Notes under the pieces: generated by a model | What the model was told of the DNA's origin: nothing | Seen by the model: the letters and a program-made list of their open reading frames with translations, nothing else | Databases searched by the model: none | Shown: piece by piece, positions 1-64,000 of the stretch | Numbering within the stretch: the stretch's first letter is position 1 | How the letters are laid out: every line of letters begins with the position of its first letter | Made by a program: the position numbers and the translations under genes | NCBI GenBank assembly: GCA_003168335.1 | Contig: PMSM01000007.1 | Location: forward strand, 240,912-304,911 | DNA from: Blastocatellia bacterium | GTDB taxonomy: Bacteria; Acidobacteriota; Blastocatellia; Pyrinomonadales; Pyrinomonadaceae | Length of the DNA: 64,000 bases | Reading direction: 5' to 3'

Positions 1-27
1 GTCGCTACCGCTCCCGGTACTGACCCC
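1..27 (-). repeat. REP-like palindrome with GTCAGTACC head
   Basis: Read on the minus strand this is GTCAGTACC followed by GGGAGCGGTAGCGAC. The same nine-base head occurs before different palindromic bodies near 32975, 35305 (minus), 36085 and, inside a gene, 50758. It is cut by the window edge. The rest of the first 129 bases shows nothing else I can name. Confidence 0.55.
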
Positions 28-135
28 ATCCTCAAGAATCACGACAGCACCCTGGCTGCAAGCAGATCTCCAACCCGCCGTGATATTCTTGCGAAAACCT
101 CCTAGTAAGCTAGTCCCCTGTTTTGGTCAGTGACG

Positions 136-3100
136 ATGGCTTCACTGTTTTCAGGATTGATCCGCAGATTCAAACGGGCCGTCGACTCCGGCGCGGAGTT
201 ACCGATCCGTGAAGAGCTTTACAGCATCGAGCGGCTTGAGCAGTACGCCCTCGTGCTCGCCGCTGAACACAAGATCGCCGAAAAACCGCAGCGAGTCAGT
301 TTGCTGCTGCCCCGCCTGGAAGAAAACGGTCGCAAACTAATCGCCGCTTACAAGGCGCTGGCCGAATCGATCCGCGCAGAGCACGTAATCTCTCCGGCGG
401 CTGAATGGCTGGTCGACAACTTCCATATTGTCGAAGAGCAGGTGCGCGAAATTCGCGAGGACTTGCCGAAGAGTTATTACCACGAGTTGCCCAAGCTCGC
501 TGAAGGCGACTTTAGAAACTACCCGCGCATTTACGCGCTTTCCGTCGCGCTGATTGCGCATACTGACAGTCACCTTGACACCGAAACTCTGCGCCGTTTC
601 ATCAATGCCTACCAGAAGGTGGCGCCGCTTTCGATTGGCGAGTTGTGGGCCGTGGCGATCAGCTTGCGGCTGTCGCTGGTCGAAAATCTGCGTCGTCTGG
701 CCACGCGCATCGTTTCGTCGCGCACGGAACGTGACGAAGCCGATCGCCTCGCCGACAAGGTGCTCGAACTAGCGCAACGCGCACCGGAAGAAGTGTCGCC
801 GCTGTTTGTGGCCCGGATGGCGAAACGCAAATCGCTTGCCCGTGCGTTTGCCGTGCAGCTCACGCAGCGCCTGCGCGAACAGGATCCGGGAGTGATGCCG
901 GTCATGGAATGGCTGGAGAAACAACTCGCCAAAAAAGGTCTTTCGATCGAAAAGATTGTCCATGAAGAGCACGATCGCCAGGCCGCCGCGCAGGTCACGG
1001 TCGGCAACATCATCACGAGCATGCGGTTGCTCTCAAACCTCGACTGGAAAGATTTTTTTGAGACCGTAAGCTTGATCGATCCGGAACTGGCGAAGGACCC
1101 GGCCGCCGTGTATTCGCGGATGGATTTTGCCACGCGCGATCGTTACCGGCATGCCGTCGAGCGCATCAGCAAAGGCGCGAAAAAGAGCGAAACTGAAATC
1201 GCGCGCGCGGCGTTGCGGCTGGCCGAGGAAGCGCGCCGGGCCGGCGAAGACGCCGCACATGCGCACGTTGGCTACTTTCTGATCGCCGAAGGGGTCTCTC
1301 GATTGGAAACGGAATCTGCGTATCGCCCGCGCCTCGGTGAACGGGCGCGACGGGCGATCGAGCGACACGCGACCCTCGCATATCTCGGGACCCTGACCCT
1401 GCTGATGACGCTGATCGTAGGCTTTGCCGTCATCACCGTGTGGCTCGCACAACCGAGCATCGTCATGGTCGCGCTCGCCGTGCTGGTGTCGTTGATTCCA
1501 GCGAGCGATTTGGCGCTGAGCGTACTCAACTGGGATATCACTCACATCTTTGAGCCGCGCCTGCTGCCGAATATCGATCTCTCCAAAGGCCTGCCCGCGG
1601 AAGCGCGAACGATGGTGGTGGTGCCGGTGATATTCAACGATCAGGCAACGGTCGAGGCGCTGATCGATAAACTCGAGGTCGCATATCTGGCGAACCAGGA
1701 CGAACACCTGCATTTTGCATTGCTCGGGGATTTCGCCGACGCCTCAACCGAGGACATACCCGGCGACGGGGAGATTCTCGCCGCCGCCAAGAACGGCATC
1801 GAACGACTCAACCTGCGCTACAGCGCGGAACGGCCCATTCGTTTTCATCTTTTTCACCGGCCCCGCCGGTGGTGCGAGACAGAGGCGAAATGGATCGGTT
1901 GGGAACGCAAGCGAGGCAAGCTGCGTGAATTCAATCAACTGCTTCGTGGAGAGCGCGCAACCAGTTTCATCGTATCCACCGGCGGCCCGGAGTTGCTGGC
2001 GCAGGTCCGCTATGTGATCACGCTGGATGCCGACACCCAGTTGCCGCGCGACGCTGCCCGCCGTTTGATTGGCGCGGCGATTCATCCGCTGAATCTCCCT
2101 CGGTTCGATTTTGAGGCCAAACGAGTCGTCAAGGGCTATGGAATTCTGCAGCCGCGCGTGAGCATCTCGCTTGAAAGCGCTTCGCGATCGTTGTTTGCGC
2201 GAATCTTCTCCGGCAACACCGGTATCGATCCCTATACCACGGCAGCATCGGACTTGTACCAGGATCTTTTCGGCGAAGGCAGCTACACGGGCAAAGGTCT
2301 CTATGACGTTGACGCTTTCGAGAAAGCGCTCGACGGACGGGTCCCGGCCGAGACTCTGCTGAGCCATGATCTCTTTGAATCGATTTTTGCGCGCGCGGCC
2401 CTGGTCAGTGATGTCGAATTTCTCGACGACTATCCCGCCCACTACGACACCTATGCGATGCGTCAGCATCGCTGGACGCGCGGCGACTGGCAGATCGCCG
2501 GCTGGTTGCGGCGCGTAGTTCGCGACGAGCACGGAAACAAGCGACCCAATCGCATCTCGGCAATCTCCCGCTGGAAAATTCTCGACAACCTGCGTCGCAG
2601 CCTGCTGGCGCCTTCGATCATTCTGTTGCTGATCTCAGGCTGGACGATTCTTCCCGGCGGCGCACTCTGGTGGACGCTGTTCGCGCTGGTGACGCTCGCG
2701 TTTCCGGTCTACGCGCATGTGACTACCGGTCTGCTGATTCATCCTCGCGGGATCCCCTGGACCAGCCACTTCTGGAGTGTCTGGGGCGACATGCGGACCA
2801 ATACCGCGCAACTGGCGCTCGAGGTTGTCTTTCTGGCGCATCAGGCCTGGTTGATGGCCGATGCAATTGGGCGGACCGTCTATCGGAAACTGATTTCCAG
2901 TCGACACTTGCTGGAATGGCAGACCGCCGCCCACGCGGAGAAATCGAGCAAGCATGACATACCGGCTTTTCTTCGAGTCATGTGGCCGGCGCAAGTAATT
3001 ACTTTGGCAGCGGCGGCGCTGGTAATTCTTAGCAGAGCGCGTGCCCTGCCGCTGGCGATTCCATTCCTGCTGGCCTGGGCCTTGTCACCGGTAATCGCTT

Positions 3101-6100
3101 TCTATGTCAGCCGCCGCCGCGTGGAAGACGCCCAGGAGCTTCCCGCTAAAGATGTTCGCACGGCGCGCATAGTCGCGCGCCGCACCTGGCGTTTTTTTGA
3201 GACGTTGGTGGGCGACGAGGATCATTGGTTGCCGCCCGACAACCTGCAGGAGGATCCGCCGGTCATCGCGCATCGTACTTCGCCGACGAACATTGGCTTG
3301 CTGCAGCTTTCGACTCTCGCGGCTTACGATTTTGGTTACGTCGGGCTGATCGAGTTACTCGAGCGGATCGAATTTACTTTTGCGAGTCTGGAAAAGCTGC
3401 AAAAGTTTCGCGGCCACTTTTTTAACTGGCATGACACCCGCACGCTGATGCCGATGTGGCCACAGTACGTTTCAGTTGTCGACAGTGGCAATCTCGCGGG
3501 CCATCTGATTACGCTCAGGCAGGCAGCGCTCGATCTTCCTGACGATAAACTCTTCGACCTCCGGGTCCTCGACGGACTAAGGGACACAGTCGCCGCTATT
3601 ACTCACGAGACCTCGCAACTCGCGGTGGCGCGCCAGCGCACCGATGCCATCACCATCAAGCAACTGCGCGACGAAATTCAATCCTGTACGACCCTGCTCT
3701 CCGTTAACGTTCCGGATGCACTCGATGGATGGGTGACGCTGTTTGAAGGTGTCGACGAGCGAGCCGCGGTAATCGACGACATAGTGGCCGCATTATCACT
3801 CGAGCATAGCGGAGAAGAGTTTACCGAGCTGCGCTGGTGGACCAGCTCGTTGTTGCACGAAGTGCGGAACTATCGCCGTGACCTGAATTTATTGGCGCCA
3901 TGGGGAGTGGTCGGATTAGGTTCGCTGGACTCGCTTACTGCGCGCGCCGCTGAGCTGCGCGGGCACTGGGAAGTGATCACGAACGGGTTGCGTCCCGTGC
4001 CTTCGCTGGCTCATATCTCAGAGATCTGCGACAGCGCGCTGGGGCAACTGGCAGCCCTGCGGGCGCAGCTTGAAGCCCTGGCCTCGGAAGCGTTGCCGAG
4101 TCGCGATGCTGCGCTGCGTGAGTTGAGCGCGCTTAGCAGCGCGATCGAGCAGGCTGCTGAAGCTGCCCGGACCATCACCTCGCGTCTGGCAAAGGTTGCC
4201 CAGACGTGTCAGCGCATCGTCGATGAGATGGACTTTAAGTTTTTGCTCGACCAGGAACGCAAAGTTTTCACGATCGGCTACAACGTTACCGAAGGCCGCC
4301 ATGATAATTCTTTTTACGATCTGCTCGCCTCGGAAGCGCGCCTGGCAAGTTTTGTCGCCATCGCGAAGGGCGACGTGCCGCAAGAACACTGGTTTCGCAT
4401 GGGACGCCAGCTTACCGCCGTCGATGGCGGCCGCGCGTTGATTTCGTGGACCGGCACGATGTTCGAGTACCTGATGCCGTCGCTGGTCATGCGCAATTAT
4501 CGCGAGACATTACTGGGTGAGACTTACGAAGCCGTCGTCTCGAGACAAATTGAATATGGCTATGAACGTGGAGTGCCCTGGGGCATTTCTGAGTCGGCAT
4601 ACGCGGCCCGCGATCTGCAACTCAATTATCAGTATGGGCCGTTTGGTGTTCCCGGACTGGGCCTGAAGCGCGGCTTGAGCGAAGACCTGGTGGTTTCGCC
4701 TTACTCGACCATTTTGGCCTCGAGCGTTTTGCCGGTCCAGGCGATCGAGAACCTGCGCGTGCTGGAGCGGGAAGGCGCGCTTTCGCGTTACGGGTTTTAC
4801 GAAGCGCTGGACTACACGCCCGAGCGAGTCAAGAAGGGTGAGCGGTGCACGCTGGTGCTCGCGTACATGGCGCATCATCAGGGCATGAGCTTGATTGCGC
4901 TCGACAATCTGCTCAACCGCAAGGTGATGCAGAATCGTTTTCACAGCGATCCGGCGGTGCAGGCCACCGCATTACTGTTGCAGGAACGCATCCCGAGAGG
5001 TGTTCCGGCGGCCCATCCACGCGCCGAAGAAGTCTTGACCGGCCGGGTAGTGCGCACCCTTACCGGTCTGGTTAGTCGCGCTTACGACACTGCCGATCTG
5101 CCTACGCCGCGCACGCAGTTGTTGTCGAACGGAACTTACAGTTTGATGATCACGACCGCGGGCGCGGGCTATTCGATGTGCGGACCGCTGGCGGTAACAC
5201 GCTGGCGCGAAGACTCAACCCGAGACAATTGGGGCAGCTTTGTCTATGTCCGCGATGTGCGCAGTGGCGCCGTGTGGTCCGCGGGTCACCTACCCATCGG
5301 CAGCCAGCCGCAGAGTTACGAAGTCGCGTTTTCCGAGGACAAGGCCGAGTTCTGGCGCCGCGACTTTGGTGTGGTTACACATCTGGAAGTGATCGTCTCG
5401 GCCGAAGACAATGCCGAGATGCGACGGGTCTCGGTAGCGAATTACTCGACGCGTCCGCGCGAGATCGAGCTGACCAGTTATGCTGAAGTCGTAATTGGGC
5501 CGAGGGCCGACGATCTGGCGCATCCCGCGTTCAGCAATCTGTTCATCGAAACTGAGTACCATGCGCCGCACAGCGCGCTATTTGCGCGCCGGCGCCCGCG
5601 CTCGTCACAAGACGCGGCGAACTGGGGCGTGCATGTGCTTTCGACCTCAGCCGAAACCATTGCCGGGATCCAGTTTGAAACCGATCGGTCCCGCTTTCTT
5701 GGTCGTGGGCATACCACGGCCGCGCCGAAGGCGGTAATGGAAGATCGTCCGCTCTCGAACACGGTGGGCGCCGTGCTCGATCCAATTTTCAGCTTGCGTT
5801 GCCGGGTTCGCTTGTTGCCGAACGAAACCGCGCACATTGTTTTCACCACCGGGGTGGCAAAGTCGCGCGACCATGCGATCGCGCTCGCCGAAAAATATCG
5901 CGACGCGAATATCTTCGAGCGTGAGTCGCGTTTGGCATGGACGCGGGCCCAGGTGGAGATGAGTCATCTGCACATCGATCCTAACGAGGCGCATCTTTTT
6001 CAGAGACTCGCCGGTCGCATCCTGTACACGGATCCTTCGCTGCGCCCACGGCCGCATGTGCTGGCGCTGAACAATCTGACGCAGGCGGGTCTCTGGTTGC

Positions 6101-9000
6101 AGGGAATCAGCGGCGACTTCCCGATAGTGATCCTGCGCCTCGATCGCGAAGAAGACATTCAAATGGCCCGGCAGTTGTTGCGAGGTCATCAATACCTGCG
6201 CTCGAAGGGTCTGCAATTTGATCTGGTGATTCTAAATGATCATCCGACAGGCTATGCGCAATCACTGCACGACACACTGCAACTCGCGGTGCGGACATCC
6301 GGCGCGCAGGGGCTGCTCGACAAACCCGGCGGCATTTTCGTTCGTCGCTCAGACATGATGCCCGAGGAAGAACGCATCCTGCTGCATTCAGTGGCGCGGG
6401 TGGTGATCGTCAGTGAAAGAGGTTCTTTGGAAGATCAACTGGTGCGGCGGCCAATCGAAGAAACCTTACCGCCGGCGTTTTTTCCGCGGTCGCCGTCGCA
6501 AGTTTATCCCGAGTTCTCTCCTGAACCGCCGAGACTTTCCTTCTTTAACGGGTTGGGCGGCTTTGCGAACGCTGGTCGCGAATACGTCATCATGTTAGGC
6601 GAAGGGCAATGGGCCCCTGCGCCTTGGTCCAATGTGATCGCGAACAACCCGGACTTTGGATTCCTGATTACCGAAACCGGCGCAGGTTTCACCTGGTCGC
6701 TCAATAGTCATGAGAACCGGATCACGCCCTGGTCCAATGACGCGATAAGCGATCCACCTTCGGAAGTCATTTACATTCGCGACGAGGATTCCGGCGCCAC
6801 CTGGACGCCCACGCCTTTGCCGATCCGCGAACCGCAGAGCTACCTGATTCGCCATGGCCAGGGCTACAGCGTGTTTGAGCACGCCAGCCACGGCATTTCC
6901 CAGGAGTTGCTTTTGTTTTCGCCACTCGACGCACCGGTGAGGATTTCACTCTTGCGGCTGCGCAATCGCTCAGACCGGCGGCGCAGACTTTCAGTCACCA
7001 GCTATCAGGAGCTGGTGCTGGGAGTGATCCGCGAAGCGTCGGCAAATCACATAGTCACGGATTTGGAAGAGCAGGAAGGCGCCATCTTCGCCCGCAATTC
7101 CTATAACAACGAGTTTTCGAATCGCGTCGCTTTTGCGGGCACCAGCGAAGACCGCTTTACTGCCACCTGCGATCGAAAAGAGTTTATCGGGCGCAACGGC
7201 TCTCTGGCCGCGCCCGCGGCCCTGCGGCGCACGACATTGAGCGGTCGCGATGGCGCGGGTTTGGATCCGTGTGCGGCGATTCAGATTTCGATCGAACTGG
7301 CGCCCGGCGAAGCGCGGGAAGTGATCTTCTTACTGGGCCAGGCGGAATCGATCGCCGAAGCCCGCGCGATAAATGCGCGCTTTCGCAGCATTCACTCGGT
7401 CAACGAAGCCTTCGAAGCCGTGCTCGGATTCTGGAACCAGGTGCTGGGCACGATTGAGATTAAGACACCCGATGCTTCGATGGACACGCTGGTGAATCGC
7501 TGGCTGTTGTGCCAGACGTTGGCCTGTCGGGTGCACGGACGCTCAGCGTTCTATCAGTCGAGCGGCGCGTTTGGTTTTCGCGATCAGTTGCAGGACGTGA
7601 TGGCGCTGGTTTATTCGAGTCCCGACGTCGCGCGCAAACAGATACTGCGGGCCGCGGCGCGCCAATTCAAGGAAGGCGACGTGCTGCACTGGTGGCACGA
7701 ACCGACTGGTCGCGGCGTGCGCACGCGCTTTTCAGACGATCTGTTGTGGCTTCCTTACGTCGCTTCATTTTATGTGAGCGTGACCGGCGACTATTCGGTT
7801 TTGGAAGAGACCGCCCCATTCATCGAAGGCCCGCTGCTGGGGCCGGATCAGATTGAGAACTATCTACAGCCGAAAATCTCGACTGAGAGCGCAACGGTGC
7901 TTGAACATTGCGCCCGGGCCATCGATCGCAGTCTTACCCTCGGCGAGCACGGATTGCCCTTGATGGGATCGGGCGACTGGAATGACGGCATGAACCGCGT
8001 GGGCATCGAAGGCCGTGGCGAAAGCGTGTGGCTGGGCTGGTTTCTCTGCACCGTTTTGAGCGGCTTTGCGCCACTGTGCGAACGCTATCAAATGACTGAG
8101 CGCAGCAATCGCTATGGCAGCCACATGGAGAAGTTGAGGAAAGGACTCGAGCAGGCCTGGGACGGCGATTGGTACCGGCGCGCATATTTTGACGACGGCA
8201 CGCCGCTGGGTTCGGCGCAGAACGACGAGTGCCGCATCGATTCGATCGCCCAGACATGGGCGGTGATCTCGGGCGTGGCAGAATCTTATCGCGCGGCTCG
8301 GGCCATGGCGGCGGTCAATGAATATTTGATCCGGCGCGGTGATGGTCTGATCGTTTTGTTCACGCCGCCGTTCGATAAGAGCAAACTCGATCCGGGTTAC
8401 GTCAAAGGCTATGTTCCGGGCGTGCGTGAAAACGGAGGACAGTACACGCACGCGGCGCTGTGGACCGTGATTGCGTTTGCGATGCTGGGCGAAGGCGATC
8501 GCGCGGGCGAATTGTTCGGCCTGCTGAATCCGATCAATCACTCATCGACGCGCGCCGGTCTGCACAAATATAAAGTCGAGCCGTACGTAGCCATGGGCGA
8601 CGTCTATGCCGTGCCGCCCCACACGGGCCGTGGCGGCTGGACGTGGTACACGGGTTCGGCCGGATGGATGTACCGCGCGGCGGTTGAATACATTCTGGGG
8701 TTCAAACTGCAAGGTGATCGCTTGCGCATCGATCCATGCATTCCGCGTGGCTGGCGCGAGTTTGAGATTAACTATCGTCGAGGTGATACGGCTTACCGAA
8801 TCAAAGTCGAGAATCCGCATTCGCTCTGTCGGGGCGTGGTCAGCGTCAAGCTCGACGGGGTCGAACAGCCAGACGTTGAAGTTATTTTGGTTGATGATGG
8901 ACGTCAGCACGAAGTCCTGATCTTGATGGGTGAGAAGATCGAGGTTGAAAAAGTCGAGCCCTTGAATTCTGAAAGCGTTCCGGCGGAACAGTCGCGATAA
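136..9000 (+). CDS. cyclic beta-1,2-glucan synthase-like protein (GT84/GH94)
   Basis: Very large multidomain membrane protein (about 2950 aa, the size of NdvB/ChvB). Order seen: N-terminal helical region; membrane segments at about residues 415-470; a family 84-type glycosyltransferase with DADTQLPRD near 630 and QHRWTRGDW near 779; more membrane segments at 825-870 and 950-993; a glycoamylase-like domain (WGISESAY, YGPFGVPG) near 1480; and a C-terminal GH94 phosphorylase-like module with GSGDWNDGMN near 2615. In the known family the enzyme primes, elongates, trims and cyclises beta-1,2-glucan from UDP-glucose, and the product goes to the periplasm. The start is ATG 136, or GTG two codons upstream; no clear ribosome site separates them. 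It stands alone, with no ndvA-type exporter beside it. Confident of the family; the cyclic product is inferred. Confidence 0.92.
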   Translation: MASLFSGLIRRFKRAVDSGAELPIREELYSIERLEQYALVLAAEHKIAEKPQRVSLLLPRLEENGRKLIAAYKALAESIRAEHVISPAAEWLVDNFHIVEEQVREIREDLPKSYYHELPKLAEGDFRNYPRIYALSVALIAHTDSHLDTETLRRFINAYQKVAPLSIGELWAVAISLRLSLVENLRRLATRIVSSRTERDEADRLADKVLELAQRAPEEVSPLFVARMAKRKSLARAFAVQLTQRLREQDPGVMPVMEWLEKQLAKKGLSIEKIVHEEHDRQAAAQVTVGNIITSMRLLSNLDWKDFFETVSLIDPELAKDPAAVYSRMDFATRDRYRHAVERISKGAKKSETEIARAALRLAEEARRAGEDAAHAHVGYFLIAEGVSRLETESAYRPRLGERARRAIERHATLAYLGTLTLLMTLIVGFAVITVWLAQPSIVMVALAVLVSLIPASDLALSVLNWDITHIFEPRLLPNIDLSKGLPAEARTMVVVPVIFNDQATVEALIDKLEVAYLANQDEHLHFALLGDFADASTEDIPGDGEILAAAKNGIERLNLRYSAERPIRFHLFHRPRRWCETEAKWIGWERKRGKLREFNQLLRGERATSFIVSTGGPELLAQVRYVITLDADTQLPRDAARRLIGAAIHPLNLPRFDFEAKRVVKGYGILQPRVSISLESASRSLFARIFSGNTGIDPYTTAASDLYQDLFGEGSYTGKGLYDVDAFEKALDGRVPAETLLSHDLFESIFARAALVSDVEFLDDYPAHYDTYAMRQHRWTRGDWQIAGWLRRVVRDEHGNKRPNRISAISRWKILDNLRRSLLAPSIILLLISGWTILPGGALWWTLFALVTLAFPVYAHVTTGLLIHPRGIPWTSHFWSVWGDMRTNTAQLALEVVFLAHQAWLMADAIGRTVYRKLISSRHLLEWQTAAHAEKSSKHDIPAFLRVMWPAQVITLAAAALVILSRARALPLAIPFLLAWALSPVIAFYVSRRRVEDAQELPAKDVRTARIVARRTWRFFETLVGDEDHWLPPDNLQEDPPVIAHRTSPTNIGLLQLSTLAAYDFGYVGLIELLERIEFTFASLEKLQKFRGHFFNWHDTRTLMPMWPQYVSVVDSGNLAGHLITLRQAALDLPDDKLFDLRVLDGLRDTVAAITHETSQLAVARQRTDAITIKQLRDEIQSCTTLLSVNVPDALDGWVTLFEGVDERAAVIDDIVAALSLEHSGEEFTELRWWTSSLLHEVRNYRRDLNLLAPWGVVGLGSLDSLTARAAELRGHWEVITNGLRPVPSLAHISEICDSALGQLAALRAQLEALASEALPSRDAALRELSALSSAIEQAAEAARTITSRLAKVAQTCQRIVDEMDFKFLLDQERKVFTIGYNVTEGRHDNSFYDLLASEARLASFVAIAKGDVPQEHWFRMGRQLTAVDGGRALISWTGTMFEYLMPSLVMRNYRETLLGETYEAVVSRQIEYGYERGVPWGISESAYAARDLQLNYQYGPFGVPGLGLKRGLSEDLVVSPYSTILASSVLPVQAIENLRVLEREGALSRYGFYEALDYTPERVKKGERCTLVLAYMAHHQGMSLIALDNLLNRKVMQNRFHSDPAVQATALLLQERIPRGVPAAHPRAEEVLTGRVVRTLTGLVSRAYDTADLPTPRTQLLSNGTYSLMITTAGAGYSMCGPLAVTRWREDSTRDNWGSFVYVRDVRSGAVWSAGHLPIGSQPQSYEVAFSEDKAEFWRRDFGVVTHLEVIVSAEDNAEMRRVSVANYSTRPREIELTSYAEVVIGPRADDLAHPAFSNLFIETEYHAPHSALFARRRPRSSQDAANWGVHVLSTSAETIAGIQFETDRSRFLGRGHTTAAPKAVMEDRPLSNTVGAVLDPIFSLRCRVRLLPNETAHIVFTTGVAKSRDHAIALAEKYRDANIFERESRLAWTRAQVEMSHLHIDPNEAHLFQRLAGRILYTDPSLRPRPHVLALNNLTQAGLWLQGISGDFPIVILRLDREEDIQMARQLLRGHQYLRSKGLQFDLVILNDHPTGYAQSLHDTLQLAVRTSGAQGLLDKPGGIFVRRSDMMPEEERILLHSVARVVIVSERGSLEDQLVRRPIEETLPPAFFPRSPSQVYPEFSPEPPRLSFFNGLGGFANAGREYVIMLGEGQWAPAPWSNVIANNPDFGFLITETGAGFTWSLNSHENRITPWSNDAISDPPSEVIYIRDEDSGATWTPTPLPIREPQSYLIRHGQGYSVFEHASHGISQELLLFSPLDAPVRISLLRLRNRSDRRRRLSVTSYQELVLGVIREASANHIVTDLEEQEGAIFARNSYNNEFSNRVAFAGTSEDRFTATCDRKEFIGRNGSLAAPAALRRTTLSGRDGAGLDPCAAIQISIELAPGEAREVIFLLGQAESIAEARAINARFRSIHSVNEAFEAVLGFWNQVLGTIEIKTPDASMDTLVNRWLLCQTLACRVHGRSAFYQSSGAFGFRDQLQDVMALVYSSPDVARKQILRAAARQFKEGDVLHWWHEPTGRGVRTRFSDDLLWLPYVASFYVSVTGDYSVLEETAPFIEGPLLGPDQIENYLQPKISTESATVLEHCARAIDRSLTLGEHGLPLMGSGDWNDGMNRVGIEGRGESVWLGWFLCTVLSGFAPLCERYQMTERSNRYGSHMEKLRKGLEQAWDGDWYRRAYFDDGTPLGSAQNDECRIDSIAQTWAVISGVAESYRAARAMAAVNEYLIRRGDGLIVLFTPPFDKSKLDPGYVKGYVPGVRENGGQYTHAALWTVIAFAMLGEGDRAGELFGLLNPINHSSTRAGLHKYKVEPYVAMGDVYAVPPHTGRGGWTWYTGSAGWMYRAAVEYILGFKLQGDRLRIDPCIPRGWREFEINYRRGDTAYRIKVENPHSLCRGVVSVKLDGVEQPDVEVILVDDGRQHEVLILMGEKIEVEKVEPLNSESVPAEQSR

Positions 9001-9010
9001 CGGTGCCGGC

Positions 9011-9041
9011 CAAAAAAAAAGGCGGAGTCTCGCCCCGCCTT
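9011..9041 (-). terminator. rho-independent terminator of ilvE
   Basis: On the minus strand a 7-bp stem (AAGGCGG/CCGCCTT, 9-nt loop) is followed directly by a run of T (the plus-strand A run 9012-9020). It begins 17 bases past the ilvE stop. On the plus strand there is no T run, so it serves ilvE rather than the glucan synthase gene. Confidence 0.8.
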
Positions 9042-9058
9042 GGGAAAGACTCGGCATT

Positions 9059-10162
9059 TTAATCCGCTGCGATGGCGTGGGCTTTGGCAACGAGTTCAGT
9101 TTCAACCGGAGTTACCCCGGAGCCGCTTTTCCCTTTCGCATCAGCAGGACGGCCATTATCGGCCGCGCTGGTCACATCTCGATTGGCGGGTGCCTTTTGT
9201 TCGTTAACATAGGTCAGCCACGGCCCCGGCGGTTGGCGCTCGCCGGAGGTAATCTCGAAGAAAACTTTCTGAATCTTCGCGGTGATTTCGCCGCGCGCTC
9301 CGTTGCCAATCGTGATGCGATCGACCGAACGGATCGGGGTAATCTCGGCTGCCGTGCCGCTGAAGAAAAGTTCATCAGCAACGTAAAGCGCGGCCCGTTG
9401 AGTCGCCCGCTCCTTCACCGTAATTCCCAGCTCCCCGCAAATCTGGATCACGCTATCGCGGGTGATGCCCGGCAGGATTGACGACGAAAGCGGCGGCGTG
9501 TTTACGATCCCGTTGCCGACGATAAAGATATTCTCGCCAGAGCCTTCGGAAACATAACCACGATCGTCGAGCGCGATTCCTTCCGAGTATCCATTCAGCA
9601 GCGCTTCCATCTTGATCAATTGCGAGTTCATGTAGTTGGCGCCGCTCTTGGCCATCGCCGGCATCGAATTAGGGGTCAGACGGCTCCAGGTGGCGACGCC
9701 GACATCGACACCTTTCTCGATCGCTTCGTCGCCGAGATACTTGCCCCAGTCCCACGCGCCGATGTAGCAGGCCAGCGGATTCGGAAACGGATTGACGCCG
9801 AAGGCGGGATGCTCCTCGTCGAGGCTGCGGAAAAGAATGGGCCGGATGTAGCACTGCTCCATGCCGCTGCGCTTCACCAGTTCGATTGAAGCATCGCAGA
9901 AATCATCGACCGTCCACTTGTGATCCATGCGATAGATCTTCGCGGAGTTCAGAAAGCGCTGCATGTGTTCGCGGAGGCGAAAGATCGCGGGACCGCGCTT
10001 GGTCTTGTAACACCTGATTCCTTCAAAGACACTCGATCCGTAGTGCAGGACGTGTGACATCACGTGCACGCGCGCGTCGTTCCACTTGATGAACTCGCCG
10101 TCGTGCCAGACGGCGTCGCAAATGCGTGGACTGGGTATGTCTTTGCCGCTTTTTGAAAACAT
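9059..10162 (-). CDS. ilvE: branched-chain amino acid aminotransferase
   Basis: PLP fold-type IV aminotransferase interconverting Leu, Ile and Val with their 2-oxo acids. Family features: HVLHYGSSVFEGIRCY near the N-terminus, the PLP-binding lysine region (MPAMAKSGANYMNSQLIKMEA), EGSGENIF, and SSILPGITRDSVI. The start ATG at 10162 has AAAGGAG about 10 bases upstream; an open frame runs 33 codons further but lacks such a site. At 367 aa it is longer than the usual 300-310 because of a low-complexity Ala/Gly-rich C-terminal tail of about 50 residues. It is transcribed alone, divergent from the dipeptidase, and has its own terminator. Confidence 0.93.
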   Translation of the reverse strand: MFSKSGKDIPSPRICDAVWHDGEFIKWNDARVHVMSHVLHYGSSVFEGIRCYKTKRGPAIFRLREHMQRFLNSAKIYRMDHKWTVDDFCDASIELVKRSGMEQCYIRPILFRSLDEEHPAFGVNPFPNPLACYIGAWDWGKYLGDEAIEKGVDVGVATWSRLTPNSMPAMAKSGANYMNSQLIKMEALLNGYSEGIALDDRGYVSEGSGENIFIVGNGIVNTPPLSSSILPGITRDSVIQICGELGITVKERATQRAALYVADELFFSGTAAEITPIRSVDRITIGNGARGEITAKIQKVFFEITSGERQPPGPWLTYVNEQKAPANRDVTSAADNGRPADAKGKSGSGVTPVETELVAKAHAIAAD

Positions 10163-10288
10163 GTATTTGACTCTCCTTTGGGAACTAACGGTGCGAAACT
10201 CGTGACATGTTTTTGGTCTGATTGACAAAGCACGATACTCTAAACGCGCGCGGGTTTGCAAGATGAACCACTGGTCGATCCGGGACCG

Positions 10289-10316
10289 CTTAGAGTACCA
10301 ACTCTAGTTGGGTTTT
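10289..10316 (+). repeat. palindromic repeat, CTTAGAG family
   Basis: CTTAGAG-T-ACCAACT-C-TAGTTGGG followed by TTTT. An inverted near-copy lies at 46799-46828, with differences at only a few positions. The AACT/AGTT hairpin plus T tail could work as a weak terminator. It lies between the divergent ilvE and dipeptidase genes. Confidence 0.55.
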
Positions 10317-10395
10317 CCCTGGCTTTCGAAAGCTCGACTGGAGCCGGTGCCCCGCAACCCGCTTGATTCCACAGACGGGCCTCCGTACATTTGTG

Positions 10396-11712
10396 ATGAA
10401 CTTGCATTTGAATAAGAACATCAACAAGAGGGATTTTCCGCGGCTTCGAAACTCGAGCCGTTGGACTGCTTTGGGATTGACGATTACGGCCCTCGTCTGC
10501 TTCACGAGTAACTGCCGTCACGCTGGCCAGACTGAAAATCGAGAACGCAAAACTATGAACAATACGTCTGAGAATACAATTGCCGCGAACGATCCGCTGG
10601 CAATTCACCGGCGAGCCATTGTCGTCGATATGCATGCCGATACCACGCAAAGACTGGTCGACGAGAAGGTGGATCTTTCACAGCGCCTGGCGGACGGGCA
10701 TCTCGATGCGGTACGCGCGAAGGAAGGCGGGTTGGACGCGCAATTCTTTTCGATCTGGGTCGAGCCGGAGCTTTTTGGCGGCGGCGGCGCGCGGGCGATG
10801 AAGCGCGCTGATGTGCAAATCGAGGCGGTGCGCAACCTCGCTGCGAAACATCCGGAAACCTGGGAGTTGGCGACGACTGCGGCCGATGTTCGGCGCATAG
10901 CGGCGGCAGGAAAAATCGCGGCGCTGATGGGAATGGAAGGCGGCTACGCCATTGACGAGAAGATCGAGAACGTCGATCGCTATTACCAGATGGGCGTGCG
11001 TTACCTGTCGCCGGCCTGGAGTGTGAGCACGAGTTGGGCCGGATCATCCGGCGATGAAATTGGCAAGACTCGGGGCTTGAATGATTTTGGCAAGCAGGTC
11101 ATTCGCGAGATGAACCGGCTCGGCATGATGGTTGACGTTTCTCATCTTTCCGATCCCGCGTTCTGGGACATCGTCAATACTTCGACCCGGCCGGTGATCG
11201 CGACGCATTCCGGATGTCGCGCGATTACAGATGTGCCGCGGAATCTCACCGACGACATGATTGTGGCGCTGGCCAAAACCGGCGGGGTGGTTAACGTGAT
11301 CTTCTATCCCGAACACATCGAACCCGGCTATAGTGAAAAGAAAAGGAAAGTCGACGCCGAGATCGCTACGTTGGTGCAACGCGCGTCCGATGAAGAAAAG
11401 GGCGACGTTGCGCATAAGAAACTCGCGCGCGATCGCGTGCGGCGCGAAGAATTCCTGAAACGCCTGCCGCCGGTGTCGGTCGCGCGCATCGCCGATCACA
11501 TCGATCACATCGTAAAACTCGTCGGCATCGATCATGTCGGCATCGGATCGGACTTTGACGGCATCCAGGCGGTGCCCGCTGATCTGAAATCGGTTGCCGA
11601 TCTGCCGCATCTGACTGCCGAACTTTTGCGGCGCGGTTATTCGGAAAGCGATGTTGATAAGATTCTGGGTGGAAATATGTTGCGAGTGATGGAAGAAGTT
11701 GAGAAAAAGTAG
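10396..11712 (+). CDS. membrane dipeptidase (peptidase M19) family protein
   Basis: Zinc dipeptidase of the renal dipeptidase family. Seen: the HxD metal motif in VVDMHADTTQ, a bridging Glu in GMEGGYAID, metal-ligand His in DVSHLSDPAFW and ATHSGCRAI, and Asp in IGSDFDG. An N-terminal hydrophobic stretch ending in CFTSNC suggests export, possibly as a lipoprotein, although the box is not canonical. ATG 10396 was chosen because the signal-like segment follows it; an in-frame ATG lies 11 codons upstream. The family hydrolyses dipeptides, often with D-residues, in the periplasm; the exact substrate is unknown. No operon partner. Confidence 0.88.
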   Translation: MNLHLNKNINKRDFPRLRNSSRWTALGLTITALVCFTSNCRHAGQTENRERKTMNNTSENTIAANDPLAIHRRAIVVDMHADTTQRLVDEKVDLSQRLADGHLDAVRAKEGGLDAQFFSIWVEPELFGGGGARAMKRADVQIEAVRNLAAKHPETWELATTAADVRRIAAAGKIAALMGMEGGYAIDEKIENVDRYYQMGVRYLSPAWSVSTSWAGSSGDEIGKTRGLNDFGKQVIREMNRLGMMVDVSHLSDPAFWDIVNTSTRPVIATHSGCRAITDVPRNLTDDMIVALAKTGGVVNVIFYPEHIEPGYSEKKRKVDAEIATLVQRASDEEKGDVAHKKLARDRVRREEFLKRLPPVSVARIADHIDHIVKLVGIDHVGIGSDFDGIQAVPADLKSVADLPHLTAELLRRGYSESDVDKILGGNMLRVMEEVEKK

Positions 11713-11746
11713 TTCTTTTGCGAGCGGTTGCCGTTCCTTGCGGCCT

Positions 11747-11903
11747 TGCCGCCTGAGGTGCGGAAGGGCTTGCCCTTCCGGCTGAACGCTTCTTTGGATG
11801 AGGCCAGGCCTCTTTCCTGGTTTGGAGAAAACAGGCGGCGCAGCCCCCCGATTCTGTCTAAGGCCACGCGGAAAGGCAGAGCCTTTCCGCACATCAGGCG
11901 GCA
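11747..11903. repeat. inverted repeat with 19-base arms
   Basis: Arms TGCCGCCTGAGGTGCGGAA (11747) and its near-perfect reverse complement (ending 11903) enclose smaller palindromes (GGAAGGGC..GCCCTTCC, GGAAAGGC..GCCTTTCC). Open frames drawn through it on both strands are explained by its symmetry. The rest of the 11713-12057 gap holds nothing else I recognise. Confidence 0.7.
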
Positions 11904-12057
11904 GAGCCACGAACGCTAGTGGCGACCGGTCCTTGCCTAAATCAAGCGTGCGTCGTATTCTCTTGCCGCTTTTTGCTAAACCACGCCCACAAATGAAATT
12001 CGGTCGCGCGCCGCGTTTCGCGAAACTTTTATCAACAGGCCCGGGAGGAAACTGTCT

Positions 12058-13056
12058 ATGTCTGAAAAAGTGAAAGCGAAAGACATCATCATCACAGTGG
12101 CGATATTGATTGTCTTCGGAATTGCGTTGGTCCTGGTGCTGAATATCTACCAGGGCGAAGGCGATAAACGGTCAGCCGCTGTTTCCAACCTGGGCGATAA
12201 AGACCCCAATCACATCGAGGTCGACGTGAAACTGGTGTCGATCGATCCGAACAAGGGCGACGTAGTTGCGCGGTTGGAATTCCTGCCGAAAGGCAGTTTC
12301 ACCACCGACGAAGGATCGACTCTGGCTCGCGATCTGAAGCTGTACGTCAACAGCGCCAACGGCAAACAGGAGCTTGATTTTCCCAAAGGCAAGCGAATGA
12401 ATCCGATGGAGGTCGTCGTCAATATGTTTGACGGCCTGGTGACCGATTATCCGTTCGATAAGCACAGCGCATTTCTGGAAATGTATTTCCTGCCGGGGAA
12501 AGAAGCGGCGAAAGAAAAGAGCGCGGCCGCAGCGTCGAAACCGGCGGAACCCACGCCCACACCAACTCCCGAAGCGCCGGCTGCCGGAGAAGAACAGAAG
12601 AAGGAAGAAGGCGCAAAGAAAGCCGAAGCCGCTACACCTGACGAGGACGATATTCCCATCGGCGTCGATTTCGTGGGTTCGATTCCTGGTTTCAAGATCG
12701 AAGCGGCCAAGGCCAAGGAGAGCACCGACGATTATGTGGGAATCGACATGACGATTTCCCGCGCTTCGACAACCAAGTTTTTCTCATTCTTCGTCATGGC
12801 CATGATGTGGGGACTAACCATCGGGGTGATGTTCCTGACCCTCAGTGTGGTGTTACGTGGACGCAAGGTTGAGCTGGCGATGTTTTCGTTTACTGCCGCT
12901 TTGCTGTTTGCTTTTGCAGCAGTGCGCAACGCTCAGCCCGGCACGCCACCCATCGGCACGTACAGCGACTTTATCTCGTTCTTCTGGGCCGAAGTGATAA
13001 TCGCGCTGTGTTTGATAATTCTCGTCTTCACCTGGCTATTGCGTCCGGCGAAGTGA
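12058..13056 (+). CDS. DUF4436-like membrane protein
   Basis: 332 aa. One N-terminal membrane helix (DIIITVAILIVFGIALVLVL), an extracytoplasmic domain with the YPFDKHSAFLEMYFLP-type segment seen in DUF4436 proteins, a Lys/Glu/Ala/Pro-rich linker near residues 155-200, then three C-terminal membrane helices. The start is supported by GGGAGGAAAC upstream. Function unknown. The charged linker makes it longer than the family members I recall. It is followed by an inverted repeat rather than a partner gene. Confidence 0.6.
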   Translation: MSEKVKAKDIIITVAILIVFGIALVLVLNIYQGEGDKRSAAVSNLGDKDPNHIEVDVKLVSIDPNKGDVVARLEFLPKGSFTTDEGSTLARDLKLYVNSANGKQELDFPKGKRMNPMEVVVNMFDGLVTDYPFDKHSAFLEMYFLPGKEAAKEKSAAAASKPAEPTPTPTPEAPAAGEEQKKEEGAKKAEAATPDEDDIPIGVDFVGSIPGFKIEAAKAKESTDDYVGIDMTISRASTTKFFSFFVMAMMWGLTIGVMFLTLSVVLRGRKVELAMFSFTAALLFAFAAVRNAQPGTPPIGTYSDFISFFWAEVIIALCLIILVFTWLLRPAK

Positions 13057-13072
13057 ACGAGAAACAGTTTTT

Positions 13073-13185
13073 GCTGGGAGCGCCGACGTCCCATCCGCAC
13101 AGCGCCGCAGGCGCTCAGGTTTACACTTGAGAGACTAATTTTCGCGCTTCGCGCTCAGCGCGGACGAGACGTCCGCGCTCCCAGC
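13073..13185. repeat. inverted repeat, 18-base arms
   Basis: Left arm GCTGGGAGCGCCGACGTC (13073-13090) pairs with 13168-13185 with one mismatch. Inner small palindromes are AGCGCC..GGCGCT and GCGCTTCGCGC. It fills the first part of the 396-bp gap before leuS; the rest carries a predicted promoter and a possible leader ORF. Confidence 0.7.
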
Positions 13186-13199
13186 GGTCGGTCTGTCTC

Positions 13200-13228
13200 T
13201 GGACGCGGCCGGGATCTTTCGCTAGAAT
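13200..13228 (+). promoter_or_regulatory. predicted sigma-70 promoter for leuS
   Basis: TGGACG, 17-base spacer, TAGAAT. The same geometry (17-base spacer, A-rich -10) is seen before the kinase, panB, smc and tail-collar genes. It predicts a leader of about 220 bases before leuS. Confidence 0.4.
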
Positions 13229-13250
13229 CGTGACGTCACGGATGGATACA

Positions 13251-13346
13251 ATGTTTCGGAATCGATCACTTACCAACCTCCTCCTTACGGTGCCGCTTTT
13301 GCGCCGGGCGCTGTCAGCCCGATTCGTCGAAGCGGCCAGAACTTAA
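13251..13346 (+). CDS. possible Leu-rich leader peptide of leuS
   Basis: Short ORF of 31 codons starting ATG about 23 bases after the predicted -10. The peptide contains TNLLLTVPLLRRALSARF, with eight Leu. A Leu-rich leader before a leucyl-tRNA synthetase gene is what translation-coupled control would need. I see no convincing terminator hairpin with a T run after it, and no strong ribosome site, so it may be a chance ORF. Confidence 0.22.
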   Translation: MFRNRSLTNLLLTVPLLRRALSARFVEAART

Positions 13347-13452
13347 GACAAACAATTCAAGAGTTAGCTTCAGCGAACGCGGAAATGCTTTAATGAGCTT
13401 TGCGCGATTCGCGGGTGTCATTAATGTAAGTTACCGTTAGGGGCTCCGAGTC

Positions 13453-16020
13453 ATGGACGAGAAATATTTTCCCGAACAAATCGAAGAGAAGTGGCAGCTG
13501 CGTTGGGCGCAGGACGGCGCGTTTGAAGCCAACGACGACGATCCGCGGCCTAAGTTCTATGCGCTCGAGATGCTGCCTTATCCGTCGGGTTTCCTGCACA
13601 TGGGCCACGTGCGCAATTACTCGATTGGCGACGCGCTGGCCTGGTACAAACGCCTGCGCGGGTTCAACGTTCTGCATCCGATCGGTTGGGACAGTTTCGG
13701 TCAACCGGCCGAGCAGGCCGCGATCAAGCGTGGCATTCAACCGCGTGACTGGACCGAAGAAAACATCGCGCACATGCGCGGACAGCTGCAGCGCCTCGGG
13801 GTGAGTTATGACTGGCGGCGAGAGATCGCTGCGCACCGGCCCGATTATTACAAATGGGACCAGTGGTTCTTTCTCAAAATGTTTGAGCGCGACCTCGCTT
13901 ACAAGCGCACGTCGGCGGTCAATTGGTGTCCGAACGAAGAGACAGTCCTTTCGAATGAGCAGTCGTCCGGGGGTATCTGCTGGCGCTGCGGCACTCCGGT
14001 GGTAAAGAAAGAGCTCGAACAGTGGTTCTTGAGGATTACCAGGTACGCGGAGGAACTGGTTTCTGACATTAAGGAGATCGAAGACGGCTGGCCCGAAAAA
14101 GTTCTGAAGCGCCAGCGCGATTGGGTCGGCCGCAGTGAGGGCGCTTACATAGATTTTGCTGTCAAAGATCACGACGACAAGGTTCGCGTGTTCACTACCC
14201 GCATCGACACGATCTTTGGCGCGACGGCAATCGTGCTCTCCGCGGAGCATCCGCTGTTGCCAAAACTGCTCGCCGGCTCGTCTTTGAAAGATGACGTGGT
14301 GCGGTTCGCCGCCAAGATAGAAGGCGCGCGCGCCATCAAAGCCCAGGATGCGGCGGAAGCAGAAGAGAAGTTAGGGATGAACACGGGACTGCTGGCGGTG
14401 AATCCTTTCAATGGCGAGTTGATGCCTGTCTGGGTGGCGAACTATGTGCTGATGGATTACGGCGCGGGCGCGGTGATGAGTGTTCCGGCGCACGACGAGC
14501 GCGATTTCGAGTTTGCTTGCAAGTACACTTTGCCGATTCGGCAGGTGATCGCGCCCATCGTCCATGGACCGCAGGGAGAGAGTGCCGACATCGTTCCGGG
14601 CACTGCTCAATCGATGGACGTGAAGATAGCGTTCACCGAATACGGTGAGCTGGTCAACAGCGGCGATTGGAGCGGCAAGCTTTCGCACCATGCGATGCGC
14701 GAGATGGCTGACTATGCGGCCGAGAAAAACTTTGGCGGCCCGGCCGTCACTTATCGCATTCGCGATTGGGGCATCTCGCGCCAGCGCTTCTGGGGCGCGC
14801 CGATTCCGATCGTCTATTGCGGCGTGTGCGGAACGGTTCCCGTGCCTGAAAAGGACTTGCCGGTAAGGTTGCCCGACAACGCGGAGTTCACGGGGACGGG
14901 CGAATCTCCGTTGAAAAGCGTGCCTGAATTTGTGAACACCACCTGTCCAAAGTGTGGCCGGCCGGCCACCCGCGAAACGGACACGATGGACACGTTTGTT
15001 GACTCATCGTGGTACTTCTTTCGGTACACCGATCCACGGAACGAAGCGATGCCTTTCGATCCGGCCATCGCCGCGAAGTGGACTCCCGTAGACCAGTACA
15101 TCGGTGGCGACTCGCACGCGGTGATGCATCTGATCTACACGCGCTTCTGGAACAAAGTGATGCGCGATCTCGGTCTGGTGAAAGCGAACGAGCCGGTCAA
15201 ACGTCTGTTGACGCAGGGCATGGTGACGAACCGCGTCGAAGGAACGAACGAATGGAAAGCCATGTCCAAGAGTCTGGGCAACGGCGTTGACCCGGACGAA
15301 ATGATCAAGGCCTACGGCGCGGACGCGACGCGCATGTTCGTGTTGTTTGCAGCGCCGCCCGAAAATGAATTGCGCTGGTCTGAGGCCGGCATCGAAGGCG
15401 CGGTGCGTTTTCTGCGCCGCGTGTGGACGATGGTCTACCGCCGGCGCGAAGCGTTTGATGATCGGCGGGCGACGCCCGCTGCTAAACTTTCTGCTGATGA
15501 GTTCAGCGATGCGGCGCGCGCGCTGCGACGCAAGACACATCAAACGATCGCGCGCGTCACTGATGATTTCGAGAAGCTCGATCTGAACACGAATGTCGCG
15601 GCGCTGATGGAGCTCTTGAACGCGCTCGGTGAATTCAGCGTCGAGCCGGCTGCTGCTTCACCTGCCGACGCGTTCGCGGCCCGCGAAGCAATTGAAGCGC
15701 TGGTGGTAATGCTGGCTCCGTTCTCTCCGCACGTCGCCGAAGAGATGTGGGAAAGTCTCGGGCACGAAGGCGGATTATTAAAAACTACTGAGGTCTGGCC
15801 GGTGGCCGACCCGGAACTGGCGCGCAAAGAAGAACTGGAGATTCCGGTGCAGGTCAACGGCAAGCTGCGTTCGCGGGTGATCGTCGCGCCGGACATCACG
15901 GAAGCAGACCTCCGAACGATCGCGCTCGCCGATAGCAAGGTGCAAAGCTTCATTGACGGCCACGAAGTCGTGAAGGTGATCGTGGTGCCGCAGCGGCTGG
16001 TGAATGTGGTGGTGAAGTAG
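13453..16020 (+). CDS. leuS: leucyl-tRNA synthetase
   Basis: Class I synthetase charging tRNA-Leu in the cytoplasm. 855 aa, the normal bacterial length. Seen: the HIGH-type motif in PYPSGFLHMGHVRNYSIGD near residue 42, a CP1 editing domain in the middle (including VPAHDERDFEFA), zinc-type Cys pairs (CGVCG, CPKCG), the leucine-specific segment DTFVDSSWYFFRYTDP, the KMSKS motif as KAMSKSLGN near 602, the anticodon-binding domain and a C-terminal domain. The start ATG 13453 aligns with the usual N-terminus (EKYFPEQIEEKWQ). A 56-codon antitoxin-like remnant follows 12 bases after the stop. Confidence 0.98.
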   Translation: MDEKYFPEQIEEKWQLRWAQDGAFEANDDDPRPKFYALEMLPYPSGFLHMGHVRNYSIGDALAWYKRLRGFNVLHPIGWDSFGQPAEQAAIKRGIQPRDWTEENIAHMRGQLQRLGVSYDWRREIAAHRPDYYKWDQWFFLKMFERDLAYKRTSAVNWCPNEETVLSNEQSSGGICWRCGTPVVKKELEQWFLRITRYAEELVSDIKEIEDGWPEKVLKRQRDWVGRSEGAYIDFAVKDHDDKVRVFTTRIDTIFGATAIVLSAEHPLLPKLLAGSSLKDDVVRFAAKIEGARAIKAQDAAEAEEKLGMNTGLLAVNPFNGELMPVWVANYVLMDYGAGAVMSVPAHDERDFEFACKYTLPIRQVIAPIVHGPQGESADIVPGTAQSMDVKIAFTEYGELVNSGDWSGKLSHHAMREMADYAAEKNFGGPAVTYRIRDWGISRQRFWGAPIPIVYCGVCGTVPVPEKDLPVRLPDNAEFTGTGESPLKSVPEFVNTTCPKCGRPATRETDTMDTFVDSSWYFFRYTDPRNEAMPFDPAIAAKWTPVDQYIGGDSHAVMHLIYTRFWNKVMRDLGLVKANEPVKRLLTQGMVTNRVEGTNEWKAMSKSLGNGVDPDEMIKAYGADATRMFVLFAAPPENELRWSEAGIEGAVRFLRRVWTMVYRRREAFDDRRATPAAKLSADEFSDAARALRRKTHQTIARVTDDFEKLDLNTNVAALMELLNALGEFSVEPAAASPADAFAAREAIEALVVMLAPFSPHVAEEMWESLGHEGGLLKTTEVWPVADPELARKEELEIPVQVNGKLRSRVIVAPDITEADLRTIALADSKVQSFIDGHEVVKVIVVPQRLVNVVVK

Positions 16021-16032
16021 AAGGGAGGGAGT

Positions 16033-16348
16033 ATGGCGGCAAATGTAGGTCAACTAAGCACCGATGAACTCAAAGAGATCATCGGCTCCGTTGTCGAGCA
16101 AAAGCTAGAGGAGATCCTGGGAGATCCCGATGAAGGGCTCGAGATGAGAACTGAGGTTCAAAAACCGACTGTTGCGACAGAAAAAGGCTGTCGCCGACGG
16201 TGAGCGCGGTGAAGAACTCGAAGAGGTTGCCGAAGAGCCCTTTCTTTTGCCGGAGACTGAGTCCAATTCAGCCGCGCATCTCGCCAGCCCTCACCTGGCC
16301 GATCCCGATCAAGCCAAAGACTTTGAGATGCAGGTCTCCACTGAGTAA
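16033..16348 (+). pseudogene. frameshifted antitoxin-like small protein
   Basis: ATG 16033, preceded by AAGGGAGGGAG, opens a 56-codon frame (LSTDELKEIIGSVVEQKL, then GDPDEGLEMRTEV) that ends at 16203. This N-terminus resembles small antitoxin-like proteins usually continuing L-(E/R)-x(n)-RLRR...GERGIPLEEVA. That continuation is present in the shifted frame from about 16160 (FKNRLLRQKKAVADGERG, ELEEVAEE), open to a stop at 16346-16348. One extra base near 16158-16165, next to an A run, would explain it. No toxin gene is next to it. Could be a true pseudogene or a sequencing indel. Confidence 0.45.
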
Positions 16349-16358
16349 CCTTGTCTCC

Positions 16359-16387
16359 TTGCCGCTCGCGCCTCCAGCCGCTAAAAT
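16359..16387 (+). promoter_or_regulatory. predicted sigma-70 promoter for the kinase cluster
   Basis: TTGCCG, 17-base spacer, TAAAAT; the kinase ATG lies about 55 bases downstream of the -10. It overlaps the end of the antitoxin-like remnant by position only. Confidence 0.5.
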
Positions 16388-16442
16388 CCTTTTCGTGAAT
16401 GTTTTAGCCCGCGCGGAGTCGACGCAGTAGCCGAACCAACGA

Positions 16443-18719
16443 ATGAAAGAGTGCCCAACCTGTCGCCATTGTTTTCCTGACGACGTCAATCACTGCCCGG
16501 ATGACGGTGTTGAGACGACTTTGTCGATTCAGGGAGAGCCGATTCTCGACGGACGCTATCAGCTCGAAAAGCGTCTGGGGCAGGGCGGGATGGGTGTCGT
16601 CTACAAAGCGCGGCACATCTTTCTGAAAACTCCGCACGCCATCAAGATCATTCTTCCTGACCTGGTCGGCAATGATCCTAATCTGGTAACTCGCTTTCGC
16701 CAGGAAGCGCTCGCGGCTGCTGCGATTCGCCATCCGAACATCATCGCGGTCACTGACTTTGGCGTGGTGCGCGGCACGATGCCTTTCCTGGTGATGGAGT
16801 TCGTCCAGGGCAAATCGTTGCAGGACATCATGGCCGAGGAAGGCGCGATGCCTCCGATGCGCGCGTTCGAACTGATTCTACCGATCTGCTCCGGCATCGC
16901 CGCGGCCCACCGGCAGAAGATCGTCCATCGCGATCTGAAACCGCTGAATGTGATGATCCAGGAGGGCGTGCCCATCAGTGAAGGCGCGAAGATCCTCGAT
17001 TTCGGTTTGGCTAAGATCAAATCCGGTGAACTGCTCGGCTCGTTCATCGCGGCGCAGACGACGGGACTGATGGGCTCGCCATTTTACATGGCGCCAGAGC
17101 AGTGGTCGGACGATCCGCCGGACGCTCGTGCCGATATCTACAGTCTCGGCGTGATGCTCTTCCAGATGCTGTGCGGCGAGGTGCCGTTCAAAGGCAATTC
17201 GATTCCGGCGATCATGAAAAAGCACCTGACGCTCGACGTGCCTTCGCTGGCTTCGAAGGGCGTCGAGGTGCCGCCGCAGGTTGAGGCTGTGATCCGCCAC
17301 GCCCTCGAGAAAGAACCGAAGTACCGGACGCCGTCGGCAGACGAGTTTGCCAACGAATTGCGCGCAGCCATGGCCACGGCCAGTGCAGTTCTGAAGCGCA
17401 CGGGAGAGACGTCGGAGATCGATCCCTCGAAAACAATCATCTCGCCTCCGTTATCCGAGCCCTCGACGATGCCGCCGAAAGGATCGACAACCGCTTTTGA
17501 TCCGCTCGCCGGGACCATCAGCTCAGCGGCTCTGCTGGAAGAAGAGCAGAAGAGTTTGTACGCGCAAAGAGAATTGCTCCGCGAGGCCGAACAGAGGCGG
17601 AAACTGATTGATGAAGAGGAGCAGAAGCAAAAAGCCGGCGAAGACAATCGTGATGCAGAGCGGCGACACCTTGAAGAACTGGTTGCCAAACAAACCAAGG
17701 TACTCGAAGACAAACTCACCCAACTCGCATCGACCATGTCACCCAAGACAACCGCCGCCGCGGATCCTGAGGCGACGCAGATCCAACGCGGCGGAGTGTC
17801 CACCCTCGGTGAAAATAGTTTTACCGGCACGGCGGCCCAATCGTTTCCCCACGTCGACGTCAGTCTGGTGCCCAAGAAGAAATCTTCGCTGCCGCTCATC
17901 CTGGGATTATGCGCGGTGCTTTTGATTGGGGCCGCGGCTGGCGGGTATTTAATTTTTCGTTCGCGGGTTAAGCCTGCCGGACCGACTAAACCAAACACTC
18001 CGACTGGACCCGACGTGGTCAGCAAACCGGAGCTCATAGCGATTCCCGGCGGTGTATTTCAAGTGGGGAGAAATGATTCGGCCCCCACTGAAGGGCCGGC
18101 GCACCAGGTGACTATCAACGCGTTCTCGATGGACAAGACCGAAGTGACGAATGCTGAGTACGCGCAATTCGTCAACGATGGTAGTCACGCGCCACCCGAC
18201 CAGTGGGGAAGCGTGAAGGCGCCCGTCGGTCAGGAACTGCTGCCCGTGTCGAACGTGTCTTACGACGACGTGCTCGCCTTTGCTGGGTGGCGTTCAAAGC
18301 GTGACGGCGTGACTTATCGTTTGCCGACGGAAGAGGAATGGGAATACGCCGCGCGCAACGGAGATAAGGACAACCTGTATCCATGGGGCAACACGTGGGC
18401 GCCCGGCCGCGCGGCCACGAAAGAGGCCGGCGTGCGCAAGGAACAGGCGGTGGGAACTTATCCGCAGGGCGGCAACAACTGGGGAGTTCAGGATCTGATC
18501 GGAAATGTTTGGGAATGGACCTCCTCGAAGGCGGCGCTTTATCCGGGCAGTCCGCTAAAGCTTCCGCCGCAAAATAATGATTGGATCGTGGTGCGCGGAG
18601 GCTTCTATGGCAGTCCGTCAGATCCGGCAATTAGAGTCAGCGCCACCATGCGCGATTGGGTGGCGCCGAACTACAAGAGTCCGGTACTGGGATTTCGTTT
18701 GGTAAAGTCCGCCTCTTAG
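16443..18719 (+). CDS. zinc-ribbon Ser/Thr kinase with FGE-sulfatase domain
   Basis: 758 aa receptor-type kinase. Order: N-terminal zinc-ribbon-like Cys cluster (C4, C7, C10, C18); Hanks-type kinase with GQGGMGVVYKAR near 46, HAIKIIL, HRDLKPLNVM near 161, DFGLAK near 186 and MAPEQWSDD; an acidic Glu/Gln/Lys-rich linker around 355-425, probably coiled coil; one membrane helix (LPLILGLCAVLLIGAAAGGYL, about 482-503); and a C-terminal FGE/SUMF1-like domain (IPGGVFQVGRN, MDKTEVTNAEYAQFV, RLPTEEEWEYAARNG, GNVWEWTSS, VRGGFYGS). All core kinase residues are present. The outer domain lacks an obvious role here and may be a ligand-binding variant. First gene of a four-gene run with FHA-domain proteins, suggesting phospho-Thr signalling. 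Confidence 0.93.
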   Translation: MKECPTCRHCFPDDVNHCPDDGVETTLSIQGEPILDGRYQLEKRLGQGGMGVVYKARHIFLKTPHAIKIILPDLVGNDPNLVTRFRQEALAAAAIRHPNIIAVTDFGVVRGTMPFLVMEFVQGKSLQDIMAEEGAMPPMRAFELILPICSGIAAAHRQKIVHRDLKPLNVMIQEGVPISEGAKILDFGLAKIKSGELLGSFIAAQTTGLMGSPFYMAPEQWSDDPPDARADIYSLGVMLFQMLCGEVPFKGNSIPAIMKKHLTLDVPSLASKGVEVPPQVEAVIRHALEKEPKYRTPSADEFANELRAAMATASAVLKRTGETSEIDPSKTIISPPLSEPSTMPPKGSTTAFDPLAGTISSAALLEEEQKSLYAQRELLREAEQRRKLIDEEEQKQKAGEDNRDAERRHLEELVAKQTKVLEDKLTQLASTMSPKTTAAADPEATQIQRGGVSTLGENSFTGTAAQSFPHVDVSLVPKKKSSLPLILGLCAVLLIGAAAGGYLIFRSRVKPAGPTKPNTPTGPDVVSKPELIAIPGGVFQVGRNDSAPTEGPAHQVTINAFSMDKTEVTNAEYAQFVNDGSHAPPDQWGSVKAPVGQELLPVSNVSYDDVLAFAGWRSKRDGVTYRLPTEEEWEYAARNGDKDNLYPWGNTWAPGRAATKEAGVRKEQAVGTYPQGGNNWGVQDLIGNVWEWTSSKAALYPGSPLKLPPQNNDWIVVRGGFYGSPSDPAIRVSATMRDWVAPNYKSPVLGFRLVKSAS

Positions 18720-18881
18720 CTTCGGAAACTGAGACTTTCGAGGCCGGCCCGCCCTAAATGACTTGCTTTTCACGGCCAGGTTTCCTCAAAATCAGACGTA
18801 GTCGCAAGGTTGTCCGCTAAGCTTCGTTCGAGCATAGTAAAGTCTATTGTATTTGTCCCGCGAGGACGACGGAGGATCTAT

Positions 18882-20117
18882 ATGTTTCACAAGACCAAAA
18901 AGGAATTCAGTCTGATTGGTTCTTTCGCCATTCTGCTTTCATTCTCAATTCTTATGTGTTCGGGTGTGGCGAGCGCGCAGGAAGTCGGCGGTGACCTCAG
19001 TGGCGGCGCCGGGATCTTCCGGCCTAAGAATCCCGAAGCTAAGCGCACCGGTAATCCATCCAGGCCCGTGGCCAGGCCTACGCGACCTAATCCTGCGGAG
19101 ATCGAAGAAAAGTTTGAAGACGCGCTCGCTGACGGTAACGATGCGCGTGATGCGCGGAAGTTTACCGCCGCCGAAAGCTCGTATCGGACAGCCCTCAAAC
19201 TAAAGCCCCGCGACACGCGCGCACATTACGGGCTGGGCAATGTATTCACCGATCAGCAACGCTGGGACGATGCCGAACAGATCTATCGCCAGGCAGTCGT
19301 GATCACTCCGAACAATCCGGAAGTACTAATGGCCCTCAGCTTTGTTCTGGTTCAGCCTCGGACCGGCGCCTCGAACGCCACGCGCTTTACTGACGCTGAA
19401 TCTTTCGCCCGCCGGGCCACCCAGTTGCAGCCGAACAGCGCCGTTGCCTTTTTTCGGCTCGGCGCTGCGATGATCGCCCGCGGCATATTTAATGGCGAGA
19501 CTGAGGCGGCGTTTCGCCGTTCGATGGAACTGGATCCCGGTTTAGTAGTGGCGCAGGTACACCTGGCCCGCGTGCTGCGTCACATGAATCGCAACAGCGA
19601 AGCCGACCCGCTCTATACAGCAGCAATCGATCAAGCGAAGGATGCGCCGACCCTTGTGCTCATTGCCGAATCGATGCAATCAGAGACGCGCTGGAATGAT
19701 TCTGATTCGGTCCTGCGACGCGCGTTGCAGTTGGATCCACGAAATCCCGGCGCTTTGTTCCTGATGGGCCGGCTGTTCTCAGTCAATCGGAAATACGCGG
19801 AAGCCGAAACCGTTTTGAAGACCGCGGTTGAAGTGAATCCCAAATTTTTTCCAGCCCGCAATATATTGGGAAGATCATACTTGGGGCTGGAGCGTTATGA
19901 TGACGCTTTCAAGGCTTATGAACAGGCCGTACCACTTGCTTCCGAAGCAGATCGGAAACAGCTCGCCGGTTTGTTTGGCTTTGGAGGGGTTGGCGATGGC
20001 TACATGAATGCGGGCCGTCCGCAGGATGCCCTGCGCGCTTACGAGCGAGCATTGCAGCTCGATCCAAACAATTCTGAATTGCCAAACAAGATCGCCGCGG
20101 CGCGTGCCAAGCTGTAA
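18882..20117 (+). CDS. exported TPR-repeat protein
   Basis: 411 aa with a signal peptide (SFAILLSFSILMCSGVASAQ), then a short Pro/Arg-rich region and about seven to eight tetratricopeptide repeats from residue 85 to the end (for example AHYGLGNVFTDQQRWDDAEQIYRQA). ATG 18882 was chosen: GGAGG lies 8-10 bases upstream and the signal peptide begins there, whereas the frame is open 24 codons further up. The mature N-terminus (QEVGGDLSGGAGIFRPKNPEA) resembles that of the minus-strand TPR protein at 24954-26516. Probably a periplasmic scaffold; partner unknown. Lies between the kinase and the zinc-ribbon gene, same strand. Confidence 0.82.
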   Translation: MFHKTKKEFSLIGSFAILLSFSILMCSGVASAQEVGGDLSGGAGIFRPKNPEAKRTGNPSRPVARPTRPNPAEIEEKFEDALADGNDARDARKFTAAESSYRTALKLKPRDTRAHYGLGNVFTDQQRWDDAEQIYRQAVVITPNNPEVLMALSFVLVQPRTGASNATRFTDAESFARRATQLQPNSAVAFFRLGAAMIARGIFNGETEAAFRRSMELDPGLVVAQVHLARVLRHMNRNSEADPLYTAAIDQAKDAPTLVLIAESMQSETRWNDSDSVLRRALQLDPRNPGALFLMGRLFSVNRKYAEAETVLKTAVEVNPKFFPARNILGRSYLGLERYDDAFKAYEQAVPLASEADRKQLAGLFGFGGVGDGYMNAGRPQDALRAYERALQLDPNNSELPNKIAAARAKL

Positions 20118-20143
20118 GCGTAACTTTAACTGAGAGAACTCAA

Positions 20144-21442
20144 ATGAAACGTTGCCCGAAGTGTAATCGCACTTATACGACCAACACGCAAAAGTTCTGT
20201 ACGCATGATGGCGGAATCCTCGACGCCGTCGACATGGGTCAGGAGACTATTCGCATTGACTCTTCGCAGCTCGATGACGATGCGCCAACGAAAGTGATAT
20301 CACGCGAGTTGGTGTCGGAGACCACCGCTGAGTTCGATCCTTTTAAGACGGTAGTCTCGCGTGCGGAGGGAACGGTCTCAGGAGGACCACCTGATACTCA
20401 GGATCTGCCGTCGACGACCTTGTATCCGCCGGCCGCACAACCGCCGCCGCCCCCGGCAGAATCTGGTCAAGTTGCGCCGGCTTCGCCGCCGGCTGCCGCG
20501 CCACCTCCGCCGCCACCTGCGGCAGCGCCGCCGCCCCTGCCGCCGCCGCTGCCGACTCAACGATTAGTGGGCTCGGCGCCGCCACCGGCATTCGCCCAGG
20601 CTCCAGCGCAGCCAACGGCCCCCTCGCCAGTCAAAAAGAGATCCAAGCTACCGCTGGTGCTGGGAATACTCGTGGTGCTTTTGGTGCTGGGCGCCGGTCT
20701 CGGCGTCGCGGCTTACTTGTTTGGGCCTAAGATTATTTCTGCGCTCCAGTCCCGGCGTTCCACTCCAGAGCCGTCGCCTTTACCGACCAAAGAGCCGACT
20801 CCGAACATTGAAACCACGCCCGACGATGTCGGTAAGACCAATAAAGATGTGGTGCCCGAGCCGCCGCCTTATTCGCCGCCGGCCGATGCCGTCGAATTTG
20901 TGAATTCGAGCAGGAATCTCGACGGCCAACTCGCCGAGCACTACGTCGATTTTTCATTTTACTATCCCAATAGATGGCAGAAGGACCCGGCCGCCGGCAC
21001 GCCGGGCGCGCGCAACTTTGCACAGGTGGAACGTCGTCTGCCACCGGACTTTACCCAGGAGAATTTTGCGGTGGCCTGGAATTCGTCCGCGGCCCCTGTG
21101 GCTGAGAATCGCGCTCTATTCCACACCCTGGCCGAGAATCTTGGTGCGCAGTTTCAGAAGAAATTTCCGGGATACCGGAAAGTTTCGGAAGGTGAGACAA
21201 AGCTGGGTGTCTACGATGGCTACGAGTTTCGTTTCGAGAGCATGTCGCCAAACACCGCCAAAGGTGATCTTAAGGTTTGGGGACGCGTGATCTTCCTGGC
21301 ACCTGTTGACGGCGGCAAGAACGGTGTTACCCTGCTGATGCTGGCCACATCGCTCGCTCCTGAACTGAAGAGTGTCGATGACGTCGGCATCAAGGGCGAA
21401 TTGCCGATGATGCTGACATCATTCCGTTTCGGTAAGAAATAG
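20144..21442 (+). CDS. zinc-ribbon, Pro-rich single-pass membrane protein
   Basis: 432 aa. The N-terminus MKRCPKCNRTY..FCTHDGG is a zinc-ribbon-like motif of the same style as in the upstream kinase. Then an acidic/Thr-rich segment, a Pro/Ala-rich stretch (about 85-150), one membrane helix (LPLVLGILVVLLVLGAGLGVAAYL, about 167-190) and an outer C-terminal domain (DFSFYYPNRWQKDP, YDGYEFRFES) reminiscent of PsbP-like folds. Starts 26 bases after the TPR gene, so co-transcribed. The cytoplasmic part carries TTLYPP/TVVSRAEG-type Thr sites that could be kinase targets (inference). No specific function recognised. Confidence 0.7.
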   Translation: MKRCPKCNRTYTTNTQKFCTHDGGILDAVDMGQETIRIDSSQLDDDAPTKVISRELVSETTAEFDPFKTVVSRAEGTVSGGPPDTQDLPSTTLYPPAAQPPPPPAESGQVAPASPPAAAPPPPPPAAAPPPLPPPLPTQRLVGSAPPPAFAQAPAQPTAPSPVKKRSKLPLVLGILVVLLVLGAGLGVAAYLFGPKIISALQSRRSTPEPSPLPTKEPTPNIETTPDDVGKTNKDVVPEPPPYSPPADAVEFVNSSRNLDGQLAEHYVDFSFYYPNRWQKDPAAGTPGARNFAQVERRLPPDFTQENFAVAWNSSAAPVAENRALFHTLAENLGAQFQKKFPGYRKVSEGETKLGVYDGYEFRFESMSPNTAKGDLKVWGRVIFLAPVDGGKNGVTLLMLATSLAPELKSVDDVGIKGELPMMLTSFRFGKK

Positions 21443-21449
21443 CAGTACA

Positions 21450-21534
21450 GTTTGGAGTGCGGCGACTGGTCGCAGCTTTTTCGGCCGCCACTTTTGTCGG
21501 ACGAAAGCGGTGACAAGGGCACCGCACTCTAAAA
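21450..21534. repeat. inverted repeat between signalling genes
   Basis: GTTTGGAGTGCGG (21450) pairs with CCGCACTCTAAAA (to 21534), with smaller GC-rich inverted segments inside (GGCGAC..GTCGCAGC, TTTTTCGGCCGCC). It separates the zinc-ribbon gene from the FHA transporter gene. Confidence 0.55.
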
Positions 21535-21560
21535 CAGAGCGCCACGTTTCACGCACAACC

Positions 21561-24500
21561 ATGAAGATTGTTCTGGCAGAAGATCGCGGTGGTCAATTGC
21601 ACGGCGAACACACGTTCACCAGCGACGTCGTTCTGGTCGGGCGCGACCCGGCCTTGTGTCATTACTTCTTTTCTCAGGAACAGTGGCCGATGGTGTCGCG
21701 CAAGCACGCTGAGTTTCGACTCAGCGAGGGACGCTATCAGGTGACCGATGCCAACTCTCGCTTCGGGACATTTGTGAACGGTCAGAAAATCAGTGGGCCC
21801 GTGGAAGTCCGAGTCGGCTCTCACGTTCAGCTGGGCACCGGTGGCCCAATTCTGCGCGTGGTCAGTATTGAACAGTCTCCCGTCTCGCAGGCTGAACCAA
21901 AAGGATCCGAGCTCCACCGCATGGAGACGTTTCGCGAGTCGAGCGGTAGCGTCCGCGAAGTTGCGCCGCCGTCTCCGCCGCCGGCTGTCCCGATCGCGAG
22001 CGCGCCAAAGGCGCCACCTGCTCCACCGCCTGCGCCACGACCTGCGCCGGTCAGTGCTGAACCAGCGCACCTGGATCTGATCGATCCGGACACGAAGAAG
22101 GCCCAACGCATTGAGCTGAACCGGGAAGTCACGCGGCTGGGTCGCGACCCCGAAGGCGAAGTTGTGATTGACGCCGCCGCCGCCGTGGTCTCTCGCCGTC
22201 ACGCCGAGATCAAAAAAACCGGCGAACAGTTTTTCATCAGCGATCTGAAAAGCTTTAACGGGACGTTGGTGGACGGGAAGCGAATCACTGAAACCGTCCA
22301 ACTGTTCGACGGAGACGAGATTCAACTCGGCGCGGGCGGACCGCTCTTGCGCCTGATCGATCCTGCGCATCCAGCGTCGGGGCAAAGGCCAACGGGTGCG
22401 CCGACTCCGAGCCAGCAGGCAATTCCGTCGGCGTTTGGCCAGATCGCAGCCATGGCCCAGCGCGGGACCATCGTCTCCACGGGCACCGGCTCGCTGCCGC
22501 CGACGACTCAGCCGGGATCGCAGCCGCAACTGCTCGCGCGGCTTTCGTTCGACACTCGCCCACAGCTCTCAGTAGGTCGCGCGCCCGACAATGATCTCCG
22601 GCTCGATGGATTACAGATTTCGAATCATCACGCCCGCTTTTCGCGGACGAACGGCAGCGTGACCGTCGAAGATGCAGGATCGACGAATGGTGTGTACGTC
22701 AACGGCGAGCGCATCGGCGGCCGCCGCGGCGTGCAGCTCTCTGACGTAATTCAAATCGGCCCGTTTGTGTTGCAGGCCGATGCGCAACAGGGCGTCGCCG
22801 TCTACGACACGCGATCGAAGACGCGGATCGATTGCATTAATATCGCCAAGGTCGTCACCAATCGATCAGGCGGCGGCACGATCAAGCTACTCGACGACGT
22901 GGGCCTCACGATTCAGCCGAACGAGTTTGTCGGCTTGCTCGGTCCGTCCGGCGCCGGCAAGTCGACGCTGATGGATTCGATGAACGGGATGCGCCCGGCG
23001 ACCAGCGGTTACGTGCTCATCAACAATCTGGATCTGTACCGGCATCTCGACTCGCTCAAACAATCGATCGGCTACGTACCGCAGGAAGACATTATTCACC
23101 GCGAGCTGACCGTGTATCGCACGCTCTATTATGTCGCGCGGCTGCGCCTTTCGCGCGATGTGTCCACGCGGGAGATCGATCAGATTGTGAATGAAGTGAT
23201 GGACGTCACGGGGCTCTCCGAACGGCGTGATGTTCCGGTCGGCCAGTTGTCCGGCGGACAGCGCAAACGCGTTTCGATTGCCGTTGAGCTGATCACCAAA
23301 CCTTCCGTGATCTTTCTTGACGAACCCACCTCGGGCCTCGATCCGGCGACCGAAGAAAAGATCATGAAGCTCTTCCGCCAGATTGCCGAAAGCGGCCGCA
23401 CCGTCGTCCTGACGACGCATGCGATGGAGAACGTAAAACTGTTCGACAAGATTGTCGTGCTCATGCGCGGCAAGCTGGTCTTTTACGGCGCGCCCCAGGA
23501 AGCCCTGGCGCACGTCAAGGCCGCGAGCTTCAAAGATCTCTATGACAAACTTGAAGGGCCCATCGATCAGCAGACAGCCGCGCTGCCTCCGCTTCCGCCC
23601 ACTGCCACCAAATCACAGAAGCAGGCCCGGAAACTACAACGCGAACAAATCGCCGAACAGGTAGCTGAAGATTGGAAGCACAAGTTTCAAAGCACCGAAG
23701 CGTACCGGCGTAATGTAGTTGAGCCGCTTAGCCTGCTGCCGCGCGATGGCCGGGCCGCGGCGCCGGCCAAGCGCCGTTCATCGCCGGTCGACGCAGTGCG
23801 CCAGTGGGGCACGCTCACGCGTCGATACCTGGAAGTCCTGAGCCGCGACAAATTCAATTTGCTGATTCTCTTTGGCCAGGCGCCCATCATTGCGTTCCTG
23901 ACCTATCTGGTCGTGGGCGCGAACAGTCCGCGTGACTTTCCCTACTTCATGCTGGCGTTGGTTTCGATCTGGTTCGGCACGTCGGTGGCTTCGCGCGAGA
24001 TCATACGCGAGCGCGCCGTCTATACGCGCGAGCGGATGGTGAACTTGCGGCTGTTACCTTATGTGGGATCGAAGCTCTTTGTGTTGGCCTTGATCGTTTC
24101 GTTCCAGTGCGTGCTGTTGTTCGGCTCGCTAAAATTCCTGCATTACGCCGGTCTCATGAACCTGCCGGGCTGGGCGATACCGCAGCTGATCATAATCCTG
24201 CTCACGGCCATGGTCGGTCTCGCGTTGGGCTTGCTCATTTCCGCCATCGTAAAGACGTCAGAGATGGCCACCAGTCTGGTGCCGCTTATCCTGATTCCGC
24301 AGATTCTGTTTTCAGGTTTGGTGGGCGTGCCGGTGAATACGGCGCGCGTGATCGGCACCCTGATGCCGGCGACCTGGGCCTTTGATGGCCTGAAGCGCTG
24401 GTCCTGGCTCGACACTCTGGATGAAGAAGGTTCGTTTCCAGACGGCGACAACAAAGGGCGTGGTCTTTACAAACACTACGAAGACATAAACGACGAGCAC

Positions 24501-24815
24501 ATTGCCGGCGCCCGCGATGATGTGGCGAACTACAAGAAGGATGCCGAAGCTGATTCGAAGGAGTACGAGCGGAAGATGAAGGATTATGTGAGGGACCTGC
24601 AAAGCGGCCAACAAGCCACTCAGCCCGTCGCGCCCAGGCTCAAACCCCCTCCTGAAGTCCACGGTGCTGAAAAGATACCCGAGGACTTGAGCACCTACGT
24701 CAACTTCCTGCATCCCTGGGGCAACATTTTCCTGGATCCATTGGTGCTGATCTTGATGTTCTTTTCCCTGGTGATCGCCGCGATCGTTACGCTGCGGGCT
24801 CAAGATATTCTGTGA
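21561..24815 (+). CDS. triple-FHA ABC transporter (ATPase fused to ABC-2 permease)
   Basis: 1084 aa from ATG 21561, which begins the first FHA strand; the frame is open 17 codons upstream. Three FHA domains: about 5-105 (VGRDP, SRKHAEF, NSRFGTFVNG), 175-270 (LGRDPEGE, SRRHAEI, SFNGTLVDG) and 330-410 (VGRAPDND, SNHHARF, STNGVYVNG). All three keep the R..S.H..N pattern that binds phospho-Thr. Then an ABCG-type ATPase: Walker A GPSGAGKST near 461, signature LSGGQRKRVS near 563, Walker B VIFLDEPTSG near 583. Then a permease with about six membrane helices from 764 on, with a Lys/Glu-rich soluble loop before the last. Comparable to mycobacterial Rv1747, an FHA-ABC exporter phosphorylated by a neighbouring kinase. 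Substrate unknown. Confidence 0.93.
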   Translation: MKIVLAEDRGGQLHGEHTFTSDVVLVGRDPALCHYFFSQEQWPMVSRKHAEFRLSEGRYQVTDANSRFGTFVNGQKISGPVEVRVGSHVQLGTGGPILRVVSIEQSPVSQAEPKGSELHRMETFRESSGSVREVAPPSPPPAVPIASAPKAPPAPPPAPRPAPVSAEPAHLDLIDPDTKKAQRIELNREVTRLGRDPEGEVVIDAAAAVVSRRHAEIKKTGEQFFISDLKSFNGTLVDGKRITETVQLFDGDEIQLGAGGPLLRLIDPAHPASGQRPTGAPTPSQQAIPSAFGQIAAMAQRGTIVSTGTGSLPPTTQPGSQPQLLARLSFDTRPQLSVGRAPDNDLRLDGLQISNHHARFSRTNGSVTVEDAGSTNGVYVNGERIGGRRGVQLSDVIQIGPFVLQADAQQGVAVYDTRSKTRIDCINIAKVVTNRSGGGTIKLLDDVGLTIQPNEFVGLLGPSGAGKSTLMDSMNGMRPATSGYVLINNLDLYRHLDSLKQSIGYVPQEDIIHRELTVYRTLYYVARLRLSRDVSTREIDQIVNEVMDVTGLSERRDVPVGQLSGGQRKRVSIAVELITKPSVIFLDEPTSGLDPATEEKIMKLFRQIAESGRTVVLTTHAMENVKLFDKIVVLMRGKLVFYGAPQEALAHVKAASFKDLYDKLEGPIDQQTAALPPLPPTATKSQKQARKLQREQIAEQVAEDWKHKFQSTEAYRRNVVEPLSLLPRDGRAAAPAKRRSSPVDAVRQWGTLTRRYLEVLSRDKFNLLILFGQAPIIAFLTYLVVGANSPRDFPYFMLALVSIWFGTSVASREIIRERAVYTRERMVNLRLLPYVGSKLFVLALIVSFQCVLLFGSLKFLHYAGLMNLPGWAIPQLIIILLTAMVGLALGLLISAIVKTSEMATSLVPLILIPQILFSGLVGVPVNTARVIGTLMPATWAFDGLKRWSWLDTLDEEGSFPDGDNKGRGLYKHYEDINDEHIAGARDDVANYKKDAEADSKEYERKMKDYVRDLQSGQQATQPVAPRLKPPPEVHGAEKIPEDLSTYVNFLHPWGNIFLDPLVLILMFFSLVIAAIVTLRAQDIL

Positions 24816-24882
24816 GGACGCTCGAAGTAGCGAGGATAATTGGTTATCGCGAGTTAACAGTTGGGTCGCCTCCCCAACGCCT

Positions 24883-24934
24883 TCCCACATTCATTGCATT
24901 GCTCTAACTCTCCGGCCGTAAGCGGCTTGCCGCT
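24883..24934. repeat. TCCCAAATTCATTACATT-type repeat with palindrome
   Basis: TCCCACATTCATTGCATT (24883-24900), then a spacer and AGCGGCTTGCCGCT (24921-24934). The same arrangement, with the head as TCCCAAATTCATTACATT, lies at 26739-26793. It fills the short gap between the convergent transporter and TPR genes and may act as a bidirectional stop. Confidence 0.5.
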
Positions 24935-24953
24935 CACGTCGCGTGCGCGCACC

Positions 24954-26516
24954 CTATGGCTGATTCGCCGGAGGCGGCTTCTTGTAGATCGCCTGATAGA
25001 GCAGGTTCGCGTTGTTGAGATTCAGGGGCCGGAGAATCTGGTACTCTTCGGTGGCTTTCTTCTTGTCACCGGACATCAGATACGCGACCCCCAGATTGTA
25101 ATGCGCTCCTTGATAATCCGGCTTGAATCTGACTGCCTCTGTGAGCGCCACAATGGCCTGTTTCCACTTTCCAAGATTCATGTAGGCGACACCCAGATTA
25201 TTCTGGGCTGCGGGCCAGTCCGGCTTCAATTGAATTGTCCGCTCAAGGGAAGCCAGCGCCGCTTCCTTCTGCTGTAGTCTGCTGTAAGTAATGCCAATGT
25301 TGAAATGGCCTTCCGGCAAGTCGGGCTTGAGCTGGATCGCTTTTTTTAGTGGATCAATTGCCGCCGTGAAGTTGCCGACATTGTTATAGGCCCAACCCAG
25401 ATTGCTGTACGCTTCGGCATAATCCGCCTTCAGTTCAATGGCGCGCTTGAAAGCCACGATCGCTTCAGGCCAGCGCTTGGTTTTGCCCAGGGCATAACCC
25501 ATGTTGTTATTCGCTTCGGCGTCATTGGGCTTGAGGCGAATCACCTGTTTGTAAGCCTCAGCGGCTTCCGGATACTTGCCCAGCTTGTCATAAGTCCAGG
25601 ACAGATCGCTGTAAGCGTCAATCGAGTCCGGCTTAAGGCGAACGGCCTCCTTGTAAGCCTCGACGGCCTCGGCAAATTTATCGAGCCGGCGATACGCGTC
25701 GCCCAGATTGTTGTGCGCGTCGGCATAATCAGGTTTGAGGCTGACGGCCTCTTTGTAGGCGGCTACCGCTTCGTCATACTTATTGGCGTTGTAAGCTGCT
25801 ACGCCTTGATCGTAGTAGGCCAGGCTAAGCGAATTACGCGCGTCGTCGTCTTTGGGGTCGAGACTGAGCGCGTGTTTCAAAGCTTCCAGGGCTTCCGCTG
25901 ATCGATCGAGTTTGAGATACGCGTTTCCGAGCGCATGGTAAGGAACTGCCCAGTCGGACTTTTGGAGAATGGCCTGCTTCTCGGCGGCGACGGCGTCGTC
26001 GTACCGGCCTAGGTTGAAATAGGCTTCGCCGAGGTTGAGGTATGCCTCGGGATAATTTGCCTGCATCCGGATTGCCTGTTGGTAGGCGTCGACGGCTTTC
26101 TGATACTGACCGGCGTCGAAAAAGTCGTCACCCTGTTTGTTGTACGCGGCGGCGTCCGGGACGCGCTTCGCCGGATCTCCCAAAGGCTTTGAAGAATCTT
26201 CCGTGCGATGTTTTGTGTCTCCGGAATTGTCCGTTTCTGGTTTATCGCCGGCGGTGGTTTGTCTTTGGGGGCGGGTTGGATGCGCCGCCCGGGCGACGGT
26301 TTTCTTTTCCAGGCGCTTGGGTGCATGAGCGCGATTCTGCGGACTACTAAAGATGCCTTTGCCCAGCTTCGCCTCGACGTCGGCGCTCGCCAGCAACACA
26401 CCGGCGCCGCCGCTAATGTCTTGCGCGAATGAAGCGCCGGCGTGGATAAAGCCAGACAGGGCCAGCACCAGGGTGGAAACGACAACACGCGAATAAAGCG
26501 AAGGCTGGGTGATCAT
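24954..26516 (-). CDS. exported TPR-repeat protein, about 11 repeats
   Basis: 520 aa. Signal peptide (VVVSTLVLALSGFIHAGASFAQ), a Lys/Arg/Thr-rich linker to about residue 120, then consecutive 34-residue TPRs to about 505, with very regular A-(Y/L)-x-N-L-G-x-A-Y-x-x-L units (AYLNLGEAYFNLGRYDDAVAA, AYSNLGWAYNNVGNFTAAIDP). Short tail AIYKKPPPANQP. Its mature start (QDISGGAGVLLASADVEAKLG) matches the style of the plus-strand TPR protein at 18882. Convergent with the FHA transporter and transcribed alone. Likely a periplasmic interaction scaffold; no enzyme domain is visible. Confidence 0.85.
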   Translation of the reverse strand: MITQPSLYSRVVVSTLVLALSGFIHAGASFAQDISGGAGVLLASADVEAKLGKGIFSSPQNRAHAPKRLEKKTVARAAHPTRPQRQTTAGDKPETDNSGDTKHRTEDSSKPLGDPAKRVPDAAAYNKQGDDFFDAGQYQKAVDAYQQAIRMQANYPEAYLNLGEAYFNLGRYDDAVAAEKQAILQKSDWAVPYHALGNAYLKLDRSAEALEALKHALSLDPKDDDARNSLSLAYYDQGVAAYNANKYDEAVAAYKEAVSLKPDYADAHNNLGDAYRRLDKFAEAVEAYKEAVRLKPDSIDAYSDLSWTYDKLGKYPEAAEAYKQVIRLKPNDAEANNNMGYALGKTKRWPEAIVAFKRAIELKADYAEAYSNLGWAYNNVGNFTAAIDPLKKAIQLKPDLPEGHFNIGITYSRLQQKEAALASLERTIQLKPDWPAAQNNLGVAYMNLGKWKQAIVALTEAVRFKPDYQGAHYNLGVAYLMSGDKKKATEEYQILRPLNLNNANLLYQAIYKKPPPANQP

Positions 26517-26738
26517 TTTTCTACTCCGAAGTTCAGACAGTTACCGACCAGGCACTTTTGTCGGCCGTTGATTTGCTTTCGGACAAAGTCTACTGTGAGC
26601 GGTGCCGGGCGACAAGTACCAGGTCACGTGCCTTAGATGCCGAAGTCGGGACGGAAGCCGGTGCGGCTGAGCCAAATTATTCAGCGAGACTGTCTGATCA
26701 ATAGGGCCCAACCGCTGAAATTCAGACTACCCTCGCGC

Positions 26739-26878
26739 TCCCAAATTCATTACATTTCTTCCAAGTGTCCGCCCGTAAGCGGCTTGCCGCTCTCCAGTGC
26801 GGTAAGGCTTGCCTTACCGGGGAGACCTCATTAGTCTCTCGGCCTGGCTACGCCTTCCGATCCCAAATTCATTACATT
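26739..26878. repeat. 18-base direct repeats plus palindromes
   Basis: TCCCAAATTCATTACATT occurs twice exactly (26739-26756 and 26861-26878); a near-copy is at 24883. Between them are AGCGGCTTGCCGCT and GGTAAGGCTTGCCTTACC hairpins. Together with the RAYT element further right this occupies most of the 521-bp gap 26517-27037; 26517-26738 shows only short GC palindromes and probably the upstream region of the minus-strand TPR gene. Confidence 0.6.
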
Positions 26879-26934
26879 GTGTCCATTTCTCCGAACGTTT
26901 ACCTTACCGCTCTTTATGTGGCGAGTGGCCCGAG

Positions 26935-27020
26935 GGCCCGAAGGGCCGATATGAAATAGCCACGACCGTAAGGTCGTGGATCAGGGCCATCCAATCACAC
27001 CCAAGGCCCGAAGGGCCGAC
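26935..27020 (+). repeat. RAYT-associated REP element, left copy
   Basis: Structure: GGCCCGAAGGGCC, spacer GATATGAAATAG, CCACGACCGTAAGGTCGTGG, a spacer of about 25 bases, GGCCCGAAGGGCC. The inverted copy at 27499-27579 has the same order in reverse. It ends 17 bases before the transposase start codon. Confidence 0.85.
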
Positions 27021-27037
27021 ACGAAAGGAATCCAAAT

Positions 27038-27490
27038 ATGGCCGGTAAGCACCTGAGCCTGCTGGTGCATTTCATCTGGAGCACCGCAGGACGGGAACCA
27101 TGGATCGGGACCGATTGGCAGGACGATCTTTACGGTTACATTGGCGGGATAATGAACAACAAGAACGCCAGATTGATTTGCGCTGGTGGAATGTCCGACC
27201 ACATTCATCTGTATGCATCTTTACCGTCAACGATCACGATCGCTGATTTCGTCAGCGTGGTAAAATCCAACTCATCGCGATGGATTCATCAATCTTCCCT
27301 TAAGCGTTGGGCATTTGCGTGGCAGGAAGGGTACGGTGCGTTCAGCGTCAGCAAGTCGGAAGAACAGAAAGTGGTTAGGTACATTCGAGATCAGGAGCGC
27401 CATCATGGCAAACACAGTTTCAAGGATGAGTTTCTCGAGTTTCTTGATAAGTACGAGATTGAATATGACGAACGATATTTGTGGGACTGA
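27038..27490 (+). CDS. REP-associated tyrosine transposase (RAYT, IS200-like)
   Basis: 150 aa Y1 transposase of the TnpA-REP family. Seen: HLSLLVHFIWSTAGREPW at the N-terminus, the HUH motif in GGMSDHIHLYASL, a KSNSSRW segment, the catalytic Tyr in WQEGYGAFSVS, and the C-terminal VVRYIRDQERHHGKHSFKDEF. Length is normal for the family, and all catalytic residues are present, so it may be active. Both flanks carry inverted copies of the same palindromic element. These proteins cut and join REP DNA as single strands. No accessory tnpB is present. Comes from an accessory insertion between the TPR gene and a secreted-protein gene. Confidence 0.92.
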   Translation: MAGKHLSLLVHFIWSTAGREPWIGTDWQDDLYGYIGGIMNNKNARLICAGGMSDHIHLYASLPSTITIADFVSVVKSNSSRWIHQSSLKRWAFAWQEGYGAFSVSKSEEQKVVRYIRDQERHHGKHSFKDEFLEFLDKYEIEYDERYLWD

Positions 27491-27498
27491 TCAGTGTC

Positions 27499-27579
27499 GG
27501 CCCTTCGGGCCTCGATGACATGAGACACCTTGATCCACGACCTTACGGTCGTGGCTATTTCATGACGGCCCTTCGGGCC
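27499..27579 (-). repeat. RAYT-associated REP element, right copy
   Basis: Inverted copy of the left element: GGCCCTTCGGGCC, spacer, CCACGACCTTACGGTCGTGG (27535-27554), CTATTTCATGAC, GGCCCTTCGGGCC. It begins 9 bases after the transposase stop. A degenerate solo copy in the left-hand orientation is at 36165-36250. Confidence 0.85.
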
Positions 27580-27639
27580 TTCACAATCTCTCGGCGAAGT
27601 AGCAACTCAACACCCGAAGTAGGACGTCTTAGGTTTACG

Positions 27640-28563
27640 ATGAAAGTTCTCTTGTCCCTGATACAGATTGCTTGTTGCGCTGCGTTCATTTCTTCGTCCG
27701 CACAGATGACGCCCAAGCGTGCCCCTAATTTCATTGGTATCGTCTTAGGTTCACGCCAGGCGGTAATCCAAAATGCGTCGGTGATCGTCGAAGGCAGCGG
27801 ACGTAAATGGAGTCTGGCGTCGGATGAGTTCGGTGAGTTTAAGATTGAGTTACCAGATGGCACTTACATATTTACTATCGATAAGACGGGGTTTAAGAAA
27901 CTCATCGTGCTTGATCTCGTAATTAGCTCCCACGCCACGATGCGACACCAGTTCCAGTTGGAACGATGCGATGGGTGTCTTCAGATAGAGACCGGGCGGA
28001 ACGAACCTGGTCCCTTGGAAACGCGAACTGACTTGCTCGCGTCAAGCATAACGCCTCGACATCAAGGCTCCGCCCAGGAATTTCTCCCCTCCCCGCCACC
28101 CGATCGCGGTCTGATCTACATGCTCGACGATCAAAACAAATTAGTGCCATTGCCTTTCGAGCCGGGACGGACGCCGCTTCATGCTGAACAGATAGCCAGG
28201 AGCACGCAGGTCAGTTACATCGAGCTGAAAGGCGAGCATGCGACTACCGTCTTCAAAACGACAACCCCGAGAGTCTTTCTCTTTACCTATCAACGGCCGG
28301 GCGTGCATCCGCCTTTTCTGGTTTGGCTCACGCCCCACAAAGGCGCGCGCCGGGTCACCGCCATCGCGCAGCGGGGCTTGAGCGGGTTTGCCATCTCTTC
28401 CGAAGAAATCATCAAACCAACGGTGCGCGGGTTGGTAAAGGATGGTGATCTGGTTTTTATGGAAGTGCGCCCACGCGCTTCGCTCATGCCGGGTGAATAT
28501 GCGATTATTGGCGATGACCTGGCGCGCATTGCTACCTTCCGGGTCATTGCGACGGCAAACTAA
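27640..28563 (+). CDS. secreted protein with carboxypeptidase-regulatory-like domain
   Basis: 307 aa from ATG 27640, which opens a signal peptide (MKVLLSLIQIACCAAFISSSAQ); upstream codons of the open frame are encoded by the REP copy and are not credible. Residues about 30-110 form a beta-sandwich of the carboxypeptidase-regulatory/CNA-B type (IQNASVIVEGSG, DEFGEFKIELPDGTYIFTID). The remainder is a beta-rich domain (VFLFTYQRPGVHPPFLVWL, RPRASLMPGEYAIIG) that I do not recognise. Probably periplasmic or surface-bound. The next gene follows after 21 bases. Confidence 0.6.
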   Translation: MKVLLSLIQIACCAAFISSSAQMTPKRAPNFIGIVLGSRQAVIQNASVIVEGSGRKWSLASDEFGEFKIELPDGTYIFTIDKTGFKKLIVLDLVISSHATMRHQFQLERCDGCLQIETGRNEPGPLETRTDLLASSITPRHQGSAQEFLPSPPPDRGLIYMLDDQNKLVPLPFEPGRTPLHAEQIARSTQVSYIELKGEHATTVFKTTTPRVFLFTYQRPGVHPPFLVWLTPHKGARRVTAIAQRGLSGFAISSEEIIKPTVRGLVKDGDLVFMEVRPRASLMPGEYAIIGDDLARIATFRVIATAN

Positions 28564-28584
28564 TTCCGAGAAAGCGTGAACTAG

Positions 28585-29259
28585 ATGGCTTTATCCAAAC
28601 CTTCTTCCTCTGCACCATCAGGTAAGGAATCGTTCTGGACCCCCGGGCGCGTAGTGCTCACGCTGGCCTCCGTCGGTCTGATTAGTGCGTTGGGAATATC
28701 GAGTTGTAATTCCAATGAGGTGGCGACTAACAATGCTCCCGCTAATCGGGTGACGAACGCGCCGGGGACTAACAATGCTCAACCTCCGGCGGCCGTCGTG
28801 AGTTTGCCGCAGGGGCTGCGCGACACGAAGCTGCAAACACTGGACGGCGAGTCGTTGAAGCTCTCGGATTTTGCGGACAAAGTAGTAATCGTAAACCTCT
28901 GGGCTACCTGGTGCGGACCGTGCCGGCAGGAGATGCCGGAACTGGTGAAGATAAGCAACGAGTATAAATCGCGCGGGCTGGTAGTGCTCGGACTGGCAAC
29001 AACTTATAACGAGCGCAACGACCAGGCCCACGTGAAAGAATATGTGCGCACGCAGAATGTCCCCTACAAAATTATCTGGGACGACGGCACCCTGGCGGCG
29101 CCGTTGGTGCAAGCGGTTCAGGGCCAGTCGGTAATTCCGCAGAGTTTCGTGATTTCGCGCGATGGTCGGATAGTCAAACACTTCACCGGGTTCAGGCCTT
29201 ATTCGGATCCCCAGTTGATGCGACTGGCTGTCGAAGAAGCACTGAGCGACAAAGGCTAA
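28585..29259 (+). CDS. TlpA/ResA-like thiol-disulfide protein
   Basis: 224 aa. An N-terminal hydrophobic helix ending in LGISSC, possibly a lipoprotein signal, an Asn/Ala-rich linker, and a thioredoxin fold from about residue 80 with the active site NLWATWCGPCRQEMPEL and the cis-Pro segment VIPQSFVISRDG. Family role: membrane-tethered reductant or oxidase of extracytoplasmic thiols, for example in cytochrome c maturation. Follows the secreted-protein gene closely; a GreA-type gene follows 40 bases later. Confidence 0.88.
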   Translation: MALSKPSSSAPSGKESFWTPGRVVLTLASVGLISALGISSCNSNEVATNNAPANRVTNAPGTNNAQPPAAVVSLPQGLRDTKLQTLDGESLKLSDFADKVVIVNLWATWCGPCRQEMPELVKISNEYKSRGLVVLGLATTYNERNDQAHVKEYVRTQNVPYKIIWDDGTLAAPLVQAVQGQSVIPQSFVISRDGRIVKHFTGFRPYSDPQLMRLAVEEALSDKG

Positions 29260-29299
29260 AGCCTGATTCACTAGTCGTTAAGCAGGAGCAGTAGGCAGG

Positions 29300-29773
29300 A
29301 TGCTGGAAATCAGGAAAAAACTTCAAGGCGAGTTGGATGTGCTGGAAACAGAACTGCGCGTTCATCTGCCGAAAGAAATCAAGCGCGCCCTTGAATTTGG
29401 CGACTTGCGTGAGAACTCTGAATATCAAACTGCGCTGCAACGTCAAACCATGGTCAAGGCACGTATTCGCGAGTTGCGCCAGCGGATGAGCGAAGTTAAC
29501 TCGATCGATATCTCAAAAATTCCGCACGACAAAGCGTCCTATGGTTCCACGCTCGTGCTTTACGATGCCGAGCGCGCAGAGGAAGTCACCTATCGTCTGG
29601 TCACGCCCGAAGAGAGCGACCCGCCCGCCGGCATGATCTCAACCGTGTCTCCGATCGGTCGCAGCCTGATGGGCAAAGAGGAAGGCGACGAAGTTGAAGT
29701 AACGATTCCGTCGGGTTCACGCCGGTTTGAGATCCGGCGGCTGACAACGCTGCATGACCAGCCGAAGGAATAG
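29300..29773 (+). CDS. greA: GreA/GreB-type transcription elongation factor
   Basis: 157 aa. An N-terminal coiled-coil hairpin with the acidic tip GDLRENSEYQTALQRQ near residues 34-49, and a C-terminal FKBP-like domain (ISTVSPIGRSLMGKEEGDEVEV). Binds the RNA polymerase secondary channel and stimulates cleavage of backtracked RNA. The normal tip is present, so it should be active. The N-terminus is a few residues shorter than E. coli GreA. Convergent with the phosphoribosyltransferase-like gene. Symbol greA rather than greB is the default choice. Confidence 0.87.
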   Translation: MLEIRKKLQGELDVLETELRVHLPKEIKRALEFGDLRENSEYQTALQRQTMVKARIRELRQRMSEVNSIDISKIPHDKASYGSTLVLYDAERAEEVTYRLVTPEESDPPAGMISTVSPIGRSLMGKEEGDEVEVTIPSGSRRFEIRRLTTLHDQPKE

Positions 29774-29835
29774 GCCGCAGTTCGTACGTTCGGGCTGCTC
29801 CCGCCTGGCTGCACTTTCATCTAAGGGTCATGGTC

Positions 29836-30549
29836 TCACTGCTCACGCTGGGTAGCTGCGAACACTTCACCGACACGATCGTCTCCGGGCCGAGTAAAAT
29901 CTTTGTACCAGAGACCGACATGGCCAAACGGTCGAGGCCGGGCGAGGCACACAATCTCGTCGGCCAGACTGGCGATTGCCGCGTGGCCTCCCAACGATGC
30001 TACCGGAACCGCGGCGACAATTCGTGCCGGTCCCCTCGTTCTTAGGGCGCCGATTGCCGCCCGCATCGTTGAGCCGGAGCGAATTCCACAATCAACCAGG
30101 ATGACCGCCTTGTGCGAGAGATCAGTCGCCGGCCGCCCGCGGCGGCAGTTCTGCTCGCGACGGCTCAGTTCGACGATAGCGTCGTTCGTGAAGTGATCAA
30201 GTGGAGTAGACGGTACCGCGGGACGTGGAATCAACTCTTTGTCGATTACCATTGAACCGCCGATACTAACCGCGCAGATCTGCGACCCTGGCCCTTGTGG
30301 CGCCAGCAACCTGCGAATGATTACCAGATCGAGAGGGGCGCGAAGAAAGTTCGCCACCTCGCGTGCTACCGGCACACCGCCCAGCACGATCGCCAGGACG
30401 ACGACGTTATCGCCCTCACGGTACGGCGCGAGCTTTGAGGCAAGTTCGCGGCCGGCACTCGATAGGTCCGGGAAGGGCGTTACTTGATTGAGTGTCTCAT
30501 TGCTCTCTGAAGGTGGATCTGCACCATCGAGATCGGGAAAGTTGATCAT
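29836..30549 (-). CDS. phosphoribosyltransferase-like protein, altered PRPP loop
   Basis: 237 aa. A type I PRTase-like fold: LAIVLGGVPVAREVANFL, LVIIRRLLAP, and the PRPP-loop region AVILVDCGIRSGSTMRAAI near 165, then ARIVAAVPVAS. The standard loop is VDDGxATGxT; here the second Asp is Cys and the AT is RS, so transferase activity is uncertain. It resembles the stand-alone PRTase-domain proteins often annotated in stress regions. The first 30 residues are an acidic unstructured lead. Transcribed divergently from the GNAT/DUF6916 cluster. Confidence 0.72.
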   Translation of the reverse strand: MINFPDLDGADPPSESNETLNQVTPFPDLSSAGRELASKLAPYREGDNVVVLAIVLGGVPVAREVANFLRAPLDLVIIRRLLAPQGPGSQICAVSIGGSMVIDKELIPRPAVPSTPLDHFTNDAIVELSRREQNCRRGRPATDLSHKAVILVDCGIRSGSTMRAAIGALRTRGPARIVAAVPVASLGGHAAIASLADEIVCLARPRPFGHVGLWYKDFTRPGDDRVGEVFAATQREQ

Positions 30550-30674
30550 AAGTGTTGCGTTGCGATCTTAAAGGCCCTCGCGGTGAGTTGAACGGCACTT
30601 TTCACGAATGTCACAATGGCGCGAACGGTGGCATCCCAACTCAAAAAATGATCTAATAGCAGAGTACTATCAAC

Positions 30675-31172
30675 TTGAGCAACGAACCAATTCAATCCGA
30701 GCCCACCCGTTCGGTGGCCCTCCGCGCGGTCTCACCGGATGACGAGGCGTTCCTATTTGAAGTCTTTGCCGGCACTCGCATGGATGAATTTCGCTTTCTG
30801 GACGAGCAGCAAAAGCAGGCCATCATTAGAATGCAGTACGATGCACAGCGATTCCAATACGACGAAGGCTTTCCTCAAGCTGAATCCAGAATCATTCTCC
30901 TGGACGATCAGCCGGCCGGCAGAATGCTCGTCGATGAGAGTGAGGAGGAGATCACTCTGGTCGACATCGCGCTCTTGCTGGAGCACCGAAATTCGGGCGT
31001 CGGAACGCAGTTGCTTAACGAGCTGTTGAACCGGGCAGTCGTCGCGAAAAAACCGGTCCGGCTCCACGTTTTGAAATCCAATCCGGCGTTGCGTCTGTAT
31101 GAGCGACTCGGGTTCACGCGAGTTAGCGAAGAGTCGATGTATTTTGAGCTGAGGTTCGACCCAAAGGCTTAA
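30675..31172 (+). CDS. GNAT acetyltransferase, first of two in the tail-collar cluster
   Basis: 165 aa, TTG start chosen since no ATG precedes VALRAVSPDDEAFLFEVFAG in this frame. GNAT fold: acetyl-CoA loop in EHRNSGVGTQLLNELL near residues 105-120, and the C-terminal NPALRLYERLGFTRV. It shares FEVFAGTR..MQYDAQRFQY with the second GNAT at 31559 (REVYACTR..MQFDAQRSYY), so the two are diverged duplicates. Acceptor unknown. Its link to the next genes (DUF6916, tail proteins) is by position. Confidence 0.85.
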   Translation: MSNEPIQSEPTRSVALRAVSPDDEAFLFEVFAGTRMDEFRFLDEQQKQAIIRMQYDAQRFQYDEGFPQAESRIILLDDQPAGRMLVDESEEEITLVDIALLLEHRNSGVGTQLLNELLNRAVVAKKPVRLHVLKSNPALRLYERLGFTRVSEESMYFELRFDPKA

Positions 31173-31223
31173 CTTTTATGAAAACGAATTACCCGCGATC
31201 GATCTTTCGAGAAAGGTGTAACT

Positions 31224-31532
31224 ATGGCGGCAGACTTGACCCACGAGGAATTTTCCCGGCACCTGAATACAAAATTTAGCATTCGTCTTAGCGAGACGCA
31301 GGCGATCGAAGCTGAGCTCACCCAAGTTTCGGAACATCTGATATCGCCCCGGCAGGAACGATTCTCGATTGTGTTTCGCACCTCCAACGAGGTTTTTTTC
31401 GGCCAGGGACTGCATCGGTTTGAGCACGACAAAATGGAGCCTTTCGACCTCTTCATCGTCCCGATCGAGAGGGACGAGGAGGGGACGTACTACGAAGCCG
31501 TATTCAACCGCATGATCAAAAAAAGTAACTGA
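31224..31532 (+). CDS. DUF6916-like small protein
   Basis: 102 aa. ATG 31224 with AAAGG upstream. Sequence FSRHLNTKFSIRLSETQAIEAELTQV, then SFxIVFRTS and MEPFDLFIVPIERDE. Matches the DUF6916 pattern as I know it, and its core recurs as the folded part of the Tat-exported protein at 32266 (same spacing of FS..F.I, FS(I/L)xFR, FxLF(I/L)VP). No catalytic motif visible. Lies between two GNAT genes with gaps of 51 and 26 bases, so one transcript is likely. Confidence 0.65.
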   Translation: MAADLTHEEFSRHLNTKFSIRLSETQAIEAELTQVSEHLISPRQERFSIVFRTSNEVFFGQGLHRFEHDKMEPFDLFIVPIERDEEGTYYEAVFNRMIKKSN

Positions 31533-31558
31533 ACCGCCCCACGCTGCCTACTGACGAC

Positions 31559-32029
31559 ATGGCGATTACGTTGCGCAATGCACTAGCGGAAGATGAAACA
31601 TTCCTGCGCGAGGTCTATGCCTGTACGCGCGCGCAGGAACTCTTGATGGTGCCCTGGAGCGATGAGCAGCGTGAAGCGTTTCTCAGGATGCAGTTTGACG
31701 CCCAGCGTTCCTACTATCTGGCGCAATTCCCGGAGGCCAGCTACGAAATAATTCTCCAGGAGGCTGAGCCCATCGGCAGGTTTTATGTTCACCGGACCGA
31801 AGCAGACATCCGTGTCCTGGACCTCACGATACTCCCAAACTATCGCAAAGGGGGTATCGGAACCTGGCTTATTCAGGAACTACTGGCCGAGGGGGCCCGC
31901 ACAGGTTCACCCGTAAGCATCTGGGTTGAACATTTCAATTCGTCACTAACTTTGTTTGAGCGTCTGGGCTTTTCAAGAATTCAGGAAGATGGTTACAACC
32001 TCCTGCTGCAATGGCGGCCGCCAAAGTGA
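31559..32029 (+). CDS. GNAT acetyltransferase, second copy
   Basis: 156 aa. GNAT fold with acetyl-CoA loop PNYRKGGIGTWLIQELL near residues 97-113 and SLTLFERLGFSRI near the C-terminus. Clearly paralogous to the protein at 30675. The pair brackets the DUF6916 gene. Cytoplasmic; substrate not predictable. Possible roles are modification of tail-collar proteins or a small-molecule acceptor (inference only). Confidence 0.87.
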   Translation: MAITLRNALAEDETFLREVYACTRAQELLMVPWSDEQREAFLRMQFDAQRSYYLAQFPEASYEIILQEAEPIGRFYVHRTEADIRVLDLTILPNYRKGGIGTWLIQELLAEGARTGSPVSIWVEHFNSSLTLFERLGFSRIQEDGYNLLLQWRPPK

Positions 32030-32265
32030 CTGAGGCTGACATAACTTGTGGTCGCCAGTCAGTAATCTTGCGCGTTCGCGTGCAGCCCTGCGGCGGCCGC
32101 TTCGTACAAGCGATTCACCGTTGGAGGCGCATATCGACGCTGCAAATGCTAGGTCGTTTGTGTTGAATGTTTATCGAAAAGATAATAGACTGCACAGGGA
32201 CAAATAGCGGACCTCACCCTCCGCCGGGCACGGACCACACTTCCGCCCGACTACCAGGAGGATCA

Positions 32266-32925
32266 ATGTCTATTTCACGAAGGAAGTTCTTGAAGGTGGG
32301 GACGCTCGTTGCAGTCTCAGCAGCAATCCCAGTCGGTGTTTTCGGTCGGAATCGAAAAGACGGTGACGGCAATCCGGTAGATCAAGAACCTATTCAGCTT
32401 GACCCCCTCGCGCATTACACCAGGTCAGCGTTCTCATCGTATGTGAATTCCATCTTTCAGATTTACACCGGATATTCAGTGGTTGAGGTGGCGCTGGCTG
32501 AGGTCAACGATCTGATGCCCGCCGGTTCGACACCAGCAAACGGAAGGGAGTGCTTTTCGCTGTTGTTCCGCGGAGGGAGCATCGCCCTGCCGCAGAATAC
32601 CTACCGGATCGACCACCCTTCTCTCGGATCGTTCAAGCTGTTTTTAGTTCCCGGTAGCCCGGATGACGTCGGGGCCCAAAGCTACGTCGCTATTATTAAT
32701 AGGCTTGCATACGACCAGTTGACGAGCCCGCCGGGAAAATCCAAGCCGTCAGATAGAACGAAGCCGGAACCGCCCACGCCGCCGCCGTCCGCGACGCCAA
32801 CGACAACGCCTGTGACAACCAAACCCGCGGAGACAACCACACCGAAGGCGCAGCCGTCTCGGAAAGAAAAGCCGTTAGGGAAAGGGAGTGACCAGGACTT
32901 TGAGAGCATTTTGATCGACCAGTAA
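32266..32925 (+). CDS. Tat-exported DUF6916-like protein with Thr/Pro tail
   Basis: 219 aa from ATG 32266, with AGGAGGAT just upstream. Twin-arginine signal SRRKFLKVGTLVAVSAAIPVG. Residues about 45-145 repeat the DUF6916-like core (FSSYVNSIFQIYTGYSVVEVALAEV, FSLLFRGGS, FKLFLVPGSPDD, YVAIINRL). The last 70 residues are Pro/Thr/Lys-rich (TPPPSATPTTTPVTTKPAETT), a flexible surface tail. So one DUF6916-type copy stays inside the cell and one is exported folded. Followed by a repeat-rich gap and the tail-collar genes. Confidence 0.72.
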   Translation: MSISRRKFLKVGTLVAVSAAIPVGVFGRNRKDGDGNPVDQEPIQLDPLAHYTRSAFSSYVNSIFQIYTGYSVVEVALAEVNDLMPAGSTPANGRECFSLLFRGGSIALPQNTYRIDHPSLGSFKLFLVPGSPDDVGAQSYVAIINRLAYDQLTSPPGKSKPSDRTKPEPPTPPPSATPTTTPVTTKPAETTTPKAQPSRKEKPLGKGSDQDFESILIDQ

Positions 32926-33173
32926 AGGTAAGCACCGTCGGCGGGTGGATCTATCACTCAAGCGGCGGTGGGGAGTCAGTACCACCCGCGTTAGCGGGTG
33001 GGTTAGGATGGCTCCTCGCATGGGGAACGATACCGATCGCAATCGACTACATCATTAATGGACAGGTCGCCGATCTGCCGCAAGTTGACTGCTGGTCCCA
33101 CTCGCTGGGCGCAGGTTGTACTGAATTCATTCAAAATCTGCTTTCCTCTGCTAGTCAAATTTCTTGCTTGTAA
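32904..33173 (+). pseudogene. start-less gene remnant interrupted by a REP
   Basis: A frame open from 32904 to a stop at 33171-33173 encodes a protein-like stretch (LGWLLAWGTIPIAIDYIING, then QVADLPQVDCWSHS) but has no start codon. The REP at 32975-33002 sits in its middle and is translated in frame. It may be the tail end of a small membrane protein whose 5' part was lost. Could also be chance. Confidence 0.3.
32975..33002 (+). repeat. REP-like palindrome, GTCAGTACC head
   Basis: GTCAGTACC head overlapping the palindrome CCACCCGCG-TTA-GCGGGTGGG. Copies: 36085-36112 (same strand) and 35305-35333 (opposite strand), plus a different body at 1-27. Confidence 0.75.
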
Positions 33174-33196
33174 TTTCCGAGAGTTGCGGTTAAAAT
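33168..33196 (+). promoter_or_regulatory. predicted sigma-70 promoter for the tail-collar genes
   Basis: TTGTAA, 17-base spacer, TAAAAT. It predicts a 5' leader of about 195 bases before the first tail-collar gene, and hence separate expression from the GNAT/DUF6916 genes. Nothing else recognisable lies in 33197-33401. Confidence 0.45.
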
Positions 33197-33401
33197 CCCC
33201 GCCGCTTCAGTTTTAGAGACAGCTTGTCAGGTTCTTTGCAAGGCGATTCAGGGGCCGAATATCCCCGTCAGCATTCCCACGGCGCGAGCGGGTCAGATCT
33301 TTTCCGAATTTTTTGCGGGCATCCCACACATGCGTTTTAGTCCGGGCTATATTGTCGGCCCGGGGGCGACTTTTCAAAACTTTACTCTGGGAGTAAGAAA
33401 C

Positions 33402-33905
33402 ATGTCTACACCATTCATGGGCGAAATCAAGATCGTTTCTTTCAACTTTGCACCAAAGGGATGGGCGCAGTGCAACGGTCAGCTCCTGCCCATCAACCAG
33501 AATCAGGCGCTCTTCTCAATCCTCGGCACTACGTTCGGTGGCGACGGGCGCGTTACCTTTGGGCTGCCCGACTTTCGCGGCCGAATACCGACTTATGTGG
33601 GTGGCGGACTCGTTCTGGGACAAAAAGGCGGGGAGGAGTTTCATACTGTTATAACGTCCGAGATGCCGGCGCACAATCACATCGCGAGCGCCAGCAATGT
33701 CGCGGACAACACGAATACAAACGTACCCACCAGCAATTATCCCGCGAACTCCAACGTCAACCCGTACCGCGCTACCGCCAGCACGACGTTCGCACCACAG
33801 GCCATAACCAATGTTGGCGGCAGCCAGCCGCATGAAGACCGGCAGCCGTTTCTGGTACTGTGTTTTGTTATTGCCCTTCAGGGCATTTTCCCGTCGCGAA
33901 ACTAA
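33402..33905 (+). CDS. phage tail-collar (microcystin-dependent, Mdp) protein 1
   Basis: 167 aa. Starts at ATG 33402 (MSTPFMGEIKIVSFNFAPKG), matching the start of its two neighbours; the open frame extends 24 codons upstream without family similarity. Core: WAQCNGQLLPINQNQALFSI, LGTTFGGDGRVTFGLPDFRG, a Thr/Asn-rich variable middle, and HEDRQPFLVLCFVIALQGIFPSR. These are collar-domain proteins used as short tail fibres in phages and found in non-phage gene triplets. No signal peptide. First of three tandem copies. Confidence 0.9.
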   Translation: MSTPFMGEIKIVSFNFAPKGWAQCNGQLLPINQNQALFSILGTTFGGDGRVTFGLPDFRGRIPTYVGGGLVLGQKGGEEFHTVITSEMPAHNHIASASNVADNTNTNVPTSNYPANSNVNPYRATASTTFAPQAITNVGGSQPHEDRQPFLVLCFVIALQGIFPSRN

Positions 33906-33919
33906 GAAGGAGACGAATC

Positions 33920-34444
33920 ATGGGAGAACCTTATGTCGGTGAAATAAGAATGTTTGGTGGCAGCTTTGCTCCGGCGGGTTGGGCCATGTGCCAGGGGCAA
34001 CTCATGCCGATTTCCGAGAACGACACCCTCTTTAATTTGATCGGCACGACCTATGGCGGAGACGGCCAGGAGACCTTTGGGCTTCCTGACTTGCAGGGAC
34101 GCGCGCCGGTGCACATGGGCCAGGGCCCGGGAATTTCGCAGAACTATGTCATCGGCGAGAAAGCGGGCGTGGAGAGCGTTACGCTGACCACGAACCAGAT
34201 CCCGATTCACACCCATTCTTTCGTGGCGAGCTCGGACGCCGGCCAATCGGCGCAACCGCAGAATGCGTTGTTCGCTCTTTTGCCGACTGGCAATCTCTAC
34301 ACCCAGCCGCAGCAGCCGGCAGTGAATTTAAACTCGAACATGCTCTCGGCTGCGGGCGGTAGTCAGCCGCACGAGAACATACAGCCGTACCTGTGCATTA
34401 CATTCATCATCTCGCTCTTCGGAGTTTTCCCGACGCAAACTTAG
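33920..34444 (+). CDS. phage tail-collar (Mdp) protein 2
   Basis: 174 aa from ATG 33920 with AAGGAGA upstream. Same fold and landmarks as copy 1: EPYVGEIRMFGGSFAPAGWA, CQGQLMPISENDTLFNLIGT, TYGGDGQETFGLPDLQGRAP, a C-terminal PHENIQPYLCITFIISLFGV. The central region (GESVTL..QIPIHTHSFVASS) differs, as expected for a binding tip. The copies are far enough apart in sequence to form hetero-oligomers rather than being recent duplicates. 14 bases after copy 1. Confidence 0.9.
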   Translation: MGEPYVGEIRMFGGSFAPAGWAMCQGQLMPISENDTLFNLIGTTYGGDGQETFGLPDLQGRAPVHMGQGPGISQNYVIGEKAGVESVTLTTNQIPIHTHSFVASSDAGQSAQPQNALFALLPTGNLYTQPQQPAVNLNSNMLSAAGGSQPHENIQPYLCITFIISLFGVFPTQT

Positions 34445-34455
34445 GAGGCACGATA

Positions 34456-34977
34456 ATGTCAGATCCATTTGTAGCTGAAATCAGAATGTTCGCTGGAAGC
34501 TTTGCGCCGAAGGGTTGGGCGTCTTGCGATGGGCAGCTCTTGCCAATCTCGCAGAACACGGCGCTCTTCTCGCTGCTGGGGACTTTTTATGGCGGCGACG
34601 GAAAATCAACCTTCGCCTTGCCAAATCTTGAGGGCTCGACGCCGGTCGGTCAGGGTCAGGGAGCGGGCCTTTCAGCGTATTTCCTCGGCCAAACGGGTGG
34701 CAGCTCAACGATCACTTTGCTCACCTCAGAGATGCCGATTCACAACCACTTCGTGACTGCATATACCGACGATCTCTCGGACGTCCCCGGTCCCGGTCCC
34801 GCGGTAGTACTCGGCCGCGCCCAGGGCCTGAACCCCTATCGCCCACAGTCGGATACCACCATGGAATTCAACGCTGTGTCGGTAACCGGAAGCGGCTTCC
34901 CGCACAACAACATGATGCCTTTTCTGACTGTTTATTTCATCATCGCGCAGCAGGGCGTCTTTCCGCCGCGGGGTTAG
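34456..34977 (+). CDS. phage tail-collar (Mdp) protein 3
   Basis: 173 aa from ATG 34456 with TTAGGAGG upstream, overlapping-type spacing of 11 bases from copy 2. Landmarks: DPFVAEIRMFAGSFAPKGWA, CDGQLLPISQNTALFSLLGT, FYGGDGKSTFALPNLEGSTP, C-terminal PHNNMMPFLTVYFIIAQQGV. A strong terminator follows, so the three genes form one unit. No baseplate, sheath, capsid or lysis gene is nearby, which argues against a prophage. Confidence 0.9.
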   Translation: MSDPFVAEIRMFAGSFAPKGWASCDGQLLPISQNTALFSLLGTFYGGDGKSTFALPNLEGSTPVGQGQGAGLSAYFLGQTGGSSTITLLTSEMPIHNHFVTAYTDDLSDVPGPGPAVVLGRAQGLNPYRPQSDTTMEFNAVSVTGSGFPHNNMMPFLTVYFIIAQQGVFPPRG

Positions 34978-35012
34978 AAAAGCAGAGGTCAGAAGTCGGA
35001 AGTCAGTGATCT

Positions 35013-35047
35013 CCGCCAGCGCGAGTTCAAACCGCGCTGGCGGTTTT
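35013..35047 (+). terminator. rho-independent terminator of the tail-collar operon
   Basis: Perfect 11-bp stem CCGCCAGCGCG/CGCGCTGGCGG with a 9-base loop, followed by TTTTGTGTTT. It lies 36 bases after the third tail-collar stop. Confidence 0.85.
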
Positions 35048-35070
35048 GTGTTTGATGGACGTGCATAAGA

Positions 35071-35333
35071 ATTCGCGGCTTTGCCGCAGCACATAGCGGA
35101 AAAGCCTCCGGCTTTCCGGCCAGACCTCCTCTCTTCCACCGAGGCTACGCCTCCAACCCGTTGCAAAAAGTATTTCATTTTATGCTCGTCTACAACGGCG
35201 GCGGAGCCTCCTGAATATTTTGGGAAGGCCCGACGGTAAGCCGGAGGCTTACCGCCATGTGCGGCGGCGGAGCCGCGACTCAATCGACGCCGAATGAGTG
35301 TGTCCCCACCCGCTCACGCGGGTGGCACTGACC
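35071..35333. repeat. cluster of GC palindromes
   Basis: Successive hairpins: GCGGCTTTGCCGC, GGAAAAGCCTCCGGCTTTCC, GAGGCTACGCCTC, CGGTAAGCCGGAGGCTTACC, and a minus-strand copy of the GTCAGTACC-head element (35305-35333). This explains the 372-bp gap 34978-35349, apart from the terminator. Confidence 0.65.
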
Positions 35334-35349
35334 TTCTGATCATGGCATC

Positions 35350-36057
35350 ATGGCCGTCATGAAACTATTTCTTTCGATAATGTTTTTTCTGATCGCACTA
35401 TCTGTCGCTTGCAGCTCGTATCGATCGGCGGGTTCGCAGTCGCTCACGAACATCGCTTCTACTCCGGAGCAATCTCCCGCTCAGGCAAGTAACGCGAGCG
35501 GACAAGATAAACCAACTTGCCAACTCACTCTGGCGGGAGCCCCTGACATAAAGGGTCTGAAACTGGGGATGACGCCGAAGGAAGTCCTGGCATTATTTCC
35601 CGGCAGCGAAGAAGACGCGGAAGTCGGTGCCAGCTTAGCCAGACCGCCCAGCCAATTTGGAGTGTCCGGCTTTCTCGTCAGACCTGACAGATACAAATCA
35701 AAGGAGACATTCGCCGGAATCAATCAAATCACTTTTACGCTTTTGGACGGGCGCGTTTCCGGCTTTTCCCTTGGCTACAACGGTCCTGAATATTCACACG
35801 TTGATAAGTTCGTAGCGAAGTTTACCGAGGGGACAACTCTTCCTGCGGCGGATGCCTGGGAAGCATATGTTGGCATGGATACTCAATTGAAGATTCTCAA
35901 GTGTACCGAAATTGAGATACGAGTATTTGCCGGCGGCCAGGGTGGTAGCCTCAATTACGTGCTGATGCGTGATTTGGTCGCAGATAAGAAGTTAAAGGAG
36001 CGTAAAGATAAGGCCAGACGGAATGCGACGCCAGAGACAAAGCCGCCTGAAAAGTAA
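35350..36057 (+). CDS. predicted lipoprotein, unknown function
   Basis: 235 aa (or 232 from the in-frame ATG three codons later). Lipoprotein signal LFLSIMFFLIALSVACSS with Cys at about residue 21. After a Ser/Gln-rich linker comes a domain starting CQLTLAGAPDIKGLKLGMTP, KEVLALFPGSEED, a pattern I have seen in small periplasmic domains of unknown function, and a Lys/Arg-rich C-terminal tail. Not related to its neighbours by sequence. Repeats flank it on both sides, suggesting an isolated accessory gene. Confidence 0.6.
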   Translation: MAVMKLFLSIMFFLIALSVACSSYRSAGSQSLTNIASTPEQSPAQASNASGQDKPTCQLTLAGAPDIKGLKLGMTPKEVLALFPGSEEDAEVGASLARPPSQFGVSGFLVRPDRYKSKETFAGINQITFTLLDGRVSGFSLGYNGPEYSHVDKFVAKFTEGTTLPAADAWEAYVGMDTQLKILKCTEIEIRVFAGGQGGSLNYVLMRDLVADKKLKERKDKARRNATPETKPPEK

Positions 36058-36084
36058 TCGGGATAGTCGCCCGCGTCATGGCGA

Positions 36085-36112
36085 GTCAGTACCACCCGCG
36101 TGAGTGGGTGGG
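36085..36112 (+). repeat. REP-like palindrome, GTCAGTACC head
   Basis: GTCAGTACCACCCGCG, then TGAGTGGGTGGG: a copy of the element at 32975 with a slightly imperfect stem. Confidence 0.7.
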
Positions 36113-36164
36113 ATAAGAGTCAGCCCGCTTGTCGAGTGCCTGCTCTGACAGATTACGCAACCAG

Positions 36165-36304
36165 GACCCAAAAGGCCGATATGAAATAGCCGTGACCGTG
36201 AGGCCGTGGATCAAAGCCCGTCTTGATCATCAAGACCCGAAGGCCGGCACCGGCGCGAAATCTGTGGATTTGTCTGATCTTGTCTGATCCGTGTTCGTCT
36301 GTGG
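36165..36304. repeat. solo RAYT-type REP copy plus second repeat
   Basis: 36165-36250 keeps the order of the RAYT-flanking element (AAAGGCCGATATGAAATAGCC, GTGACCGTGAGGCCGTGG, spacer, GACCCGAAGGCCGGCACCGG) with several mismatches and no transposase, 9 kb from the RAYT gene. 36262-36304 (TCTGTGGATTTG .. CCGTGTTCGTCTGTGG) resembles the inverted repeat at 49342-49439. Together with 36085-36112 these account for the 339-bp gap. Confidence 0.7.
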
Positions 36305-36396
36305 TTAACGCCTACTCCCTTCTTGACACCGCCTTCACCCCTTCCTATGATCACGTGTTGACTCCAGTGACAGCCAACTCAGTTAGAGCATAAAGA

Positions 36397-37110
36397 ATGT
36401 TTGGAGCAAGTATCGGGCGAGGCGGGCAGGCGATCATCGACGCGATGGTGCGCTGGTTGGCGCGCGGGCATATTAGCCCGAACATTCTCACCTTCATCGG
36501 TGTAGCCATCAATGTCGGCTCAGGCATGCTGTTCGGCTTTGGAATGTTCTTCTGGGCCGGGATCGTTCTCATCGTAGCCAATCTGTTCGACATGCTCGAC
36601 GGACAAGTCGCGCGTTTGTCGGGTCGAGTGACGAGTTACGGCGGATTTTTGGATTCGTCGCTCGATCGTCTGTCTGACATGGTGGTGTTTGTCGGGTTGA
36701 TGGTTTTCTATGCGCGCGACACTGAGTTCCATTCGACGCTCAACGTTTTTCTGGCCGGCGCCGGAATGATGGGTTCGGTGATGGTGAGTTACGCCAGCGC
36801 GCGCGCTGAAAGCATGATTCCGAAATGCGACGTAGGCTTTCTGCGCCGGCCAGAGCGCGTAGTGTTGTTTATTATTGGAGCGCTCTCGACGGTGCCCGGT
36901 TCACACAATTTTTTCGCGAACCGAATGCCGGCAGTTCTATGGGTGCTGGCGGTTGGTTCTTATTGGACGTTCGCGCATCGCATGTATCATACGTGGCGCG
37001 AAGTGAACAAGAGCGAAGCAAGGGAAGCAATGGCCGAAGCCGCTGCTGTCCAGGCAGGTCAAGCTCCAGAGTTGCGACATGAGCCGACTCTGGCTCATAA
37101 AGCCAGCTAA
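36397..37110 (+). CDS. CDP-alcohol phosphatidyltransferase family protein
   Basis: 237 aa integral membrane enzyme with about six helices. The family signature D-x2-D-G-x2-A-R-x8-G-x3-D-x3-D is complete: FDMLDGQVARLS and SYGGFLDSSLDRLSD (about residues 67-98). Transfers a phosphatidyl group from CDP-diacylglycerol to an alcohol; the alcohol (glycerol-phosphate, inositol-phosphate or other) cannot be read from the sequence. A C-terminal Ala/Glu-rich tail follows the last helix. Stands alone between repeat-rich gaps. Confidence 0.9.
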   Translation: MFGASIGRGGQAIIDAMVRWLARGHISPNILTFIGVAINVGSGMLFGFGMFFWAGIVLIVANLFDMLDGQVARLSGRVTSYGGFLDSSLDRLSDMVVFVGLMVFYARDTEFHSTLNVFLAGAGMMGSVMVSYASARAESMIPKCDVGFLRRPERVVLFIIGALSTVPGSHNFFANRMPAVLWVLAVGSYWTFAHRMYHTWREVNKSEAREAMAEAAAVQAGQAPELRHEPTLAHKAS

Positions 37111-37295
37111 AGAGCGACACGATACTGGTTCAATTGAAGTTAGATGAAATCTCATTAGCCGCTCGTTGAAGAAGATGCTAGTGAAATTCAAGCCGAACCG
37201 GCATCATAGGATTTATTGACGGAAAACCCTTGACTAACTGGCGGTCTCAGTTCTAACTTAGTCCCGCGTTTTCAATCTCCAGAGGTATCTAGATC

Positions 37296-38204
37296 TTGAT
37301 TAACTGCCCCTCTTGCGGTTCGAACTTCGAAGGTGATTTGTGTCTGGGCTGCCCGTCCTGCGGCGCACGCTCTGTCGGGCCACCGTTGGCAAGGCCGGAA
37401 CACGAACTGCCTTCTTACGGGCGCGCGGTAATCGTTGCCGCCGGCGGCTTGGTCATGTCCGGCGTGTTTCTGGCTTCGGTGATCGCGGCCCTGATTGAGT
37501 TCGGGGGCTTTCCACCTCGCTTGGGGACGATTGTTAACGCCGGTGAAGTTGCGTCCTGGCGATTGAAATGGATGACGCTTCCGGTTGCGATAATCGTGTT
37601 GTGGGGCGGCGCGCGCATCATTCGCACTATTAAGGCGAATCCCGGCAGGTTTATGGGGCTGCGCGCCGCGCGCCTGGGATTTACAGCCTCGGCCCTGGTG
37701 ACGGTAATGATCGCAACTCTGATCGGCATCACGATTCCGGTAAGACTGGAGCGACGGCAATGGGCAATTGAAGCAGCGAGCAACGCTCCCGGTTACACCC
37801 TGGCCCGCGCCATGCTCGAATATCGCGAGCTGCACGGAATGGTGCCCACAGATAGCGATAAAGTCATTAGTGAGCTGCGCACTCTGCCTGATCCGGACGG
37901 TTCAATCGCCGCAGCGCTCCGCTATGTCGACGCGAATGGATATCAAGCGAGCACCGTGCTCGCGGCTGCCTCAACCAAATCCAAATCATTAGTTCCACGC
38001 GGAAGCGCGATCCGAAATGCATCTGACAGTGCCGGCCCAACGACGGATCATGGCGTTTCCTTCACCAGCTATGAACTGCGTTTGCCCGGTCCAGACAAGA
38101 TCCTTAACAACGATGACGACACTATCGTTCGCGATGGCCTGGTGATGACGGTTTCCGAATACCAATCCTTTGTCTCTGCCCGCGCCCGCGCCCGAATCCC
38201 GTAA
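37296..38204 (+). CDS. zinc-ribbon multi-pass membrane protein, unknown
   Basis: 302 aa, TTG start (37296), chosen because the zinc-ribbon MINCPSCGSNFEGDLCLGCPSCG begins right there. Three membrane helices follow: about 45-68, 90-108, 125-146. Then an outer domain beginning APGYTLARAMLEYRELHG, typical of type II secretion pseudopilin-like C-terminal regions, and a segment SYELRLPGPDKILNNDDD. TTGACT at 37230 could be the -35 of a promoter, but the matching -10 is poor. The next gene begins 5 bases after the stop. Confidence 0.6.
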   Translation: MINCPSCGSNFEGDLCLGCPSCGARSVGPPLARPEHELPSYGRAVIVAAGGLVMSGVFLASVIAALIEFGGFPPRLGTIVNAGEVASWRLKWMTLPVAIIVLWGGARIIRTIKANPGRFMGLRAARLGFTASALVTVMIATLIGITIPVRLERRQWAIEAASNAPGYTLARAMLEYRELHGMVPTDSDKVISELRTLPDPDGSIAAALRYVDANGYQASTVLAAASTKSKSLVPRGSAIRNASDSAGPTTDHGVSFTSYELRLPGPDKILNNDDDTIVRDGLVMTVSEYQSFVSARARARIP

Positions 38205-38209
38205 GCGTC

Positions 38210-38497
38210 ATGTCCCTCCTGGCTCGGTTCCGTCGCAAAAAAGAGGATCCGGAAATTGCTCGCCGCGCTATGTTGCTGCGCGCCGGCCGCCTCGGCGAGG
38301 CCACTGTCCTGGGTACCGACATGGACGGCGACGGCAACGCGATGCTCTCCTTTAGCTACTCGATCGGCGGCGTGGACTATCAAGCCTTCCAGCGTCTGGA
38401 TGCCGAACAACTTTTGCGCCCCCGCGACTACCTGCCCGGCGCCCGGGTCGCGCTCAGATACGATCCCCGGCGTCCCGCTAATTCCTTTGTCGTTTAA
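38210..38497 (+). CDS. small DUF3592-like protein
   Basis: 95 aa, 5 bases after the zinc-ribbon gene and surely co-transcribed. A basic N-terminus (LLARFRRKKEDPEIARR), then a small beta domain (GEATVLGTDMDGDGNAMLSF, GVDYQAFQRL, PGARVALRYDPRRPANSFVV) with the xYDPxxP ending seen in DUF3592-type proteins. No membrane helix, unlike most of that family. Function unknown. Confidence 0.55.
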   Translation: MSLLARFRRKKEDPEIARRAMLLRAGRLGEATVLGTDMDGDGNAMLSFSYSIGGVDYQAFQRLDAEQLLRPRDYLPGARVALRYDPRRPANSFVV

Positions 38498-38509
38498 TTT
38501 GCCAGTGGT

Positions 38510-38588
38510 CAGTTGTCAGCAGTTAGTACTTTGTTGTTAACTGATGATCTGTTCGGAGTGGAGTGACTACTAACAACTGACTACTGAC
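38510..38588. repeat. imperfect inverted repeat abutting accC start
   Basis: CCAGTGGTCAGTTGTCAGCAG and, reversed, CTACTAACAACTGACTACTG. It ends within 10 bases of the carboxylase start codon, so no ordinary ribosome site remains. Confidence 0.55.
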
Positions 38589-38596
38589 CTCTTTGC

Positions 38597-40150
38597 ATGT
38601 TTCGCAAACTCTTAATTGCCAATCGGGGCGAGATCGCTGTGCGCGTCATTCGTGCCTGCCGCGATCTGAAAGTCTCGCCGGTGACGGTTTTCTCAGAACC
38701 CGATGCTCAGGCGCTGCATGTGCGGATGTCGGACGAAGCGTATGGCATCGGTCCGGCGCCTTCGAATCAGAGTTACCTGAACGTTGAAGCGATTATTGCC
38801 GCCGCCAGGCGGTCCGGCGCCGAAGCGATCCATCCGGGTTACGGGTTTCTGGCGGAGAATGCTGAGTTCGCGCGTGCGGTATCGGCAGCGGGCTTGACCT
38901 TTGTTGGCCCGCCACCGGACGCGATGGAAGTGATGGGTTCAAAAACCAGCGCGCGCCGCGCCGCTGTTGCTGCCGGCGTGCCAGTGGTCCCGGGCACGAC
39001 CCAATCATTGAAGAGTTACGAGGAAGCGCGCGTCACCGCCGGTCAGTTTGGTTATCCGGTCATGCTGAAAGCCGTGGCAGGTGGCGGTGGCAAAGGGATG
39101 CGGCAAGTTGCGACGGAGAGCGAACTGCTTTCCGCTTTTGAGACCGCGCAGTCCGAAGCTGCGTCGGCTTTCGGCGACAGGGCAATCTATCTGGAAAAGC
39201 TGGTCGAGCGTCCGCGCCATATTGAAATTCAGATCTTCGCCGACTCACACGGCAACTTTGTACACCTCGGCGAGCGCGAGTGTTCGATCCAGCGGCGGCA
39301 TCAGAAAGTGATCGAAGAGTGCCCGTCGCCCATTGATGACTCGTCTCTGCGCGAGCGCATGGGCACGGCCGCGATCAAGATCGCCAAAGCAGTTGACTAC
39401 ATTGGCGCCGGCACGGTCGAATTCCTTTTTTCGGACGCGACTCGTGAGTTCTACTTTCTCGAGATGAACACGCGCCTGCAGGTTGAGCATCCCGTTACGG
39501 AGCTGGTTACGGGATTTGACCTGGTGCGCGAGCAAATCAACGTCGCCGCCGGCGCCCGGCTATCGTTTAGTCAGGACCATGTGCGTTGGCGAGGAGTGGC
39601 TATCGAGTGTCGCGTCTACGCCGAAGACCCCGACAACAGTTTCTTCCCTTCGCCAGGAAAGATCACTTTTCTGCGCGCGCCCACCGGTCCGGGCATTCGC
39701 GATGACCGGGGTGTGACTGCAGGTGACGAAGTTTCGATCTACTACGACCCGATGATTTCCAAGCTGGCTGCATGGGGACGCACTCGCGCGGAGGCGATCG
39801 ATCGTCTGCGGCGCGCCCTGGACGAGTACGCGGTGGGCGGAATCAAGACGACGCTGCCTTTCTTTCGCGAGATTGTGCGCGATGAAGAGTTTATCGCCGG
39901 CCGTCTCGACACTGGTTTCATTGCGCGGTTCCAGGAGCGGCGCTCCGAGCGCCCGCGTGCTACGGGTGGAACGCAGGCTGACAGCCTGCAACCGGACATG
40001 GCCATCATCGCGGCTGCTCTGGCGTATCGGCGCGCTCAACGAAAAATCTCGCCGAGCCACCGATCAAACGAGCAGAGCAAATGGAAATTGGCTGGCCGTG
40101 CCGCGGCTCTAAATCGTGGGCCAGGGAGAAGAAGTTCTGAGCGCCGCTAG
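38597..40150 (+). CDS. biotin carboxylase subunit of an acyl-CoA carboxylase
   Basis: 517 aa. ATP-grasp carboxylase: N-terminus FRKLLIANRGEIAVRVIRACRD, HPGYGFLAENAEFA, glycine-rich loop AVAGGGGKGMRQV, ERECSIQRRHQKVIEE, the active-site FLEMNTRLQVEHPVTE, and YDPMISKLAAWGRTR. Carboxylates biotin on the carrier protein with ATP and bicarbonate. It is about 65 residues longer than stand-alone AccC; the tail is Arg/Ser-rich and may be partly repeat-derived. The carrier gene is next. No carboxyltransferase gene is in the window, so acetyl- versus propionyl-/other acyl-CoA use is open. Confidence 0.93.
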   Translation: MFRKLLIANRGEIAVRVIRACRDLKVSPVTVFSEPDAQALHVRMSDEAYGIGPAPSNQSYLNVEAIIAAARRSGAEAIHPGYGFLAENAEFARAVSAAGLTFVGPPPDAMEVMGSKTSARRAAVAAGVPVVPGTTQSLKSYEEARVTAGQFGYPVMLKAVAGGGGKGMRQVATESELLSAFETAQSEAASAFGDRAIYLEKLVERPRHIEIQIFADSHGNFVHLGERECSIQRRHQKVIEECPSPIDDSSLRERMGTAAIKIAKAVDYIGAGTVEFLFSDATREFYFLEMNTRLQVEHPVTELVTGFDLVREQINVAAGARLSFSQDHVRWRGVAIECRVYAEDPDNSFFPSPGKITFLRAPTGPGIRDDRGVTAGDEVSIYYDPMISKLAAWGRTRAEAIDRLRRALDEYAVGGIKTTLPFFREIVRDEEFIAGRLDTGFIARFQERRSERPRATGGTQADSLQPDMAIIAAALAYRRAQRKISPSHRSNEQSKWKLAGRAAALNRGPGRRSSERR

Positions 40151-40292
40151 GCGCGAGATGTTTATTGCTCCGGGGAAGCAGAATCTCTTGTCAGCTTCTT
40201 TAGGAGCGGAACAGGAACATTTCGCTCCTAAAGGAGCTGACGCAGGAAGAGGGAGGCACGGTCTATAAACATCTCGCTCCTACGGAGCGATG
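40151..40292. repeat. palindromic cluster, GCTCCTAAAGGAGC family
   Basis: CTTTAGGAGCG, CGCTCCTAAAGGAGC, and TAAACATCTCGCTCCTACGGAGCG. The same units (ATAAACATCGCCGCTCCTAAAGGAGC, ATAAATATTTCGTCCC) recur at 62800-62880. They separate the carboxylase and carrier genes. Confidence 0.65.
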
Positions 40293-40325
40293 AATAGAGC
40301 ACGGCCAAACAGGCGTAGACCAAAG

Positions 40326-40835
40326 ATGATGAAACTGCGCGCCGTAATCAACGACTATCAAACCAACATCCAAATTCGGGATGACGGTGGACGCGTCTTT
40401 GCTGACATCGATGATCGTCATTATGAAGTCGATGTTTCTGAATCCGGCCCTAATGGCTATTTGCTCATTTCCCAGGGCCGCGTCTTCGACTGCCGCATAG
40501 CAGGGCGGCCGGAATCGGGTAAGGCGATCGACGTCATCGTCGGCACAACTCACTACTCGGTAAGCCTAACGGATCCCAAGCGCCTCAGCAGTGTGGCGCC
40601 AGCAAGTGCGCATGGCGACGATGCCGCACTCATTGTCGCGCCCATGCCCGGAAAAGTCGTGCGCGTCCTCGTCGCAGTCGGCGATCAAGTCGCAGCCGGC
40701 GCCGGTATCATCGTGGTTGAAGCAATGAAAATGCAGAACGAAATAAAGTCGCCCAAAACCGGCACTGTGGTCGCTTTGAAGATTCAAACCGGCGCCACGG
40801 TCAACGGGGGTGATGTACTGGCGATCATAGAGTAA
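40326..40835 (+). CDS. biotin carboxyl carrier protein
   Basis: 169 aa (ATG 40326; ATG 40329 equally possible). The C-terminal biotinyl domain APMPGKVVRVLVAVGDQVAA carries the biotin lysine in VVEAMKMQNEI, then SPKTGTVVALKIQTGATVNG. The first 85 residues form the beta-rich lead domain seen in acyl-CoA carboxylase carrier subunits (FADIDDRHYEVDV). Works with the carboxylase upstream; the carboxyltransferase must be elsewhere. An upstream in-frame ATG at 40290 lies in repeat DNA and was not chosen. Confidence 0.92.
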   Translation: MMKLRAVINDYQTNIQIRDDGGRVFADIDDRHYEVDVSESGPNGYLLISQGRVFDCRIAGRPESGKAIDVIVGTTHYSVSLTDPKRLSSVAPASAHGDDAALIVAPMPGKVVRVLVAVGDQVAAGAGIIVVEAMKMQNEIKSPKTGTVVALKIQTGATVNGGDVLAIIE

Positions 40836-40845
40836 ACAAAAAATA

Positions 40846-41649
40846 ATGATGCGGAGAGACGGTGACGCGGTGACACGGAGAAAGAAAAGGAATAAGGGCC
40901 AACGTCTCGGTATCTCCGCGTCCCCCAGTCTCCGCGTCTCGGATCTGCGGATCCTGCTTTGGGACCTCGACGGCACGCTGGTGCGCGGCCAACGCTACGG
41001 AGTGTTCAAGGACTACACCGTGCCCATGCTCACCCGCGTCTTTGGCACGGCGGGATCTCTGGACGGCATGATGGTGTCCGGCATGACGGACCTGCAGATT
41101 ATCGAAGAATCCCTGCGCGGCGAAGGCATCACGCGCGAGCAAATCATCGCGCGCAAAGATGAACTGCTGAGTTGCTATATTGAAGAGATGAAACGCGCGA
41201 CCGGCAATGGCGCGCACCTCGTCGAGGCCATCCCGGGCGGGCGCGAAGTTTTGCAACTGGTCGCGGCACATCCGCGTTATCTTTCGGCCCTGCTCACCGG
41301 CAACATCGAACCGGCTGCTTATTTGAAATTGGAGTTGGCCGGATTGTCGGAGTTCTTCAAACTTCCTGGAGCGTTTGGCGACTCTTCATTCGATCGCCGC
41401 GACCTGCCGGCGATTGCCGGGCAAAGAATTAATGAGTACCTCGGCGCCAGCCTGCCGCCGGAACAGTTCATCGTGATCGGCGACACGCCGAACGACATCG
41501 CCTGCGCCCGGCATTTTGGCGCGCGCGTTCTGGCCGTGGCCAGTGGACGGATGCACTCTGCGGAGGAACTGCTGGTGCACGAACCCGATGCATTGGTGCC
41601 GGATCTGCTGGATGCTGAGCTGGTGATGGAGACGTTAGCCCAACTGTAA
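40846..41649 (+). CDS. HAD-family phosphatase
   Basis: 267 aa as drawn; the conserved part begins near residue 34 (LRILLWDLDGTLVRG). HAD motifs: I DLDGTL; II LSALLTGN; III region around RRDLPAIAGQR; IV IVIGDTPNDIACARHFG. A helical cap lies between I and II. Similar to phosphoglycolate phosphatase-type enzymes; substrate unknown. The first 33 codons are made of an inverted repeat (40851-40942), so the real start may be an alternative codon near 40930, or the repeat now supplies the start. Convergent with mutL. Confidence 0.82.
   Translation: MMRRDGDAVTRRKKRNKGQRLGISASPSLRVSDLRILLWDLDGTLVRGQRYGVFKDYTVPMLTRVFGTAGSLDGMMVSGMTDLQIIEESLRGEGITREQIIARKDELLSCYIEEMKRATGNGAHLVEAIPGGREVLQLVAAHPRYLSALLTGNIEPAAYLKLELAGLSEFFKLPGAFGDSSFDRRDLPAIAGQRINEYLGASLPPEQFIVIGDTPNDIACARHFGARVLAVASGRMHSAEELLVHEPDALVPDLLDAELVMETLAQL
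40851..40942. repeat. inverted repeat at the start of the HAD gene
   Basis: GCGGAGAGACGGTGACGCGG .. ACACGGAGA pairs with TCTCCGCGTCCCCCAGTCTC .. CGCGTCTC (40914-40940). It overlaps the first 33 codons of the annotated HAD frame. Confidence 0.6.
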
Positions 41650-41662
41650 AGAAATGAACACG

Positions 41663-41738
41663 GGGCAATAGCCCGACCGTGAGGGAGGGCTCAATGAGAA
41701 GGAACGCTGAGCCCTCCCTTACGGTCGGGCTACTGCCC
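41663..41738. repeat. 31-base inverted repeat between convergent genes
   Basis: Arms 41663-41693 and 41708-41738 match at 29 of 31 positions around a 14-base loop. The genes on both sides end here (41649 and 41741), so the hairpin may stop transcription from both. The right arm contains CCCTCCCTTACGGTCGGGCT, found again exactly within bshC at 44667. Confidence 0.8.
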
Positions 41739-41740
41739 TG

Positions 41741-43759
41741 TTAGATTCGGTGAAAACCCTTCAAAATATCCTGCGTGGCTAATCTCAAAATTACAGGTCT
41801 TCCATGCGGGCAAGTTGTGGGTGAAGAAGTCAGGAGCAGGCGATCGATTAGCCAGCGCATCTTTTCCGGCGCCAGCGGCATGTTCACCTTGATGGCCGCG
41901 TGACAGGCAAGCGAGGCGGCGATCTCATCACGCAGAGTCGCGCGCGCGCCGCCGCGTTTTTCTGAGTCAACCGTATCCAGAACTTCAGCGAGAACGTTGC
42001 GCGCTTCGCTGGCAGGTAAGTCGGCGGGGGTGGCTTTGATCGCGACGGTGCGTCCGGAAAGTCTCATCAAATCAAAACCGTAACTTTCGAGTTCGGTGGC
42101 GACGGTATCAAAGAGGTCGGCCTGTGCGGGCGTGAGATCAAACGTCTCAGGAATCAGCATCTGTTGCGATTCGGCACGGCGCGAAGACTCCAAAGCGCGG
42201 TACTTATCAAACAGCACGCGTTCATGCGCGACATGCTGATCAATGAGTAGCAAACCCTCGTTATCCGTAGCAATGATGAAGCTTTCGTCGAGTTGTCCCA
42301 ACGGCCGGATGTTTGCGCTTAGCGATTCCACCGCCACCTCGCGCACGAACTTCAGCGCGGAATCAAGCGGCGGCAGTCCCGGCCCCGCCTTAACCTCCAC
42401 ACGATCCGCGGTCAGGCCCGTATCGGTAGCGGGCTTGGCATTGAATTCGGCAGTTGCGGGCGGGGCGATTTGATCTGCCGCAGATAAGGTCGATGAGATC
42501 ACTCCGGTTTGCGATTCAGGAGATGACTCGCGCTGGGTCGCGGTCGCAAATCCAAAGCCGATTCGTTCCTGTTGCGGCTCCGGTCTTAAGTTGAAAGACT
42601 GGCTGACCAATGGTTCGCCGGCTGCTTCACTGCGCGCCTGATCCGTGACCACATCTGCATCGGCAGGTTCGTTAACGCCGGCGTTCGGATCTGAGTCGCT
42701 GGCGATGGAAGCTGAATCGCGGATTTCGGCGGTAGGCGCATAGCCGGCGCTGGCCAGTCCGGCACGCACTGCTTCGCGCACCGCATCGGCGACGGCCGCG
42801 GCCCGCCGAAAGCGTACTTCTGTCTTAGCCGGATGCACGTTGACATCGACTTCTTCCAGCGGCACCTCGATGAACAAAAGCGCGGCGGGATAAACGCCGT
42901 GCGGCAGGATCGAACGATATCCTTCCGAAAGCGCTCGACCAATCAGACGATCGCGTACAAAGCGGCCGTTGACGAAAAGAAATTGCGAGTCGCGCGATGT
43001 GCGCCGCTCGCGGGGCGCAGAGACAAAGCCCCGGACTCGAGCAATCTGCGCCGGGTGTGTCCTGGCCGAATCGTCCGCGCTGTCATTGATCTCTAACAAG
43101 CCGTCGAGGAACTGGGCGCCAAAGACTTGATACGCCCGCTCGCGCAGATCCTGCGCCGGCGCCAAGCGCAAAGTTTCCCGGCCATTGTTGGTCAGAGTGA
43201 AAGCGATCTCCGGGTGAGCCAGGGCGTAGTGAGTCGCGAGATTGGTGAGGTGATAACTTTCGGTGGCCTCCGAACGCAGGAACTTCCGTCGCGCCGGCGT
43301 ATTGAAAAACAGATCGCGTACCGTGATGGTCGTCCCGCGCGGATGCGCTGCGTCTTTGACGTCGCGCAGGCGCCCGCCTTCGATTGTGACGCGCGTGCCC
43401 GCCGACGCGTCCGCGGTGCTGGTAACCAACTCGACTCGGGCAACTGAGGCGATTGAGGCCAACGCTTCACCGCGGAAGCCCAGTGTGGCGATCGCACTCA
43501 AGTCTTCGGCCCGGGCGATTTTCGAGGTCGCGTGCCGTTCAAAAGCCAGGACAGCATCGTCGCGTGTCATGCCCTCGCCATCGTCCGTGATTTTCAGCAG
43601 TCGCCGGCCACCGGACTCGACGTCGATCACGATGCGGCGCGCGCCGGCGTCGATCGCATTTTCGACCAACTCTTTCGCTACCGAAGCCGGACGTTCGACG
43701 ACTTCACCGGCGGCGATCAAGTTTGAGATGTGATCGGGGAGAACGCGGATTTTGGACAT
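41741..43759 (-). CDS. mutL: DNA mismatch repair protein MutL
   Basis: 672 aa from ATG 43759 (MSKIRVLPDHISNLIAAGEV); 14 further open codons upstream have no family similarity. N-terminal GHKL ATPase: ELVENAIDAGA, DDGEGM, GFRGEALASI, GTTITVRDLFFNTPARRKFL. A linker of low conservation (about 335-470). C-terminal dimer/endonuclease domain: LLIDQHVAHERVLFD (canonical DQHAxxExxxxE has A to V and the last E to D), CHAAIKVNMPL, and TCPHGRPVILRL. So nicking activity is likely but the motif is slightly altered. Couples MutS recognition to strand cleavage. No mutS in the window. Confidence 0.95.
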   Translation of the reverse strand: MSKIRVLPDHISNLIAAGEVVERPASVAKELVENAIDAGARRIVIDVESGGRRLLKITDDGEGMTRDDAVLAFERHATSKIARAEDLSAIATLGFRGEALASIASVARVELVTSTADASAGTRVTIEGGRLRDVKDAAHPRGTTITVRDLFFNTPARRKFLRSEATESYHLTNLATHYALAHPEIAFTLTNNGRETLRLAPAQDLRERAYQVFGAQFLDGLLEINDSADDSARTHPAQIARVRGFVSAPRERRTSRDSQFLFVNGRFVRDRLIGRALSEGYRSILPHGVYPAALLFIEVPLEEVDVNVHPAKTEVRFRRAAAVADAVREAVRAGLASAGYAPTAEIRDSASIASDSDPNAGVNEPADADVVTDQARSEAAGEPLVSQSFNLRPEPQQERIGFGFATATQRESSPESQTGVISSTLSAADQIAPPATAEFNAKPATDTGLTADRVEVKAGPGLPPLDSALKFVREVAVESLSANIRPLGQLDESFIIATDNEGLLLIDQHVAHERVLFDKYRALESSRRAESQQMLIPETFDLTPAQADLFDTVATELESYGFDLMRLSGRTVAIKATPADLPASEARNVLAEVLDTVDSEKRGGARATLRDEIAASLACHAAIKVNMPLAPEKMRWLIDRLLLTSSPTTCPHGRPVILRLATQDILKGFHRI

Positions 43760-43830
43760 TGTGATTTGGAGCTTCGATAACTTCAATCTGAAAGCAGGCA
43801 ACGACGAGTTCGCGTTAGCGAGCGGCAGAG

Positions 43831-43961
43831 TTTAGCTCCGGGCGTAAGCCCGGGGTACCGATAACAAAATGAGCCAGAGCCCCCGGCGGGGCGACAGATA
43901 CTTCGTGGTGCGATTCCACCGACTATTCTGTCGCCCTCTTCGATGGCTCGTTGAGTTATCT
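43831..43961. repeat. palindrome cluster between bshC and mutL
   Basis: TTTAGCTCCGGGCGTAAGCCCGGGGTACC (43831-43859, split here as TTTAGCT plus the palindrome) and an inverted pair GAGCCAG..GGGGCGACAGAT with ATTCTGTCGCCC..GGCTCG (to 43961). The second piece matches GGGCGACAGA of the element at 57661. Confidence 0.6.
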
Positions 43962-43964
43962 GCC

Positions 43965-45683
43965 CTACAGATAAACGACACAGTGATCATTCGATCCCAG
44001 ATCAATCGCGCCATAGATCCAGTCGACAACATAGTGACCATGCCGGGCCAGCAGCGAAGTGATGTTAATGCGGCGTTCCTGCAAGGTCTTTCCGGGATAC
44101 AAGAGATCGAAGGCGCGCTCGATCTGGCGATGCACCGCTTCATCACGGCCCACCTGGGCGCGATTAAAGCGGGTACGCAGGCCGTCGATCTGATAGTTGA
44201 TCTTGCGCCGGCCTTTTTCCAAAGCTTCGGCCAGCGTAGGATCGACGCGTCGGAGCTGCTCATGCAAATCATCCAGTTCGGAATTGAACGACCGGGTTGT
44301 GTGATCAAATGCTTCAGAGGTTTCTTTGCCCAGGTATTCCTTAACCACGCGGGCCAGGACGTGATCTAATCCGGTAAAGAAATCCGGCAGGCTAAGGCCA
44401 TAACGCTCCAGCGAGCGCCACGTGTGCCTTTCAACCAGAGTCATGCTCGCGCGCTGAAGAATCGGTGTGACCGGGCGATCGAGGAGGCGATAAACTTCTG
44501 CCGTCTGCGCGAAGTAGGCAATCTCTGCGGCGCCGCCGTAGTAAGCGACCGTCGGCAACAAGAAATCCTGCACCACCGCGCGCAGGGTTACGTTGGGACT
44601 GAAGCGATCCGGCTCGCGCAAGGCCCATGCGGCTAACTCTTCGGCTGAGTATTCGTCAGCACTGGGCCCTCCCTTACGGTCGGGCTTCTGACCCGCGCTC
44701 TTTGCTTGATAGTTGCCGGTTTCCGTGCGCGTGAGCGCGTGTCGCGCGCCGTTGTCATCGTGCCAAAACAGCGGAAAAGAATTCTCCGATGGCGCGACCT
44801 GAGCGTGATAGCCGGCTGCTTCCAGTTCGCGGCTGCGATTGACGATGGCGATCGCAATTTCGGGCGCGCGCCGGGCCGCTTCGGCATACAAAGGCGCAGC
44901 CACTTGCTTCAGTTGCGAATCCAGCGGATCAAGAAGTATCAGGCCCTGCTGTCCGACCAGTGCAGTCATCACTTGCGCAAAGGCGTCGCTAAACTTTCGT
45001 CCGGGCTGATAAGCATCGCGCAAAAGCTTCTCGAGATCGTCGCTGAACTCAGTCTGGGGCAGCGCCGCGAGCAAACTCTGCACGCTGGCTTCGATTGATT
45101 CGTCGAGTGTGACGCGACCCACCGGCAATCCGTCCGGGTGCACTTCGGCGGGAACACTTGTATTGCTGAGGGCGCAGTCGCGATTGATAATTTCCGCTTT
45201 GGCGACTTCCGGAAAATCGTGATCCTCGGTGGCGATCCAAAAGACAGGAACGGATTTGATGCCCCGCTCGCTCATGCATTCGGCGAGTTTTACCGCCGAA
45301 AGCGCCTTATAAATCGTGTAGAGCGGGCCGGTGAAAAGACCGGCTTGTTGTCCGGAGACGACGGCGATGCAATCGGCTTCCCGCAATTGACGAATGTTGG
45401 CGAGCGTCTTCTCGCCGGCGCCCCAACTGCGATTCATCTGCTCCAGCGCGTCGCAAACCGTGGCGCGATCAGTTTTGTGATTTGCGAGCACGCGGTCACG
45501 TCGCTCGGAAACCTCGTGATGAAAACGCACGGCTTCAGGATAGAAGCGTCGCAGCGCCAGCGGATCGCGCAAATAATCGAGGAAGAGACGGGTCTGCTGC
45601 GGAATTTGATCGAACGGAATCGTCTCAACGCGCAGTCCGGCTTGTTCCGGGGTGCTTTGACAGGCAGTTTCGGCGGTGATCAA
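43965..45683 (-). CDS. bshC: bacillithiol biosynthesis cysteine-adding enzyme BshC
   Basis: 572 aa, near the usual 530-550. Family landmarks: YPEAVRFHHEVSERR, VVSGQQAGLFTGPLYTIYKA, FWIATEDHDFPEV, PSENSFPLFWHDDNGARHAL, FLLPTVAYYGGAAEIAYFAQ, and C-terminal VDWIYGAIDLGSNDHCVVYL. Adds Cys to glucosaminyl-malate, the last step of bacillithiol synthesis, in the cytoplasm. bshA/bshB are not in the window. Downstream of the aldolase gene by 26 bases, so co-transcribed. About ten residues (GQKPDRKGGP) near 345 are encoded by a REP-type repeat inserted in frame. Confidence 0.95.
   Translation of the reverse strand: MITAETACQSTPEQAGLRVETIPFDQIPQQTRLFLDYLRDPLALRRFYPEAVRFHHEVSERRDRVLANHKTDRATVCDALEQMNRSWGAGEKTLANIRQLREADCIAVVSGQQAGLFTGPLYTIYKALSAVKLAECMSERGIKSVPVFWIATEDHDFPEVAKAEIINRDCALSNTSVPAEVHPDGLPVGRVTLDESIEASVQSLLAALPQTEFSDDLEKLLRDAYQPGRKFSDAFAQVMTALVGQQGLILLDPLDSQLKQVAAPLYAEAARRAPEIAIAIVNRSRELEAAGYHAQVAPSENSFPLFWHDDNGARHALTRTETGNYQAKSAGQKPDRKGGPSADEYSAEELAAWALREPDRFSPNVTLRAVVQDFLLPTVAYYGGAAEIAYFAQTAEVYRLLDRPVTPILQRASMTLVERHTWRSLERYGLSLPDFFTGLDHVLARVVKEYLGKETSEAFDHTTRSFNSELDDLHEQLRRVDPTLAEALEKGRRKINYQIDGLRTRFNRAQVGRDEAVHRQIERAFDLLYPGKTLQERRINITSLLARHGHYVVDWIYGAIDLGSNDHCVVYL
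44664..44694. repeat. REP unit inside the bshC coding region
   Basis: Contains CCCTCCCTTACGGTCGGGCT, identical over 20 bases to the right arm of the repeat at 41708-41738. The bshC frame stays open through it; it adds a short basic Gly/Pro-rich loop. Confidence 0.7.
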
Positions 45684-45709
45684 TTTGGGGTCGCTCCTGC
45701 CGGGTAATT

Positions 45710-46687
45710 CTACGCGTCGGGCCCTTTATCCGCCAGCGAGGAGCCAGTTGCGGCAGGCGACGCAGATTGAGAAATGAGGTCAGACGGGACCTGGTCAAGA
45801 GCATTGTTCGCCTGAGTAAGCAGGAGTGCTATCTCGGCGACCCCGGCTTCGTCCGGACGCAGTAACGGGGCCCGCACCGCGCCCCCAACCAATCCGGCTA
45901 TTTCCATCGCGGTCTTCAGCCCGCCGATACCGTAGGTTTTGGTTACGGCGCGTGCCAGCGGGGTCAGCTTTTCCTGCAAAACCTTCGCCCGATCGATGTC
46001 ACCCGCCTGCACCGCGCCAAAGATTTCGATGCAAAGCCCGGGTACAACACAACCAACCGCCAGGATCCCACCGCGTGCACCGGCTTGCAAAGCTTCGCAA
46101 AGCACGGTGCCGTTTCCAATCATCAGCGCGAAATCTTCCGGCACCAGACGAACAGTTTCCGCGAACTTCGCGATGTCCGCCGAGCTGTCCTTCATGCCGA
46201 TAATGTTTTGGTGGGCACTCAAAGGCGCGGCCGTCTCTGGCTCGATCTTGATCCCGGTCAGATCCGGCATGCTGTAAAGAATAACTGGAACTGGTGAAGC
46301 ATCAGCGACCGCGAGGTAGTGTCTTACCAGTGCGTCTTGGGTAATCGCGGATTTATAGAAACTCGGGGTGATGACGAGCACAGCTTCAGCGCCAGCCTCC
46401 GCGGCGCGCTCGATCTCTTTGATTGTGCCCCGGGTACTTTGCTGACCGGCGCCCGCGATGCAAGTGAGGCCCTCGGGTATGGCCCGCCGCGCCGTCTCGA
46501 TCACCTGAAGATATTCCTTCTCGTCGAGGTTGACGCGCTCGCCGGTCGAGCCGAGCACGACGTATCCAACTATGCCAGTGTCGTTCCAGGTTTCCAGGTT
46601 GCTGGCGAAACCCGCAGTGTTCACTTCTTCAGTCGCCAGAAACGGCGTCGTAACCGGCAGCAGAATTCCATCTAGGTTGATTGGCAT
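45710..46687 (-). CDS. DHDPS/HOGA-family aldolase
   Basis: 325 aa from ATG 46687 (MPINLDGILLPVTTPF); 60 further open codons upstream hold repeat DNA. TIM-barrel class I aldolase: VVLGSTGERVNL, Tyr in VILYSMPDLTGI and the Schiff-base Lys in IIGMKDSSADI. The C-terminal YGIGGLKTAMEIAGLVGGAVRAPL resembles 4-hydroxy-2-oxoglutarate aldolase more than dihydrodipicolinate synthase. So pyruvate plus glyoxylate release is my preferred guess; lysine synthesis is the alternative. Followed by bshC. Divergent from panB. Confidence 0.85.
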   Translation of the reverse strand: MPINLDGILLPVTTPFLATEEVNTAGFASNLETWNDTGIVGYVVLGSTGERVNLDEKEYLQVIETARRAIPEGLTCIAGAGQQSTRGTIKEIERAAEAGAEAVLVITPSFYKSAITQDALVRHYLAVADASPVPVILYSMPDLTGIKIEPETAAPLSAHQNIIGMKDSSADIAKFAETVRLVPEDFALMIGNGTVLCEALQAGARGGILAVGCVVPGLCIEIFGAVQAGDIDRAKVLQEKLTPLARAVTKTYGIGGLKTAMEIAGLVGGAVRAPLLRPDEAGVAEIALLLTQANNALDQVPSDLISQSASPAATGSSLADKGPDA

Positions 46688-46798
46688 ATTCCGAAAGAAG
46701 GCCGCTCGCCTTAAGCCCGTGATTATAACGAGCGGATTGTGCGCCAGGCAATCAGGGTTTGCGGAGTACCGAGTTAAGCCGGGTCGTCCTCGGACTGC

Positions 46799-46828
46799 AA
46801 AAGGCCCAACTAAAGTTGGTGCTCTAAG
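46799..46828 (-). repeat. palindromic repeat, CTTAGAG family
   Basis: Inverted near-copy of the element at 10289-10316. It lies between the divergent aldolase and panB genes, just upstream of the panB promoter. Confidence 0.6.
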
Positions 46829-46845
46829 ACTCGAAAAGATGCAGG

Positions 46846-46874
46846 TTGCGGCCCTCATGCGCCTCACTTATAAT
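46846..46874 (+). promoter_or_regulatory. predicted sigma-70 promoter for panB
   Basis: TTGCGG, 17-base spacer, perfect TATAAT. It places transcription start about 30 bases before the panB ATG. Confidence 0.6.
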
Positions 46875-46910
46875 TTGAGCCGGTTTCCGTCCGACACTGA
46901 GAGCACATAC

Positions 46911-47789
46911 ATGCCATACCTAAAACCTGAACGTCCTGAGAAGGTCACGGCGCCTTCTTTAAAGGCCAGCAAGGAGCGCGGCGAGCGCTTAGTCTGCCTG
47001 ACCGCTTACGACTATCCAACCGCGCGTATCGTCGATGAGGCCGGCATCGACATCATCCTGGTCGGTGACAGCCTGGGTAATGTCGTGCTGGGTTACGGCA
47101 ACACGGTGCCGGTAACGCTCGATGACATCCTGATTCACGTGAAGGCAGTGCGTCGTGGCGTTGAGCGGGCGCTGCTGGTGGCCGACATGCCTTACGGATC
47201 GTTTCACACCGGCGCGGACGATACGGTGCGCGCGGCGTTGAGATTGATTAAAGAAGGCGAAGCTGAGGCGATCAAGCTTGAAGGCGGACAGAAACGCGTC
47301 AAGTTAGTCAAGCGACTGGTTAACGAAGAAATCGCGGTGATGGGCCACATTGGTTTGACCCCACAATCGATCAATCAGCTTGGCGCTTATCGGGTTCAGG
47401 GTAAGACAGCCGACGCTGCGCGCCGCCTGCTCGATGATGCTTATGCGTTGGAAGAGGCCGGCGCGTTCTCGATCGTGCTGGAATTGGTGCCGCGGGAAAT
47501 TGCGGAGTTGATAACTAACAGCATCAGCATCCCCACGATCGGCATTGGTGCCGGCGTGCATTGCGACATCCAGGTCCTGGTGTTTCACGATCTGCTGGGT
47601 TTGGCTTTTGGTAAGTTGCCGCGCTTCGTGCGCGAGTACGCTAATTTGCGCGAGACGATTACCGGCGCGATTACTCACTGGGCGGAAGACGTCCGCAATG
47701 GAAGTTATCCGACTGAACAGGAATCATATGGGCTGCCCGCCGCAGCTGCTGAGGAACTGAAGATCGAAATCAAGAAGGTGAACAAGTAA
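46911..47789 (+). CDS. panB: 3-methyl-2-oxobutanoate hydroxymethyltransferase
   Basis: 292 aa from ATG 46911. Landmarks: RLVCLTAYDYPTARIVDEAG, DIILVGDSLGNVVLGY, LLVADMPYGSF, AIKLEGG, VMGHIGLTPQSINQLGAYRVQG, VPREIAELIT, PTIGIGAGVHCDIQVLVFHD. Transfers a hydroxymethyl group from methylene-tetrahydrofolate to 2-oxoisovalerate, giving ketopantoate, the first committed step to pantothenate and CoA. The frame is open far upstream, but the promoter at 46846-46874 and family alignment fix this start. panC follows, separated by a repeat. Confidence 0.97.
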   Translation: MPYLKPERPEKVTAPSLKASKERGERLVCLTAYDYPTARIVDEAGIDIILVGDSLGNVVLGYGNTVPVTLDDILIHVKAVRRGVERALLVADMPYGSFHTGADDTVRAALRLIKEGEAEAIKLEGGQKRVKLVKRLVNEEIAVMGHIGLTPQSINQLGAYRVQGKTADAARRLLDDAYALEEAGAFSIVLELVPREIAELITNSISIPTIGIGAGVHCDIQVLVFHDLLGLAFGKLPRFVREYANLRETITGAITHWAEDVRNGSYPTEQESYGLPAAAAEELKIEIKKVNK

Positions 47790-47798
47790 GTACGAAGT

Positions 47799-47901
47799 CA
47801 CAAAAAAGCACAAAAGCCACAAGCCGGACCGAGAGCCATCAGTTGCTTTACGCGTCGATTATGTTTTACTGATTCTGCGCGCCTTTTGTGCCTTTTTGTG
47901 G
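47799..47901. repeat. inverted repeat between panB and panC
   Basis: CACAAAAAAGCACAAAAGCCAC (given here in two parts: CACAAAAAAGC, ACAAAAGCCAC) pairs with CCTTTTGTGCCTTTTTGTGG at 47882-47901. Ends 20 bases before the panC start. Confidence 0.6.
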
Positions 47902-47921
47902 CCGTCATCCGTCCAGGCTTT

Positions 47922-48806
47922 ATGGAAATCATAAACCGTCGCCAGCGCATGATGTCCGTCGCGCGCAAACTCCGCCGCGAGGAAAATCGCACCATCGGAT
48001 TCGTGCCGACCATGGGCGCGCTGCACTCAGGACACCTCAGTCTCATCCACGAAGCCCGCGCGATGTGTGATGTGGTCGTAGTCTCGGTGTTCGTTAACCC
48101 GGCTCAGTTCGGTCCGGCGGAAGACTTCAGCTCCTACCCGCGTGATCTTACGCGTGATGCCGCACTGCTGGCGGAATACAATGTCGATTACGTTTTTGCG
48201 CCGACCGTCGAAGAGATTTATCCATCAGGCTTTTCTACCTACGTCACGGTCGAAGGGCTGTCGAACCAGCTTGAAGGCGCGTCGCGGCCGGAGCACTTTC
48301 GCGGCGTCACGACGATAGTGGCGATATTGCTAAGCGTGGTAAAGCCCGATTTTGCTTTTTTTGGACAGAAGGACGCGCAGCAGGCAATCCTGATCAAGCG
48401 CATGGTTCGGGACCTTGCCTTTAGTGCTGAGATAGTTGTGCCGCCAATCGTGCGCGAGGAATCAGGATTGGCGATGTCTTCGCGTAATAACTATCTGAAT
48501 GATGATCAGCGTAAAGCCGCGGCAGTTCTGAATCGGGCCCTGTCGAAAGCGCGTGAAGCTTACGAAGAAGGCGAGCACAGCGCCGCGCGTTTGATCGAGA
48601 TCGTGAGGGTGACTATCGGAAAGGAACCGCTGGCCCGGATGGATTACGTTAGCGTGAACGACGCTGAGACTCTTGAGAAGTTAGAAAAGATCGACGATCG
48701 CCCGGCGCTGGTTTCGCTGGCGGTTTTTATCGGCAGCACGCGGCTGATTGATAACGTGGTGCTGGGTAAAGCGACGAAGCACGACGTGGCTGGAGCGAAG
48801 GCGTAG
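47922..48806 (+). CDS. panC: pantothenate synthetase
   Basis: 294 aa from ATG 47922. Landmarks: FVPTMGALHSGHLSLIHEAR, VVSVFVNPAQFGPAEDFSSY, PRDLTRDAALL, EGASRPEHFRGVTTIV, KPDFAFFGQKDAQQ, and the KMSKS-like EESGLAMSSRNNYL. Condenses pantoate and beta-alanine with ATP hydrolysed to AMP. Works after PanB; panE/ilvC and panD are not here. A molybdenum-hydroxylase small subunit gene starts 10 bases after its stop. Confidence 0.97.
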   Translation: MEIINRRQRMMSVARKLRREENRTIGFVPTMGALHSGHLSLIHEARAMCDVVVVSVFVNPAQFGPAEDFSSYPRDLTRDAALLAEYNVDYVFAPTVEEIYPSGFSTYVTVEGLSNQLEGASRPEHFRGVTTIVAILLSVVKPDFAFFGQKDAQQAILIKRMVRDLAFSAEIVVPPIVREESGLAMSSRNNYLNDDQRKAAAVLNRALSKAREAYEEGEHSAARLIEIVRVTIGKEPLARMDYVSVNDAETLEKLEKIDDRPALVSLAVFIGSTRLIDNVVLGKATKHDVAGAKA

Positions 48807-48816
48807 TCGCTTGAAG

Positions 48817-49335
48817 ATGAAACAAAAAGCCCACATCTCGCTCACGCTAAACGGTGAAGCAGCCGAAGTGGCCTTTGCGCCGCACAAGACGCTGCTCGAA
48901 GTCCTGCGCGAAGACCTGGGGTTGACCGGCACAAAGCATGGTTGTGAACTGGGCGAGTGCGGCACTTGCACCGTTCTCGTAGATGGCCGCGCGATTCTTT
49001 CCTGTCTAATGCTTGGGCTTGATGCCGACGGTCGCGAAGTGGAAACGATCGAAGGCATGGCTACAGGGGGCCAGCTTCATCCACTGCAGGTTACGTTTGC
49101 CGATACCGGCGCGGCGCAGTGTGGTTACTGCACACCCGGCTTTCTCCTGGCAGCCAGGGAGTTGATTGAAAAGTCGCCAAACCCCACGCGTGATGAAATC
49201 AAAGAAGCGCTGTCAGGAAATCTCTGTCGCTGCACGGGCTACATCAAGATCTACGAGGCTGTTGAGTTGGCCGCGGCGCGTGTGCGAGGGGAAGAGATGG
49301 AACTGCCGCGAGAGAGTGTCTATGGCTACGAATAG
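48817..49335 (+). CDS. 2Fe-2S subunit of a xanthine dehydrogenase-family hydroxylase
   Basis: 172 aa. Plant-type 2Fe-2S cluster ligands in KHGCELGECGTCTVLVDGR and a second cluster in AAQCGYCTPGFLLAA and LSGNLCRCTGY; both are complete. Passes electrons from the molybdenum centre of the large subunit encoded next. ATG 48817 aligns with the family start. The usual FAD-binding middle subunit gene is absent here. It begins 10 bases after panC, so transcription may be shared. Confidence 0.93.
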   Translation: MKQKAHISLTLNGEAAEVAFAPHKTLLEVLREDLGLTGTKHGCELGECGTCTVLVDGRAILSCLMLGLDADGREVETIEGMATGGQLHPLQVTFADTGAAQCGYCTPGFLLAARELIEKSPNPTRDEIKEALSGNLCRCTGYIKIYEAVELAAARVRGEEMELPRESVYGYE

Positions 49336-49341
49336 AAGCAG

Positions 49342-49439
49342 CCACAGATAAACACGGATTGCACAGATTACTACAAGGTCAAATCAGCCGGTTCGAGGTC
49401 TTACTTTCTAAATCCGCGTCTATCCGTGTTCACCTGTGG
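49342..49439. repeat. inverted repeat between the hydroxylase subunit genes
   Basis: CCACAGATAAACACGGATTG (49342) pairs with AATCCGCGTCTATCCGTGTT, CACCTGTGG (to 49439). A related piece is at 36262-36304. It fills the 118-bp gap, ending 14 bases before the next start codon. Confidence 0.65.
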
Positions 49440-49453
49440 GTAGTTCTTGAATC

Positions 49454-52000
49454 ATGACGAAGAACGACAACAACGGGAAGCCACTCAGCGTAGTCGGCAA
49501 ACCATTTCGCAAGGTCGACGCGCGCGCGAAATGCACGGGCCAGACGAAATTTGCCGATGATATCTTTCTGCCGCGGATGCTCTATTGCAAGATCTTGCGG
49601 AGCCATCATCCGCATGCGCTCATTAAGAACATCGATCTCTCGAAAGCCCTGGCGCTGCCCGGGGTGATTGCGATCATCACCGGCCGTGACCTGCCGATTC
49701 CCTACGGCATCCTTCCCGTCAGTCAGGACGAGCACGCGCTCTGCATCGACAAGGTGCGGTTCGTCGGCGATCCGGTCGCGGCCGTCGCGGCGATCGACGA
49801 AGACGTGGCGTTCGATGCGATGAATTTGATCGACGTCGAATACGAGCCGCTGAACACGATCTCATCGATTGAAGAAGCGATCATGATCGATGAGCCGCGT
49901 ATTCATGAGTACGGCGACGACAATAACGTTCACAAGAAAGTCTCGCTGGAATTCGGCGAAGTGGATGACGGTTTCGCGGAAGCCGATCTTATTCGCGAAG
50001 ATACTTTCTTTTACGAAGGCAATACGCATCTGCCGATGGAGCAACATGCGGCGGTTGCCTATCTGGACACCGACGAGAAGTTGACCCTCTGGAGTTCCAC
50101 CCAGACGCCGCATTACGTCCACCGCGCCCTGACCAGGGTGCTCGAAATTCCCGCGAGTCACATTCGGGTGATTGCTACGCCGAACGGCGGCGGTTTTGGC
50201 GGCAAGAGCGATCCTTTCAACCACGAAATCGTTGTCTGCAAACTATCGATGATTACCGGCCGGCCGGTGAAGTGCACGCTGACGCGCGAAGAAGTTTTCT
50301 ATTGTCATCGTGGCCGGCATCCCGTGTTGATGCACATCAGGACCGGAGTGAAGAAGGACGGCGCGATCACCGCGATGCATTTCAAATCGTTTCTGGATGG
50401 CGGCGCCTATGGGAGTTACGGTGTGGCCAGCACGTTCTACACCGGGGCGCTGCAGACTGTGACGTATGAAGTGCCTCGTTACAAATTTCAGGGCTTGCGG
50501 GCTTTCACTAATAAGCCGCCGTGCGGGCCGAAGCGTGGACACGGCACCCCGCAACCACGTTACGCGCTCGAAGTCCATCTCGATAAAATTGCCGAAGAGT
50601 TGCGCCTGGATCCGGCAGCGATGCGCAGAGCGCACCTGGTCAAACCGAACACGCTCACCGCGAATTATCTGCGTATCGGCAGCATGGGTTTGGGCGCATG
50701 CATCGATAAGGTAGTCGAAGGTGCGGATTGGAAGAATAAATTCTCAGGTTGGAAACAGTCAGTACCGGGGGCGGGCCGGGGTCCCCAGGCGGGCAGCCCG
50801 GTGGTGGATGCGACCGGGTCGCCTTCGCCAGAGAACTTGTCAGGCAGGAACGGAAATCGAAAGCTTCCTTACGGCAGGGGGATCGGCATTGCCTGCAGTT
50901 CGTATATCTGCGGCGCGGGTTTGCCCATCTACTGGAACAACATGCCGCAGTCGGGCGTGCAGCTCCGGCTTGATCGACAGGGCGGCGTCTGTGTGATGTG
51001 CGGCTCGATCGATATCGGCCAGGGATCGGATTCGATTCTGGCTTATATCGTCGCCGAGGTTTTAGGGATCGATCCGTTCGACATTCGGGTGGTCACCGCC
51101 GATACCGATCTAACGCCCGTTGATCTTGGCAGCTATTCCAGTCGCGTTACTTTGATGACCGGCAACGCGGCAATTCAGGCGGCGGAACGCGCGCGCGAAT
51201 TGTTGGTGCTGGCCGTCGCGGAAAAACTTGGCGTGGCTATCGAGAACATTTCGCTCGGCGAACGTCGCGTGTTTGATGTTGAGAATCCTGAGGTCGGCGT
51301 TTCGTTCGCTGAGGCCGTGGTGTTGGCTGAATCAAAGTTCGGCACGATTGGCACCGTCGGCTCGTATTCACCGCCGCGTTCGCCCGGCAAATACAAAGGC
51401 GCAGGTGTTGGTCCGTCGCCGGCCTACAGTTATTCCGCTGCGATTGCCGAAGTCGATGTTGATGCCTCGACCGGCATAGTAATAGTCGAGCGCGTCTGGA
51501 TCGCTCATGACATTGGCAAGTCGATCAATCCGATGCTCGTGATGGGCCAGGTCGAAGGTGGCGTCTACATGGGCTTGGGCGAAATCCTGATGGAAGAGAT
51601 GGCCTATCGCGCGAACCGCAACGTGGTGCACAAGTTTCCGTCGATGCTCGAATACAAGAGCCCGACGACAATGGAGATGTGCGACGTCAAGACTTATCTG
51701 ATTGAAGATCCCGATCCGAATGGCCCGTTCGGCGCCAAGGAGGTGGGCCAGGGACCATTACTGCCGGTTCCACCCGCGGTCGCCAATGCGGTTTACAATG
51801 CTGTCGGTGTGCGCATCGACGAAGTGCCGATCACGCCGGAGAAGGTCTTGAAAGCTCTGCGCGAAAAATCGAAAGGCGGCGATGGTCGTTATGGACCTGA
51901 ATCAATTCCTGCAGTTCAGTGGCCCGAGCCTTTGCGCGTGCTGACGCCGGCCGAAGGCGGCGACGGCCGCGAGATGCCGCGCGTGGCGGTGCATTCTTAA
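49454..52000 (+). CDS. molybdopterin-binding large subunit of a xanthine dehydrogenase-family hydroxylase
   Basis: 848 aa. Begins with the aldehyde-oxidase a/b-hammerhead (VGKPFRKVDARAKCTGQTKF). Mo-cofactor motifs: PNGGGFGGKSDPF near 236, GGAYGSYG, CGSIDIGQGSDSILAYIVAE, SYSSRVTLMTGNAAI, and the catalytic Glu in GPFGAKEVGQGP near 757. The residue set resembles hydroxybenzoyl-CoA reductase/CO-dehydrogenase-like members; substrate not predictable. No ribosome site is visible, since a repeat abuts the start. Residues about 435-475 (a Gly/Pro-rich insert) are encoded by a REP-like repeat. Confidence 0.92.
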   Translation: MTKNDNNGKPLSVVGKPFRKVDARAKCTGQTKFADDIFLPRMLYCKILRSHHPHALIKNIDLSKALALPGVIAIITGRDLPIPYGILPVSQDEHALCIDKVRFVGDPVAAVAAIDEDVAFDAMNLIDVEYEPLNTISSIEEAIMIDEPRIHEYGDDNNVHKKVSLEFGEVDDGFAEADLIREDTFFYEGNTHLPMEQHAAVAYLDTDEKLTLWSSTQTPHYVHRALTRVLEIPASHIRVIATPNGGGFGGKSDPFNHEIVVCKLSMITGRPVKCTLTREEVFYCHRGRHPVLMHIRTGVKKDGAITAMHFKSFLDGGAYGSYGVASTFYTGALQTVTYEVPRYKFQGLRAFTNKPPCGPKRGHGTPQPRYALEVHLDKIAEELRLDPAAMRRAHLVKPNTLTANYLRIGSMGLGACIDKVVEGADWKNKFSGWKQSVPGAGRGPQAGSPVVDATGSPSPENLSGRNGNRKLPYGRGIGIACSSYICGAGLPIYWNNMPQSGVQLRLDRQGGVCVMCGSIDIGQGSDSILAYIVAEVLGIDPFDIRVVTADTDLTPVDLGSYSSRVTLMTGNAAIQAAERARELLVLAVAEKLGVAIENISLGERRVFDVENPEVGVSFAEAVVLAESKFGTIGTVGSYSPPRSPGKYKGAGVGPSPAYSYSAAIAEVDVDASTGIVIVERVWIAHDIGKSINPMLVMGQVEGGVYMGLGEILMEEMAYRANRNVVHKFPSMLEYKSPTTMEMCDVKTYLIEDPDPNGPFGAKEVGQGPLLPVPPAVANAVYNAVGVRIDEVPITPEKVLKALREKSKGGDGRYGPESIPAVQWPEPLRVLTPAEGGDGREMPRVAVHS
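50758..50820. repeat. REP-like repeat inside the hydroxylase large subunit gene
   Basis: Begins GTCAGTACCGGGGGCGGG and ends GCGACCGGGTC. The head is identical to the GTCAGTACC elements elsewhere and the rest is close to the window-edge copy (1-27). Reading frame is kept, adding a Gly/Pro/Ser-rich loop (PGAGRGPQAGSPVVDATGSP). Confidence 0.55.
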
Positions 52001-52012
52001 GGTCATATCCGG

Positions 52013-52372
52013 ATGAAACTCCCCAATGCTGAGAATGCCGTTATTGATATTGCAAAGCTACGTGACTACAGCTTGAATCCGAATCATCCTGAGGGAAAAC
52101 ACAAGGCTCGTGTCTTCCGGGTGAAGTTGGGGATCGGGAGGAATGACGCTGAACGATTGCGTCAGGTAATATTAGAAGCAATATTGAAGGCGGATGCAAT
52201 TGAACAGAAGCCCACGTTGTACGGCCGAAGATTTATCGTGGACTTTGAGGTTTCATGGCCGGAGGGTAAATTCATATTAAGTACAGCTCTTGTGCGTACT
52301 GCGTGGATCATTAGGAATGATGAAGGTTTTCCACGCCTGACGACTTGCTTCAATCCGCGGGGGAGCGCTTAG
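52013..52372 (+). CDS. DUF6883-like protein
   Basis: 119 aa. Pattern: LPNAENAVIDIAKLRDYSLN, PNHPEGKHKARVFRVKLGIG, then a C-terminal beta part ending STALVRTAWIIRNDEGFPRL and TTCFNP. Fits DUF6883 as I know it; no function assigned. It ends 3 bases before the DUF4926 start, so they are translationally linked. The pair recurs in many bacteria; a toxin-antitoxin or effector-immunity role is conceivable but not shown. Confidence 0.65.
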   Translation: MKLPNAENAVIDIAKLRDYSLNPNHPEGKHKARVFRVKLGIGRNDAERLRQVILEAILKADAIEQKPTLYGRRFIVDFEVSWPEGKFILSTALVRTAWIIRNDEGFPRLTTCFNPRGSA

Positions 52373-52375
52373 AGG

Positions 52376-52591
52376 ATGGATACGCTTGAAATACTTGATG
52401 TGGTGGCGCTGGTCGAAGACTTGGATTCCGAAGGCCTGCGCCGTGGCGAAGTGGGCACGGTGGTCGAGCAGTGGAAGGATGGTGTGTTCGAAGTCGAGTT
52501 TAGCGACAATTCTGGTAAGTCCTATGCTTTCGTCGCTCTGCGTCCCGAGCAGGTGATCAAACTGCACTTTCGTAAAGACGAAGCTGCGTGA
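52376..52591 (+). CDS. DUF4926-like protein
   Basis: 71 aa SH3-like small protein: LEILDVVALVEDLDSEGLRR, GEVGTVVEQWKDGVFEVEFS, and YAFVALRPEQVIKLH. Matches DUF4926 length and layout. Partner of the DUF6883-like protein directly upstream. No signal peptide, so cytoplasmic. Confidence 0.7.
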   Translation: MDTLEILDVVALVEDLDSEGLRRGEVGTVVEQWKDGVFEVEFSDNSGKSYAFVALRPEQVIKLHFRKDEAA

Positions 52592-52623
52592 GTCAGAGAC
52601 AAGCATTCCGAACTCGATAAGCT

Positions 52624-53367
52624 ATGAAACGATATCTACCTTTCATCATCATCGTTGTGGTCCTGGTCGCTGTGATTGCGATCTTTTCGGTCACCTTGCG
52701 AAGAGGAAACGGCGGCGGCGATTCGGGCGTGGGTCTGGCTAACTCAAATCAGCCGGCGCAAGTCGCCGGCAATACCACCGCTCCGAATCAGTCGACGGCC
52801 GGGCAGTCAACTCCCGGCCAATCGCCCGGCCAGGGCGGACTGACGAAACCAAATGTCAAAGTCAGTTCACCGGTCGTGCTCGAAGAGTATGGCGACTATC
52901 AATGTCCGCCGTGCGGCCAACTGTATCCTGAACTCAAACAGATCGAACATGAATACGGCGACCAGGTGCAGATCGTGTTTCATCATTTTCCTTTGACGAA
53001 GATACACAAGAACGCGATGGCCGCTGCTCATGCCGCTGAGGCCGCGCGCAATCAAAATAAGTTTTGGGAGATGCACGACCGTCTGTATCGCAATCAGAAA
53101 GAGTGGGTTGACCAGGAAGATCCGCGTCCGATCTTTCTTTCGTATGCGCGGCAACTTAACCTCAAGGTCGAGCAATTTACGAGCGATATGGACAGCAATC
53201 TGGTCGACCAGAGGATTAGCGCCGACATCCAGCGGGGCACCGCTGCCGGAGTGACCGGCACGCCTACGGTTTTTATCGACACTTACATGCTGCGTTATGA
53301 GGCCACTAACCCTGAAGGTCTCCGGAAGGGTATTAACGCGATGCTGACTAGAAAAGCGACTGGATAG
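52624..53367 (+). CDS. DsbA-like membrane-anchored thioredoxin
   Basis: 247 aa. One N-terminal helix (LPFIIIVVVLVAVIAIFSVT), a Gly/Ser/Gln/Pro-rich linker, then a thioredoxin fold of the DsbA/BdbD kind: active site EEYGDYQCPPCGQLYPEL near 95, a helical insert (HKNAMAAAHAAEAARNQNKF), and the cis-Pro strand GVTGTPTVFIDTYML. Likely a periplasmic disulfide oxidoreductase anchored in the inner membrane. No DsbB-type partner nearby. 32 bases after the DUF4926 gene. Confidence 0.9.
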   Translation: MKRYLPFIIIVVVLVAVIAIFSVTLRRGNGGGDSGVGLANSNQPAQVAGNTTAPNQSTAGQSTPGQSPGQGGLTKPNVKVSSPVVLEEYGDYQCPPCGQLYPELKQIEHEYGDQVQIVFHHFPLTKIHKNAMAAAHAAEAARNQNKFWEMHDRLYRNQKEWVDQEDPRPIFLSYARQLNLKVEQFTSDMDSNLVDQRISADIQRGTAAGVTGTPTVFIDTYMLRYEATNPEGLRKGINAMLTRKATG

Positions 53368-53477
53368 TGTCGCTGGGAACAGCGGTCCCGCTCGGCTCTC
53401 GGCTGCAACCCAGACTTCTATGGCGGCGATTAACCTGTTGGCTTCCGCGACTTAAACTTCTCAAGCTCAAGTTCTTG

Positions 53478-53506
53478 TTGACATGTCGCCCACCTCCCTT
53501 TATAGT
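53478..53506 (+). promoter_or_regulatory. strong predicted sigma-70 promoter for smc
   Basis: Perfect TTGACA, 17-base spacer, TATAGT. Predicts a 5' leader of about 60 bases. The best promoter match in the window. Confidence 0.8.
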
Positions 53507-53574
53507 GCAGCCCCGTAGGTCGCCTTTGATGCTCACTTCGGTCGTCACCCCCCGCATCAAATCGACGGATGCCG

Positions 53575-57444
<3,870 letters not shown>

Positions 57445-57594
57445 CCAGTCAATCCAACGACCAGGTTCTCAATCAACGTCCCAATTTGATTTTCTCCGCG
57501 CCAATTCGTTCTCCAGGTTTGCGCACGGAGAGATGCAGCATGGCTAGAGTGGCAACCAATAATGGACGGCTCAACGAGCCCAGAGCGGGCGGCA

Positions 57595-57798
57595 GAATTT
57601 AGCCCAGGGTGAAGCAAGCGCCGCGAGCGGAACCCTGGGGTACCAGCCTCTCAGATTAACAAGCCCGCTTTAGCGGGCGACAGAGAGTAGATCACGTATC
57701 TTCTGTCGCCCGCTAAAGCGGGCTTGAGATTCTTTAGTGCGACCGATCCCCGGGCTTACGCCCGGGGCTACTGATATGCCGCCTGCTTTGCAGGCTGG
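57595..57798. repeat. nested palindrome cluster after smc
   Basis: Centre: perfect 24-bp arms at 57661-57684 (AAGCCCGCTTTAGCGGGCGA, CAGA) and 57702-57725. Left: AATTTAGCCCAGGG..CCCTGGGGTACC. Right: CCCCGGGCTTACGCCCGGGG, CTACTGATATGCCGCC, GCCTGCTTTGCAGGC. Together they occupy most of the 542-bp gap 57445-57986; the remainder shows nothing recognisable. Confidence 0.75.
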
Positions 57799-57986
57799 TA
57801 GCAGAGTTTTTCTAAGGTCGGACAGTTCGTCACAAAAACAAGAACCTTTGGACTTGCGACGAAGTCGCCCGCAAAGGTTGCGCAGAGAACCAAAGCAATC
57901 ACCACGGTACCATTTCCCAACTTGCGTTCTGGTCCGGCATCGTCTAAAAGTAATTCCCCAGCAGGTACCACTGCCAGCGAGCACTC

Positions 57987-58736
57987 ATGCGATCCATTTC
58001 CGACATCATTCGAACGCAAATATCCAGTTTGAGATTTTCCTGGGCGGTGCTTTTGATTCTCAGCGCTGCAATTCTTTCGTTTCCCCAGGATGCTTCAAAG
58101 CGCAACGATCGCCCGCCGGCGTCGGCCGCAACGCCGCGCCGGGAAGATAATAAAAAGCCGCCCGACGCCAGCCGTTACTCTTATGAATTCACCAAGGCTG
58201 AGTTTTTTATTAGCCACATTTTGATCGAGCACGATGCGATTGGCCGCGGCGAGATCACGTTCGAGCGCCAGGGCGAGGAAAAACCGATCGTTGAGCCGAT
58301 AGAATTATCCATCGCCGCGCTAGGCCGGATTCTTGGTCTATGGACTGAATTGCGATTCCTGGATTCGACTGAGAATTATCAAACGGCCAAAAGTTTTGCT
58401 CACCTGGGCACCTATCACCTGCACATGGACGACGGCCAACGCCGACGGACCGCGGAGTTCAACTGGAGCACCAATAAAGAAGCCTGGGCCCTGACAAGCG
58501 AGTATCGGCGCGTCTCTGATCAAGCCATCCTGATTTTCAATATCAAGCTCGCGCGCGAGATGCAGCCGCTCAACGCACCGCAGCTCCTGAACGAGATGGA
58601 GATGCTGTTGACTCGCGATGGGTTATCAGATCCTTACCAACTCGTGCCGCTGTTGACTGACCTGAAGACCGACGAACGCATCCCGCTGATCGCCCGCAAT
58701 CATGCTGACAGGATTCTGAAGAAGATCGAGAAGTAG
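57987..58736 (+). CDS. exported protein of unknown function
   Basis: 249 aa. Hydrophobic signal segment SWAVLLILSAAILSFPQDAS, a Lys/Pro/Arg-rich linker, and a folded domain with YSYEFTKAEFFISHILIEHD, GRGEITFERQ, PIELSIAALGRILGLWTELR, LTSEYRRVSDQAILIFNIK. The C-terminal 60 residues look helical (LLNEMEMLLTRDGLSDPYQL). I do not recognise the family. Repeats lie on both sides. Probably periplasmic. Confidence 0.6.
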   Translation: MRSISDIIRTQISSLRFSWAVLLILSAAILSFPQDASKRNDRPPASAATPRREDNKKPPDASRYSYEFTKAEFFISHILIEHDAIGRGEITFERQGEEKPIVEPIELSIAALGRILGLWTELRFLDSTENYQTAKSFAHLGTYHLHMDDGQRRRTAEFNWSTNKEAWALTSEYRRVSDQAILIFNIKLAREMQPLNAPQLLNEMEMLLTRDGLSDPYQLVPLLTDLKTDERIPLIARNHADRILKKIEK

Positions 58737-58742
58737 TAAGTT

Positions 58743-59089
58743 GGCGAAGCCGACGGCATATTAGTAGCCCGGAGCGTAAGCTGTGGGTAACGAATCCGAT
58801 TATGAAGAATCCAAGCCCGCGAATGCGGGCGGCATAGAGCGAGCCGTATGGTCCTATGTCGCTCCTCCAGATTCCATTTGATGGACGTTAACCACGGGCT
58901 TACGCCCGTGGCTACTAATATGCCGCCCGCTGCGCAGGCTGGTTGATGCGTTACGTCATCAGGACGGCAACCGTCAGTGAGGTCGGAAGAATTCTGTCGC
59001 CCCGGGCTCACTTCTTGTTGGTGGAACCTGACCACGGGCTTACGCCCGTGGCTACTAATATGCCGCCTGCTGCGCAGGCTGGTTGACGC
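58743..59089. repeat. array of TAGCC-head palindromes
   Basis: Two near-identical copies of about 58 bases in direct orientation (58891-58949 and 59031-59089): CCACGGGCTTACGCCCGTGG, CTACTAATATGCCGCC, then GCTGCGCAGGCTGG. A diverged inverted copy (GGCATATTAGTAGCC) is at 58755-58790 and AAGCCCGCGAATGCGGGCGG at 58812. This accounts for the 380-bp gap 58737-59116. Confidence 0.8.
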
Positions 59090-59116
59090 CTGCGCCTAAT
59101 TGTCGATTTGGAAACA

Positions 59117-60163
59117 TTAAGCGCTCCCAGCAATCCACCTAAAAAACTCAACCACTCGACTCTCAGCCCAGAAACGTTCTTCGCCTGAGTTCGCCGACAA
59201 GAACGCTACGTGGCCGCCGCGCTTCGTAGCAATCAGCAGCACGTAAGGATTCGCTGCGATTGAAGGATCGCTCATTGGCTCGAAGGGAATGAAAGGATCG
59301 TCTTCGGCGTGGATGATCAGGGTCGGGATGCGAATACGACCGATGAAGGGCCGGGAACTGGCTTGGGCGTAGTAATCATTCGCGTCCGCGAAACCGAACA
59401 ACGGTGCGACATAGTGGTTGTCGAATTGTTCGACACTGCGAATACCGCGCAGGCCGCTGGAATCGTAGCGACCGGGAAAGAGCTTTTCCTTAACCTTGAT
59501 GCGGTTTTTTAAACGCCGCAGAAAGTCCTGCTGATAAATCCAGTTGCGCCTCCGGGCGATCAAACTCGTGCTCGCACGCAGATCAATCGAAGGCGACACC
59601 GCGCAGATGGCTTTCAGTTCCGGCGGCGGGCTTTCCCCATACTCTCCCGCCAGTTTCAAAACCATGTTGCCGCCGAGGGAAAAACCGGCGATGAAAAGCC
59701 GCGACAGATGATCGCGCGCGATCAGTTCATCGATCACCGCGCGCAGATCGCCGGTCAGTCCTCCGTGATAGATCGTCGGCGAAAGATGTTCAGTCCCGCC
59801 GCAGTTGCGAAAGTTAACGCGCACGACATTAAAGCCGGCGCGGAACATTTTGTCCGCCGTGGTCAACATGTATGACGATGCCGTTGAACCTTCCATGCCA
59901 TGCCACATCACCAGCGTTGGTTGCTCTGCTCGATCGGGCTGCCAGCGACACCGGGCCAGGACCTGGCTGCCGGACTCAACTTCGAATAAACGTTCTTCGT
60001 CGCCGGTGCGATCGCCTGAGCGAAACCGGCGTGGCCAGAGATACGCTCCGATGGTTTGCGCGTCGCCCTGTTTGAGCAGGCGATGAGGGATGAAAGGTTT
60101 GGTTTTGAAGTCGCGGGCTATTCGCGCGAGCAGGGAAGAGATGGAGGTTTCATCGTGGGGCAT
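59117..60163 (-). CDS. YheT-like alpha/beta hydrolase
   Basis: 348 aa. Alpha/beta-hydrolase fold: oxyanion region VMWHGMEGSTASSYM, nucleophile elbow in FIAGFSLGGNMVLKLAGEYG (Ser near 175), acid in IIHAEDDPFIPFEPM, and His in KRGGHVAFLS. The N-terminal PHRLLKQGDAQTIGAYLWPR is typical of the YheT/ABHD1-3 group. Likely an esterase or lipase on unknown substrates. All triad residues are present. Upstream lie repeats and then the POTRA gene on the same strand. Confidence 0.88.
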   Translation of the reverse strand: MPHDETSISSLLARIARDFKTKPFIPHRLLKQGDAQTIGAYLWPRRFRSGDRTGDEERLFEVESGSQVLARCRWQPDRAEQPTLVMWHGMEGSTASSYMLTTADKMFRAGFNVVRVNFRNCGGTEHLSPTIYHGGLTGDLRAVIDELIARDHLSRLFIAGFSLGGNMVLKLAGEYGESPPPELKAICAVSPSIDLRASTSLIARRRNWIYQQDFLRRLKNRIKVKEKLFPGRYDSSGLRGIRSVEQFDNHYVAPLFGFADANDYYAQASSRPFIGRIRIPTLIIHAEDDPFIPFEPMSDPSIAANPYVLLIATKRGGHVAFLSANSGEERFWAESRVVEFFRWIAGSA

Positions 60164-60215
60164 TGGCTTGGATCACCCAGTCCACATGCTTGCGCGGCTG
60201 GTACCGTCTTCCTCA

Positions 60216-60404
60216 CGCCGAAGGCGTGACATGCAATAGCCGGGGGCAACGCCCCCGGTTCAAGACCAACAAAGGATTCCGACCCCGAAGGGGTCGCACA
60301 GCGAGGGAGATTCCGACCTCTTCAGGGTCGCCATTCATTCCGAATGCGATCCGGGGGCATCGCTTCGCTTGCCCCCGGCTACTATCTTTGACGCTTTCAG
60401 CGTC
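60216..60404. repeat. inverted pair of REP elements
   Basis: Left: CGCCGAAGGCG, TGACATGCAATAGCC, CCGGGGGCAACGCCCCCGG (60240-60258). Right, inverted: CCGGGGGCATCG..GCCCCCGG, CTACTATCTTT, GACGCTTTCAGCGTC (60390-60404). Between them GACCCCGAAGGGGTC. Same layout as the RAYT elements but with different palindromes. Ends 9 bases from the POTRA gene stop. Confidence 0.75.
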
Positions 60405-60413
60405 AGTAACAGT

Positions 60414-61751
60414 TCATTTGAAACTAATAATGACATCGACAGTCTTGCTTTGCGCGTCAGGTTTTGTTTCCACTTCAACCCTGGCGCGGGAACTGCTGTG
60501 CGATCGTTGCATCAAACCATTCATGAACTCTCGCAGGCCGGTCTGCCGGAAATCATCAATGTATGACTCGTCAAATACTGCGTTGGAACCAAGCGTCCAC
60601 TTTGCCTTCAATTGCTCCGCGTCTTCCGGAGACAGGCCCGTGATGATCAACTTGCCCATGAAATACCGAGGCCCCTCAGTCACGCCGATTCGATAGCTCA
60701 CGCGCCGGGTTGAATCGTCGAACTCCACGGACTCTTTGACCCCGGCGGCCATATATCCCCGGTGGCCGTAAGCCTTTCGCACATCCTTCAGGCCCTTGTC
60801 TATCTTGAGGCCGTCGGCAACTTCGCCGGCTTTCATTCCCAATGCAATCGCCAAATCCTCGTTAGTCAACGCCTGGTTCCCGGACCATTCGGCCGCTTCC
60901 CACGAATAGACCACGCCTTCGTCAACCGCAATTGTGACCGCCACTCCACCGGCGCACTGGCTCGGCGATTCTTCAACTACGGCGGTCGGCGGCTGAAACT
61001 GTGCGCGCAGATGTCCCAGATGACGATAGAGCGGAAACAGCGTGTAGTCAGCAAACACGCCGGCGTTCTTGCGCGAGTAATCACTCTTGAGCAAAGACTG
61101 GGAAGCCTTAATCAGGTCGGCCTCAGAGATTGCGGCCGCGCCCTGAAAGTGCAGCGAGCACACCGGGATCTTAACGCCCTCGACCGTAAATAGAATTTCT
61201 TGCCGGCCATTGCCTGAATACGGCATATGCTCGACGCGACCAGAGATTCCCTTCTGGCTCAACAACCGCTGCAAGGCCGCGGCGATCTTGTCGGTCGTGG
61301 TGCCCGCTTCGGGCGCAGTTCCGTCAAAGAAGGGCACATCCTGTCTAATCGCCCGAGCGATCTCGTCCTCGCGAAACCAGACAAAGTTCTCAAAGACCAC
61401 CGGCAAATTTCTGGACGCTTCTTCGACCTCGAAGATCAAAGTGGTTTCGTTATTGGCGGTGTGAACTTTGTATCCCAGTTTTTTGAACAGGCCCGACTGC
61501 ATCAGTTTCTCGGCCGCCGCGTCGATGGCCTCGCGAGTCACGCTATCGCCAGCTTTAAGGCCGCTGGCATCCAGGGCCTGCTGTGCTGTCAATCGCTTAA
61601 GGCCGACGAATTCGATCCGGCGCAACGTTACTGGCTGCTGCGCCCGGCCAGGCGTGCTGGACACGAACAACAGCGCTACAAAGATCGCGGTGAGCCCCAG
61701 GCTCTGGTGCCAGTGACGAATGCTCAAATGGTAATTGTGCGTGTTTCTCAT
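60414..61751 (-). CDS. POTRA-domain exported protein without barrel
   Basis: 445 aa. Signal peptide (LTAIFVALLFVSSTPGRAQQ), then POTRA-like units: VTLRRIEFVGLKRLTAQQAL at about 41-110, a second through FRED..GISGRVE, a third near SLHFQGAAAISEADLI, another near EWSGNQALTNEDLAIALGMK and a last near YFMGKLIITGLSPEDAEQL. No BamA/TamA-type C-terminal beta-barrel is present; the protein ends VEVETKPDAQSKTVDVIISFK. It resembles the periplasmic part of an outer-membrane assembly factor. Role in envelope biogenesis is inferred. Confidence 0.85.
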   Translation of the reverse strand: MRNTHNYHLSIRHWHQSLGLTAIFVALLFVSSTPGRAQQPVTLRRIEFVGLKRLTAQQALDASGLKAGDSVTREAIDAAAEKLMQSGLFKKLGYKVHTANNETTLIFEVEEASRNLPVVFENFVWFREDEIARAIRQDVPFFDGTAPEAGTTTDKIAAALQRLLSQKGISGRVEHMPYSGNGRQEILFTVEGVKIPVCSLHFQGAAAISEADLIKASQSLLKSDYSRKNAGVFADYTLFPLYRHLGHLRAQFQPPTAVVEESPSQCAGGVAVTIAVDEGVVYSWEAAEWSGNQALTNEDLAIALGMKAGEVADGLKIDKGLKDVRKAYGHRGYMAAGVKESVEFDDSTRRVSYRIGVTEGPRYFMGKLIITGLSPEDAEQLKAKWTLGSNAVFDESYIDDFRQTGLREFMNGLMQRSHSSSRARVEVETKPDAQSKTVDVIISFK

Positions 61752-61820
61752 CGGGTTGACTCCGGCCCCGCGCTTAAAGCATCTTCAGCAGTATCCGATT
61801 CTAGCTTGTATGGTTTGAGC

Positions 61821-62426
61821 ATGGAAGGCAGGCAATTGAAAACTGGCGGCAAGCCGGCCCTAGCCACCAGACGCGATCTGATAATCGCGGCGTGGGATCG
61901 TCTGGGACGTGCCACGATTGGCGAATCCGAACTCCGCGAGATTCAACGATCGATTCGCGGTGAGTTCGGTCCGGGGGCCAACGAAAGCCCGGCGGCCATT
62001 GCTCGCATGCTGGCCGATGAAGGCGCGGAGTTGCGGCATCCTGAAGTTATTGAGTTCGATGCTTGCTGGCGCGAAGCGAAGATCGAAAGCGAGCGCGAAA
62101 AACTCAAGGGGTTGGAGGACTTCCTCGCAGGAAAACCTCTGCGACTCAAGAAAGCCGAGATCCTAATCAAGAAACTAGAGAAGTTGCGTAAGAGTTCGGA
62201 AAGCTCAGGCGATCAGATAAGTTCAAAGCAGGCGAAAAATATGGCGGCCAATGGCAGGCAAATCGCCGAGTCATTGGCGAAAGATCAAACCCTGAATCAA
62301 ACGCAACGCGACGAGCAGGCCGAGATTGCGGCGTGGCTCAAGGTGTGGATTCAAACGCCTGGTTTGTTTGCGGATTGGCTCGAACTCCGTCGGCGCTCGC
62401 CGGATTTCATTGGGAGATTCGGTTAG
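61821..62426 (+). CDS. hypothetical basic alpha-helical protein
   Basis: 201 aa from ATG 61821 (MEGRQLKTGGKPALATRRDL). The open frame runs 198 codons further upstream, but that part is antisense to the POTRA gene. Highly charged and helical: DLIIAAWDRLGRATIGESEL, REIQRSIRGEFGPG, KLKGLEDFLAGKPLRLKKAE and LRKSSESSGDQISSKQAKNM. No known motif. Divergent from the POTRA gene with a 69-bp gap. Possibly a nucleic-acid-binding small protein, but I cannot support a family. Confidence 0.5.
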   Translation: MEGRQLKTGGKPALATRRDLIIAAWDRLGRATIGESELREIQRSIRGEFGPGANESPAAIARMLADEGAELRHPEVIEFDACWREAKIESEREKLKGLEDFLAGKPLRLKKAEILIKKLEKLRKSSESSGDQISSKQAKNMAANGRQIAESLAKDQTLNQTQRDEQAEIAAWLKVWIQTPGLFADWLELRRRSPDFIGRFG

Positions 62427-62437
62427 CGCCGCTTTTG

Positions 62438-62803
62438 ATGTCCGACAAACTTCAGTTTGTCGATCTCTCACGATGGAACATTCGCCCACGGAACTCAACG
62501 ACAAACTAAAGGAACCTCTGACTAAGTGTCTGCGACGCGTAGCGTCCGCATGAACTTAGCCCGGCGTTTCAACGCCGGGATCAGGTTAGTCTCTGTTCTC
62601 GTCGCGTAGCGACGATTGAATCCGTTGGTTTCAGGCGTCGCTACGCGACGCGAACACCTCGTTGCCCCTTCCCGGCCTTGAAAGGCCGGGCTAAATTCAT
62701 ACCGACGCTACGCGTCGAAAGTACTTGATCAGAGTTTCCTTCAGTTTGTCGCTTCAAGTTGAGAAAGCGTTAGAGCATCGACAAACTGAAGTTTGTCGGA
62801 CAT
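62438..62803. repeat. nested giant palindrome of about 366 bp
   Basis: Outer arms 62438-62464 and 62777-62803 are perfect 27-base inverted repeats (ATGTCCGACAAACTTCAG, TTTGTCGAT). Inside, symmetric about 62625: GACGCGTAGCGTC (62534) with GACGCTACGCGTC (62704); TTAGCCCGGC..GCCGGGA (62556-62580) with 62670-62694; GTCGCGTAGCGACG (62601) with CGTCGCTACGCGAC (62636). Occupies most of the 491-bp gap 62427-62917. Confidence 0.85.
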
Positions 62804-62810
62804 AAACATC

Positions 62811-62880
62811 GCCGCTCCTAAAGGAGCTTCTCAAATCCTTCACTACGGCATGGCCATAAATATTTCGTCCCTCCGGGACT
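62811..62880. repeat. GCTCCTAAAGGAGC-family palindromes
   Basis: GCCGCTCCTAAAGGAGCTTC and TAAATATTTCGTCCCTCCGG, GACTC. Related to the cluster at 40151-40292. Lies between the giant palindrome and the gatA stop. Confidence 0.6.
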
Positions 62881-62917
62881 CTCCGCATCAACAGGCTTAT
62901 GTTCTTGATTGAGCGTT

Positions 62918-64000
62918 CTAAGCGAACACTCGCGGCCGGGCATTCAACGGACGCGCTGTCTGATAGGCGTGAGCCAGGCGAAGCAATCTCGCTTCGCTCC
63001 AGTAAGGGCCGAGTAGTTGCAGTCCTATCGGCAGTCCGTCAGAGGACAGTCCGCAAGGCACGCTGATGCCGGGTACTCCCGCGAGATTCGCCGTCACTGT
63101 ATAAATGTCGTTGAGGTACATCGCCAGCGGATCGTCAACCTTTTCACCGAAAAGGAATGCGGGCGTGGGCGTCGTCGGCGTCAGCACGGCGTCGCACTTC
63201 TCGAAAGCCCTGGTGAAATCCTGGCGCAGTAAGGTGCGCACCTGCTGGGCTTTCAAATAATAAGCGTCATAGTAACCGTGCGATAGCACGTAGGTGCCCA
63301 GCATAATGCGGCGCTTCACTTCCGGACCAAAACCTTCATCGCGCGTCTTGCGATACATTTCCTTTAGCGCCGGGGCGTCTTTGGCCCGAAAGCCGTAGCG
63401 GACGCCGTCAAAGCGCGCCAGGTTCGAAGAAGCCTCGGCCGTGGCAATGATGTAATAGACGGCAATCGCGTATTTCGCATGCGGCAAATCGACGTCGACA
63501 ATTTCCGCGCCAAGATCGCGATAGGCTTCTATCGATTTCTCAATCGCGGCGCGCACTTCCGGATGCACGCCTTTGCCCAGCAGGACCCGGGAGACTCCGA
63601 TTCTCAAACCTTTTACGTCTTCGTTAAGTTCGGCTGAGTAATCAGGCACCGGCACGTCCGCAGTGGTCGCATCCGAACTATCGCGACCCGCGATGACTTG
63701 CAGCACCGCCGCGGCATCGCTGACTTCGCCTGCCAGGACTCCGATTTGATCGAGTGACGAACCGAACGCGACTAAACCATAACGCGACACGCGACCATAA
63801 GTAGGCTTCAATCCAATCACGCCGCACAACGCCGCAGGCTGGCGCACCGAGCCGCCGGTGTCAGAGCCGAGAGCGACCGGGACAATCCCCGCAGCGACCG
63901 CCGCGGCCGAGCCACCAGATGAACCGCCGGGCACACGGGAAAGGTCCCAGGGATTTTTCACTGGTCCAAACGCGGAGTTCTCGTTGGAAGATCCCATGGC
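62918..64000 (-). CDS. gatA: Asp/Glu-tRNA amidotransferase subunit A, 5' part outside window
   Basis: About 360 C-terminal residues; the gene starts beyond 64000. Amidase-signature enzyme: [18 protein letters not shown], glycine/serine-rich core [16 protein letters not shown] with catalytic Ser, [40 protein letters not shown], and C-terminal [20 protein letters not shown]. GatA releases ammonia from Gln or Asn for GatB, correcting misacylated Glu-tRNA-Gln and Asp-tRNA-Asn. The visible part is intact. gatB/gatC are not in view. Confidence 0.96.

Follow-up and report, generated by a model that had tools for sequence, protein, structure and literature searches.

The stretch of DNA analysed, 64,000 nucleotides long and hereafter called the window, holds a composite inverted repeat (positions 62425 to 62816; features are given without strand unless one is indicated) between two convergent genes. 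The upstream gene (61821 to 62426, plus strand) encodes 201 amino acids and reaches the outer arm of the repeat with its stop codon. The gene facing it (62918 to 63997, minus strand, 62918 being the 3' end) encodes a putative gatA-like amidase. An inverted-repeat search of the window recovered the perfect 27-base arms announced by the preliminary description of this DNA (62438-62464 and 62777-62803); they lie within a longer outer pair of 40 nt (62425-62464 and 62777-62816) that is 90% complementary. Two further pairs are found inside, one of 82 nt (62499-62580 and 62670-62751, 84% complementary) and a central one of 30 nt (62594-62623 and 62627-62656, 87%). The layered hairpin reported at the same time was borne out by the prediction for single-stranded DNA, as the region 62430-62810 folds at -133.7 kcal/mol, far beyond 100 shuffled sequences (-54.3±4.2 kcal/mol; z -19), and the distinct types of repeat units that had been named are present in the window. 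The single centre proposed near 62625 holds for the inner pairs, whose coordinates sum to 125250 (pairing at 110 of 190 ungapped positions, compared with 64 at the next best centre), but not for the outer arms, which sum to 125241 and leave the outer layer 4.5 bases off the common centre. A search of positions 61000-64000 with the Rfam covariance models gave no match at the gathering score, and no known RNA family was thus recognised in the repeat.

We looked for the palindrome at the corresponding place in sister genomes, as had been suggested. A relative of the upstream gene was found by tblastn in all six same-genus loci tested (L134-L139), and both flanking genes were on one contig in five of the six same-genus genomes searched; in the sixth (G002), the upstream gene alone was found on its contig. 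The palindrome was absent between the flanking genes in all five genomes, where the gap between the two tblastn matches measured 30, 189, 209, 501 and 503 bases.

A REP-carrying mini-transposon with IS5-type ends

The core of the palindrome (62511 to 62739) is a REP-carrying mini-transposon (MITE) of 229 bp with IS5-type ends. Both ends read GGAAMCTCTGAYYAAG inward, forming terminal inverted repeats at about 62511-62528 and 62722-62739, and the absence of any ORF of at least 80 amino acids between 62511 and 62739 makes it a transposase-free element. A search of the genome itself at the DNA level gave 94 matches on both strands, and the core was found in eight copies: that of the window and those at C13:536, C9:156, C9:67, C13:276, C8:22, C9:233 and C12:252 kb. 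Six copies measure 229 bp and the two others 232 and 218 bp; all can be aligned end to end, five are nearly identical, and the seven copies aligned with that of the window carry variants of GGAAMCTCTGAYYAAG at both ends. The terminal pattern, with up to three mismatches, matched the genome 19 times and its reversed control not at all.

IS5-group elements make a 4-bp target duplication. Here the duplication has the form TNNA, and it is identical on the two sides in six of the eight copies and agrees at 3 of 4 bases in one; the left/right pairs outside the window are TTTA/TTTA, TGAA/TGAA, TAAA/TAGA, TTCA/TTCA, TTTA/TTTA, TTCA/TTCA and TCAA/TCAA. Overall the duplication thus varies among copies and agrees within a copy, except that the window copy itself is mismatched (TAAA/TTCA, 2 of 4 bases in agreement).

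The cargo of the MITE is an A-type REP array (62533 to 62717), the same units being found beside a RAYT gene (see below). It consists of six hairpins (62534-62546, 62560-62579, 62600-62614, 62636-62650, 62671-62690 and 62703-62717), among which CCCGGCGTTTCAACGCCGGG (62560-62579, plus strand, with a TTAG head at 62556-62559) has an inverted copy at 62671-62690 (minus strand; CCCGGCCTTGAAAGGCCGGG on the plus strand). The eight core copies have left/right asymmetries in common, apart from a deletion in the C12:252 copy. As the copies share these asymmetries, the symmetry of the core was inherited with the mobile element and did not form locally. A-like arrays devoid of IS5-type ends also occur elsewhere in the genome (L024-L027), and they show the same left/right differences as the MITE copies.

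At C13:438980-439249, a RAYT-type gene (Y1_Tnp) has an A array on one side and a half array on the other. This gene (L015) seems to be frame-broken near its N-terminal end: its Pfam match begins at profile position 30, and by eye the earlier codons seem to belong to the family in another frame. Its three closest relatives are 74, 71 and 64% identical over 90 amino acids. The first and the third (L171, L173) have flanking hairpins whose head is TTTAG and whose stem is changed but paired, the second (L172) has CGTCGC-type hairpins only, and two relatives at 51% (L174, L175) show an ATAG head. Hairpins with a conserved unpaired head are thus present beside related RAYTs, and the A motif itself (up to one mismatch) was found at none of 19 related RAYT loci (19 of 41 other matches). 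Anchoring on the head motif gave, unfiltered, 33 distinct A-stem units; nearly all of the 8 pairs (7-8) are formed in 16 of these units and at most 4 in the other 17, the anchor perhaps catching unrelated sites, and we place no weight on this count.

The genome (G000) has 14 RAYT/IS200-like Y1_Tnp matches in all. A hairpin with an 8-bp stem lies within 500 bp of 13 of them, a count made with no chance control, and at five loci (L009, L010, L013, L015 and L149) similar hairpins are found on both sides, which suggests that parallel REP families exist in the genome. One of these loci is in the window itself, where the RAYT-type Y1_Tnp gene at about 27056-27394 (L010) lies between two hairpins, CCACGACCGTAAGGTCGTGG at about 26960 and CCACGACCTTACGGTCGTGG at about 27535.

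Could REP doublets moved by RAYT through single-strand (HUH) transposition account for the whole structure, without a DDE transposase? The A-type REPs flanking a RAYT-type gene, and the TTTAG-type heads with changed stems at the relatives at 74% and 64%, are what such an origin would predict. However, IS200/RAYT-type movement is not known to leave a target duplication, whereas the 4-bp duplications are identical in 7 of the 11 two-ended copies of the genome, and the ends resemble those of an IS5-family element. We thus regard this explanation as highly improbable.

The window copy lies between convergent genes and touches one stop codon, and its 366 nt are predicted to fold as RNA at -220 kcal/mol (-135 kcal/mol when pairs are limited to 60 nt). 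Both features would suit a structure selected by the host, either as a bidirectional terminator or as a stabiliser of mRNA 3' ends, and the element may indeed end transcripts from both sides. Such a selected origin is nevertheless unlikely, given the five same-genus genomes that have both genes on one contig and lack the palindrome, and given the orientation of mechanically called ORFs around the eight copies (two convergent, one divergent, five codirectional); a role in termination can be a by-product. Because the gene orientations vary, no single regulatory role is suggested, and the MITE would rather be a selfish element, for which ending transcripts in both directions would be a side role at most.

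Palindromic targets and insertion at the dyad

The sequence that surrounds the MITE, hereafter the B palindrome, is CGACAAAC-TNNA-GTTTGTCG (full pattern CGACAAACTNNAGTTTGTCG). With up to three mismatches it has 140 occurrences in the genome, compared with 6 for the reversed control; as the pattern is self-complementary, each occurrence is matched on both strands (140 forward and 140 reverse matches). In the loci inspected, B usually comes as a doublet, around which a C palindrome (TTTGGAGTGCG...CGCACTCCAAA) may or may not be present, and the spacing of the doublets is about 43-90 bp in this sample. It is therefore, like REPs and REPINs, present in high copy and often paired. We also considered B as a RAYT-linked repeat; this found no support, since it is absent within 900 bp of all 14 Y1_Tnp matches of the genome. 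Halves of C were seen near two weak Y1_Tnp matches below the family cut-off (L150, L151). At two other loci (L066 and L073, G000:C12:86350 and C13:63171), the spacer of a B doublet holds an extra hairpin (CACAGGCTGCCAGCCTGTG and kin), that is, another nested layer.

Excision of the element together with one copy of the duplication restores, for example, CACAGAC-TTCA-GTCTGTG or GATAGAC-TTTA-GTCTATC. As excision leaves a palindrome, the MITE sits at the dyad of B. A second MITE with a different interior (C9:117985-118114) is likewise at a B dyad, with the duplication TTCA/TTCA.

We then compared the flanks of elements with similar ends in three groups, starting from 11 loci of the genome itself, 32 of Blastocatellia relatives (drawn from among the matches listed, and not a census) and 18 of other records. 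Rows were dropped when the duplication agreed at fewer than 2 of 4 bases or when the ends were more than 600 bases apart, which left 11, 18 and 13 rows, respectively; L058, whose left end was judged spurious, was excluded. Since the ends were picked by patterns including CTNNAG or ACTNNAG, pairing is to some extent built into the first two flank pairs, and only pairs 3-8 outside the duplication were counted. Pairs were formed at 47/66 positions in the genome itself and at 78/108 in the other Blastocatellia, that is, 125/174 combined, compared with 26/78 in the comparison group (Mann-Whitney p 1.1e-5, on copies that are not all independent, the window and C13:536 copies having a common left flank). 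Two of the 11 own copies (L022 and L023) have non-palindromic flanks, with 2 and 1 of 8 pairs formed. Such elements in Blastocatellia thus repeatedly occupy palindrome dyads.

The 13 two-ended rows of the comparison group are short elements from Thiotrichaceae, other Gammaproteobacteria, Synechococcus, Synergistaceae and two Acidobacteria MAGs (L115, with three rows, two of which have a common right end, and L120, with one). They have the same terminal repeat and the 4-bp T..A duplication, which is an identical TTAA in 10 of the 13, but their flanks are hardly palindromic past it. Scanning contigs for the MITE end followed by ACTNNAG gave 23 stretches from Acidobacteria, Gammaproteobacteria including Acinetobacter, Synechococcus and Synergistaceae. 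The two-ended elements with TTAA duplications (L109-L131) form a widespread MITE group.

These loci also bear on the concern that the palindrome is an assembly artefact, produced by misjoining. Repeats and hairpins are classic assembly traps; the locus, however, is internal to a contig of 319,614 bases, in an assembly of 14 contigs, other copies with proper duplications are found elsewhere in the genome, MITEs of the same type sit at dyads in other assemblies, and five same-genus genomes are without the insert. An artefact is, on these grounds, extremely unlikely.

Arrangement of the window copy

The window copy has the order B-spacer-half B-[MITE]-half B-spacer-B. From left to right, a first B palindrome (CGACAAACTTCAGTTTGTCG, 62443-62462) is followed by a left spacer of 36 nt (62463-62498) and by the left half of a split B palindrome (62499-62510), which ends with the left side of the duplication, TAAA (62507-62510). 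Beyond the MITE, the right half (62740-62751) starts with the right side of the duplication, TTCA (62740-62743), and is followed by a right spacer of 27 nt (62752-62778) and by a last B palindrome (CGACAAACTGAAGTTTGTCG, 62779-62798). The outer 40-nt arms of the composite resemble the inner ends of the C-type palindrome, and it is only something like these inner ends that the window retains of C.

The two spacers differ in length and in sequence. The right one is of the CTTCAAGTTGAG type known from other B doublets and is close to them (best other score 15 of 27). The left one is not; with one base different, it is common only to the C13:536 kb copy, among the loci compared, and in this copy the two duplications are identical and a simple doublet surrounds the element. 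Because the duplications of the window copy are unequal (TAAA/TTCA), recombination or gene conversion through the MITE is the simplest account, and we find it fairly probable, from the flanks and the unequal duplications only, that the window copy is a recombinant of two REP doublets. The SNPs inside the MITE tie it specially to neither of the proposed parents. A prior array of three B palindromes with a duplication that decayed afterwards may also account for it.

The preliminary description had read the palindrome as a REP array duplicated in inverted orientation. The REP units are indeed there, and the core array does consist of two inverted half-arrays; what does not stand is that the symmetry was made at this locus by copying and flipping one half of the array. 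The complementarity of the core halves (84% over 82 nt) and of the outer arms (90% over 40 nt) is what local duplication would give, the ancestral REP array may have arisen from an inverted half-array, and the two spacers, aligned inverted, keep a weak likeness (score 1.0 compared with a shuffle mean of -5.4, reached by 1.4% of 1000 shuffles). Against this are the asymmetries common to the eight copies (one deletion apart) and to the free arrays, the kinship of the right spacer, and not of the left, with other doublets, and the target duplications, which would not be expected from local duplication. For the outer REPs, inverted duplication is disfavoured by the sequence and length of the spacers as well as by the off-centre arms, even if the weak inverted likeness persists. 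Altogether, we consider local inverted duplication very unlikely.

Candidate transposase and proposed assembly of the nest

An IS with a similar end (GGAAGCTCTGAATAAGTTC) was found in a same-family genome of a sister genus (G014), where 1.15 kb of it lies on one contig (L090). It encodes a 329-amino-acid transposase that matches the IS5-family model NF033581 (1.5e-105, 352.6 bits compared with a cut-off of 140) as well as DDE_Tnp_1 and DUF772. All six contig-end copies of this IS that were inspected follow the half palindrome CA(C/T)AGAC-T(TT/AA)A. The ends of the window MITE differ from the IS end at 2 and 3 of 16 positions; they are thus similar, and not identical, to those of an autonomous IS5-family element of a sister genus. 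A protein search of the MITE's own genome gave no close relative of this transposase at E 1e-3, and its best match to NF033581 reached 32 bits, below the cut-off of 140. No close relative was found either in G049, which has 57 matches to the end pattern (up to three mismatches), and the same-genus genome G004 has a more distant relative at 69 bits, also below the cut-off. A transposase of the G014 type is likely to be the enzyme behind the MITE.

Two MITEs of G049 with IS5-type ends (L104 and L106) carry the hairpin CACCCGGTTTCAACCGGGTG, so the REP cargo of the MITEs differs by genome. In the genome of the window, this hairpin adjoins a different RAYT gene (L014, G000).

Taken together, these results make it very probable that the locus is a nest of mobile palindromes, in which a MITE carrying a REP array was inserted at the dyad of a B palindrome by a trans-acting IS5-type transposase. 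The outer layer would be made of one or two REP-like B doublets and traces of the more external palindrome C. Acting in trans, the transposase would cut at the TNNA dyad of B, insert the 229-bp MITE and duplicate 4 bp, and the MITE would bring in, between its ends, the RAYT-type REP array. All layers would keep nearly one centre, the concentric layering following from insertion at the dyad when target and cargo are both palindromes. Later recombination between two MITE-bearing B doublets would then have left two whole B palindromes, one split B and two unlike spacers.

Insertion of an IS into REP hairpins is already known. In Pseudomonas syringae, ISPsy8 is a transposon that interrupts a predicted REP hairpin at its axis of symmetry, and IS5 (ISNm1106) is among the five REP-associated families (Tobes and Pareja 2006, PMC1525189). 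The resemblance lies in insertion at the symmetry axis of a REP hairpin; the difference is that a full IS is involved there, whereas the element described here is non-autonomous and itself carries REPs, which yields stacked hairpins. REP dimers inside longer palindromes have been described in A. variabilis and H. neapolitanus (PMC3733652, 2013), and the likeness is again clear, with REP dimers within a larger palindrome. In the relevant passages of that paper, the outer palindrome is unexplained and not found without REPs, whereas in the system of the window many outer-layer copies are free and the middle is occupied by an IS5-type MITE with duplications. The work on REPINs and RAYTs (PMC3116915, 2011) describes inverted REP doublets, with REPs near a RAYT gene, both of which we also found; the A array, in contrast, has six hairpins, and eight copies of it are packaged between IS5-type ends. 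Among the matches listed in the literature, none described, by its title or the start of its abstract, a REP-carrying MITE at REP dyads. The REP-in-MITE-in-REP stack of this acidobacterium is a striking and new form of a familiar type of nesting.

The locus shows a route to very long layered palindromes in bacteria without local inverted duplication. It also connects the RAYT-linked REPs with the MITEs of DDE transposons, two classes of mobile repeats commonly handled separately. We would propose, as a speculation that is more doubtful than the nest itself, that the IS5-group transposase of Blastocatellia might choose its targets by the dyad of hairpin palindromes and not by a fixed sequence; REPs, MITEs and ISs could then recursively colonise each other's centres in a self-feeding process that would grow concentric palindromes, REPs serving as safe extragenic harbours. 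The dyad-targeted copies of Blastocatellia and the non-palindromic TTAA targets found elsewhere offer a natural comparison for asking whether the dyad is recognised by its shape or by its sequence.
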